Source of the DNA: Caldilineaceae bacterium
GTDB lineage: Bacteria; Chloroflexota; Anaerolineae; Caldilineales; Caldilineaceae
Assembly (NCBI GenBank): GCA_026989655.1
Contig: JALSIX010000138.1
Location: 1-40,946, forward strand
DNA: 40,946 bases
Direction of reading: 5' to 3'
Part shown: positions 1 to 40,946 of the stretch, piece by piece
How the letters are laid out: every line of letters starts with the position of its first letter
How positions within the stretch are numbered: the stretch's first letter is position 1
Notes under the pieces: generated by a model
Databases searched by the model: none
What the model saw: the letters and a program-made list of their open reading frames with translations, nothing else
Told to the model about the DNA's origin: nothing
Translations under genes and position numbers: made by a program

Positions 1-1702
1 TGTCCTTGACGGGATGGGGCACCCCGATGGCCGCGGATTCGGTCACGTCCGGATGGGCATTGACGATGGACTCCACCTCGGCCGGGCCCAGCCGCTTGCC
101 GGCCACCTTGATGGTGTCGTCGCTCCGCCCCAGGAGATACCAGAGCCCATCCCGGTCCACCGCTGCAAAGTCCCCGTGGACCCAGATGCCCGGGAAGCGG
201 TTCCAGTAGGTCTCCAGATAGCGTTCGGGATCCTGCCAGAAACCCCGGGTCATGCCGATCCAGGGCCCGCGCACCACTAGCTCCCCCACCGCCCCGCGGA
301 CGGAGCGCCCCTGCTCGTCCACCACATCCGCGGCCATGCCGGGGATGGGGCCGGAGAAGGCCGCGGGCCGCAGGGGTCTGAAGAAGTTCCCACACAGGAT
401 GCCCCCGCTGATCTCCGTGCCCCCGGTGTAGTTCAGAATGGGCTTGCGCCCCTCCAACACGTGCTCGAAGAGCCACATCCACGACTCCGGATCCCACGGG
501 CTGCCCGTGGAGCCCACCGCGCGCAGGCAGGAGAGGTCGTGGTCCCGGATGGGCGCCACCCCATGGGGGCGCAGGGCCCGCACCAGCACCGGCGACAGGC
601 CCAGGATGTGCACTCCGTGGCGCGCACACAGGGCCCACACCCGGTCCACCCCCGGGTAATCCGGGGCCCCGTCGTAGAGGAGCATGGTGGCGCCGTTGAG
701 CAAGGTGCCGAAGACCAGCCAGGGGCCCATCATCCACCCCATGTCGGTCATCCAATACATCACCTGGCCGGGCTTCAGGTCCATGGGCTGGCGCATGTCC
801 TGGGCCCCTTTCACCGGGAAGCCACAGTGGGTGTGGACCGCTCCCTTCGGCCGACCGGTGGTGCCGCTGGTATAGATGACCATCAGCACGTCCTCCGCGT
901 CCGTGGGCTCGGTCTCCCCGGTGTCGGGCTGCCCCGGGATCAGCTCGTGCCACCAGTGATCCCGCCCCTGGGTCCAGGGAACTTCCAGGCCGGCCCGGCG
1001 GGCCACGATCACATGGCGGACGGTGGGAACCTCGGCCAGGGCCTGGTCCAGGGTGGGCTTCATGGCCACGGCCCGTCCTCGGCGGAAGAAGCCGTCTGCG
1101 GTGAAGACGGCCCGGGCCGCGGCGTCGTTGAGCCGGGTGACGATGGCCGAAGGGCCGTAGCCGCTGAACAGGGGCAACACGATGCCGCCGATCTTGACGA
1201 TGGCCAGGAGCGCGATGGCGATCTCGGGAATCATGGGCATGTAGAGGCCGATGGCGTCGCCCTTGCCCAGGCCCAGGGCCCGAAGGGCGTTGGCACAACG
1301 GCATACCTCCCGGTGGAGCTCCCCGTAGGTGAGGGTTCGGACCTGGCCCTCCTCGCCCTCGTAGCGCAGGGCCACCTGGGCCTCCCGCTCCGTGCCCTGC
1401 CACTTGTCCAGGCAGTTGTGGACGATGTTGAGCTTGGCGTCCACGCACCAGCGGGGAAACTCAACACCTCGGCTCAGGTCCACCACCTGGGTGTAGGGCG
1501 CGTAGAACCGGATGTCCAGGTCGTCCAACACCGCGCGCCAGAACCAGTCCAGATCCGAGATCGAACGCTGGAGCAGGTCATCGTAGGAGGCGATGCCGTG
1601 GCGGTCCATGAAGGCCTGGAGGTTGCTGTCCGCGATCCACTGGGGGTTGGGCTCCCAGACGATGGGCTGGTCGAACGGGAACGTCGAGGGCAGTGTGGCC
1701 AT
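1..1702 (-). CDS. AMP-forming acyl-CoA synthetase (acetyl-/acetoacetyl-CoA synthetase-like), 3' end cut by window
   Basis: This gene activates a short-chain carboxylate to its CoA thioester through an acyl-adenylate, in the cytoplasm. 567 codons are visible and the C-terminal lid domain lies beyond the left edge. The first ~100 residues resemble the N-terminal domain of acetyl-CoA synthetases (WF.W at about residues 53-55, then a KLN segment). The adenylate P-loop YTSGTTGRPKG lies near residue 275, followed by a TDMGW segment and the TGGTE motif near residue 425. The conserved C-terminal lysine motif is not in the window. The ATG at 1702 is preceded by GGAGGAG at good spacing and by a strong promoter. 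Acetate, propionate and acetoacetate synthetases cannot be separated from this portion. The family call is secure; the substrate is inference. Confidence 0.85.
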   Translation of the reverse strand, partial: MATLPSTFPFDQPIVWEPNPQWIADSNLQAFMDRHGIASYDDLLQRSISDLDWFWRAVLDDLDIRFYAPYTQVVDLSRGVEFPRWCVDAKLNIVHNCLDKWQGTEREAQVALRYEGEEGQVRTLTYGELHREVCRCANALRALGLGKGDAIGLYMPMIPEIAIALLAIVKIGGIVLPLFSGYGPSAIVTRLNDAAARAVFTADGFFRRGRAVAMKPTLDQALAEVPTVRHVIVARRAGLEVPWTQGRDHWWHELIPGQPDTGETEPTDAEDVLMVIYTSGTTGRPKGAVHTHCGFPVKGAQDMRQPMDLKPGQVMYWMTDMGWMMGPWLVFGTLLNGATMLLYDGAPDYPGVDRVWALCARHGVHILGLSPVLVRALRPHGVAPIRDHDLSCLRAVGSTGSPWDPESWMWLFEHVLEGRKPILNYTGGTEISGGILCGNFFRPLRPAAFSGPIPGMAADVVDEQGRSVRGAVGELVVRGPWIGMTRGFWQDPERYLETYWNRFPGIWVHGDFAAVDRDGLWYLLGRSDDTIKVAGKRLGPAEVESIVNAHPDVTESAAIGVPHPVKD

Positions 1703-1749
1703 GGTGCGACTCCTCCATCGCGTGGCATCGGCCGGGGGAAGGCGGGCCC

Positions 1750-1779
1750 ATTATACCGTGAAGCCAGGGGGGAGTTCAA
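1750..1779 (-). promoter_or_regulatory. Promoter of the acyl-CoA synthetase gene
   Basis: On the minus strand a TTGAAC -35 box (1774-1779) is followed after 18 nt by a perfect TATAAT -10 box (1750-1755). Transcription would start near 1743, giving a leader of about 40 nt before the ATG at 1702. Confidence 0.7.
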
Positions 1780-1927
1780 TCGTCCCCCCCACGGGCAGGG
1801 GAGTGGGCCTTGGCGCTGCCGAGCCTGCTCCGGGTGGCATAGCCCCCGGGCATGGGGCTCGCCCAGATCGTCGGCCCGGGTGTGGCCGCCCCTATGCCGG
1901 GCTCCCCCGGCGACGGCAAAGTGGGAT

Positions 1928-1957
1928 TTGCCCCCGGTGGACCTCCCGTGCTATACT
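1928..1957 (+). promoter_or_regulatory. Promoter of tRNA-Pro
   Basis: TTGCCC (1928-1933), 18-nt spacer, TATACT (1952-1957). The -10 box ends 12 nt before the mature tRNA 5' end, so the primary transcript would have a very short leader. Confidence 0.65.
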
Positions 1958-1969
1958 GGGCTTTGGTGT

Positions 1970-2047
<78 letters not shown>

Positions 2048-2088
2048 CCTGAGGGAGGGGGTCATCTCGCGGTGGCCCCACCGTGTCC

Positions 2089-2125
2089 ATGCCGTCGTGG
2101 CCACCGGGACGCGACGGCATTTTTT
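2089..2125 (+). terminator. Rho-independent terminator after tRNA-Pro
   Basis: A perfect 9-bp stem ATGCCGTCG/CGACGGCAT (2089-2097 with 2112-2120) is followed directly by a run of T to 2125. It lies 43 nt after the tRNA CCA end. Confidence 0.85.
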
Positions 2126-2165
2126 CACCTGTCGCCCGTGCACGGCAACGATGCCGGTGTCCGTG

Positions 2166-2200
2166 AAACGCCGAGCCTCCGGGTTTCGGCGTTCTCTTTT
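2166..2200 (+). terminator. Second terminator-like hairpin in front of pdtaS
   Basis: AACGCCGA (2167-2174) pairs with TCGGCGTT (2186-2193) and is followed by TCTCTTTT. It lies 41 nt beyond the first terminator and 37 nt before the pdtaS start codon. It could be a fail-safe terminator for the tRNA, or a conditional terminator in the pdtaS leader. TTGACC at 2199-2204 might instead be a -35 box, but no convincing -10 follows it. Confidence 0.65.
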
Positions 2201-2236
2201 GACCCCCGGGTGGAGCAACCGGTTGCAGCCAGGACC

Positions 2237-3772
2237 ATGGACCCACGCATCCACCAGTGCCCCGGCCTCACCGAACGGGACATCGCGCTGCTCCACAAGG
2301 TGGAGGCCGGGCTGCCCATCACCGCGGACGTGAGCCGGGCGGACCTGCTCCTCTGCTGTCGCCTGGCCGACGACCAGATCCTGGTGGTGCGCCACGCGAT
2401 CCCCCACTCCATCTCCTCCATCTACATCAAGGACGTCACCGGCCGTCTCTTCACGCCCAAAGACCAACCCCTGGTCTACCGGGCCCTGACCGAGGAGCGC
2501 GGGGGGACCCGGGCCAAGCAGGTGATCAGCAGCGGGGCTCCGGTCATCCAGCAGGCCTATCCCATCCGCAACGCGGCCGAGCGGGTCATCGCCGCGCTGT
2601 TGGTGGAGACCAACATGATCGAGCACGAGCGCCATCGCCGGCGGGACAAGAGCTTCCGCCGGGCGGTCCGCTGGCTCCAGGAGATGGCCGTCCGGGGCGA
2701 GCTGGAGATCCCCGAGCCCCTGAGCGGCTTCGGCCCTCTGGACGGCATCTACCTGGTGGACGATCAGCTCCGCATCCGCTATCTCAGCGGCATCGCCACC
2801 AACCTCTTCCGTTCCATCGGCTATGTCCAGGACCTGCGAGGCCAGCCGGTCTCTGTGTTGGAACCCGTGGACCAGGACCTGGTGGACCAGGCCATCCAGG
2901 CCAACCGCTGCATCGAGCTGCGCACGGAGTCCGAGGATGGCCGGGTCTGGGTGCGGACGGTGATCCCCCTCCGCGCGCCGGTGCGGAGCTGGCAACACTG
3001 GCGTCGCCGCCTGCAGCGTCACCTCTCTGCCCTGGCAGGGGCCACGCCCCACCGGTTCACCCAGGTGGACGGCGCCCTGGTCCTGATCCACAACGCCACG
3101 GAACGGGTCCAGCGGGAACGGGAGCTCAACGTCAAGTCGGCCATGATCCAGGAGGTCCACCATCGGGTCAAGAACAACCTCCAGACCATCGCCGCCATCC
3201 TGCGCATCCAGGCCCGCCGCTGCGAGACCAGCGAGGCCCGCCAGCACCTGACCGACGCGGTGAACCGCATCCTCAGCATGTCGGTGATCCACGAGTTCCT
3301 GAGCCAGGACCAGCATCAGCCCATCAACATCCGGGACGTGTGCCAGCGCATCCTCTCCCAGACCCAACACGTGGCCCTGCGGCCGGGCCACCAGGTGACC
3401 ATGCGGGTGGAGGGGCCCAACATCCGTCTGCCCGCCTCCCAGGCCACGGCCGCGGCCCTGGTCCTGAACGAGCTGCTCATGAACGCCATGGAACACGGCC
3501 TGGCCGAGCAGGAGGCCGGGGAGATCTGCATCCGCCTGGCGGACCACGGAGACCGGGTGGAGATCGTGGTGGAGGACAACGGCCCGGGCCTGCCCGCGGA
3601 CTTCGAGGACCGCCGCCACCAGAGCCTGGGCCTGCAGATCGTCCACACCCTGGTGACCGACGACCTGAAGGGCGAGCTCCGCTTCGAGTCCCGGTGCGAG
3701 CGCTGCCCCCAGGAACAGGGGACCCGCGCCCGAGTGTGCTTCCCCAAGGCCCCCGTGGCCGCGGGGCCGTGA
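2237..3772 (+). CDS. pdtaS: PdtaS-type sensor histidine kinase
   Basis: This is a soluble sensor kinase expected to phosphorylate the ANTAR regulator encoded next. The 511-residue product has the PdtaS order: an N-terminal GAF-like H_kinase_N domain (about 10-130), a PAS-like domain (165-290), a HisKA_2 box with HHRVKNN at 308-314 carrying the phospho-acceptor histidine, then an HATPase domain with NELLMNAMEHG, EDNGPGLP and SLGLQIV. No membrane segment is visible, so it should act in the cytoplasm. The region around residues 250-275 is an arginine-rich insertion not obvious in the mycobacterial protein. The ATG at 2237 was chosen because family homology begins there; the reading frame stays open upstream to 2072 but would run through the hairpins. 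The signal it senses cannot be read from the sequence. Confidence 0.88.
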   Translation: MDPRIHQCPGLTERDIALLHKVEAGLPITADVSRADLLLCCRLADDQILVVRHAIPHSISSIYIKDVTGRLFTPKDQPLVYRALTEERGGTRAKQVISSGAPVIQQAYPIRNAAERVIAALLVETNMIEHERHRRRDKSFRRAVRWLQEMAVRGELEIPEPLSGFGPLDGIYLVDDQLRIRYLSGIATNLFRSIGYVQDLRGQPVSVLEPVDQDLVDQAIQANRCIELRTESEDGRVWVRTVIPLRAPVRSWQHWRRRLQRHLSALAGATPHRFTQVDGALVLIHNATERVQRERELNVKSAMIQEVHHRVKNNLQTIAAILRIQARRCETSEARQHLTDAVNRILSMSVIHEFLSQDQHQPINIRDVCQRILSQTQHVALRPGHQVTMRVEGPNIRLPASQATAAALVLNELLMNAMEHGLAEQEAGEICIRLADHGDRVEIVVEDNGPGLPADFEDRRHQSLGLQIVHTLVTDDLKGELRFESRCERCPQEQGTRARVCFPKAPVAAGP

Positions 3773-3798
3773 ACCGACCCCGGCAGACGGGGGGCGTT

Positions 3799-3828
3799 TT
3801 GTCAGCCGCCCAGGATCTTCGGTACAAT
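3799..3828 (+). promoter_or_regulatory. Promoter of pdtaR
   Basis: TTGTCA (3799-3804), 18-nt spacer, TACAAT (3823-3828), just after the pdtaS stop. The regulator can therefore be transcribed apart from its kinase. The predicted start near 3835 leaves a long GC-rich leader of about 175 nt before the GTG at 4010. Confidence 0.7.
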
Positions 3829-4009
3829 GAGGGGGTACAACCAGAGCCAAGGCAGGCAGCGCACGCATGGAGCCAGGCCAGAGGCCGGACGCGTGCCCGG
3901 AACGCCGCGGGCTGCCCAAGCGGCCCCCAGGCCGTGTGATCCAGGACGCCGTACCCTGACCATGATCGCCCCTTCCCATCGACCTGCGCCGCGCAGGAGG
4001 AGCTCAGCC

Positions 4010-4597
4010 GTGGAGCGCACACGGATCATCATCGCCGACGACGAATCCCTCATCCGCATGGACCTGCGGGAGATGCTCACCAACCTGGGCTACCTGGTGG
4101 TGGGCGAGGCCGGAGACGGCCGCAGCGCGGTCAACCTGGCCCGGGAGCTGCGCCCCGACATCGTGATCATGGACATCAAGATGCCGGACATGGACGGCAT
4201 CGAGGCCGCCCGCATCCTGACCGAGGAACGGATCGCGCCGGTGCTCCTGCTCAGCGCGTACAGCCAGCAGGAGCTGGTCCAGCGGGCTCGAGAGGCCGGG
4301 GTGGCCGGCTACCTGGTCAAGCCCTTCCGGGAGAGCGACCTGGCGCCGGCCATCGAGGTGGCCCTGGCCCGCTTCACCGAGTTCCGGGCCCTGGAGCGGG
4401 AGGTGGGCGACCTGAAGGAGGCCCTGGAGACCCGCAAACTGGTGGAACGGGCCAAGGGCATCCTCATGGACACCCAGGGCCTGAGCGAGGCCGAGGCCTT
4501 CCGCCGCATCCAGAAGATGAGCATGAACAACCGCAAACCCATGAAGGCGGTGGCCGAGGCCATCATCCTGGCGCACCAGGTGGGCGAGCAGAGCTAG
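4010..4597 (+). CDS. pdtaR: PdtaR-type response regulator with ANTAR RNA-binding domain
   Basis: This is the partner of the kinase at 2237. Family members, once phosphorylated, bind paired hexaloop RNA hairpins through the ANTAR domain and prevent transcription termination. The 195-residue protein has a receiver domain with acidic pair D10/D11, phospho-acceptor D55 in IMDIKMPD, S82 and K104. A helical linker and an ANTAR domain (about 138-190; RKLVERAKGILM, then LSEAEAFRRIQ) follow. The GTG at 4010 was chosen because GGAGGAG lies at ideal distance; an in-frame ATG at 3962 has no such site. Its length is close to the mycobacterial protein. The RNA targets in this genome are unknown. Confidence 0.9.
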   Translation: MERTRIIIADDESLIRMDLREMLTNLGYLVVGEAGDGRSAVNLARELRPDIVIMDIKMPDMDGIEAARILTEERIAPVLLLSAYSQQELVQRAREAGVAGYLVKPFRESDLAPAIEVALARFTEFRALEREVGDLKEALETRKLVERAKGILMDTQGLSEAEAFRRIQKMSMNNRKPMKAVAEAIILAHQVGEQS

Positions 4598-4632
4598 CAG
4601 CCGACCCGCCCATCGGTCACGGGGAAGAGGCC

Positions 4633-5373
4633 ATGAAGCTGTCCGTGATCATGCCCGTCTACAACGAGGTGAACACCCTGGAGGAGATCGTCCGCCGGGT
4701 ACGAGCCGTGGACCTGACCGTGGACCCGGAGGGGCGCAACCCCCTCATCAACGGGCCCATCACCCTGGAGCGGGAGATCGTGATCGTGGACGACGGCTCC
4801 ACCGACGGCACCCGGGCCATCCTGAACCGGTGGCGGAAGGCCAACGCCCGGGACATCCACATCCTCTACCACGAGCGCAACGGCGGCAAGGGCGCGGCCC
4901 TGCGCACCGGCTTCCAACATGCCACCGGCGACATCTTCGTCATCCAGGACGCGGACCTGGAATACGACCCTCGGGACTACGTGAAACTCCTGGAACCCAT
5001 CCTGGAAGGGCGCACCGCGGTGGTCTACGGCAGCCGCTTCCTGGGCGGCCCCCGCTCCGCCATGAGCCTGGCCCATACTCTGGGCAACAAAGGGGTCACC
5101 TGGCTCACCAACCTCCTCTACGGCACCGTGCTGACCGACATGGAGACCTGCTACAAGTGCTTCCGCCGGGACGTCATCGCCGGCATGGAGCTCCGCAGCC
5201 ACCGCTTCGAGATCGAACCCGAGCTGACCGCCAAGATCCTCAAACGGGGCTACTCCATCTTCGAGGTCCCCATCAGCTACAACGGCCGGGAGTTCCACGA
5301 GGGCAAGAAGCTCACCTGGAGGGACGGCTTCAGCGCCATCTTCACCCTCATCCGCTACCGCCTCACCGACTGA
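4633..5373 (+). CDS. GT2 glycosyltransferase, dolichol/polyprenyl-phosphate mannosyltransferase-like
   Basis: The enzyme likely transfers a sugar from a nucleotide donor to a polyprenyl phosphate at the inner membrane face, providing lipid-linked sugar for membrane glycosyltransferases such as the next gene. The 246-residue GT-A fold shows MPVYNE at 7-12, VDDGSTDGT, GGKGAALRTG and the metal-binding QDADLEYDP. A C-terminal helical region carries FEIEPELTAKIL and FEVPISYNGR, as in DPM1-type enzymes. There are no C-terminal transmembrane helices, so this is the short soluble form. The ATG at 4633 has a GAAGAGG site upstream. It lies 35 nt after pdtaR and 22 nt before the next glycosyltransferase, so co-transcription is likely. 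Sugar and acceptor are inferred. Confidence 0.87.
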   Translation: MKLSVIMPVYNEVNTLEEIVRRVRAVDLTVDPEGRNPLINGPITLEREIVIVDDGSTDGTRAILNRWRKANARDIHILYHERNGGKGAALRTGFQHATGDIFVIQDADLEYDPRDYVKLLEPILEGRTAVVYGSRFLGGPRSAMSLAHTLGNKGVTWLTNLLYGTVLTDMETCYKCFRRDVIAGMELRSHRFEIEPELTAKILKRGYSIFEVPISYNGREFHEGKKLTWRDGFSAIFTLIRYRLTD

Positions 5374-5395
5374 GCGAGAGCGCCCTCGGTCCACC

Positions 5396-7150
5396 ATGCC
5401 CCCCCTGCCCCCGGAAGGCCTTCCGTCGGCCTCCGCCCCGCCGGCCCCGGGCCCGCTCTCCCGACCGGACGCCCTTCCCCTGGGGCAGGTCCGAGCATGG
5501 GGCCTTGTCCTCCTCCTGGCCCTGGGGCTCCGGGGCCTGCTCCTGGCCCAGGGCTTCGAGCTGCGGGAGGACGAAGCCCTCTACAGCTACTGGGCCCTGA
5601 ACCTCTGGAACGGCGATCCCTGGGCCCTGGCCGTCTGGCCCGACAAACCTCCCCTCTTCCTGTGGGCCCTGGGCGCCACCTACCGGCTCCTGGGTGCCAC
5701 CCCCGACGCGGGGCGGCTCCTGAACATCCTTGCGGACACGGCCACCCTGGCCCTGGTGATGGTGGGGGGGCGGCAGCTCTGGGGCCCCCGGGCCGGATGG
5801 ATGGCCGGCGTGGCCTATGCCCTGAACCCCTTTGCCATCGCCTTTGCACCCACCCTCTACACCGACACCTTCCTGGTGATGTGGGGCACCGCCGGGATCG
5901 TGTGGGCCCTACAGGGTCGCCCCTTCGCCGCCGGGCTCTGCCTGGCCGCCGCCGGGATGACCAAACAACAGGGCCTGCTCTATGTCCCCTTGGGGGTGGG
6001 CCTGCTCTGGGCCCGGGGTGTGGGCCTCCCCGGGATGCTGCGCCTGGCCCTCGGGGCCTCCCTGGTGGCCCTGCCCATCCTCGGGTGGGACAGCCGCCGC
6101 TGGGCCGTGGCCCCATCTCCCTGGGACCTGGCCGTCCAGAACTACGGAGGCCTGGCCCTGGCCCCCCTGGCCGCCTGGCCCCAACGGCTGGTGGAGTGGC
6201 TCCCCTGGCTGGGCTATCTGACCGGCTGGGCCTGGCCCGGGCTGGGGCTGGCCTGGCTCCTGGGCCTGGCCTGGGCGGTGGGGCGACGGCGCGTCGGCCG
6301 AGGGGCGGCTCCGAGCCCCCGGGGAAGGATACAGGGGTGGTTCCGCTCTCCCCTGGCCTGGCTGGGAATGTGGGGCGGGGGCTTTCTGGCCTTCCACGTG
6401 GCGACCACGGTCCAGATCTGGGATCGCTACCTCCTGCCCCTGGCCCCCTGGGTGGCCCTGTCCTGGGGGGGGCTGTTCCGGGGCATGCCGGTCCGGATGC
6501 CGGCCCTCTGGGGGCGGAGCCTCCGGGCCAGCATCCCCCTCTGGGTGGGGCTCTCCTTGCTGCTGTGGCTGCCGGCCGCAGGGGCCGCGGCCCGTGGCCG
6601 CATCCCTGTGGGGGGCGACCACGGGGACTACGCGGGCCTGTCCCAGGTCCTGGCCTGGCTCCAGGCCGAGATGCCCCGGGACGCGATCCTCTACCATCGG
6701 GTCCTGGGCAACCACTACCGGTTCGCCTTCTTCCACCCCCAGGCCGATCGCCCGGACCGGACCTGGGTGGAGCTCCGCTGGTATCCCCACGCAGTCTACC
6801 TGGCGGACAACGCGGCCAAGGAGCCCTGCCGCCCCCGGTTCATGGTGGAGGCGGCGTGGGCGCCCCTGCGGGCGGTGCCACGGCTGCGCGATCGGGGAGT
6901 GGGGCGGGTGGAGAGGTATCGGGCAGGGCGCTTCCAGGTCTACGAGCTCGTCGGGCCGTCCACACCGGGCCGGGAGGAATGCCGGAGTGGCCCCGGGACC
7001 GCCCCTCTGCCCGGGGGCTCGTCCGGCTCGGTCATGGGCCCCGGGGAAGCGCCAGGGGTGTGGGGTGGCCCATGCCGTTGCTCCGCTGCCCGCGCCGGCG
7101 ACTTCGGCTTCGCTGCCGGTGGGCCTGGAGCTGGTCCTGGAGCCAGGTGA
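5396..7150 (+). CDS. Membrane glycosyltransferase, PMT/ArnT-like (GT39/GT83 clan)
   Basis: This 584-residue multi-spanning protein is likely to use a polyprenyl-phosphate sugar donor to glycosylate a lipid, polymer or protein outside the membrane. The first outer loop carries the expected acidic pair in ELREDEA, followed by PDKPPLF and a YTDTF segment, with about ten hydrophobic helices after that. The last ~55 residues are Gly/Pro/Ala-rich and look non-conserved; they overlap the 3' end of the convergent regulator gene (7032-7150). The start at 5396 has no clear Shine-Dalgarno site. The gene sits 22 nt behind the GT2 gene, which could supply its donor. The family is clear; donor and acceptor are not. 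Confidence 0.82.
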   Translation: MPPLPPEGLPSASAPPAPGPLSRPDALPLGQVRAWGLVLLLALGLRGLLLAQGFELREDEALYSYWALNLWNGDPWALAVWPDKPPLFLWALGATYRLLGATPDAGRLLNILADTATLALVMVGGRQLWGPRAGWMAGVAYALNPFAIAFAPTLYTDTFLVMWGTAGIVWALQGRPFAAGLCLAAAGMTKQQGLLYVPLGVGLLWARGVGLPGMLRLALGASLVALPILGWDSRRWAVAPSPWDLAVQNYGGLALAPLAAWPQRLVEWLPWLGYLTGWAWPGLGLAWLLGLAWAVGRRRVGRGAAPSPRGRIQGWFRSPLAWLGMWGGGFLAFHVATTVQIWDRYLLPLAPWVALSWGGLFRGMPVRMPALWGRSLRASIPLWVGLSLLLWLPAAGAAARGRIPVGGDHGDYAGLSQVLAWLQAEMPRDAILYHRVLGNHYRFAFFHPQADRPDRTWVELRWYPHAVYLADNAAKEPCRPRFMVEAAWAPLRAVPRLRDRGVGRVERYRAGRFQVYELVGPSTPGREECRSGPGTAPLPGGSSGSVMGPGEAPGVWGGPCRCSAARAGDFGFAAGGPGAGPGAR

Positions 7151-10100
7151 CAGGCACCTCGGGCAACGCGAGCTCCTGGGCCAGGGCCACACAGGCCCGG
7201 TACTCCCGGACCAGGCTGCGCTTTCCGGCGTAGCCCAGCGCGCGCCGGAACAGCCCCACGCTCCTCTCGGCCTGGCCCGTCCGCTGGGCCAGGCGGGCCA
7301 GGCCCAGGAGCCCCTGGACATAGGTGAAGGGATACCGATGTTCCGGATCGGCCAGCCCCTGGTGCAACAGGGTCTTGGCCTCTGCCAGGCGGCCACGGGC
7401 CAGGGCCACCAGCCCCAGGCCGATCACCGCGCTGTTGTGGTGGGTGCGGAAGGCCTCCTGCCCCTGGAGCAGGGCCAGGGCCCGCCGGAGTCGATCCGCG
7501 GCCCGGTCCACGTCCCCGTCTTCCAGGGCCTGGTACGCGCTCGCTATCCGGGGCCACAGCGCGGCCAGTTGGGCCGCCTGGCCGTGGACCCGGTGGTTCA
7601 GGGCCTTGCTGCGCTCGTTCAGGGCCGCGCTGCGCCGGATCTGGCCCATGAGGCGGAGGGTGACCCCGAGCTGGTAGTAGGCCAGGCTGGCCAGGGAGCG
7701 CTGGCCGGTCTCCTCGGCCAGCCCCACCGCTGCCTCCAGGCAGTGGGCGGATGTGTCCAACTGGCCCTGGACCTGGAGGATCCACCCGTAGCTGAGGAGG
7801 GGGAGGACCGCGTGGGCCCGTCCCATGGCTCCCACGAAGTCCTCCACCGGGTCGCCGGGCACGGGCGGCGGAGCGGCCAGCGGAGTCCACTGGCCTGGGT
7901 CCTGGTCGTCGCCGGGCATGGGCCGGAACAGGACCCGGCGACGGGCCATGAAGTCGGCCCATGTGGGCAGATCGGGCACCTCGCCGGCCAGGAGATCGGC
8001 CAGGAGCGCGCTGGACCGGGCCTGCTGCCCCACCAGCCCCAACAGGGTGATCATGCGGCTGTGGGCCATCAACGCGATCTCCCGCTCGCCCTGGTCCAGG
8101 GCCCAGCGCCGCAGCCGGGTGTAGGTGTCGATGACCCCGTCCGCGTCCAGAAGGCTCTCGTAGGCCAGGCCTCGGCCCTTGTAGGCCCGTTGGATCCACT
8201 CGGAAGGGGGCTCTGTCCCTCGTTCCAGGACCTGAAGGGCCTGGTCGAAGTAGCCGATGGCCTGCTGGGGAGAGTAGGTCCGCAGGAGCTTCTCGCCGGC
8301 CAACACCGCGTAGCGGGCATGGTCCAGCCGGGTGGCGGCGCCGGCCTGGCCGTAGTGGAAGGCCGCCTCGCCGGGATTCTCCTGGGCCTTGCCCAAGGCC
8401 ACCAGGGCCTGGGCCACCCGCCGATGGAGGCGGCGCCGCTGCAGCGCGTTGAGCTCGGCATAGGCCACCTGCCGCACCACCTGGTGGACGAAGTCCAGCC
8501 GTTCGTCCAACCGTTCCAGGAGGAAGCGGCGCTGGAGCAGGATCTCCAGCCCCTCGGCCGGATCCCCCTCGAAGGCCTCCTCCAGGATCTCCAGGCTGAA
8601 GTCCCGGCCGATGACCGCGGCCAGACGGAGGACCTCCAGGGCCGCCGGGGGCAGCCGATCCATGCGTTCCCGGACGATGCTCTGCACTCGCTGGCTGCGG
8701 CTCAGGGTCTCGAGCTGGCGATCCACCTCCTGCCAGGAACGCAGGATCTCCTGGCCGGAACGCCCCTGGGGCCCCCCATCCCGCAGCGCGTTCAGGGCCT
8801 CGGTCACGAAGAGGGCATTCCCCTGGGTGGCGGTGTAGAGGGCCCGGGTCAGCTCCTCGGCCACCGCGTCCGAGGGCAGGGGGAGCTCCTGCACCAGGAC
8901 GCGCACGGCCTCGGGGCTCAGCCGCTCCACCGAGAGCTGGGTGACCCCCAGGTTCCTGCCCAGGCCCTGGACCAGGGCCCGCAGGGCCGGGTTCTCGACC
9001 AGCTCCCCCTCCCGGTAGGCCAGGAGCAACAGGATGGGATGGGCATCGATCCGCCGGGCCAGGCGGTTCACCACGGTCAAGGTGTCCACATCGGCCCAGT
9101 GGACATCATCCAGGAAGAGGACCAGGGGCCGGAGCTCGGCCAACCCCACCAGGAAGCCGATGAAGCTGTCCAGCATCCGCTGGCGGTACTCCTGGGGGGG
9201 CAGAGCCCCCTCGCCCCCGGTCGACTCCAGGGCCAGCCGGTCCGCCAGCCCGGGGAGGAGCTGGGCCAGTTGGGCCAGAGCATGGCGGGACAGCCGGCGC
9301 AGGGACGAGTCGGGGAGGAGCTCCAGGTAGCGGCCGATGCCGTCCACCAGGGGGGCAAAGGGCAGCGCCTGTTCCAGGGGCTGGGAGGCCGCGCTGATCA
9401 CGGTGGCCCCGCGATCGCTGGCCTGGGAGAGGAGCTGGTAGGCCAGGCGAGATTTGCCCACGCCCAGCTCGCCGGCCAGGAGGACCGTGTGGCCCTCCCC
9501 CGCCATGGCCCGATCCAACATCCCACCCAGAAGGGCCATCTCCCGCTCCCGGCCCACGAACCGACTGGGCCGGGACGCTTCGTCCAGGGTGGGCAGCAGC
9601 GCGTGCTGGGGCAACGCCTCCGCGGACGCGGCCGGCCTCCGCGCCCTGGCCGGCGCTCCTGGGGCCACCGGCCGGGGCGCGATCTGGCCGTTGAGGATCT
9701 GCTGGTGGAGCTCCTGGGTGGCGGGGCTGGGATCCGCGCCCAGCTCGTCGGCCAGGACAGACCGGCACCGTTCGTAGGTCAGGAGCGCGGCCGCGCTGTC
9801 GCCGGACTCGGCCTGGTAGCGCATGAGGGCCTGGTACGCGCTCTCCTGGACCTCGTCCCGGCTCAGGACCAGCCGACAGGACCGGATGGCCGCCTGGTAG
9901 TGGCCCTGGGCCGCGTAGATCCGGGCCAGGTGGAGCAGCCCAGCGAGATAGCGCTCCCGCAGTCGCTCCCGTTCCATCTTGGCCCAGTCCGCGTAGGGAT
10001 CCTCGATCAGGTAGTCGTCCCGGTAGAGGGCCAGGGCCTCCTCCAACAGCGCCTGGGCCCGACGGGGATCGGCGGCCGCCTCGGCCCGATCCAGCAGCCT

Positions 10101-10472
10101 CTCGAAGACCTCCACATCCAGCCAGAGGGGCCTCTGGGGCCGGAACGCGTAGCCCGGCGCCTGGGTGAGGATGTAGGAGGATGGCCCCCGGTGGGGCCGA
10201 TCCGGCTCCAGCACGTTGCGCAGCGCGTTCACGGCACTGCGCAGGGTGATGGGGGCTGCCCGAGGCGGGCTCTCGGGCCACAGATGCTCGATGAGCCGGT
10301 CGTTGGCCACCGGCCGCGGCCGCTCGGTGATGAGCAGCTTGAGGAGCTGGCGAGCCCGGCGGGTCCGCCACTCGCTCTCCGGAACGGGCTCCTCACCCCG
10401 AAAGACCTCGAAGGTGCCGAACATGTAGACACGCAGGCCCTGCGTGCCGGAGGCATGGGAGCGGTCGGTCAT
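7032..10472 (-). CDS. Large SARP-family transcriptional regulator with AAA ATPase and TPR-like repeats
   Basis: This is a 1146-residue regulator. An OmpR-type winged helix (about 13-112) is followed by a BTAD domain (117-265) as in SARP activators, then a STAND/AAA-type ATPase starting at FVGRE (305). Walker A GELGVGKS lies at 334-341 and Walker B VLFLDDVHWAD at 451-461. A long helical C-terminal half resembles tetratricopeptide repeats. Such proteins integrate a ligand signal through the C-terminal half and ATP hydrolysis before activating promoters. The ATG at 10472 was chosen because a strong promoter lies at 10545-10574; the longer open frame to 10577 would start upstream of it. The last 119 nt overlap the end of the convergent glycosyltransferase. 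No target is evident nearby. Confidence 0.85.
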   Translation of the reverse strand: MTDRSHASGTQGLRVYMFGTFEVFRGEEPVPESEWRTRRARQLLKLLITERPRPVANDRLIEHLWPESPPRAAPITLRSAVNALRNVLEPDRPHRGPSSYILTQAPGYAFRPQRPLWLDVEVFERLLDRAEAAADPRRAQALLEEALALYRDDYLIEDPYADWAKMERERLRERYLAGLLHLARIYAAQGHYQAAIRSCRLVLSRDEVQESAYQALMRYQAESGDSAAALLTYERCRSVLADELGADPSPATQELHQQILNGQIAPRPVAPGAPARARRPAASAEALPQHALLPTLDEASRPSRFVGREREMALLGGMLDRAMAGEGHTVLLAGELGVGKSRLAYQLLSQASDRGATVISAASQPLEQALPFAPLVDGIGRYLELLPDSSLRRLSRHALAQLAQLLPGLADRLALESTGGEGALPPQEYRQRMLDSFIGFLVGLAELRPLVLFLDDVHWADVDTLTVVNRLARRIDAHPILLLLAYREGELVENPALRALVQGLGRNLGVTQLSVERLSPEAVRVLVQELPLPSDAVAEELTRALYTATQGNALFVTEALNALRDGGPQGRSGQEILRSWQEVDRQLETLSRSQRVQSIVRERMDRLPPAALEVLRLAAVIGRDFSLEILEEAFEGDPAEGLEILLQRRFLLERLDERLDFVHQVVRQVAYAELNALQRRRLHRRVAQALVALGKAQENPGEAAFHYGQAGAATRLDHARYAVLAGEKLLRTYSPQQAIGYFDQALQVLERGTEPPSEWIQRAYKGRGLAYESLLDADGVIDTYTRLRRWALDQGEREIALMAHSRMITLLGLVGQQARSSALLADLLAGEVPDLPTWADFMARRRVLFRPMPGDDQDPGQWTPLAAPPPVPGDPVEDFVGAMGRAHAVLPLLSYGWILQVQGQLDTSAHCLEAAVGLAEETGQRSLASLAYYQLGVTLRLMGQIRRSAALNERSKALNHRVHGQAAQLAALWPRIASAYQALEDGDVDRAADRLRRALALLQGQEAFRTHHNSAVIGLGLVALARGRLAEAKTLLHQGLADPEHRYPFTYVQGLLGLARLAQRTGQAERSVGLFRRALGYAGKRSLVREYRACVALAQELALPEVPVTWLQDQLQAHRQRSRSRRRGQRSNGMGHPTPLALPRGP

Positions 10473-10544
10473 AGGCTGGAGAAGGACAGGACCACGTCGG
10501 CCGTGGAGATGCCACCGACGGGTCGCCGGTTCCACACGCCATCC

Positions 10545-10574
10545 ATTGTACCCCAAGGGAGACGGTCCTGGCAA
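10545..10574 (-). promoter_or_regulatory. Promoter of the SARP/AAA regulator
   Basis: On the minus strand TTGCCA (10569-10574) and TACAAT (10545-10550) are separated by 18 nt. Transcription would start near 10538, about 65 nt before the chosen ATG. Confidence 0.7.
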
Positions 10575-10604
10575 CAACCATAACGCACTGCGACATGGCC
10601 CGAT

Positions 10605-10634
10605 TTCCCACCAGGCCTCTCCATGTGGTAGATT
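10605..10634 (+). promoter_or_regulatory. Weak candidate promoter of the ATP-grasp gene
   Basis: TTCCCA (10605-10610), 18 nt, TAGATT (10629-10634). The -35 match is poor and the leader would be about 140 nt, so this is tentative. Confidence 0.3.
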
Positions 10635-10781
10635 ACGTGGAGTCGAGCACGGGGTAGGTCATCGGGAACGTGGACCCCGGGGCCGATGGCCCGTCTCCCC
10701 TACAGGAGAAGGCGCTTGCCGCCGACAGGCCGGAGCAGAGCTGCCCGGGCCCTCCGGCCGTGCCAGGGATCCCCTGTCGTC

Positions 10782-12059
10782 ATGTCCAGGACCCGTCGTG
10801 TCCTGCTGTTGACCACACCCAAGAGCTACCGGACGCCGGCCTTCCTCCAGGCGGCCCGCCGGCTGGGCATCCAGGTCCGCCAGGCCGTGGACATGCCCCC
10901 CGAGCTGGCCGCGGCCTGGAACCACCCCCTGGGCGTCGACTTCCAGGACGTGGAGTCCGCGGCCCGCCATCTGGCCGACTACGTGGCCACCTGGCCGGTG
11001 GACGCCATCCTGGCCGTGGACGACAGCGGCGCGGAGCTGGCGGCCCGAGCCAGCCAGATGGCCGGCCTGCCCCACAACCGGCCGGAGGCCGCGGTGGCCG
11101 CCCGACGCAAGGACCGCATGCGGGCCCTGATGGCCGCGGGCCAGGTCCCGTCGCCGGCCTTCCTCCCCCTGGAGACCACCACCCCCCGGGACCGGGTGAT
11201 CGCCCAGGTAGAGGCCCGGATCGGATATCCCTGCGTGGTCAAACCGGTGGACCTGAACGGCAGCCGCGGCGTGATCCGGGCAGACCACCGGGACGCGCTC
11301 CACGGTGCCCTGGACCGGCTGCTGGGCCTCATCGGCCAGGAGGCCGGGCGACGCTTCCTGGTGGAGCGGTACATCCCAGGGGTGGAGGTGGCCTTGGAAG
11401 GCCTGTTGGACCGGGGAGAGCTCCAGGTGTTGGCCCTGTTCGACAAGCCAGACCCGCTGGAAGGGCCCTTCTTCGAGGAGACCATCTACGTGACCCCGTC
11501 CCGGCTGCCTCGGCCCATCCAGGAGGCCGTGGCCCAGGTGACGGCCCGCGCGGCTCGAGCCTTGGGCCTGGAGATGGGCCCGGTCCACGCGGAGCTGCGG
11601 GTGAACCCGGCCGGGCCGTGGATCGTGGAGATCGCGGGCCGGAGCATCGGCGGCCTCTGCTCCCGGATCCTCCGCTTCGGCACGGACCACACCCTGGAGG
11701 AGCTGATCCTGGCCCAGGCCTGTGGCATCCCCCTATCGGATCGAGAACGGGAACGGCGGGCAGGCGGGGTCATGATGATCCCCATCCCCGAGGCCGGTAT
11801 CCTGGAGGCGGTGGAGGGCATCGACCAGGCCCGGGCCGTGCCCGGCGTGGAGGATGTGCAGATCACGGCCCGGCTGAACTACCCCATTGTCCCCCTGCCA
11901 GAGGGGGACGCGTACCTGGGCTTCATCTTCGCCCGCGGCGAGGCCCCGGAGGAGGTGGAGGCGGCCCTCCGGGAGGCGCACCGCCGCCTCCGGATCCGCA
12001 TCAAGCCGGAGATCCCTCTGTGGACGGCCCCGCTGGGTCCTGGCTCCTCTGGTCGATGA
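10782..12059 (+). CDS. ATP-grasp domain ligase of unknown substrate
   Basis: This 425-residue protein has an N-terminal Rossmann-like pre-ATP-grasp region ([18 protein letters not shown] near residue 5). The ATP-grasp core follows, with [14 protein letters not shown] near 150-163, an [13 protein letters not shown] strand, and metal-binding residues in HAELRVNP and EIAGRSIGG near 270-290. A C-terminal lid domain ends the protein. The overall layout is that of ATP-grasp carboxylate-amine ligases (BL00235 and L-amino-acid ligase types), which join a carboxylate to an amine through an acyl phosphate. No partner biosynthetic gene is adjacent. The ATG at 10782 begins where homology starts, though its ribosome site is weak. 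The last 59 nt overlap the convergent O-antigen-ligase-like gene. Substrate unknown. Confidence 0.8.
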
Positions 12060-13482
12060 GCACCGTGGCCATGGCCAACCCCAGGTAGAGCCAGAGCAGG
12101 ACCGTCATGTGGGGATAGGTCATGTTGAACCAGTAGTGGTCGGCCAGGCCGCTGACCAGGGCACCGGCCACCGCGCCGCTCATCCCCAGGAGCAGGGCCT
12201 CCCGTTCCGGGGCCACGCCCCGCCGCCAGGCAGCCCACACCTGCAGGAAGAACCTCCCCATGATGGCCAGGAAGGCCGCCACCCCCACCAGCCCCATGTG
12301 CTCCGCCAGGATCAGATAGAGCATGCTGACCCCCAGGTAGAGGTCGATGTCCGGCACCCCGGTGAAGCCCACGCCGAACACCGGGTAGCGCCGGATGAGG
12401 ATCAGCGCGTCCTTGTACTCCCCGAAGCGCATCTGGGTGGCCAGGTCCTGGCCGGCCAGCCCGGCCAGGAGCCGGGCCACGTAGTCCTGGGTCTGGGGCA
12501 GCAGGAAGAGGAGCAGGGCCCCCACCCCGGCCAGAGGGATCAGCTTCCGGTACTTGAGCACCGCGGGCAGGGCCAGGGCCGCGGCCATGCCGAAGAGGGC
12601 CGAACGGCTGTAGGTCCAGTAGAGGGCCAGGACCGCGGTGGCCAACATCCCCCCGATCCACCACCGGGGAAACAGGGCCCGGGGGGCAAAGAGCTGGGGA
12701 GCCAGCCCACCCACGGCCAGGATCATCATCCCACCCAGCACGTTGGGGTCCACCGCCGTGCCGATGGCCCGCATGGTGCCCGTGGGATCGTCCTCGATGT
12801 AGCGCAGGGCCCCGTACCCGCCGGGGTAGTCGAAGCGGGCCAGCCGATCCAGCACCCAGACCGTCCATGCCTCGGGGAAGAGGTAGAAGGCCACGGCGAT
12901 GGCCGCCGCGATCCAGCCGCCAAACAGGAGCCAGCGGCTCACCCACTCCAGCCCTGCCTGGGTGCGCACCGTGTTGACAGTGGTGTAGAAGAGCGCGATG
13001 CCCAGGAGCAGCTCGCCGAAGCGCCGAACCGTGAAGGGCGTGGCCCGGCTGTGGGTCATGCCGTAGGCAAAGCTGAAGACGGCCAACAGCATGAAGACGG
13101 CCACCCCCAGGCCGAGGGGCGACGGGATGAAGGTCCGCTCCTGGCCGGTGAGCAGCCGAAAGATCCACACGAAGAAGAGCCCCCCCAGGGCCAGGTCCAG
13201 GAACGAGGGCTTGAAGCCGATGCTGAAGGGCAGGGTCGCGAAGGGGAGGCCGAAGGCCACCCCGATCAGGGCCACGTAGCCCCAGCGGGTGTCCAGCAGG
13301 ATCAGGGCACCCCCCACCACGGCCACGGCCAACGCCAGCGCGATCAGGGGGCCCGCCACGCCGATCAGGAGCGCAATGGCCAGGGCCGCGAGGACCAGGA
13401 GGCCGGCGACCGCCCGCCGCCGGACCTGGGGCTCTGGGGACAGCAACCACGACTGGAGAACTCGGTAGGGAACGGCCAACAT
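12001..13482 (-). CDS. O-antigen ligase/polymerase-like membrane protein
   Basis: This 493-residue integral membrane protein has about 11-12 predicted helices. A Wzy_C/RfaL-type core is visible: [10 protein letters not shown], then a long outer loop carrying [20 protein letters not shown], and a later LAEHMGLVG helix start. Such proteins polymerise or ligate lipid-linked glycans on the outer face of the membrane. The ATG at 13482 was chosen because a promoter lies at 13555-13584 and the more upstream frame is Pro/Gly/Arg-rich with no homology. There is no adjacent flippase or chain-length regulator, so the polymer is unknown. Its 3' end overlaps the ATP-grasp gene by 59 nt. Confidence 0.8.
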
Positions 13483-13554
13483 GGGCAGATGACGGCAGGC
13501 GCTCGCGTGGCTCCACGGAGAGGGCCAGGACGGCCGGTCTCCTCCAGCCCTACC

Positions 13555-13584
13555 AGTATAGACGAGGGCGGGAACCCCCACCAA
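13555..13584 (-). promoter_or_regulatory. Promoter of the O-antigen-ligase-like gene
   Basis: On the minus strand TTGGTG (13579-13584), 18 nt, TATACT (13555-13560). It lies about 70 nt upstream of the ATG at 13482. Confidence 0.6.
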
Positions 13585-13628
13585 ACGCATCCGATCCCCG
13601 ATGGGGCCGCGCCCCGAACGGCCCCTGC

Positions 13629-13657
13629 TTGGCGTCCCCGGCCCCTCCGTGTACACT
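13629..13657 (+). promoter_or_regulatory. Promoter placing transcription start at the CPBP start codon
   Basis: TTGGCG (13629-13634), 17 nt, TACACT (13652-13657). The expected start 7-8 nt after the -10 box falls on the ATG at 13665, so the mRNA would be leaderless. Confidence 0.55.
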
Positions 13658-13664
13658 GGTAGCC

Positions 13665-14387
13665 ATGACGCCGTCGACCCTGCGCTACCCCTTGTTCGTG
13701 GTGCTGACCCTGGGGTTCACCGCCTTCATCGGCTACAACACCTTCCTCACGGCCCGGCTCCTGCGGCGCTGGCGCCCCGAGCGCAACCTGCTCCTCATCC
13801 CGGAGGAGAACCTGGTCCGAGGAGCCGGCATCCTCCTCTGCCTGGGCCTGGGATGGCTGAGCGGCCTCCCCCCGGATCGGCTGGGGTGGACCCTGGAGCC
13901 GTGGAGGCCCCAGGTGACCCGGGGGCTCCTGGTGGGGATGGCCCTGGCCTTTCTCTTCTACGGGGCCACTCGGCTGTTGCTCCGCTTCACCGGCCAGCGC
14001 TTCTACTCCACCGTGCTGTTGGAGCACGTGATCCCGGCCTCCTGGCGAGAGCTGCCCTGGGTCCTGCTGGCCCTGGTGCCCGTGGTGGGCCTGGAGGAGC
14101 TCCTCTTCCGCAGCCTCCTGCTGGGGGGGCTCGCGCCCCTGGCCCCGGAGAGCCTGCTGCTGGTGGTCCTGGGCGGGCTCTTCGGCCTCATGCACAGTCC
14201 CCAGGGCCTCTGGGGCATGGTGGGGGCCAGCCTGGCCGGCGTGGTCTTTGGCCTCCTCTTCCTCCGCTGGCACAGCCTGACAGCGCCCTTCGTGGCCCAC
14301 TACGTGGCCAACGGTGTGCAGATCCTCCTGGCCATGCCTCGCCGAGAGCAGCTGCTGGGGCGGGAAACCGAGCCCCCCGGGGCCTGA
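13665..14387 (+). CDS. CPBP-family (CAAX/Abi) intramembrane metalloprotease
   Basis: This 240-residue membrane protein has the CPBP glutamic-protease motifs: EELLFR with E144/E145 and R149, FGLMH with H177, and HYVAN with H212 and N216, each inside or next to a hydrophobic helix. Family members cleave substrates in the membrane; in bacteria most substrates are unknown, and roles in bacteriocin immunity or processing of prenylated or lipidated proteins have been reported. The ATG at 13665 sits directly at the predicted transcription start without a Shine-Dalgarno site. The next gene starts 5 nt after its stop, so the two are co-transcribed. Confidence 0.87.
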
Positions 14388-14391
14388 TGCC

Positions 14392-17250
14392 ATGTGCCGT
14401 GGAACCCCCTGCCGCCTCGTTGGGATCGCCCTGATCCTGGCCGCCTTTGCCCTGCGGCTCCACCGCCTGGACGCCCAGAGCCTGTGGTACGACGAGGGGG
14501 TCACCGCGACGGTGGCCCAGTACGACCTGGGCACCCTCACCCGATGGACCGCAAACGATATCCAGCCCCCCCTCTACTACTACGTGGTGGCCGGCTGGGG
14601 CCGGCTGGCCGGCTGGAGCGAGTGGAGCCTCCGCTTCCCCTCCGTCCTCTTCGGAGTGTTGCTGGTGGTCCTCCTGGTGGCCCTGGCCCACCGCCTGGGC
14701 CGCCCTCCGTCCCAGGCCCTCGCCGCAGGGCTCCTGGCCGCCCTCCACCCCCTGTGGCTCTACTACAGCCAGGAAGCCCGCATGTACATGCAGCTCCTGG
14801 CCCTGGGCGTGGCCGCGGCCCTCTTGCTGGAGCGAGGGTTCGGTCTCGGGGCCGGCTCCGGGACCGGCCCGGGTGGTTCCTGGAAGGCCCGGTGGGCCTT
14901 CGTGCTGGCGGGGGCCGCGGCCGCCTACACCCACTACTTCGCCTTCTTCCTGTTGCTGGCCCTGGTCCCGGGCTTCCTGCTCCGCCACCGCGGGCCGATC
15001 CGGGCCGCGCCCTGGGCATGGCTGCGCCCCCTGCTGGGGGCCTTCCTCGCGATCCTTCTCCTCTACCTGCCCTGGGTGGGGGTTCTCCTCACCCAGCTCC
15101 AGGTGGACACCAGCTACTGGGAGGGGCCCCTGAAGCTCTGGGAGGCCCTGCGCCATGTGGCCACCCGCTTCACCAGCGGCGAGACCGTACGGGAACCCCA
15201 GGCCGTGGTCCTCCTGGGGGCCCTCCACGGCCCTGTGACCCTGTTGGCCCTCCTGCGGGCCCTGGGCTCCCGGGAACGACGGCCTGCGGCCCTCTACGCC
15301 CTCCTCTGGCTGGGGCTCCCGGTCCTGGCCATCCTGGCTCTGGCCGCGACCACCCCCAAGTTCAATCCCCGCTACGCCATGGTGGCCCTGCCCGGCCTCA
15401 TCCTCCTGTGGAGCCTGGGCCTGGTCGACCTCCTTCCCCCCCGGGGCCTCCGTCCCCCCTCCGTGCGCCTGGCCTGGCACATGGCGGACGAGCAGGAGCC
15501 GCTGCCGACTCGAGAAGAGCCCTTAGCCCCCTCGCCCTCCCATCCCCTCCTCCGGTTCCTGGGCCTCCTGCCCCTGCTGGCCCTGCTGGGGGCCTTCCTC
15601 CACGCGGACCGGAACTGGTTCGTGGACCCGGCCTTCACCAAGGACCAGTGGCGGGAGCTGGCCGCGTACGTACGGGCCCAGCGCAGCCCCGACGAGGCCG
15701 TGGTCCTGGTCAGCGGACACGCCTGGCCCGTCTGGCGCTACTACGCCCCGGACATCCCCGCACTGCGCCTGCCCCCGCTGGAGATCCTGGACGTGAACGC
15801 GGTGCTGGACTTCGACAACACCGGGCCCGCCCTGGCCGCCGGCCTGGCCGAAAGCCGAGGGGCCTGGCTGGTGGCCTGGCAGGACGAGGTGGTGGACCCC
15901 ATGGGCGTGGTGCCCCTCCAACTGGAGCTTGCAGGACAGGAGGAGCCCGTGGCCGCCGCCTTCTGGGGCCTCCGGCTGCGTCGCTTCACGGGCCTGGACC
16001 CCCAGGCCTTCGCCGCGGAACCGCCGGTCCAGGTCCCAGATCGGATCCGCTTCGGCTCGGACCTCTCCCTGCTGGGCCATCGGGTCATGGCCAACGGCGA
16101 TCTCCTCCTCTTCTGGCGATTGGATGCCCCCACCTCGGCCGACTACCGCCGGGCCTTGGAGACCCGGACCCCGGACGGCTTCCTCTACCATCGGGCCCAG
16201 GATGGCCGACTCAGTGCCTACACCTACCCCACCTTTCGCTGGAAAGCAGGCCAGACCACCGTGGCCCGGATCCCGGGACAGGACTGGGCCGGTGAGGCCG
16301 CGGCCCCCGGCCGCTACACGGTCCAGATCCAGGTGTACGACCCCACCGAGGACCTGGCCGGACTGGACGTCTTCGACCGCAACGGCCGCCCCCTGGGCAA
16401 GCAGGCTTCCCTGGCGGTCCGACTGTCCGTGGCCCTACCAGCGCCGCCGGACCGGGATCCCACCCAGACGTGGCATCCCCTGACCTCGAACATCTACGTG
16501 GATGCCCGCCTGGGGGTGGAACAGGCGGCGCCGGGCGCACGGCTCCCCCTGGAGATCCGCTGGTACGCGCCCCAGGATACCCTGGTGCGACATTGGTTCT
16601 GGACCCTCCAGGAGCTCTCCGCCCGCCCCGAGAGCGTTCCCCTCAGTGCATGGCAGCCCCTGGACCTCAGGCTGCCCGGCGGAGGCGTTGTCCGCACCGT
16701 CCAGGCCATCCAGCTCCCCCCCGATGCCCCGGCCGGGGAGCTGGCACTCCGGGTGGGTCTGCCCGAGGTGCCCGAGACCGCCTTGACCCTGCCCCTTCGG
16801 CTCGTCGGCCCCGTGGCCCAGGACCCCCCACCCGTGCCCTGGCCCCTGGAGGTCCGGTTCGGCGACCGCCTGCGCCTGGTGGGCATCGGCAGCCTGGCCC
16901 CCAGCGACCTGGCCGCCGACCCCCTCCCCCCCGGCCCCATCTCCCTGGAACTGGTGTGGCAGAGCCAGGCCCTCCTGGCCGCGGACCTGAACGTCACGGT
17001 CCAGTGGCTGGGGCCCGATGGGCGCCCGGCAGCCCAGCGCGATGCCCCCCTGACCCGTCGGGAGGACCCCTGGCCTGCCCGCCAGGTGGTGCGCCAGGAC
17101 GTGGCCGTGCCCGTTCCCCCTCGACCAGGCACCTACACCCTGATCCTGGCCGTCTACGATCCCTACACCCCAGGCCTGCCCCGGCTTCCCCTGGCCGACG
17201 GCCGGGATGCCCTGGTGTTGGGGCGCTGGACCGTTGACAGATCGCATTGA
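14392..17250 (+). CDS. PMT/ArnT-like membrane glycosyltransferase with long extracytoplasmic C-terminal region
   Basis: The 952-residue protein has a GT-C type membrane half (about 1-430): outer-loop WYDEGVTATVAQ with the catalytic acidic pair, DIQPPLYYY, YYSQEARMY and roughly ten helices. A predicted soluble half (about 440-952) follows. The soluble half contains at least two beta-rich segments that begin alike (IRFGSDLSLLGHRV near 560 and VRFGDRLRLVGIGSL near 820), suggesting repeated beta-sandwich domains that may bind glycans or position the acceptor. The ATG at 14392 follows the CPBP stop by 4 nt. Stop TGA at 17248-17250 overlaps the ssb promoter. Acceptor and donor sugars are unknown. 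Confidence 0.8.
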   Translation: MCRGTPCRLVGIALILAAFALRLHRLDAQSLWYDEGVTATVAQYDLGTLTRWTANDIQPPLYYYVVAGWGRLAGWSEWSLRFPSVLFGVLLVVLLVALAHRLGRPPSQALAAGLLAALHPLWLYYSQEARMYMQLLALGVAAALLLERGFGLGAGSGTGPGGSWKARWAFVLAGAAAAYTHYFAFFLLLALVPGFLLRHRGPIRAAPWAWLRPLLGAFLAILLLYLPWVGVLLTQLQVDTSYWEGPLKLWEALRHVATRFTSGETVREPQAVVLLGALHGPVTLLALLRALGSRERRPAALYALLWLGLPVLAILALAATTPKFNPRYAMVALPGLILLWSLGLVDLLPPRGLRPPSVRLAWHMADEQEPLPTREEPLAPSPSHPLLRFLGLLPLLALLGAFLHADRNWFVDPAFTKDQWRELAAYVRAQRSPDEAVVLVSGHAWPVWRYYAPDIPALRLPPLEILDVNAVLDFDNTGPALAAGLAESRGAWLVAWQDEVVDPMGVVPLQLELAGQEEPVAAAFWGLRLRRFTGLDPQAFAAEPPVQVPDRIRFGSDLSLLGHRVMANGDLLLFWRLDAPTSADYRRALETRTPDGFLYHRAQDGRLSAYTYPTFRWKAGQTTVARIPGQDWAGEAAAPGRYTVQIQVYDPTEDLAGLDVFDRNGRPLGKQASLAVRLSVALPAPPDRDPTQTWHPLTSNIYVDARLGVEQAAPGARLPLEIRWYAPQDTLVRHWFWTLQELSARPESVPLSAWQPLDLRLPGGGVVRTVQAIQLPPDAPAGELALRVGLPEVPETALTLPLRLVGPVAQDPPPVPWPLEVRFGDRLRLVGIGSLAPSDLAADPLPPGPISLELVWQSQALLAADLNVTVQWLGPDGRPAAQRDAPLTRREDPWPARQVVRQDVAVPVPPRPGTYTLILAVYDPYTPGLPRLPLADGRDALVLGRWTVDRSH

Positions 17251-17275
17251 CTTTCACCTGAACCTGGCCTACAAT
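17247..17275 (+). promoter_or_regulatory. Promoter of ssb
   Basis: TTGACT (17247-17252), 17 nt, TACAAT (17270-17275), overlapping the stop codon of the preceding glycosyltransferase gene. One of the best promoter matches in the window; the leader is about 57 nt. Confidence 0.8.
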
Positions 17276-17338
17276 AGGGCTGTCGAACTTTTGTCCTACA
17301 CCGACCCCGGACGGACCGATCCGGACAAAGGAGGCGCC

Positions 17339-17743
17339 ATGTACCAGCAAGTGATCCTGGTGGGCAACCTGGGCTCCGATCCCGAGATGCGCTACACGCC
17401 CAGCGGTGTCCCGGTGGCCAGCTTCAGCCTGGCCGTCAACCGGGTGTGGACCGGCCAGGACGGCCAACAGCAGGAGAAGACCGTCTGGTTTCGGGTCACC
17501 ACCTGGCGCAAGCAGGCGGAGATCGTCTCCCAGTACCTGACCAAGGGGCGTCAGGTCATGGTGGTGGGCGAGATCGAGGAGCCCCGGGCCTACATCGACC
17601 GGGAAGGGAATCCCCGAGCCTCTCTGGAGGTGACAGCCCGGACCATCAAGTTCCTGGGCGGTCGGGGCGAGGCCCCGGCATCCTACAGCACAGGGACAGC
17701 CAACTCGGGGGAGATCGCCGACGAGGAGGACATCCCCTTCTGA
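17339..17743 (+). CDS. ssb: Single-stranded DNA-binding protein
   Basis: SSB coats single-stranded DNA during replication, recombination and repair and recruits partners by its C-terminal tip. The 134-residue product has the OB-fold start QVILVGNLGSDPEMRYTPSG, the VWFRVTTW strand and GRQVMVVGEIEEPRAY. A short linker ends in the acidic tip DEEDIPF, the canonical interaction tail. AAAGGAGG lies just before the ATG at 17339. It is a short single-OB-fold SSB, so it should act as a tetramer. The TlpA-like gene follows after 56 nt on the same strand. Confidence 0.95.
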   Translation: MYQQVILVGNLGSDPEMRYTPSGVPVASFSLAVNRVWTGQDGQQQEKTVWFRVTTWRKQAEIVSQYLTKGRQVMVVGEIEEPRAYIDREGNPRASLEVTARTIKFLGGRGEAPASYSTGTANSGEIADEEDIPF

Positions 17744-17799
17744 GGGCAGGGGCCTCTGCGTCCCCAATCCCGCCTCCCCCATCCCCCTGGTGAGCTCCC

Positions 17800-18336
17800 A
17801 TGTCCACGTCGACGCGCTGGTACCTGGTCTTCGTCGTCATCCTGGTGTTCGGCGGCGGCTGGCTGTGGTGGACCCGCTTTCCCGGGGACGGCCCGCCGGC
17901 CGGCCTGGAGCCCCGGGCCGCGGTGGGCTACCCGGCACCGGACTTCGCGCTGGAGGAGCTGGCCACAGGCCAGATCCGCCGCCTGAGCGACCTCCGGGGC
18001 ACCCCGGTGATCCTGAACTTCTGGGCGACCTGGTGCGGCCCCTGCCGGGCAGAGATGCCCCTGCTGCAGGACACCTACCGGGCCTATGGGGGCACCATCG
18101 CCCTGATCGGCGTGGACCAGGGCGAACCCCCCCAGGTGATCCAGGAGTTCCTGGACACCTATGGCATCGACTTCCCCATCTGGCTGGACCGGGACATGGC
18201 GGTGGGCAACACCTACCGGGTGATGGGGATCCCCACCACCTATTTCATCGACGCCCAGGGGATCATCCGAGCCATCCACCCCGGCCAGCTCAACGAGCGG
18301 ATCCTGGCAGAGCAGCTTCAGACGATCCTTCCCTGA
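17800..18336 (+). CDS. TlpA/ResA-like membrane-anchored thiol-disulfide oxidoreductase
   Basis: This is a 178-residue redox protein with an N-terminal signal anchor (about 7-25) and a thioredoxin fold on the outer face of the membrane. The active site WCGPC has C79 and C82, and the cis-proline loop is GIPTTYFID. The insert between them is typical of ResA/TlpA/CcmG enzymes that reduce disulfides, often for cytochrome c maturation; no cytochrome biogenesis gene is present here, so that use is inference. No Shine-Dalgarno site precedes the ATG at 17800. The last 47 nt overlap the convergent O-antigen-ligase-like gene. Confidence 0.88.
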   Translation: MSTSTRWYLVFVVILVFGGGWLWWTRFPGDGPPAGLEPRAAVGYPAPDFALEELATGQIRRLSDLRGTPVILNFWATWCGPCRAEMPLLQDTYRAYGGTIALIGVDQGEPPQVIQEFLDTYGIDFPIWLDRDMAVGNTYRVMGIPTTYFIDAQGIIRAIHPGQLNERILAEQLQTILP

Positions 18337-20398
18337 ACCCCAGGAGCCACACCCACACCAACATCAGGTCGGGCAGCGCGTAGGAGGCATCGATGAGGCC
18401 GTGGGCCAGTCCCGCGGTAGCCGCGGCCAACACCCCCACCTCCCACGCGGAGGCCCCACTCCACACCCGTTGCGCCCGCCGCCAGAGCCCCCGCCCCCAC
18501 CAGAGTCCGGCCACCGCCAGCCCCGGGAGCCCCAGGCGGGTCCACCAGTCCAGGACCAGGTTGTGGGGGTGGTTCAGGTTCGGATCCCACCAGGCCGCGG
18601 GCAGGATGTACCCGCTGCGATACACGTAGAGGAAGTTGTCCGGCCCCACGCCCCACAGGGGGTGATCCAGGGCCATGGCCAGCGCGCTCCGCCACAGGTG
18701 CAGCCGCAAGCCACCGGTGGTCTCGGGGCCCAGATCCAGCAGGGCCTGGAAGCGCTCTGTGCCCACGAAGGGGAGCAGGAGCCCGGCCACCCCGGCAGCC
18801 ACCCCCAGCAGTGCCCACAGGGACGCCAGGGAGCGCCCCTGGCCCTTCAGGGCCAGCCATCCACCCACCCCGATGGTGGCTACCCCGGCCGGCAGGCCCA
18901 GCAACAGGGCACCCTTGCTGAAGGTCAACACCAACCCCAGGAGCTGGACCCCGGCCAGGAGGCTCCAGGCCAGACGCCGCCGACGGGCCAACAGGGCCAG
19001 GGCCAAGGCCATGGCGGTGGTCCGCTCCAGGTAGAGGGCCAGGTTGTTGGGCGAGCCGTAGAAGGCCCGTACCCGGCTCACCTCCTCTGCCTGGACCACC
19101 ATCCAGCCGGTGAAGTACTGGATCACACCCACCAGGGCCACCAGACCGCCCCCCACCATCCAGGCCACCATCCACCCCCGGAACACGGCCTCCACGTCCG
19201 CCTCTGTCTGTGCCGCGGCCCCCAAGAGCAGGGCGAAGCCGGCCCCGGCCAGGAAGACGGTCCGCCACTCCCGCCAGGCCACCGAGGGCACGGACGCATC
19301 CACCGCGGCCACCAGGGCCACACCGGCCAGGAGGACCAGAGGATGGCGGAGAAGGGGGAGAGGACGGCCCCCTGGACCGGTGGAGGGAGCCGGTCCCGAG
19401 AAACCCACCGCCCGATGGAGCCACACCAGGAGCAGCCCGCCCCAGATGGCCGGGTCCACGAAATGGACGGCCCGGCCGGGCCACACCGGCACCGGGACCA
19501 GGTAGAGGGGCAGGGCGAGGAGCAGGGCCGCAACCCACAGGCTGGGCCGCTGGAGCCCGGCCCAGGCCAACAGGATCAGGCCCAGGTCGGCCAACCACCA
19601 ACGGTCCAGCGCGGTGCCCCCCGCCACCAGGATCAGCCCCAGCCCGGCCATCCCTGTGGGCCAGGGTGTGCGCAAACGGGTGTGCAGGCGAGCCACGCGT
19701 CTGCCGGGACGGACCAGGCGGGCTCCCGCTCCACGGATCGGGCCCATCGCCCAGGCCGCCACACCCCCCGCTCCCACCAGCAGCAGGAGCACCCCGGGCC
19801 AACGGGGCCAGGGCTCGGGGGGGAGCGCGTCCACGGCCACAGCCCGCAGGGGCACCTGTCCCCAGCTACGCCAGACCTCCACCCGCACCCGATGGGGCCC
19901 CGAATCCGAGGCCCTGTGGACCCGGACCCACGTGGGCGACGGCCCTTCCGGCGTCTGGCGTTCGGGGGCCAGAAAGGGCTTGTACCCGGCCGGGCGCCCC
20001 CGGCTGTCCCCATTGCCCCAGATCTGGGCCAACCGGTTGGCCGGGGCCCCGTCCACGGTGACGTACATGTACCCCCAGTAGTCTCCCATGGCCACCTGCA
20101 GGGCCAGCTCCTCCCCCTGGTACGCGAACTCCACCACCCCGGCCGGCTGCCGCCAGGGGTCCGGGGGTTCCAGGGTGTCCGCGCCCTGGGGCGCGACCCG
20201 CCAACCCGGATCGTAGCGGAAGGCCGGGCTGTCCATGCGGGCCACCGTGCCGGGGAGCAACGCTGGGACCCGGGCAGGAGTGGGAAGGGACGGGGGAACC
20301 GGCCGGGCGGAGGCCAGGATCCATGCCAGGCCGGCCACCAGGAGGGCCGTGGCCCCCAGGCACCGGGCTCGCTCCCTGGATCGCGTCCAACGCTTCAT
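18290..20398 (-). CDS. O-antigen ligase-like protein with N-terminal extracytoplasmic domain
   Basis: This is a 702-residue membrane protein. A first hydrophobic helix (about 14-32) is followed by a predicted soluble beta-rich domain (about 50-190) and then by about a dozen helices with the Wzy_C/O-antigen-ligase signature: TFSKGALLLGLPAG, DHPLWGVGPDNFLYVY and HPHNLVLDWWTRLGLPG. It would join or polymerise lipid-linked glycans on the outer face. The soluble insertion is unusual; it may bind the acceptor glycan. Its ATG (20398-20396) overlaps the TGA of the patatin gene as ATGA, so translation is coupled. Its 3' end overlaps the TlpA-like gene. Confidence 0.82.
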   Translation of the reverse strand: MKRWTRSRERARCLGATALLVAGLAWILASARPVPPSLPTPARVPALLPGTVARMDSPAFRYDPGWRVAPQGADTLEPPDPWRQPAGVVEFAYQGEELALQVAMGDYWGYMYVTVDGAPANRLAQIWGNGDSRGRPAGYKPFLAPERQTPEGPSPTWVRVHRASDSGPHRVRVEVWRSWGQVPLRAVAVDALPPEPWPRWPGVLLLLVGAGGVAAWAMGPIRGAGARLVRPGRRVARLHTRLRTPWPTGMAGLGLILVAGGTALDRWWLADLGLILLAWAGLQRPSLWVAALLLALPLYLVPVPVWPGRAVHFVDPAIWGGLLLVWLHRAVGFSGPAPSTGPGGRPLPLLRHPLVLLAGVALVAAVDASVPSVAWREWRTVFLAGAGFALLLGAAAQTEADVEAVFRGWMVAWMVGGGLVALVGVIQYFTGWMVVQAEEVSRVRAFYGSPNNLALYLERTTAMALALALLARRRRLAWSLLAGVQLLGLVLTFSKGALLLGLPAGVATIGVGGWLALKGQGRSLASLWALLGVAAGVAGLLLPFVGTERFQALLDLGPETTGGLRLHLWRSALAMALDHPLWGVGPDNFLYVYRSGYILPAAWWDPNLNHPHNLVLDWWTRLGLPGLAVAGLWWGRGLWRRAQRVWSGASAWEVGVLAAATAGLAHGLIDASYALPDLMLVWVWLLGFREGSSEAALPGSAR

Positions 20399-21327
20399 GG
20401 GCCAGGCAGCCGCCGGTAGGGAGGGATAAACACCGGCAGGGGTCCGGCTCCTTGGTTGGGCCCCAGTCCGGCCTCCTGGAACACCTGGCCGGCGCTCAGC
20501 GGCCGGGGCGCGGCCAGGTATTCCAGGGCCCGACGCCGACCGGCTTCCACCATGGCGTCCACCTGGCTGAAGTCGTTGAAGCGGACATCCGGGAAATCGG
20601 GGATGCGGATGTGATGGAGGACCACCTGAGGCTCCCGGACGGCCCGATCCAGGTCCGTGAGCAAGGACTGGGCCATGAAGGTGGTCAGGACCCGGCCCAG
20701 GATGCGATGCACCCCATGGACCGGCTGCAAGGGCTGGCCGCCGTAGCCCACGTTCACCGCGTAGATCTCCGTGGCGCCTCGGTCCATGGCCAGGCTGGCG
20801 GGCACGTTGTCCACCACCCCGCCGTCCACCAGTTGGAGCTCGCCGAAGGCCACCGGTGGGTGGATCCCAGGGACCGTGGCGCTGGCCAGCACCCCGTCCA
20901 CCAGGGGGATGTCCGGGGTCAGCTCCTTGCCGAAGAGATGGAGACGGGCGGTCCGCAGGTCCGTGGCCGTGATGTAACAGGGCATGGCCAGGTCGCCGAA
21001 GGTGTTCACATCCGGCGGCAGACGGTCCAGGATGTAGGCCCGGAGGCGCTGGTTGGGGTAGAGGCTGTCCTGGCCCCGGAGGGCCCGCCAGGCCATGGTG
21101 AGGAGGTTGCCCGGGTAGACATCCTGGGGCCGGACCTCCCGCCACAGGCGCACCAGGTCGGAGAGGGCGTCCGGGGTGCCCCGGGCCGCGACATAGGCTG
21201 CGTTCAGGGCCCCTGCCGAGGTCCCCACCCAGAGATCGGGCCACAGGCCGGCCTCGGCCAGGGCCTGCAGGGCTCCAACCTGGAGGGGGCCGCGATTGCC
21301 GCCTCCGCTCAGGGCAATGGCACGCAC
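20395..21327 (-). CDS. Patatin-like phospholipase (RssA-like)
   Basis: This is a 310-residue serine lipase-fold hydrolase expected to cleave acyl esters of phospholipids or similar lipids. The patatin elements are complete: oxyanion-hole GGGNRG (about 8-13), nucleophile elbow GTSAG with S37, and the DGG of the catalytic dyad with D168. There is no signal peptide, so it should be cytoplasmic or peripheral. The start is GTG at 21327, preceded by a strong AAAAGGAGG site. It is coupled by ATGA overlap to the following O-antigen-ligase-like gene and lies 54 nt after the CDF transporter gene. This suggests a shared transcript but not an obvious common pathway. Confidence 0.9.
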   Translation of the reverse strand: MRAIALSGGGNRGPLQVGALQALAEAGLWPDLWVGTSAGALNAAYVAARGTPDALSDLVRLWREVRPQDVYPGNLLTMAWRALRGQDSLYPNQRLRAYILDRLPPDVNTFGDLAMPCYITATDLRTARLHLFGKELTPDIPLVDGVLASATVPGIHPPVAFGELQLVDGGVVDNVPASLAMDRGATEIYAVNVGYGGQPLQPVHGVHRILGRVLTTFMAQSLLTDLDRAVREPQVVLHHIRIPDFPDVRFNDFSQVDAMVEAGRRRALEYLAAPRPLSAGQVFQEAGLGPNQGAGPLPVFIPPYRRLPGP

Positions 21328-21381
21328 AACACACCTCCTTTTCCGCTCAACGGACCTGGGATGGTAGGCCTCCCTGGCCGG

Positions 21382-22770
21382 TCACCGGGATGGGGGCATC
21401 GGGGCCGGTTCCAGGTGCACCAACACCTCCCCTGCATGGGGCAATCTCTGCCGAACGAGCTCCTGCAGCCGGGTGCTGAGCTCATGGGCCTCGGCCACCG
21501 AGAGGCCACCGTCCACCCGGACCTCCAGCACGATGAAGAGCCGACCTTCCACCTGGAAGATCTCCAGGTGGTGCGGTTCGTGGAGGCCGGGTACCCCGGC
21601 CGCGGCCTCGGCCACCACCCGCCGGATCCGGGCCTCCAGGCTCGGGCTCACCCGGGTGGAGGGCAGCACCTCGGACGGCGCGGCCTCGATGTGGGTGTAG
21701 ATGGAGGCCACCTCGGGGAGCCGCTCGCGGATGGTCTGTTCCAGCCGATCCACCCGTTCGTGGGCCTCGGCCAGCCGGGCGTGGGGATCCACGCCCACGT
21801 GGAGGTGGAGGCACAGGCGGCCACCCGCCTGCTGGGCCCAGAACTCGTGGAGGATCAGCCCGGCCTCGCTGGTGGCCAACTGCACCGCCTGGTACCGGTC
21901 CAGGGCGCTGGCCGGGCCCCGTTGGGCCTCCACGTGGACGGTCACGTCCTCCACCCCAGGCAGGGCCAGGAGCCGGCGGCGCACCTCGTCCGCGATGGCG
22001 TTGGCCCTCTGGGTGGGCAGCCGGGGATCGACCCGGACGTGGAGATCCACCGCGATGTGGTCCGGGGTGCCTCGGCTCCGGATCCGGTGGAAGCTCTCCA
22101 CACCGGGCACCTGGGACACCACCTGGGCAATGGCGCCGGGTGCCAAGGGCGCCTGGTCCACCAGAGGGGGCACGTTCTCCAGAAGGGTGTCCACGCCCAC
22201 CTTGGCGATGACCCCCGCGATGAGGAGCGCCACCGCGGGGTCTGCCCAACCGTATCCCAGGTGCACCGCGGCCAACCCCACCAGGACGGCCAGGCTCACA
22301 TAGAGGCTGGTGAGGGTGTGTCGGGCGTCCGCGATCAACACCTCACTGCCCAGGGCCCGGCCCTGGCGGAGCTCCCACCAGCCGGCCAGCCCCTGGATCG
22401 CCCCGCCCACCCCCAGCGCGGCCACGCTCCACCGGTTCACCGTGGGCAGCCGGGGATGGAGAAGACGGCCCACCGCGCTGGTGGCCAGCTCCCAGGCGAC
22501 CACGAAGAGCAGGGTGGCGATGAGGAGCGCGGCCAGGGTCTCGAACTTGCGGTGGCCGTAGGGGTGCTCCTCGTCGGGAGGGCGGCTGCTGACCCGGACC
22601 GCGGCCCACGCGATCCCGTTGGACAGGCCGTCGAAGAGGGTGTCCAGGCCGTCGGCCACCAGGGAGAGGGCTCCTGTCCACATCCCGACGCCCAGCTTGA
22701 CCCCCGTGGCCAGCAGGTTGAGCAGGAAGGTCAGGACGAGGACGTGCTGGATGCGTCGTGGGTCGCGCAT
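21382..22770 (-). CDS. Cation diffusion facilitator (CDF) metal transporter with three C-terminal ZT-dimer-like domains
   Basis: This 462-residue protein should export a divalent metal in exchange for protons. Six helices fill about residues 5-200. The TM2 metal site is D43-x3-D47 (in ADGLDTLFD), as in YiiP, and the cytoplasmic HPYGHRKFE is present. The TM5 site reads H151-x3-S155, where H-x3-D is usual. After the membrane domain come three successive alpha-beta units (about 213-282, 295-364 and 385-457), each resembling the ZT-dimer domain normally present once. That explains a length near 460 rather than 300. The ATG at 22770 has AGGA upstream; an in-frame ATG at 22797 is possible. The metal is not predictable. 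Confidence 0.85.
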   Translation of the reverse strand: MRDPRRIQHVLVLTFLLNLLATGVKLGVGMWTGALSLVADGLDTLFDGLSNGIAWAAVRVSSRPPDEEHPYGHRKFETLAALLIATLLFVVAWELATSAVGRLLHPRLPTVNRWSVAALGVGGAIQGLAGWWELRQGRALGSEVLIADARHTLTSLYVSLAVLVGLAAVHLGYGWADPAVALLIAGVIAKVGVDTLLENVPPLVDQAPLAPGAIAQVVSQVPGVESFHRIRSRGTPDHIAVDLHVRVDPRLPTQRANAIADEVRRRLLALPGVEDVTVHVEAQRGPASALDRYQAVQLATSEAGLILHEFWAQQAGGRLCLHLHVGVDPHARLAEAHERVDRLEQTIRERLPEVASIYTHIEAAPSEVLPSTRVSPSLEARIRRVVAEAAAGVPGLHEPHHLEIFQVEGRLFIVLEVRVDGGLSVAEAHELSTRLQELVRQRLPHAGEVLVHLEPAPMPPSR

Positions 22771-22849
22771 TCGGTCTGGTCCTGCACGGATGTCCATCGG
22801 CCCGGCAGGAGTTGCCCTCTTCGCATGGGAACCAAGGCCGCTCCGCGGT

Positions 22850-25585
22850 TCAGAGGGAGACCCCCAGAGGCCCTCGGGTCAGCTGGAAGTCCACATTGCC
22901 CATCTGCATGGCCCGAGGGCAATGGGCTCCGGCCAAGGTCTGGGCCAGAAGTGTGGCCAGGGTCTGGGGCCAGGTGGCCGGATCGCCGGCCAGCACACCG
23001 TCCATGTCCATCCCGTAACGCTGCGCCACATCCACCCGGTCGGTCACCTGGAGGACGGGCACCAGGGGATGGCCCTCCAGGGGATGAAGGCCCACGTAGG
23101 CCAGGATGAGATCCACCCCGGTGGCGGCCAGCCCCGTGACGACCTCCAGCCAGTCCTGGGTGGGGCTCGCCATCAGGTGGAGCCCCCGAGGGACGGCCGC
23201 ATCCTGGAGGGACTGGCCGTAGGCCAGGCTGGGCCCGTGGTCTCCCGGCCCCAGGGTCCACGCCACGAAGGCCGGACAGGCGAGCAGGACGTCCTTCTCC
23301 GGGAGGACCAGGGTGCCGCCGCTCTGGAGCAGCCCGGCCGCGAACCGGCCCAGAGCCTGGGCCGCCTCTGTGGAGACCGGCCCCGCGGCCAGGAGGCCCA
23401 CCCGCACGTCCGGGGGGCCGGCCTGGATCCGGGCCGGAGGCTGCTCCTGCACGATGCGGTCCCGGAACCACCCCTCGATCCTCTCCAAGACCCGGTGGAT
23501 CCCCCCGTCCAACTGGATGCTGGCCCAGCCGTACAGCTCGGGATCCAGGCCGGCCTGACCCAGCACATGGCGGATGTAGTCGTTGTGGGTCTTCTCGCAT
23601 CCATGCTCCAGGAAGAGGAGATGGGCCACCCGGGGATGGCGCGCATAGCCCAGCAGGGTGCGCAGGTAGAGATCCTCGGCCGGACCGCTGGAGACGCCGC
23701 ATCCCTCGGTGTGGACCAGGGCCACGAAGCGGGAGATGGCCCGATGGGTTCCCAGGCCCATCCGGGCAAGACGGGTGGCCGCCATGGCTGCGATCTGGCC
23801 CGCGCACAGGCTGGTAGGGAAGATGAGCCCCACCCGTTCGGCCGTCACCCCATAGGGGGTCGGGAAGGCGGGATAGCGGATCGGGAGATCCTGGGGAGGA
23901 TCCCCGGGCGGCAAGGCCTGGGGCAGGGGGTGGCCTCCCGGTGGAGGCTGCCGGAGGAGCGGCTCCAAGGGGACGGGCTCGTTGAAATGCCAGTCTCGCC
24001 AGAGCTGCACCTGGGCATGGCCGGCCCGCTCGCCGGCCGTGACCTCCCCCGAGGCCACCCGGACGGTCAGCTCCAGGGTCTCCCGGCCGAGGATCTCCAT
24101 GGGCGTGCCGTCCAGGTACCGACCGGCGTTCACGTCCATATCCTGCTGCAGGAGCTGGTAGCGACGGGTGGTGGTGACGATCTTGATGGTGGGGACGAAG
24201 GGAAAGTTGGTGATGGAGCCGTTGCCGGTGACGAAGAAGATCAGGTTGCAACCGGCCGCCACCTGGCCCGCGATGCTCTCCAGGTCGTTGCCCGGGCTGT
24301 CCATGAAGTAGAAGCCGGGCCTGTCCATCCGGGCCCCGTAGGGGATGACCCAGTCCAGGCGCACCTTTGGATCCTTCTTCGCGGCCGCGCCCAGGGACTT
24401 GAGCACGATGTTGTAGAGCCCTCGAAGCTTGTTGCCACCGGAGGGATTTCCCGCCGCGGACTGGCCATGCCATGCGGCCCACTCCTGGAAACGACCCAGG
24501 GTGGCCAGGAAGGCCTGGGCCGTTTCCAGGTCCCGCACCCGCTGGAGGAGATAGGGCTCGGCCCCGAGGAGCTCGTCCGTCTCGGCCAGGTTCGCCCGGC
24601 CGCCGTACCGGATCACCTCCCGGGCCACCCACCCGGCCAGGGGGTTGCCGGAGATGCCCGAGAACGCGTCGGAGCCCCCACACTGGAGTGCGATGGACAG
24701 ATGGGCCAGGGGCTCGGGGGTCCGCTCCACCGCGTTGGCCGCCTCCAGCCAGCTCCGCACCACCTCCTCAGCCCGATCCAATCCCCGAAGGAAGCCGTCC
24801 TCGATGGTGAAGAAGCCGTGCTGCACGTGGTCCAGCGGATAGCCCTGTTCCCGCATGTACGCGGCCAGGAGCCGATTGTTCACCGGTTCCACCCCGTAGT
24901 CCACGGCCAGGACGGCCGCCACGTTGGGGTGGACCATGAAGCCGGCCAGGGTCCGCAGGACGAGCTCCAGGTTGTTGGGATGGTGGTGGCCCCCTTCGGT
25001 GTGGGCCACGGCCACGATGCCGTCGATGTTCGGCCAGGCATCCGCGAGGCCCCGTAGCCGGGCCTCCAGTTGGCGCACGAACCCCCCGGTCCGGGAAGAG
25101 GTACCCAGGAGGACCACCATGTTGCGGGTCCCCACGCCCCGCCCTCCAGGACGCCGGTAGCCCAGGAAGGTGCGAGCGTCCGGGTGGGGAGGGACCTGGA
25201 CCCCGGGGCGGAAGGCGGCCGGATCCAGGGTGTAGGGGAGCCGGTAGTCCGCGAAGTTGGCGTCGGACGGCAGGTCCACATCCAGGTCGCGCACGGCCAG
25301 GGCCTCCAACACCGCGGCGTTGCGCACGTATTCCCCCGGAGCGATGGGCCGAAGAGCCCGGCCAAAGGGCAGTCCCCAGGAGAGCAGCGCCGCGCCGGCC
25401 GGAATGGGGGCCACCGCGAAACGGTGGCCTTCCAACACGGTGTGATCCAGGGTCAGGATCCGGCCGTGGAGCTGGATCCGGGTCCCCGCGGAAAGGGTCT
25501 GTACGGCCACGGCCACGTTGTCGCCGGGCCGAGGCAGCCGGGCCACCTGTGCAAAGGGCAGGGGCGATTCAGACATCGGACACAT
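22850..25585 (-). CDS. UxaA/GarD-family dehydratase with duplicated N-terminal-type domain
   Basis: This 911-residue relative of altronate and galactarate dehydratases would remove water from a sugar acid using a bound divalent metal. An N-terminal SAF domain (about 20-100) is followed by a UxaA core (145-530) with CGGSDAFSG (302-310), NPSGGNK, FMDSPGNDLESIAG, FFVTGNGS and PTIKIV. A further module (about 570-911) repeats the first half of the core. In the first copy three conserved cysteine positions are replaced (R165, G199, V232); the second copy has cysteines there (C594, C629 in HTEGCG, C663 in HGCEK). The start at 25585 lies about 42 nt after a TACAAT promoter; an ATG at 25576 is equally possible. 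Substrate unknown. Confidence 0.82.
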   Translation of the reverse strand: MCPMSESPLPFAQVARLPRPGDNVAVAVQTLSAGTRIQLHGRILTLDHTVLEGHRFAVAPIPAGAALLSWGLPFGRALRPIAPGEYVRNAAVLEALAVRDLDVDLPSDANFADYRLPYTLDPAAFRPGVQVPPHPDARTFLGYRRPGGRGVGTRNMVVLLGTSSRTGGFVRQLEARLRGLADAWPNIDGIVAVAHTEGGHHHPNNLELVLRTLAGFMVHPNVAAVLAVDYGVEPVNNRLLAAYMREQGYPLDHVQHGFFTIEDGFLRGLDRAEEVVRSWLEAANAVERTPEPLAHLSIALQCGGSDAFSGISGNPLAGWVAREVIRYGGRANLAETDELLGAEPYLLQRVRDLETAQAFLATLGRFQEWAAWHGQSAAGNPSGGNKLRGLYNIVLKSLGAAAKKDPKVRLDWVIPYGARMDRPGFYFMDSPGNDLESIAGQVAAGCNLIFFVTGNGSITNFPFVPTIKIVTTTRRYQLLQQDMDVNAGRYLDGTPMEILGRETLELTVRVASGEVTAGERAGHAQVQLWRDWHFNEPVPLEPLLRQPPPGGHPLPQALPPGDPPQDLPIRYPAFPTPYGVTAERVGLIFPTSLCAGQIAAMAATRLARMGLGTHRAISRFVALVHTEGCGVSSGPAEDLYLRTLLGYARHPRVAHLLFLEHGCEKTHNDYIRHVLGQAGLDPELYGWASIQLDGGIHRVLERIEGWFRDRIVQEQPPARIQAGPPDVRVGLLAAGPVSTEAAQALGRFAAGLLQSGGTLVLPEKDVLLACPAFVAWTLGPGDHGPSLAYGQSLQDAAVPRGLHLMASPTQDWLEVVTGLAATGVDLILAYVGLHPLEGHPLVPVLQVTDRVDVAQRYGMDMDGVLAGDPATWPQTLATLLAQTLAGAHCPRAMQMGNVDFQLTRGPLGVSL

Positions 25586-25633
25586 GGTCTGGAGCCAGGC
25601 GGTGGTCGAGCACGGGATGGTTGCGTCGCCCCC

Positions 25634-25639
25634 ATTGTA
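25634..25639 (-). promoter_or_regulatory. Extended -10 promoter of the uxaA-like gene
   Basis: On the minus strand the -10 box TACAAT is preceded by TGG (TG-n extended -10). No good -35 box exists at 17-18 nt. Transcription would start near 25627. Confidence 0.5.
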
Positions 25640-25825
25640 CCATATTCCCATCCCCTCGCCCTGGCCCCACCGGACATTCAGTTTCCGAACGCCCCGCGCC
25701 CGGCGGTTTGCCGGGGCCACCTCGAGACCCTGGCCCCAAGGCGTTAAGTCAAATCGCCTAGGCCGGCCTGCCCCCAGAGGCCATTTTGGTACTACAGGGC
25801 CAGGGAAAATCGCGCAGCCATCGTC

Positions 25826-25831
25826 TATAGT
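25826..25831 (+). promoter_or_regulatory. Candidate -10 box of the S8 protease gene
   Basis: TATAGT lies in an AT-rich patch 67 nt before the ATG at 25899. The -35 region is poor, so an activator may be needed. Confidence 0.4.
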
Positions 25832-25898
25832 TAAGGTCACTGGGGTACAGCTCCCTTACATGGTGGTCTCCCACCGGCAGACATCGCGGAGGGCTTCC

Positions 25899-28667
25899 AT
25901 GATCGCTCACCTCTACCGCCTGACACTGGCCCTGGCCCTGCTCGTGGCTGGGACCATCCCCGGCCGCTCGGTCCCAGGGCCCGAGGCGTCCACCGTGGCC
26001 TCCCAGTCGACCTCCCAGCCCGTGGCGGTCATCGTCCAGGCCGTGGACCCGGCCACCGCGGCCCGTCTCGTGGAGGAGGTCGGCGGCCGGGTGACCCACG
26101 AGCTGCCCATCATCCAGGCGGTGGGGGCCCAGCTGACCCCGGAACAGCGGGCCCGTCTGGCCCGGTGGGAGGGGATCCGCATCTACGAGAACCGGACGGC
26201 CCGGATATCGGATGTGGACGCGGTGGAGGTGTTGGTGGCCCGCGGCCCTGGAGGCACGATCTGGGCCTACTGGGATCGAGAGGAGCTTCCCGAGGACGAG
26301 GAGATGGACGACGAGGGCTGGTACCGGCTGGGCTACGATGCCAGCCGCTGGCCCCGGGGCACCGGCAAGTTCGGGTACGGCCAGGGCGATGAGGACACCC
26401 CCCTGGATCCTGGCCCGCGCAAGGAGCCTCTCATCACCGCCTACTTCCGCACCACCTTCACCGTGGACCGCCCGGGACAGTTCCGCGCGCTGGAGGCCAC
26501 CTTCCTGGTGGACGACGGCATCGTCCTCTACCTGAACGGGCGGGAGGTGTTCCGGGACAATCTGCCGAGGGGCGAGGTGGAGCCGGACACCCTGGCCCGG
26601 GAGGCCAGGGATCACTCCCTCCAGAAGATCGAGCTGGACCCGGCCCTGTTGATCCCCGGCACCAACATCATCGCCGCGGAGGTCCATCGGGGGAAGGGCC
26701 GCGAGCCCCAGATCAGCTTCGATCTGGAGCTGGCGGGCTACCGGGTGGAGTCGGACTACATCCCCGAGGTCCGGGACATGGTGGCCGCGGTGAGCTACCG
26801 CAACGACGACGGCAACCAGGCCTGGCTGGGGCCCTGGCAGGAGATCGGCGAGGAGGACGGCCCGGCCGAGGGGGCTGTGGGTGTCCGGAGTCACCGAGGG
26901 GACCACGGCACCCTGGTCTTTCGGCTGGCCGAGGGCAAGGGTCTCCAGCGAGCCGTGGACCTGAGCCTGGCCCGGCACGCGCGGCTCCGGTTCAAGTACC
27001 AGCGGGAGGGCTTCGAGAGTGCCCAGGACGCGGTCACCGTCCAGATCTCCGGAGACGGTGGGCGGAGCTGGAAGACCCTGGACGTGCTGGCCGGGCCGGC
27101 CCACGACAGGCTGTTCCAGACAGCCGAATACGACATCAGCCCCTGGGTCGGCGGTCCGGCCGTGGTCCGGTTCCTGAGCTCCGAATCCATCCAGGAAGAG
27201 ACCCGTATCGCCCTCAAGGATGTCCAGATCCGGTACACCAACGCCCGGGAAACCGTCTACCCAGACCTCATCCAGGCCACATGGGCCCACAGGGCAGGCA
27301 TCGACGGCCAGGAGGTGGGGGTCGCGGTGGTGGACACGGGCATCTGGGCCCACCCGGCCCTCTACTACCGGCCCGACAGCACGCCCCGAGGACTGGTGGA
27401 GTACGACGCGGTCTTCGACCAGCTCCGGGTCATCGACGGGCCGGGCTACAACTCCGACGAGAACGGTCACGGCACCCACATAGCCAGTATCCTGGCCAGC
27501 AGCCGCCTGGCCGAGGGCACCCTCAACGGCGTGGCTCCAGGCGTCCGGATCATCTCGGTCAAGGCCTTCGACGCGTCGGGCATGGCCACCTACATGGACG
27601 TGATCCGGGGCATCGGCTGGGCCGTGGCCAACAAGGACCGGTACAACATCCGGGTCCTCAACCTCTCCTTCAGCGCCCCGCCCCAGTCCTTCTACTGGGA
27701 CGATCCGCTGAACCAGGCCGTCATGCGGGCCTGGCAGGCCGGCATTGTGGTGGTGGCCGCGGCCGGCAACCGGGGCCCGGATCCCATGACCATTGGCGTG
27801 CCCGGCAACGTGCCCTACGTGATCACCGTGGGCGCCATCACCGACAACTACACCCCGGACGACCCCAGCGACGACTACGTGACCCCTTTCTCCTCCGCGG
27901 GGCCCACCTATGAGGGCTTCGTCAAGCCCGACGTGGTGGCCCCCGGTGCCCACATGCTGGGCCTGGCCGCGGCCCAGCACCGCCTGGCGTTGGAACACCC
28001 GGACGCGTTCGACGGCCTGGACTACTTCCAGATGGCCGGCACCTCCCAGGCCACCGCGGTGGTGAGCGGCATCGCCGCGCTGCTCCTCCAGGCCGAACCC
28101 GGGCTCACCCCCGACGATGTGAAGTGCCGGCTCATGGCCACGGCCCGGGCCGCCCTGGACGGCGAAGGGGAGCTGGCCTTCTCCATCTTCCAACAGGGGG
28201 CCGGCCTGGTGGATGCCTGGGCAGCCCTCGCGGACACCACCTCGGGCTGCGCCAACAAGGGCCTGGACGTGACCAAGGATCTGAAGGGCATCGAACACTA
28301 CGGCGGCCCGGTACGACAGGACGAGAAGGGACGCTTCTACCTGGTCGAAGGGCCTGAACATGCCTGGTCCGGGGGTTTCACCTGGAGCGGCGGCTACACC
28401 TGGTCCGGAGGCTTCACCTGGAGCGGTGGGTTCACCTGGTCGGGCGGCTACACCTGGTCCGGGGGCTTCACCTGGTCGGACGGCTACACCTGGTCCGAAG
28501 GCTTCACCTGGAGCGGTGGCGCCTCCATTCCCCTGAGCCAGCCCTTGGGCGGTCTGGGGGAATGGCTGGCCGAGGAGCCCTATCTGGCGCCAGGTCAGAT
28601 CCGGGTGTTCCGCGACGCGGTCCGCTCTCCAGCGTCCCAGCTCTTCCTGCCCATAGTCGCCCGCTGA
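25899..28667 (+). CDS. Secreted multidomain S8 (subtilisin-like) protease with WSGG(F/Y)T repeats
   Basis: This 922-residue exported serine protease has a signal peptide (about 1-23) and an I9-like inhibitor propeptide (about 38-105). Two predicted beta-sandwich segments (115-278 and 290-450) precede the catalytic domain (about 470-790). The triad is D479 (VVDTG), H524 (NGHGTH) and S716 (AGTSQAT), with oxyanion N624. After the catalytic domain come eight tandem copies plus one degenerate copy of a six-residue WSGG(F/Y)T unit. A short tail ends in LFLPIVAR. Domains between propeptide and catalytic core are uncommon in subtilases. Its likely role is extracellular protein degradation or processing of surface proteins. 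The ATG at 25899 starts the only signal peptide in frame. Confidence 0.88.
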   Translation: MIAHLYRLTLALALLVAGTIPGRSVPGPEASTVASQSTSQPVAVIVQAVDPATAARLVEEVGGRVTHELPIIQAVGAQLTPEQRARLARWEGIRIYENRTARISDVDAVEVLVARGPGGTIWAYWDREELPEDEEMDDEGWYRLGYDASRWPRGTGKFGYGQGDEDTPLDPGPRKEPLITAYFRTTFTVDRPGQFRALEATFLVDDGIVLYLNGREVFRDNLPRGEVEPDTLAREARDHSLQKIELDPALLIPGTNIIAAEVHRGKGREPQISFDLELAGYRVESDYIPEVRDMVAAVSYRNDDGNQAWLGPWQEIGEEDGPAEGAVGVRSHRGDHGTLVFRLAEGKGLQRAVDLSLARHARLRFKYQREGFESAQDAVTVQISGDGGRSWKTLDVLAGPAHDRLFQTAEYDISPWVGGPAVVRFLSSESIQEETRIALKDVQIRYTNARETVYPDLIQATWAHRAGIDGQEVGVAVVDTGIWAHPALYYRPDSTPRGLVEYDAVFDQLRVIDGPGYNSDENGHGTHIASILASSRLAEGTLNGVAPGVRIISVKAFDASGMATYMDVIRGIGWAVANKDRYNIRVLNLSFSAPPQSFYWDDPLNQAVMRAWQAGIVVVAAAGNRGPDPMTIGVPGNVPYVITVGAITDNYTPDDPSDDYVTPFSSAGPTYEGFVKPDVVAPGAHMLGLAAAQHRLALEHPDAFDGLDYFQMAGTSQATAVVSGIAALLLQAEPGLTPDDVKCRLMATARAALDGEGELAFSIFQQGAGLVDAWAALADTTSGCANKGLDVTKDLKGIEHYGGPVRQDEKGRFYLVEGPEHAWSGGFTWSGGYTWSGGFTWSGGFTWSGGYTWSGGFTWSDGYTWSEGFTWSGGASIPLSQPLGGLGEWLAEEPYLAPGQIRVFRDAVRSPASQLFLPIVAR
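28365..28526 (+). repeat. Tandem 18-bp repeat encoding WSGG(F/Y)T, nine units
   Basis: Nine consecutive in-frame 18-bp units lie inside the S8 protease gene. Units 1-6 read WSGGFT or WSGGYT, unit 7 WSDGYT, unit 8 WSEGFT, and unit 9 degenerates to WSGGAS. Synonymous codons vary between units (AGC, TCC and TCG for serine), so selection on the peptide, not only recent DNA slippage, has kept the pattern. Confidence 0.95.
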
Positions 28668-28707
28668 GCCGTGGCCCACGGACGGGCCCAGGCGAGACCG
28701 TCCCCGA

Positions 28708-28745
28708 GCGTCCCGGGGTGCCCACGCGTGGGCACCCCGGGACGC
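28708..28745. repeat. Perfect 38-bp palindrome (2 x 19 bp, no spacer)
   Basis: The first 19 bases are the exact reverse complement of the next 19, centred on ACGCGT. It lies 41 nt after the stop codon of the S8 protease. As RNA it would form a very stable hairpin, but no T-run follows on either side, so it is not a standard intrinsic terminator. Confidence 0.9.
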
Positions 28746-28756
28746 ATCCAAAGGTC

Positions 28757-28866
28757 AGTAATTCACGATTTTAGCCAAATTGAGGAATGAGCATCCTCAG
28801 ATGCGGCATCGCCCCTCTGGAATCGGCATCTGAGGATGCCGACTCCGCTACGAATTTCGTGAACTG
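28757..28866. repeat. Nested inverted repeat, possible REP/MITE-like element
   Basis: Inner arms of 14 bp are perfect: GCATCCTCAGATGC (28791-28804) pairs with GCATCTGAGGATGC (28826-28839) around 21 nt. Outer arms TTCACGA (28762-28768) and TCGTGAA (28857-28863) also pair and are flanked by CAGT/ACTG, interrupted on the left by two A. The segment has no coding potential. Confidence 0.7.
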
Positions 28867-29050
28867 CTGAAGGTGGCAGGGCACGCATGGGGCCTCCCCA
28901 GGCTCCGATGCCGAGTTCGGCCCCCCTCCTCCATCGCCCCCTGGAAGGCCCTGGGAGACCCGGCAGCGAGGGACAGGCCCGCTGTCCTCGCTCCATCTCC
29001 AGCGGACCTGAGGCCGCGGAGCCCACGCCCGAGATGCCCCCCCACCCCAT

Positions 29051-29080
29051 TTGACTTTCCCCGCGGAGGGATCCTATAGT
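29051..29080 (+). promoter_or_regulatory. Promoter of the nuclease-protease pair
   Basis: TTGACT (29051-29056), 18 nt, TATAGT (29075-29080). The leader to the ATG at 29168 is about 80 nt. Confidence 0.8.
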
Positions 29081-29167
29081 GGTAGGGCCATGTCCTGGCG
29101 GTGAGGTCCCACGGCCTCCCCGTCCGTCATCGAACCACCCCACACCGGAGCCGCGCCCGAACCCGCC

Positions 29168-29992
29168 ATGAGCAAGCTGCAACGCCTGGTCCTGGGCCTC
29201 ATCGCCCTGATCCTGGCCCTCTTCCTCGGCACCCAACTGGACCGCACCCCGTTTGGCTGGCCACCGGGGGCACCGGCCGCCGGGCTTCCCAGCCTGGACG
29301 GGGGCTCTCGGCCCGAGGGAATTCCGGCGGGAGTCCAGGAAGCGACACAGGTCCGGGTGGTGGACGGAGACACCAGCAGGGTGCTCCTGGACGGCCAGGA
29401 GGAGACCGTGCGCTACATCGGGATCGACACCCCGGAACGGGGCGAGCCGGGCTACCAGGCCGCGACCCAGGCCCACCAGGCCCTGTTGGCCGTCCGGGGC
29501 CAGGGCTCGCTCTTCCTGTTGGCCGATCAGAGCCACCGGGACCCCTACGGCCGGCTCCTGCGCTACGTCTACACCGCGGGCGGAGTCTTCGTGAACCGCG
29601 AGATGATCCGCCAGGGCTGGGCCCTGCCGGTGGAGTTCCCGCCGGACCTCAAACACGCCTCGGACTTCCGCCGGGCGGCTCGAGAGGCCGCGGAGGCCCG
29701 CCGAGGGTTCTGGAGCGGCGATGCCGAGCCCGACGGCGTGCCGCCCTGGGGCCTGACCCAGGAAGCGGCTCCGCTTCGGGCCGAGCCCCACGGGGAGGCC
29801 CCCCAGGTGGCCTCCCTGGAGGCCGGCGTTCCCCTGCTGATCGACCGCCGCGACGAGGGGGGCCGCTGGGTGGAGGTCCGCACCCCCGAGCGGCTGGTGG
29901 GCTGGATCCTCCTGGAACACCTCTTCGTGAACGTGCCCCCAGGGGACATCCCCGTGGAGGCCCGGACACGTATGCTCCGAGACAGGCCATGA
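29168..29992 (+). CDS. Membrane-anchored staphylococcal-nuclease-like protein with SH3-like C-terminus
   Basis: This 274-residue protein has an N-terminal hydrophobic segment (about 6-23) that should anchor it outside the membrane or act as a signal. A thermonuclease fold (about 58-186) follows. All catalytic positions are present: VVDGDT (D66, D68), R82 and E90 in RYIGIDTPE, and R129 in DPYGR. A bacterial SH3-like domain (about 200-258; PLRAEPHGEAPQVASLE, then GGRWVEVRT and GWI) follows and may bind the cell wall. It probably degrades extracellular DNA or RNA for nutrients. Its TGA overlaps the ATG of the next gene (ATGA at 29989-29992), so the two are translated together. No clear Shine-Dalgarno site precedes its own ATG. 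Confidence 0.87.
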   Translation: MSKLQRLVLGLIALILALFLGTQLDRTPFGWPPGAPAAGLPSLDGGSRPEGIPAGVQEATQVRVVDGDTSRVLLDGQEETVRYIGIDTPERGEPGYQAATQAHQALLAVRGQGSLFLLADQSHRDPYGRLLRYVYTAGGVFVNREMIRQGWALPVEFPPDLKHASDFRRAAREAAEARRGFWSGDAEPDGVPPWGLTQEAAPLRAEPHGEAPQVASLEAGVPLLIDRRDEGGRWVEVRTPERLVGWILLEHLFVNVPPGDIPVEARTRMLRDRP

Positions 29993-31812
29993 GCTCCCCT
30001 CCCGGTCATCCAAGCTGGTGGGCGGTGCTGGCCCTGCTGTTCCTCCTGGGAGCAGGAGGAACAGCGGCTGCCGAGAGGGAGCCCCCTGGGCCGGCCCCGG
30101 TGGCGCCCCCATTGGCCAAGGAGCTGGCCCGGGCCCAGGGGCCTGTCTCCTTCCTGGTGATCCTGTCCGAACAGCCGGACCCGGTGGGCTACCTGGCCCA
30201 GCAGGGTCTCTCCCGGAGCCATCCTCGGATCCGGGCCCAGGCCCTCTACACCTACCTGACGACCTTTGCCGCCCGCCGTCAGGCTGCCCTGCGGGCCTGG
30301 TTGGACGCCCAAGGGGTGCCCTACCGGGCCTTCTACGTGGTCAACGCGCTGGAGGTGACCGGGGATGCCGGGCTGGTGGCTGCCCTGCGTCGCCGACCCG
30401 AGGTGGGCCGGCTGGTGGCCAACCCTCGGGTGGCCCTGCAGCCGCCCACGCCGGTGGCCTCTCGGACCGCGGTCCTGCCCGACATCCCCTACGGCATCCG
30501 CTACACCCGCGCCCCCCAGGTGTGGCTCCAGGGCTACCGGGGCCAGGGCATTGTGGTGGCCAGCCAGGATACCGGGGTGGACTGGGAACACCCAGCCCTG
30601 AAACCCCGCTACCGGGGCTGGGATCCGGCGACCCGGACCGTGGACCATAGGTACAACTGGTACGACGCCTGGGGCGCGGCCGGCCGGCCGACCCGCTGCG
30701 CTCCGGATCCCCAGGTGCCCTGCGACGACAACGGCCACGGCACCCACACGGTGGGCACCATGGTGGGCTCGGATCCCGGGAGCCCCACGGGCAACCAGGT
30801 GGGCATGGCCCCAGAGGCCCGCTGGATCGGCTGCCGCAACATGAACCGAGGCGTGGGCACACCGGCCAGCTACATGGCCTGCTTCCAGTTCTTCCTGGCT
30901 CCCCACCCCCAGGACGGGGATCCTTTCACCGAAGGCGATCCGGCCCGGGCCCCTCACGTGATCAACAACTCCTGGTACTGCCCACCCGAGGAGGGCTGCG
31001 ACTACGAGACCCTGCGCCAGGTGGTGCAGACCGTGGACGCGGCCGGGATCCTGGTGGTGGGTTCCGGAGGGAACAACGGCCCCGAGTGTGCCTCCGTCCG
31101 CTACCCCATCGGCGCCTATCCCGAGGTCTTCAGCGTGGCCGCCCACAACGCCACCGGACAGATCGCGTACTTCAGCAGCCGGGGCCCGGTGGCCGTGGAC
31201 GGCAGCCGCCGGCGCAAGCCAGACCTCAGCGCCCCAGGGGTGGACGTGGTCTCCACCCTGCCGGGAGGCCAGTTCGGCGCGGCCAGCGGCACCAGCATGG
31301 CCGCGCCCCATGTGGCCGGCGCGGCGGCCCTCCTCTGGTCCGCAGCCCCCCGCCTGGTGGGCCAACTGGACGAGACCCGCCGGCTCCTGGCCGGAAGCGC
31401 GACGCCGGTGCTCGACGGCCAGTGCGAGCCCGACGGAGAGGCCCGAAGCCCCAACAACGTCTACGGCTATGGCCGGCTGGACGTGGCCGCCGCGGTGGCC
31501 ATGGCCCTGGCCCCAGCCCAGCTCACCGTCCAGGTGGTCATGTCGGATGGCCGCCCGGCCACCAACGTCCCCGTCCACATCGTGGACACCCGCACCGGCG
31601 CCCTGGACCGGGCCATCACCGGGCCGGACGGTCGGGCCGTGTTCCCGCGGGTCTACGCAGGCACATACCGGGTCCGGGTGGACCGCTTCGGTGTGGACAC
31701 CCAGGAGACCGTGTCGTTGGCCCTGGGCGAGCAGGCGGAGATCACCCTGGTGCAGCCCTACGCGCTGCTCCTCTTCCCGGTGTACGGGCCCGGGCCCCAC
31801 GGCTCCCGATGA
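29989..31812 (+). CDS. Secreted S8 serine protease, bacillopeptidase F-like
   Basis: This 607-residue exported protease has a signal peptide (about 10-28) and a propeptide region (about 30-155). The subtilisin domain has D194 (SQDTGVDW), H250 (NGHGTHT) and S436 (SGTSMAAPH), with NNSWYCPPEEGCDYE typical of bacillopeptidase F-like subtilases. Cysteines at 281, 298, 331 and 337 and others may form disulfides. A carboxypeptidase-regulatory-like beta domain (about 510-590) closes the protein. The ATG overlaps the nuclease stop as ATGA. The next feature on the right is the tRNA-Gln terminator, on the other strand. Together with the nuclease it suggests co-produced extracellular scavenging enzymes. 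Confidence 0.9.
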   Translation: MSSPPGHPSWWAVLALLFLLGAGGTAAAEREPPGPAPVAPPLAKELARAQGPVSFLVILSEQPDPVGYLAQQGLSRSHPRIRAQALYTYLTTFAARRQAALRAWLDAQGVPYRAFYVVNALEVTGDAGLVAALRRRPEVGRLVANPRVALQPPTPVASRTAVLPDIPYGIRYTRAPQVWLQGYRGQGIVVASQDTGVDWEHPALKPRYRGWDPATRTVDHRYNWYDAWGAAGRPTRCAPDPQVPCDDNGHGTHTVGTMVGSDPGSPTGNQVGMAPEARWIGCRNMNRGVGTPASYMACFQFFLAPHPQDGDPFTEGDPARAPHVINNSWYCPPEEGCDYETLRQVVQTVDAAGILVVGSGGNNGPECASVRYPIGAYPEVFSVAAHNATGQIAYFSSRGPVAVDGSRRRKPDLSAPGVDVVSTLPGGQFGAASGTSMAAPHVAGAAALLWSAAPRLVGQLDETRRLLAGSATPVLDGQCEPDGEARSPNNVYGYGRLDVAAAVAMALAPAQLTVQVVMSDGRPATNVPVHIVDTRTGALDRAITGPDGRAVFPRVYAGTYRVRVDRFGVDTQETVSLALGEQAEITLVQPYALLLFPVYGPGPHGSR

Positions 31813-31861
31813 GACCCATGGAAGAGCTCCCTGAGAGAGCCCACATGAAACCAACCCACAT

Positions 31862-31902
31862 AAAACCCCAAAAACCAAGGGCCGCTACCAAGGTAGCGGC
31901 CC
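31862..31902 (-). terminator. Rho-independent terminator of tRNA-Gln
   Basis: An 11-bp stem GGGCCGCTACC/GGTAGCGGCCC (31879-31902) around AA is followed on the minus strand by T-rich sequence (TTGGTTTTTGGGGTTTT). It starts 9 nt after the tRNA CCA. Confidence 0.85.
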
Positions 31903-31910
31903 CTCCGCGT

Positions 31911-31985
31911 TGGCTGGGGGACAGGGACTCGAACCCCGACCACCTGATCCAGAGTCAGGCGTTCTGCCGATTAAACTATCCCCCA
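31911..31985 (-). tRNA. tRNA-Gln (anticodon CTG), CCA encoded
   Basis: The 7-bp acceptor stem pairs 31979-31985 with 31915-31921. The discriminator is G and CCA is encoded at 31911-31913. The anticodon stem CCTGA/TCAGG holds loop CTCTGGA with anticodon CTG, which reads CAG, the preferred glutamine codon of this GC-rich genome. The T arm GGTTCGAGTCC is normal. Confidence 0.95.
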
Positions 31986-32031
31986 ATATTCGGTCTTCCC
32001 GATCTGTCCTGCTCATCCATCCACTGTCCCC

Positions 32032-32061
32032 ATTGTACACCACAGGGGGCCGGCCGTGCAA
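32032..32061 (-). promoter_or_regulatory. Promoter of tRNA-Gln
   Basis: On the minus strand TTGCAC (32056-32061), 18 nt, TACAAT (32032-32037). It lies between the trmFO stop and the tRNA and gives a precursor leader of about 40 nt. Confidence 0.7.
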
Positions 32062-32082
32062 AACCGGGGCCCCGGTGTGGGG

Positions 32083-33462
32083 CTACCCGTCCAGGGCCGG
32101 GACCGGGGGCGCCGGCTCCGGATAGGCCAGGGGTTGGAAACCTGTCTCGGCCAGGAACCGTTCCAGGGCCCGCCGGCCTCGCTCCGCGTAGGCCGCGTAG
32201 CGCCGCTTCTTGCCGCGGACCCGGGGTACCAGCTCGGGCAACAGCCCCATGTTGGCCTTCATGGGCTGGAAGTCCCTGGGCTCTGCGTGGGTGATGTAGT
32301 GCAGCAACGCGCCCACCATGGTCTCCCGGGGGAAGACCAGCAGAGGCTCGCCCCGCAGGAGCCGGGCCAGGTTGATCCCGGCCACCAACCCGCCCATCGC
32401 GCTGCCCACGTAGCCCTCGGTGCCGGTGATCTGCCCGGCAAAGAAGAGGTCCGGTCGGGTTCGGAACTGGAGGGTGGGGCGGAGGAGGGTAGGGCTGTTG
32501 ATGAAGGTGTTGCGGTGCATCTGGCCCAGGCGCACGAACTCCGCGTGCTCCAGGCCCGGGATCATGCGCAGGATCTCCTTCTGCGCGCCCCACCTGATGT
32601 TGGTCTGGAAGCCCACCATGTTGTAGAGGGTGCCGGCCACGTTGTCCTGGCGGAGCTGGACCACCGCGTAGGGCCGTTTGCCCGTGCGGGGATCCCGCAG
32701 GCCCACCGGACGCATGGGGCCATAGGCCAGGGCGTCCAGGCCCCGGCTGGCCAGCACCTCGATGGGCATGCAGCCCTCGAAGTAGCGTTCCAGCTCCGCG
32801 TCGGCACCCTGGAGCTCGATCCGGGGCGCGGCCAGGAGCGCCCGGACAAAGGCCTCGTACTGGTCCCGGTCCATGGGACAGTTGATGTAGTCCCCCTGGT
32901 CGGATCCGTCCTGGCTGCGTCCCCAGCGGCTGGCCCGGAACGCGATGGACATGTCGATGCTCTCCGCGGTGACGATGGGCGCCATCGCGTCGTAGAAGTA
33001 GAGGTACTTCCCGGTGAGCTTCTGCAGCTCCTGGGTCAGCCCGTCGCTGGTCAGGGGCCCGGTGGCCACGATCACCGGGCCTTCCGGAACCCGGGTCACC
33101 TCCTCCCGGATCACCTGGATGTTGGGGTGGCCCTGGATCCGTTCGGTGATCTCCGCCGCGAACTCCTCCCGGCTCACGGCCAGCGCGCTGCCCGCGGGCA
33201 GCGCGTGCCGGTAGGCCACCCGGATCACCAGGCTGCCCAGCCGGATCATCTCCCCCTTGAGCATGCCCAGGGCCCGATCCGGCAAGGTGCTGCCCATGGA
33301 GTTGCTGCAGACCAGCTCGGCCAGCCGGTCGGTCACATGGGCCGGGGTGGAACGCTTGGGCCGCATCTCGTACAGATGGACCCGGTATCCCCGGTTGGCC
33401 AACTGCCACGCGGCCTCGGTTCCGGCCAGCCCCCCGCCGATGACGGTGACGGTCTCGGTCAT
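32083..33462 (-). CDS. trmFO: Methylenetetrahydrofolate-tRNA-(uracil-5-)-methyltransferase TrmFO
   Basis: TrmFO makes 5-methyluridine at position 54 of tRNA using methylenetetrahydrofolate and FAD. The 459-residue product starts with the dinucleotide-binding [17 protein letters not shown]. It then has the TrmFO/GidA-family elements [15 protein letters not shown] (the conserved cysteine region), [26 protein letters not shown] and [10 protein letters not shown]. Its length is normal. The ATG at 33462 is preceded by GAGG and by a strong promoter at 33522-33550. Neighbouring tRNA-Gln has its own promoter. Confidence 0.95.
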
Positions 33463-33521
33463 GGTCCCATGGTACCTCTATGGATTCCGACAGCCAGAGC
33501 GCTACCTGACGGTATCCAGTG

Positions 33522-33550
33522 ATTCTAGCAGAGGGGTGCGGACAGGTCAA
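33522..33550 (-). promoter_or_regulatory. Promoter of trmFO
   Basis: On the minus strand TTGACC (33545-33550), 17 nt, TAGAAT (33522-33527) with a TG extended -10. It lies back to back with the pdp promoter. Confidence 0.75.
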
Positions 33551-33580
33551 AAGCCGGGACGATCGTTTTCCCGGCCCCAC

Positions 33581-33609
33581 TTGCCTCTCCTCCGCTTTCG
33601 CGGTACCCT
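33581..33609 (+). promoter_or_regulatory. Promoter of pyrimidine-nucleoside phosphorylase
   Basis: TTGCCT (33581-33586), 17 nt, TACCCT (33604-33609), 57 nt before the ATG at 33667. The -10 box is imperfect. Confidence 0.5.
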
Positions 33610-33666
33610 TTCTCCGACGAACCCACCGGCCCTCTGCATCCAGACATCCAGGGAAGAAGCCGAGCC

Positions 33667-35007
33667 ATGCCCACATCCTCCCTCAGCCTGAACCCGGTCC
33701 AGATCATCGTCAAGAAGCGAGACGGCGGCGAACACACCCGGGAGGAGCTCCGCGCCTTCATCGACGGCTTCGTCCGGGGCGAGATCCCGGACTACCAGGT
33801 GGCGGCCTGGGCCATGGCCGTCTACTTCCAGGGCATGACCCCGCGGGAGACCACAGAGCTCACCCTGGCCATGGCCGAGAGCGGCGACACCCTGGATCCC
33901 CACTCTGGGCTGCCGCCGGGCACCCGGGTGGTGGACAAGCACTCCAGCGGCGGCGTGGGCGACAAGACCTCCCTGGTGGTCGGGCCGGTGGTCGCGTCCT
34001 ACGGCCTGCCCGTGGGCAAGATGAGCGGCCGGGGCCTGAGCTACACCGGCGGCACCATCGACAAGCTGGAGAGCATCCCCGGCTGGACCGCGGAGCTGAG
34101 CGAGGCCCGGTTCCGCCGCCAGCTCCAGGAGGTGGGGCTGGTCATCGCCGCGCAGACCGCCAACCTGGCCCCCGCGGACAAACAGCTCTATGCCCTCCGG
34201 GACGTCACCGGCACCGTGCCCAGCATTCCCCTCATCGCCAGCAGCATCATGAGCAAGAAGCTGGCTGTCCAGGCCGATGCCCTGGTCCTGGACGTGAAGT
34301 GCGGCCGAGGGGCCTTCATGGAGACGCTGGACCAGGCCCAGGCGCTGGGCCAGCTCATGGTGGCCATTGGCCAGGGAGCCGGCCGGGACGTCACCGCGCT
34401 CATCACCCAGATGGAACAGCCCCTGGGCCGCGCGGTGGGCAACGCCCTGGAGGTACGGGAGGCCATTGAGACCCTCCAGGGCCAGGGACCGGCCGATTTC
34501 GTGGAGCTGGTGGAACACGTGGCCGGGGAGATGCTCTACCTGGGGAACCGGGCCCCAGACCCCCAGGCCGGGGCCCAGATGGCCCGCCAGGCCCTCCAGG
34601 ACGGCCGGGCCTGGGCCAAGTTCCGGGAGTTCGTGGCCGCCCAAGGCGGGGATGTGGGCTACGTGGACGCGCCCGAGCGCCTGCCCACCGCGCCCCTCCA
34701 GGTACCGGTCACCGCGGAGACGGATGGCGTGGTCCACCGGGTGGATGCCCGGGCCGTGGGCCTCGCGGTGGTCCACCTGGGTGGGGGGCGCACCCGGAAG
34801 GGCCAGGCCGTCGACCACCGGGTGGGGGTGATGGTCCAGGCCAAGGTGGGCGATCCCGTGGCCGCCGGAGACCTGCTGTGCGTGGTCCACGGGGCCGACG
34901 AGGCCTCGGTCCAGGAGGCCTCGGACCGGCTGAAGGCCGCCTACACCCTGGCGCCGGAGCCGACCCCGGGGCTCCCTGTCCTCCTGAAGCGTCTGGGCGG
35001 ACGATAG
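33667..35007 (+). CDS. pdp: Pyrimidine-nucleoside (thymidine) phosphorylase
   Basis: The enzyme splits thymidine, uridine or deoxyuridine with phosphate to the base and (deoxy)ribose 1-phosphate, for nucleoside salvage in the cytoplasm. The 446-residue protein shows all family segments: the N-terminal helical domain with [17 protein letters not shown], phosphate-binding [32 protein letters not shown], and the C-terminal alpha/beta domain with [18 protein letters not shown]. Length and motifs are normal. deoA-type and pdp-type enzymes are not separable by eye. No deoxyribose-phosphate aldolase or cytidine deaminase gene is adjacent. It may use nucleosides released by the nuclease encoded nearby, but they are separate transcripts. 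Confidence 0.93.
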
Positions 35008-35031
35008 AGCACGTCGCCCTCCAGGCCCAGC

Positions 35032-36237
35032 CTACCACACCACCCGGCTTCGCTCCTCCAACACGGTCCGGTAGAGCTCCAGGGTGGCCCGCGCGATCAG
35101 GGGCCACGCGTAGCAGTTGTGCACGTGGTTCAGGGCCTCCTCCCGCAGCCGCCGGGCCCGCTCCGGGTCCTGGAAGAGCTGCTCCACGGCCCAGGCGATG
35201 CTCTCCGGGCTGTTGGCCAACACGGTGATGCCCGTGTTCATGTGGCGGACCACCTCGCTCAGCCCCCCCACGCTGCTGGCGATGACGTTGCACCCCGCGG
35301 CCATGGCCTCCAGGGCCACGATGCCGAAGGGCTCGTAGATGCTGGGGAAGATGGCCGCGTCCACCGCGTTGTAGAGACAGTTCCGCTGCTCGTCGCTGAT
35401 GAAGCCCAGCAGCTCCACGGCATGGCCGATGCCCAGCTCGTCCACCAGGCCCTGCATCTGCTCGCTGTTCTTCCCCGCCACCAGCAGCCGCACATGGGGA
35501 TCCTTCGCCAGGATCAGGGGCATGGCGCGCAGGAGCACCGGCAGCCCCTTCTCCGGGGTGATGCGCCCCACGAAGAAGAGGAGCCGCTGGCCCTGGGGCG
35601 CGTACCGGCGACGCAGTCGTCCGATCTCCTCAGGAGGGCAGGCCTGCAGAGGGGCCGGGTTCACCGCATTGGGGATGATGCTCATCTTGTCCGAGGGCAC
35701 GGAGAAGTAGCCCTGGAGCTCCCCGGCCATGTAGCCGCTGCACACGATGATCCGCCAGGCCTCGTAGCACAGCTCCCACTCCAGCTGGTTGATCTGGCGG
35801 CTCAGCTCCGTGGGCAGGTGGGATTGGTGTCGCCCCCGCTCCGTGGCGTGGACCGTGGCCACCAGAGGCACCTTCCAACGATGCTTCAGGTGGATCCCCG
35901 CCCGGGCCACCAGCCAGTCGTGGACGTGGACCAGGTGGAACGGAGCGGCCTCGGCCAGTTCCAGGGCCTTCCGCTCCAGCACATGGTTGGCCTCCATCAC
36001 GCTGTTGAACATGTCCTGGGGGTCCATGGGCGGCACGTCCACCCGGTGGATCCAAGCCCGGCCGTTCAATTCCTCGACCGCGGGGCCGTCCGCCAGCCGG
36101 GTGGTGAGGAGATCCAGCCGAAAGCCCGGCTCCGCCTCGGCCAGCTCCGCCAGGGTGGGCACCAGCTCGGCCACATGCTTGCCCATGCCGCCCACCACGT
36201 ACGGCGGATACTCCCACGAGATCATCAACACCCGCAT
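35032..36237 (-). CDS. GT4-family glycosyltransferase (glycogen/starch-synthase-like GT-B fold)
   Basis: This 401-residue cytoplasmic glycosyltransferase begins RVLMISWEYPPYVVGGMGKHV, the N-terminal glycine-rich loop of bacterial glycogen synthase-like GT4/GT5 enzymes. It has HVHDWL, a FVGRITPEKGLPVLL strand-helix and the donor-site E-x7-E motif in EPFGIVALEAMAAG. The donor could be ADP- or UDP-glucose or another nucleotide sugar; the product could be an alpha-glucan or a surface glycan. The ATG at 36237 was chosen because AGGAG lies 7 nt upstream; the ATG at 36243 is too close to it. It has its own promoter and converges with pdp at 24 nt distance without overlap. Confidence 0.88.
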   Translation of the reverse strand: MRVLMISWEYPPYVVGGMGKHVAELVPTLAELAEAEPGFRLDLLTTRLADGPAVEELNGRAWIHRVDVPPMDPQDMFNSVMEANHVLERKALELAEAAPFHLVHVHDWLVARAGIHLKHRWKVPLVATVHATERGRHQSHLPTELSRQINQLEWELCYEAWRIIVCSGYMAGELQGYFSVPSDKMSIIPNAVNPAPLQACPPEEIGRLRRRYAPQGQRLLFFVGRITPEKGLPVLLRAMPLILAKDPHVRLLVAGKNSEQMQGLVDELGIGHAVELLGFISDEQRNCLYNAVDAAIFPSIYEPFGIVALEAMAAGCNVIASSVGGLSEVVRHMNTGITVLANSPESIAWAVEQLFQDPERARRLREEALNHVHNCYAWPLIARATLELYRTVLEERSRVVW

Positions 36238-36345
36238 GGCCATCTCCTGGAACGCCCGGCTCTCCATGGCCCTACGCGCTCCCGTCGCCCCATGGAGAGG
36301 GACGTTGCGCAATGCGTCATGGTTCCTGGATGGGCACGATGGAAG

Positions 36346-36374
36346 ATTGTAGCCAACCGGGGACGATTCGGCAA
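36346..36374 (-). promoter_or_regulatory. Promoter of the GT4 glycosyltransferase
   Basis: On the minus strand TTGCCG (36369-36374), 17 nt, TACAAT (36346-36351). The leader is about 100 nt. It lies just after the stop region of the upstream lipoprotein gene (36410). Confidence 0.7.
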
Positions 36375-36409
36375 ATCGAGTGGACGCGGGGGGGCCTCTT
36401 GAGGGCGGC

Positions 36410-37375
36410 CTATGGAGGCCGTTCCAGGGGCTGGAACTGGAAGGACCAGGCAGCGAAGTCCGGGCCCGGGGCTCCCCGGAGATGGGCCACCGCGGCCCGG
36501 CCGGCCCAGTAGGTCAGGTAACCCAGGGGGGACTGGCCCGGATGGGCCTCCTGCCATGCCGGGAAGTCCGGCCCCAGCCATCCCCCCCACTGGAGGGCTC
36601 CCCAGGCCAGGCCGGCGGCCTGGAGCCGCTGCACCAGCACCGGATCCGCGCTCCAAGGAGTGAGCCACACGGGCGTCTCCGGCTGTCGGGCCCACAGGAC
36701 CTCCAGGTAGGCCACCGCGTCCTCGCCGGTGCCCAACCACAGGACCGCGTGGTCTGGGGCCACGTCCTGGGGCCGGTCGCTCGGCTGCACGGGCCCCTCC
36801 ACCGCGGTCCTCCACTCGGCGGCAGACCATCTCGGCCATCCCGGGATCCATCCGGCCAGCACCAGCCCCGCGGCCCCTTGGGCCTGGGCCTGGGCCCACA
36901 CCGCCTCCACCCAGCCCACGGCCCAGGCCGGATGGGGATCGTCCGGACGAGGGGGAAAGGGCAGGCGGTAGGGAAGCAGCCACAGCCGGGGGGTCGCGGC
37001 CAGGGCCGGGGCCGCCCCGGCGGCCGTGTCCGGCCGCATGGGCCCGATGAGGGCCCGAACCGCGGGATCCACCAGGACCTTGGCTGTGGCCCGGGCCGCG
37101 GCCTGGGGCTCGCCGCTGCTGTCCAGGGCCAGGGGGAGGAGGGCCGGTGACCCGACGGGCGCCGTGCCGATGGCGGCCCGCAGGCCATCCAATGCGGCAT
37201 ACCCCGTCTGGCGGTAGACCCCTTCGAAGGGAGCCACCAGCCCGATCTTCGCGACGGCCGGCACCGAACGCCAGGCCGGAGGGGGGGCACAGCCGGCCAG
37301 GAGGAGCACCAGGAAGAGGGCCAAGGAGCACCCGAGAGAGGCGGTGGTCGGCCGCTGGGTCCTTGCCGGGTTCAC
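36410..37375 (-). CDS. Periplasmic-binding-fold lipoprotein (branched-chain amino acid binding-protein-like)
   Basis: This 321-residue protein has a lipoprotein signal with lipobox LAGC (C29), then [24 protein letters not shown], which matches the start of type 1 periplasmic-binding-fold proteins of the LivJ/Peripla_BP_6 group. Two alternating alpha-beta lobes follow. It should sit on the outer face of the membrane and bind a small ligand. The start is GTG at 37375, overlapping the mltG stop as GTGA; the long in-frame extension upstream is a shadow of mltG. No permease or ATPase gene is nearby, so it may serve a distant transporter or act as a sensor. It is the last gene of the alaS operon. 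Confidence 0.78.
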
Positions 37376-38664
37376 GGGCGGTAGCCGTAGATCTGCAGGT
37401 TCCGCTGGTGCTCGGCCAGGGTCTCCGCGAAGACGTGGCGACCGTCCTCGCCGGTGGCCAGGAAGAAACAGTAGGCGGTCTGGGCCGGATTGCGGGTGGC
37501 CTGGATGGCATTCAGGCCAGGGTTCGCGATGGGGCCCGGTGGCAGCCCGGGGTGCAGGTAGGTGTTGTAGGGGCTGACCACCTGGAGGTAGTCCTCCACC
37601 CGCTCCGGCTTCCACCACCAGTTGCCCGGCTCCCCCCGGGCGTACTGGACCGTGGGGTCCGCCTGGAGGAAGTTGCCCCCCACCTCGTCCGCGCACGTGC
37701 CGTTGAGCCGGTTGAGGTAGACCCCCGCGATGAGGGGGCGCTCATCGGCCTGGACAGCCTCCCGCTCCACGATGCTGGCCAGGGTCAGGAGATCCCGGCC
37801 GCTCAGGCCGCTGCTGCCTCCCCGAAGCCCTTCCAGCCCCACCTTGGCCTCGAAGTTCTCCAGGAAGGGACGGAGCACCACCTCGGGCGAGGCCGCGTTG
37901 ACCGGGAACCGGTAGGTGTCGGGGAAGAGGTAGCCCTCCAGACTGGCCCCCTCGGGAAGGTCGCGCAGGAACTCGTAGTCCCGAAACAGCGCCAGGGTGC
38001 GGGGGTTGCGGACCGCGGTGAGGAAGCGCTCGCCGTCGATGACGTAGTTCTCGGCCAGCCGTTCCGCGATCTCCTCCGCGCGGAAGCCCTCGGGGATGGT
38101 CACCAGGATCTCCTCGAAGCGGGCCTCCTGGAGGGCCTCCGCGATCTCCGGCACGGTCATGGTCTCGGCCAGCATGAAGTTGCCCGCGGCCAGCCGCCGG
38201 TCCAGGCCCGTCACCCGCAGATAGAGGTTGAAGAGCTCCGCGTCCCGGATAAATCCCTGGGCCTCCAGCCGGGCAGCCACGAAACGGGCGGGCTCGCCCG
38301 GGATGATGGTGAAGGGCCGGGGCCGGGGATCCGTGCCCGCGGGGAGATAGAGCTCGTCCTCCCGCAGGCGCAGGTTGAAGGCCAGGATCCGCCGTTCGAT
38401 GTTCTCCGGCGTCAGAGCCCGCTCCTCCGCGTTGGGATCGATGAGGGCCACATCGATCTCGGTGGCTGCCCGGAACTGCTCCGCCAGGTGGGCCTGGGCC
38501 ACGGTCCAGGAGCCCCACAACACGGCCAGGACCGCGGCCAGGAACCCCACCCGAACGGCCAGCTCCAGCCGCACATCCGGCCGCTGTAGCCGCTCTCGCC
38601 AGGAAGGGGCCCCTGGCTTCCGGGCCGTGGACGCCCGCTGCAGGGGAAGGGCTCTACGGGACAT
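37372..38664 (-). CDS. mltG: Endolytic peptidoglycan transglycosylase MltG
   Basis: MltG cuts nascent peptidoglycan strands inside the chain and releases them from the membrane, limiting glycan length. The 430-residue protein has one N-terminal transmembrane helix (about 33-52) and a LysM-like region (about 118-165). The YceG catalytic domain carries [11 protein letters not shown] near 243 and LASIVEREA with the catalytic glutamate E300, then [20 protein letters not shown]. The ATG at 38664 overlaps the last codons of ruvX by 11 nt; a longer frame to 38718 lies wholly within ruvX. The gene after it starts on its stop codon (GTGA). Next to alaS and ruvX it is in a context found in many bacteria. 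Confidence 0.93.
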
Positions 38665-39163
38665 GGGTCTCGATCCGTCCAAAGCGTTCCTCCACGGGCT
38701 CGCCCCGTGCCAGGGCATCCAGGTAGCTGCGCAGGATCACGGCCGCGGCCACGGCGTCGTCCGGGGCTCCCCGGGCCGAGCCACCCCCCGATGCCCGGAG
38801 CTCCTGGGCCTCAAAGGTGCTGAGCCGCTCATCCCAGAGGACGATGGGCACGGAGCGCCCCAGGCGTGCCGCCAGGGCCCGGGCCAGACGCCGAGCCCAC
38901 CGACGCACCTCCCGGGCCTGGGGGCCCTCGCTGCCGTCCATGTTCAGGGGAAGGCCACAGACGATGGCCTGGGCCCCCTCCTGCTCCACCAGCCGGGCCA
39001 GGGCCTCGAAGTCCGCCTCCCGGCTGCGGCGGCGGAGGACGGCCAGGGGCCGCACGGTGATGCCCAGGGGATCGCAGGTGGCCACGCCGATGCGGGCTCG
39101 GCCCACGTCCAGCCCCAGGAGCTTGCCCGGCCTTCCCCGAGAGCCCGAGCCGGCGGTGCTCAC
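38654..39163 (-). CDS. ruvX: Putative Holliday junction resolvase / pre-16S rRNA nuclease YqgF (RuvX)
   Basis: This 169-residue RNase H-fold nuclease has [13 protein letters not shown] with the first catalytic Asp, [14 protein letters not shown] and WDERLST with the second acidic residue. [10 protein letters not shown] supplies the last Asp. YqgF family members mature the 5' end of 16S rRNA; Holliday-junction cleavage has also been proposed. The start is GTG at 39163 with AGGAGG at good spacing, overlapping the stop of the upstream gene as GTGA. The residues before the fold ([14 protein letters not shown]) are a short disordered leader. Confidence 0.92.
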
Positions 39164-40773
39164 GGCGACACCTCCTGGACGGCCTCCCGGTAGTCCACCC
39201 GCACCTGGATCCGGTTGGGGATCCGGGGCAGGGTACCGAACCAGCCCGGATCCAGGTAGAACTCCGGAGGAGCAGCCAGGAGCCAGCGCTCCTGCAATAT
39301 CCGAGCGGCCTCCTCAGGGGGCTTCCCGGCCACGGCCGCGCGCATCTCTCGGGTATCCATGGGGATCACGTAGTGGCCCCGGCTCTGGGCCGTGAAGGCC
39401 ACGGACCGGTTCTCCACCTGGACGCCCGGCTGGATGGCCACCTGGATGGAGTCGGCCACCAGCTTCGCCCGCGCGGGCACCGCGTCCTCCAGCGCGTTCA
39501 GCGCGGCCTCCTGGATGTAGCGCTGCGGGATGGCCGTCCCCTGGACCAGGACCCGGAGATCCAGCCGGAGTTCCTCCGCAGGCTCGCCCACGAACGCGCT
39601 GAAGGCCTGGGCCACCACAAAGGTCTGGATGGACTCCGGGGGAATCCACTCGTCTCCCCGGAGCTGCCGGGCCAGCTCGGAGGCGGCCCGGTCCTGGATG
39701 GCCGCGTGGACCTGGGCCAGCAGCCGCTCCTGGTCCGCCTGGGTGACCACCGGCACCACGGCCGCGGCGCCACCGGTGGTGGGCTCTGGGTTGGTCACCT
39801 GGACCTGGGTGCGCAGGGCACCGGGGATGGTGGTGATGGTGTTGGCCCGGACGTTCCCCAGAGGGCCGGGCTCCACGGCCTCGATGGGCACGTCCACCCG
39901 GGTGCCCACCGGCCCGGGGATCTCCGCGTCCTCGGTGGTGCGAAAGTCCACCCGCACCCCTGTGCTGGAGGAGAGGATGGTGCCCTTGGGGATGCGCACG
40001 GTGAGGTTGGTCTGGTTGGTGAAGGTGACAAAGCCCTGGGCACGCTCCACCCCCTGTTGCTGGCCGCCGGTGGGGAGGATGGATCCCGAGGCCTCCACCA
40101 CGGTCTCCACCAAGCGGGCCGGAATGCGTCCCACCGGGTAGTCCGGCACCTCCAGGGCCGGATCCGCGACCAGCTCCACCGGAACCTCCAGAAGGCGCTG
40201 GCCGGGGACCACGGTCACCGTGGCTGCGGGGAGAACGACGTAGAGGAACGCGGCCAGGAACAGGAGGACGGCCGTGCCCACCCCCCCGTAGACGGCCAGC
40301 CGCTGCCACCCGGGGGCCGGCTGACGGTAGCGCTGCTCGGCCTGGATGCGTCGCTGGCGGGCCCGGTGAAGGGAGGGACGGCCGGCCTCTGCCAACAGGG
40401 CGTCCTTGGGCTGGCCGTCGGGCCGACGCCAGGGAGGCGGTTCGGGCAGCCCCGCGGCCGGGTTTCGGGGATCCACCCGGGGCAGCGGCGTGTCCATCTG
40501 CCAGGTGCGGCCTTCCACGGCCGCCTGGCTGCCGAAGACCGGGATGCCCAGCTCCTGGGCCAGCCGGCGGGTGGTCCCGTCCCGGGTGACCAGGGCCAGG
40601 GCCTGTCCTCGGGCCTGGGCCTGGCGCTGCAACAGGCGAAGACGTGCGAACTGCCTCAGCTCCCCCCACCCCTCGGGGAGAACCACGGCCACCGCTCCGC
40701 TCTCCAGGCGGGCCAAGCGGCGTCGCACGGCCTCGGACGTGGCCTCGGGCTCGACGTACAGGATGCGTGTCAC
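39160..40773 (-). CDS. Baseplate J/gp47-like membrane-anchored protein
   Basis: This 537-residue protein has an N-terminal soluble domain (about 1-85) of alternating alpha and beta segments. A Pro/Arg-rich linker follows, then one transmembrane helix (about 173-197) and a beta-rich outer domain. The outer domain contains GFVTFTNQTNLTVRIPKGTIL and the VDVPIEAVEPGPLGNV pattern of baseplate J-like proteins. The rest is a helical-beta region with repeated QAA/ALNAL helices. Phage baseplate proteins use this beta fold in tail assembly; here it has become a single-pass membrane protein of unknown role. GTG at 40773 begins 1 nt after the alaS stop, and its TGA overlaps ruvX. The operon position suggests a housekeeping or envelope function. 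No phage genes are near. Confidence 0.7.
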   Translation of the reverse strand: MTRILYVEPEATSEAVRRRLARLESGAVAVVLPEGWGELRQFARLRLLQRQAQARGQALALVTRDGTTRRLAQELGIPVFGSQAAVEGRTWQMDTPLPRVDPRNPAAGLPEPPPWRRPDGQPKDALLAEAGRPSLHRARQRRIQAEQRYRQPAPGWQRLAVYGGVGTAVLLFLAAFLYVVLPAATVTVVPGQRLLEVPVELVADPALEVPDYPVGRIPARLVETVVEASGSILPTGGQQQGVERAQGFVTFTNQTNLTVRIPKGTILSSSTGVRVDFRTTEDAEIPGPVGTRVDVPIEAVEPGPLGNVRANTITTIPGALRTQVQVTNPEPTTGGAAAVVPVVTQADQERLLAQVHAAIQDRAASELARQLRGDEWIPPESIQTFVVAQAFSAFVGEPAEELRLDLRVLVQGTAIPQRYIQEAALNALEDAVPARAKLVADSIQVAIQPGVQVENRSVAFTAQSRGHYVIPMDTREMRAAVAGKPPEEAARILQERWLLAAPPEFYLDPGWFGTLPRIPNRIQVRVDYREAVQEVSP

Positions 40774-40774
40774 G

Positions 40775-40946
40775 CTATCTCGCCGCGGTCTCGCGCAGGT
40801 GCTGGGCCACCCAGGGCCGGACCTGGGCCAGGGCTTCGGCCAGGCCCTCGGGTCGCCGGCCGCCGGCCTGGGCCATCGTGGGGCGGCCGCCGCCACCGCC
40901 GCCGATGGCCCGGGCGATCTCCCGCACAAGCTGGCCCGCGTGGATG
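40775..40946 (-). CDS. alaS: Alanyl-tRNA synthetase, C-terminal 57 residues (5' part beyond window)
   Basis: 57 codons are visible before the TAG at 40775-40777. They carry the end of the AlaS C-terminal (DHHA1) domain: [20 protein letters not shown], then [13 protein letters not shown], a glycine-run segment diagnostic of AlaS. The fragment enters from the right edge. It is too short to appear as an open reading frame with its own start but is clearly coding. Charging of tRNA-Ala is inferred from the family. Confidence 0.9.

Follow-up and report, generated by a model that had tools for sequence, protein, structure and literature searches.

A double-core protein of the UxaA/GarD superfamily divides four conserved cysteines between its two halves, in a manner that suggests a fused dimer with one shared metal site

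The DNA analyzed here, a stretch of 40,946 nucleotides from a Caldilineaceae bacterium (contig JALSIX010000138.1; hereafter referred to as the window), encodes a 911-residue protein, P0001, in which two dehydratase cores of the UxaA/GarD superfamily follow one another in a single reading frame. The four cysteines characteristic of the superfamily are distributed over the two cores, with C302 in the C domain of the first core (copy A) and C594, C629 and C663 in the second domain of the appended core (copy B). We consider it probable that P0001 is a fused pseudo-dimer that has kept one inter-protomer site, formed by the copy A C domain and the copy B second domain, and has let the other decay. 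The features on which this reading is built are as follows.

22850–25585, minus strand: gene for the double-core UxaA/GarD-superfamily dehydratase P0001, 911 residues (translation, Pfam, AlphaFold2 model)
25316–25522, minus strand: SAF domain, residues 22–90 (Pfam PF08666, E = 1.5e-6; VIA Z 14.4 to 3k3s)
24734–25162, minus strand: copy A second domain, residues 142–284, with GTRN and HTEG kept and the three cysteines absent (Pfam PF04295)
24890–25093, minus strand: copy A positions R165 (25091–25093), G199 (24989–24991) and V232 (24890–24892), which are cysteines in single-copy enzymes
23990–24706, minus strand: copy A C domain, residues 294–532, with CGGSD, GNPSGGNK and the full conserved set (Pfam PF20629, 268.5 bits for this stretch)
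24680–24682, minus strand: C302 of CGGSD, the fourth proposed metal ligand, corresponding to C288 of GarD and C264 of UxaA (Cys in 97/97)
23510–23827, minus strand: copy B second domain, residues about 587–692 (Pfam PF04295, E = 2e-13)
23804–23806, minus strand: C594, in TSLC (Cys in 97/97)
23699–23701, minus strand: C629, in HTEGC (Cys in 97/97)
23597–23599, minus strand: C663, in HGCEK (Cys in 97/97)
22850–23410, minus strand: copy B C domain, residues about 726–911, shortened and without CGGSD and GGNK (PF20629)
21382–22797, minus strand: adjacent cation diffusion facilitator (CDF) gene, 52 bp downstream (NCBIfam TIGR01297)

P0001 thus has the order SAF, core A (second and C domains) and core B (second and shortened C domains), and Pfam finds both GD_AH_second and GD_AH_C twice in the single frame. 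The scores exceed the curated cut-offs that define the domains of the UxaA/GarD superfamily (COG2721): 29.1 bits against 21 for SAF (PF08666), 144.1 against 27.3 for GD_AH_second (PF04295) and 291 against 26.8 for GD_AH_C (PF20629). A preliminary description of the gene had proposed that a UxaA N-terminal-type module is duplicated. The second domain does occur twice, but the duplication extends to the whole core: when the C-terminal 351 residues were searched in isolation, they exceeded the curated cut-offs of both UxaA/GarD profiles, GD_AH_second (E = 2e-13) and GD_AH_C (E = 9e-7). The C domain of copy B aligns only with positions 127–191 of the 242-position PF20629 profile; it shows changes in the stretch that would carry CGGSD and a deletion of the GGNK loop. 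Among 54 homologs of the B half, GD_AH_second was found in all and GD_AH_C in 53. P0001 is the sole GD_AH_C protein of its own genome. A frame or assembly artifact was ruled out as its source, as the same architecture recurs in dozens of genomes and on finished plasmids.

The preliminary description had also pointed to a reciprocal loss and retention of cysteines. The translation bears out each residue that it named, R165, G199 (HTEGGH) and V232 (YGVEP) in the first copy and C594, C629 (HTEGCG) and C663 (HGCEK) in the second, as well as the two stretches beginning with LRTL that it aligned. In the 17 single-copy enzymes first compared, including E. coli UxaA and GarD, all four cysteines lie within one core, so that they are indeed conserved in family members; two further single cores (L162 and L163) have the four as well. 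P0001 carries the COG2721 set of four only across its two cores, neither of which has all of them. Genome searches recovered this architecture in 97 distinct proteins from about eight phyla. Every one of these (97/97) has cysteine at each of the positions 302, 594, 629 and 663, and none (0/97) has cysteine at copy A position 165, 199 or 232. The contigs had been scanned with six peptide patterns, two of which include C594 and C663, and the count was therefore repeated on proteins found by whole-protein searches without such patterns; the cysteine pattern was the same in all 36 rows (35 distinct, the window's own protein occurring twice).

The four superfamily cysteines are conserved except in sulfolactate sulfo-lyase and correspond to Cys134, Cys173, Cys208 and Cys276 of D-arabinonate dehydratase (Watanabe et al. 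2019, PMC6336799). The same study tested Cys-to-Ser mutants and proposed the four residues as ligands of ferric iron; the metal assignment is tentative, as the EPR data leave a choice between an Fe-S cluster and mononuclear iron (Watanabe et al. 2019, PMC6336799). By analogy, P0001 is a putative iron-dependent, cysteine-ligated dehydratase. In the reading favored here, its four cysteines would bind one metal center located between the two halves.

To see what else has been partitioned, we considered the positions that are conserved in single-copy enzymes. In the C domain, 37 of them are retained only in copy A, eight in both copies and none only in copy B. In the second domain, ten are retained only in copy A, including GTRN, which copy B has lost, and eight only in copy B, these being the three cysteines, the E and G beside the third cysteine, and Q/GG. 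No domain of the protein is less conserved than the C domain of copy B, where 8% of the positions reach ≥97% conservation. The losses thus fall on the cysteines of the copy A second domain and on the copy B C domain, the parts that a single inter-protomer site would need. The suggestion that the first copy may be a structural remnant probably does not hold for its second domain, which keeps HTEG in 97/97 proteins along with GTRN and probably still shapes the copy A site. Residue coupling, calculated as corrected mutual information over the 97 sequences (effective number about 39), showed no enrichment of near pairs and was uninformative.

These patterns can be accommodated by the following scheme. 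The ancestor would have been a homodimer of an iron-type sugar-acid dehydratase, whose two protomers became fused head to tail. A conventional homodimer of this kind would have two equivalent sites, each made of three second-domain cysteines from one protomer and the CGGSD cysteine and substrate-binding loops from its partner. In the fusion, the site kept would combine the copy A C domain (C302, GNPSGGNK and GND) with the copy B second domain (C594, C629 and C663), while the site made of the copy A second domain and the copy B C domain would have decayed. The loss of the cysteines from the former and of CGGSD and GGNK from the latter would destroy exactly one inter-protomer site and leave the other whole. 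If the sites lay within one protomer, no complete site would be left in P0001, which is at odds with the 97/97 conservation. The reciprocal loss pattern is therefore itself evidence for an inter-protomer site, and we predict from it that ordinary GarD/UxaA enzymes likewise have their metal site between subunits.

The preliminary description had proposed a division of labor in which catalysis is rebuilt from the C-terminal core of the first copy and the appended module. This is the best-supported reading, with the shared metal site as its inferred element, since the 1+3 split of the cysteines is invariant, the appended half has the fold of a second core, and the same split occurs in haloarchaea (see below). 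The appended part does carry the cysteine-bearing module, as proposed, but it is more than one module, being a second core that includes a degenerate C domain. Genes for metal handling near some relatives (FeoB, an MntR/DtxR-like regulator and Nramp) also count in favor of this reading. With one site kept across the halves, copy B would be indispensable as metal donor, and activity is expected from neither half by itself; either half cloned alone is thus predicted to yield an inactive protein.

Structure prediction gave results compatible with this arrangement. The full-length AlphaFold2 model, built with 79 relatives, had a pLDDT of 86.7 and a pTM of 0.87, the latter giving the two predicted halves a defined packing. 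Residues 12–534 of the model superpose on the whole chain of E. coli GarD (6U7L; VIA Z 44, 446/460 residues, 3.0 Å), and core B folded alone (pLDDT 90.0, pTM 0.91) superposes on residues 110–523 of the same structure (Z 26.3, 302 residues, 3.9 Å). Both copies thus have the GarD fold of COG2721; VIA matches ranked below the SAF fragments (3k3s and 3laz), with Z of about 7–8, were counted as background. As both halves are protomer-like, the whole of P0001 resembles a fused dimer. Model confidence dips at the loops with HTEG, CGGSD, GNPSGGN, HTEGCG and GCEK, which is suggestive of an unfilled metal or substrate site but proves nothing. Among the PDB sequence matches, the superfamily is represented by one full-length solved structure. 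Should the GarD site lie within one chain, the model would place C302 beside the copy A module that lacks the cysteines, a counterpoint to the shared site.

In haloarchaea, the same partition occurs in trans, in plasmid-borne three-gene operons of the order core1-SAF-core2; we found 16 records with a core2 relative and read nine of them. Core1 is without the three cysteines in all nine, but with both ECGGS and P(S/T)PGN; core2, in all nine, has ICSH, HGC and LGCE and neither of these two core1 motifs. These operons (from Haladaptatus, Natrinema, Haloterrigena and others) share the four-position partition with P0001, but in separate genes. In trees, copy A clusters with SAF-fused enzymes (support 98/94), away from core1. 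Forcing copy A and core1 into one clade was disfavored both for the whole core (delta lnL 39, p-AU 0.036) and for the C domain alone, which contains none of the three cysteines (delta lnL 27, p-AU 0.027), with p-values not far below 0.05 and with several long branches in the trees. Within the plasmid set, the outside relative closest to core1 is a Metabacillus single core (47% identity), which has all four cysteines. The trees suggest that the cysteine-less partners, copy A and core1, arose separately; copy B and core2 may have a common origin (92/95, on long branches). In a broader reading, towards which we lean with less confidence than for P0001 itself, the metal site lies between protomers in the whole UxaA/GarD superfamily, and a symmetric dimer has turned at least twice into an asymmetric one with one site and a dedicated metal-donating partner, the two cases being the fused bacterial protein and the haloarchaeal heteromer. 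It would be a natural example of symmetric-to-asymmetric dimer evolution, in cis and in trans. For a superfamily whose metal center is unsettled, it also amounts to a prediction from sequence of a site that spans two subunits, with three cysteines on one and one on the other. Beside the nine operons read (L161 and L166–L173) lie genes that include FAH hydrolases, Gfo/Idh oxidoreductases, mandelate racemase-family enzymes and sugar transporters.

The explanation most different from a shared site is that copy A alone is an enzyme without the three cysteines, like SuyB, and that copy B is a separate metal-binding domain with a structural, storage or regulatory role. The cysteine-less copy A half might work by itself in the manner of SuyB-type single cores: cores of this kind lacking the three cysteines do exist, two of three lying beside sulfite/sulfate exporters, the sulfo-lyase is the stated exception to the four-cysteine rule (PMC6336799), and copy A keeps its full C domain, GTRN and HTEG. 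SuyB, however, has KCGES in place of CGGSD and is placed apart from copy A in the tree. The cysteine motifs of copy B are invariant and in the superfamily register, which a free-standing structural domain would not need, and a cysteine-bearing partner is likewise kept in the haloarchaeal operons; we judge this explanation improbable. The proposal of two independent functional sites, one in each core (A2+A3 and B2+B3), with altered chemistry or substrates, draws on the retention of HTEG and GTRN in the copy A second domain and on the core fold of both halves. It has to contend with a copy B C domain that has neither CGGSD nor the GGNK loop, has lost 37 of the 45 positions retained by copy A, retains none that copy A lacks and, as noted above, is the least conserved part of the protein, and we give it hardly any credence.

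A further variant concerns the metal center rather than its location. The three cysteines of copy B alone might hold a [4Fe-4S] cluster with an open, aconitase-like iron, with C302 in a catalytic or structural role and the site still shared. Three cysteines within one domain suit a three-ligand cluster, and the published EPR spectra contain a species near g = 2 that was compared with [3Fe-4S], in addition to a rubredoxin-like signal at g = 4.4 (PMC6336799). The same paper argues against [3Fe-4S], whose reduced form should be EPR-silent, and the conserved set comprises four cysteines including that of CGGSD. We regard the variant as unlikely, if less so than the two preceding explanations, and prefer a fused pseudo-dimer with all four cysteines at one inter-protomer center.

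P0001 differs from each known relative in definable ways. GarD, the D-galactarate dehydratase of E. coli, shares the SAF-second-C order, its whole chain being spanned by copy A, and the motifs CGGSD, GNK and HxxGC, but it has a single core with all four cysteines in one chain (27% identity), and P0001 scores 205.1 bits against the 730.85 required by the galactarate dehydratase equivalog TIGR03248. UxaA and the SAF-fused proteins of 500–540 residues named altronate dehydratase family have the same Pfam domains and group with copy A; unlike P0001, they have four cysteines in one core and no copy B. SuyAB, the (2R)-sulfolactate sulfo-lyase, belongs to the same superfamily and consists of a SAF subunit and a core subunit of a single type without the three cysteines; P0001 departs from SuyB in the QCGGSD of copy A and in the presence of a cysteine-bearing second core. 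A Variovorax SAF-core pair (L159:2572–3732) has a single core that lacks the three cysteines at the usual places, keeps ECGGS and groups with SuyB; its neighbors are tricarboxylate-transporter and Ldh-type genes, not a sulfite exporter. The double architecture and cysteine partition of P0001 are found in RefSeq proteins of about 880–910 residues on Rubrobacter and Pantoea soli plasmids, which owe the name UxaA family hydrolase to automatic annotation only. Proteins of about 900 residues with this name, in Caldilineaceae, Paenibacillus and other bacteria, should not take their annotation from GarD or UxaA by analogy. Our literature search, which mostly did not reach subscription papers, returned no description of the double-core or haloarchaeal split forms.

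Double-core proteins occur in Chloroflexota (mainly Caldilineaceae), Paenibacillus, Alicyclobacillus, Latescibacterota, Rubrobacter, Trueperaceae, Gemmatimonadota, Acidobacteriota and on a Pantoea soli plasmid. Nearly all Chloroflexota matches come from the window's own family, and elsewhere four of 400 sampled genomes matched, the window's own genome not being counted. In the second-domain tree, the A copies, the B copies and the single-copy enzymes form three separate supported groups, and the simplest reading is a single ancient duplication or fusion that later spread to about eight phyla. An apparent split form in genome G002, with two overlapping open reading frames (L032/L123), was disregarded, a frameshift in the draft genome being the probable cause. 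One genome of the window's family contains only a copy B fragment with an in-frame TGA (L124; G009:C5, near 4727–5248), perhaps a decaying copy.

Neighboring genes give some indication of the substrate. An aldo/keto reductase gene adjoins the double-core gene at 25 loci, mainly in Paenibacillus and Trueperaceae, and a gene for an L-fucono-1,5-lactonase-like amidohydrolase lies near 13 loci (249.5 bits, where the cut-off is 400). A nearby FAH-family hydrolase has 2,4-didehydro-3-deoxy-L-rhamnonate hydrolase as its best match, below the cut-off, and SDR and LutB/LutC genes also occur. Taken together, these neighbors fit a non-phosphorylative L-fucose route that would end in pyruvate and lactate. 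Genes of that route for lactonase, 2-keto-3-deoxyaldonate dehydrogenase and FAH hydrolase accompany the dehydratase in Paenibacillus and partly in others. From the Paenibacillus operons we infer, less firmly than the reading of the site, that the substrate of P0001 could be L-fuconate or another, similar aldonic acid. No L-fucose-pathway genes lie beside the window gene, where only the CDF transporter was found; a distant lactonase homolog lies beside xylose genes elsewhere in the genome, and FAH homologs are on other contigs. A widely conserved metal-efflux neighbor was considered and rejected, as the flanks of the other loci contain no homolog of the window's CDF gene.

Several other neighbors recur. 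In many Caldilineaceae (L034–L051, e.g., L046:7072–8445), a sulfatase gene begins about 28 bp after the double-core gene and is followed by genes for a SIS-domain sugar isomerase and a Met synthase-like protein, perhaps for the breakdown of sulfated sugars. In genomes of Latescibacterota and Gemmatimonadota, a divergent feoB gene lies about 1 kb upstream (L057, L059, L067, L072, L075, L076 and L110), and a gene for an MntR/DtxR-like regulator also occurs; the latter was seen beside the double-core gene at eight loci. On a Rubrobacter plasmid, two Nramp genes (L114:7554–8978 and L114:12908–14377) lie on either side of the double-core gene and its GntR regulator. In the window itself, the dehydratase gene has beside it, on the opposite strand (25518–28667), an S8-type serine protease gene whose product has nine successive imperfect TWSGG(F/Y) repeats in its C-terminal part.
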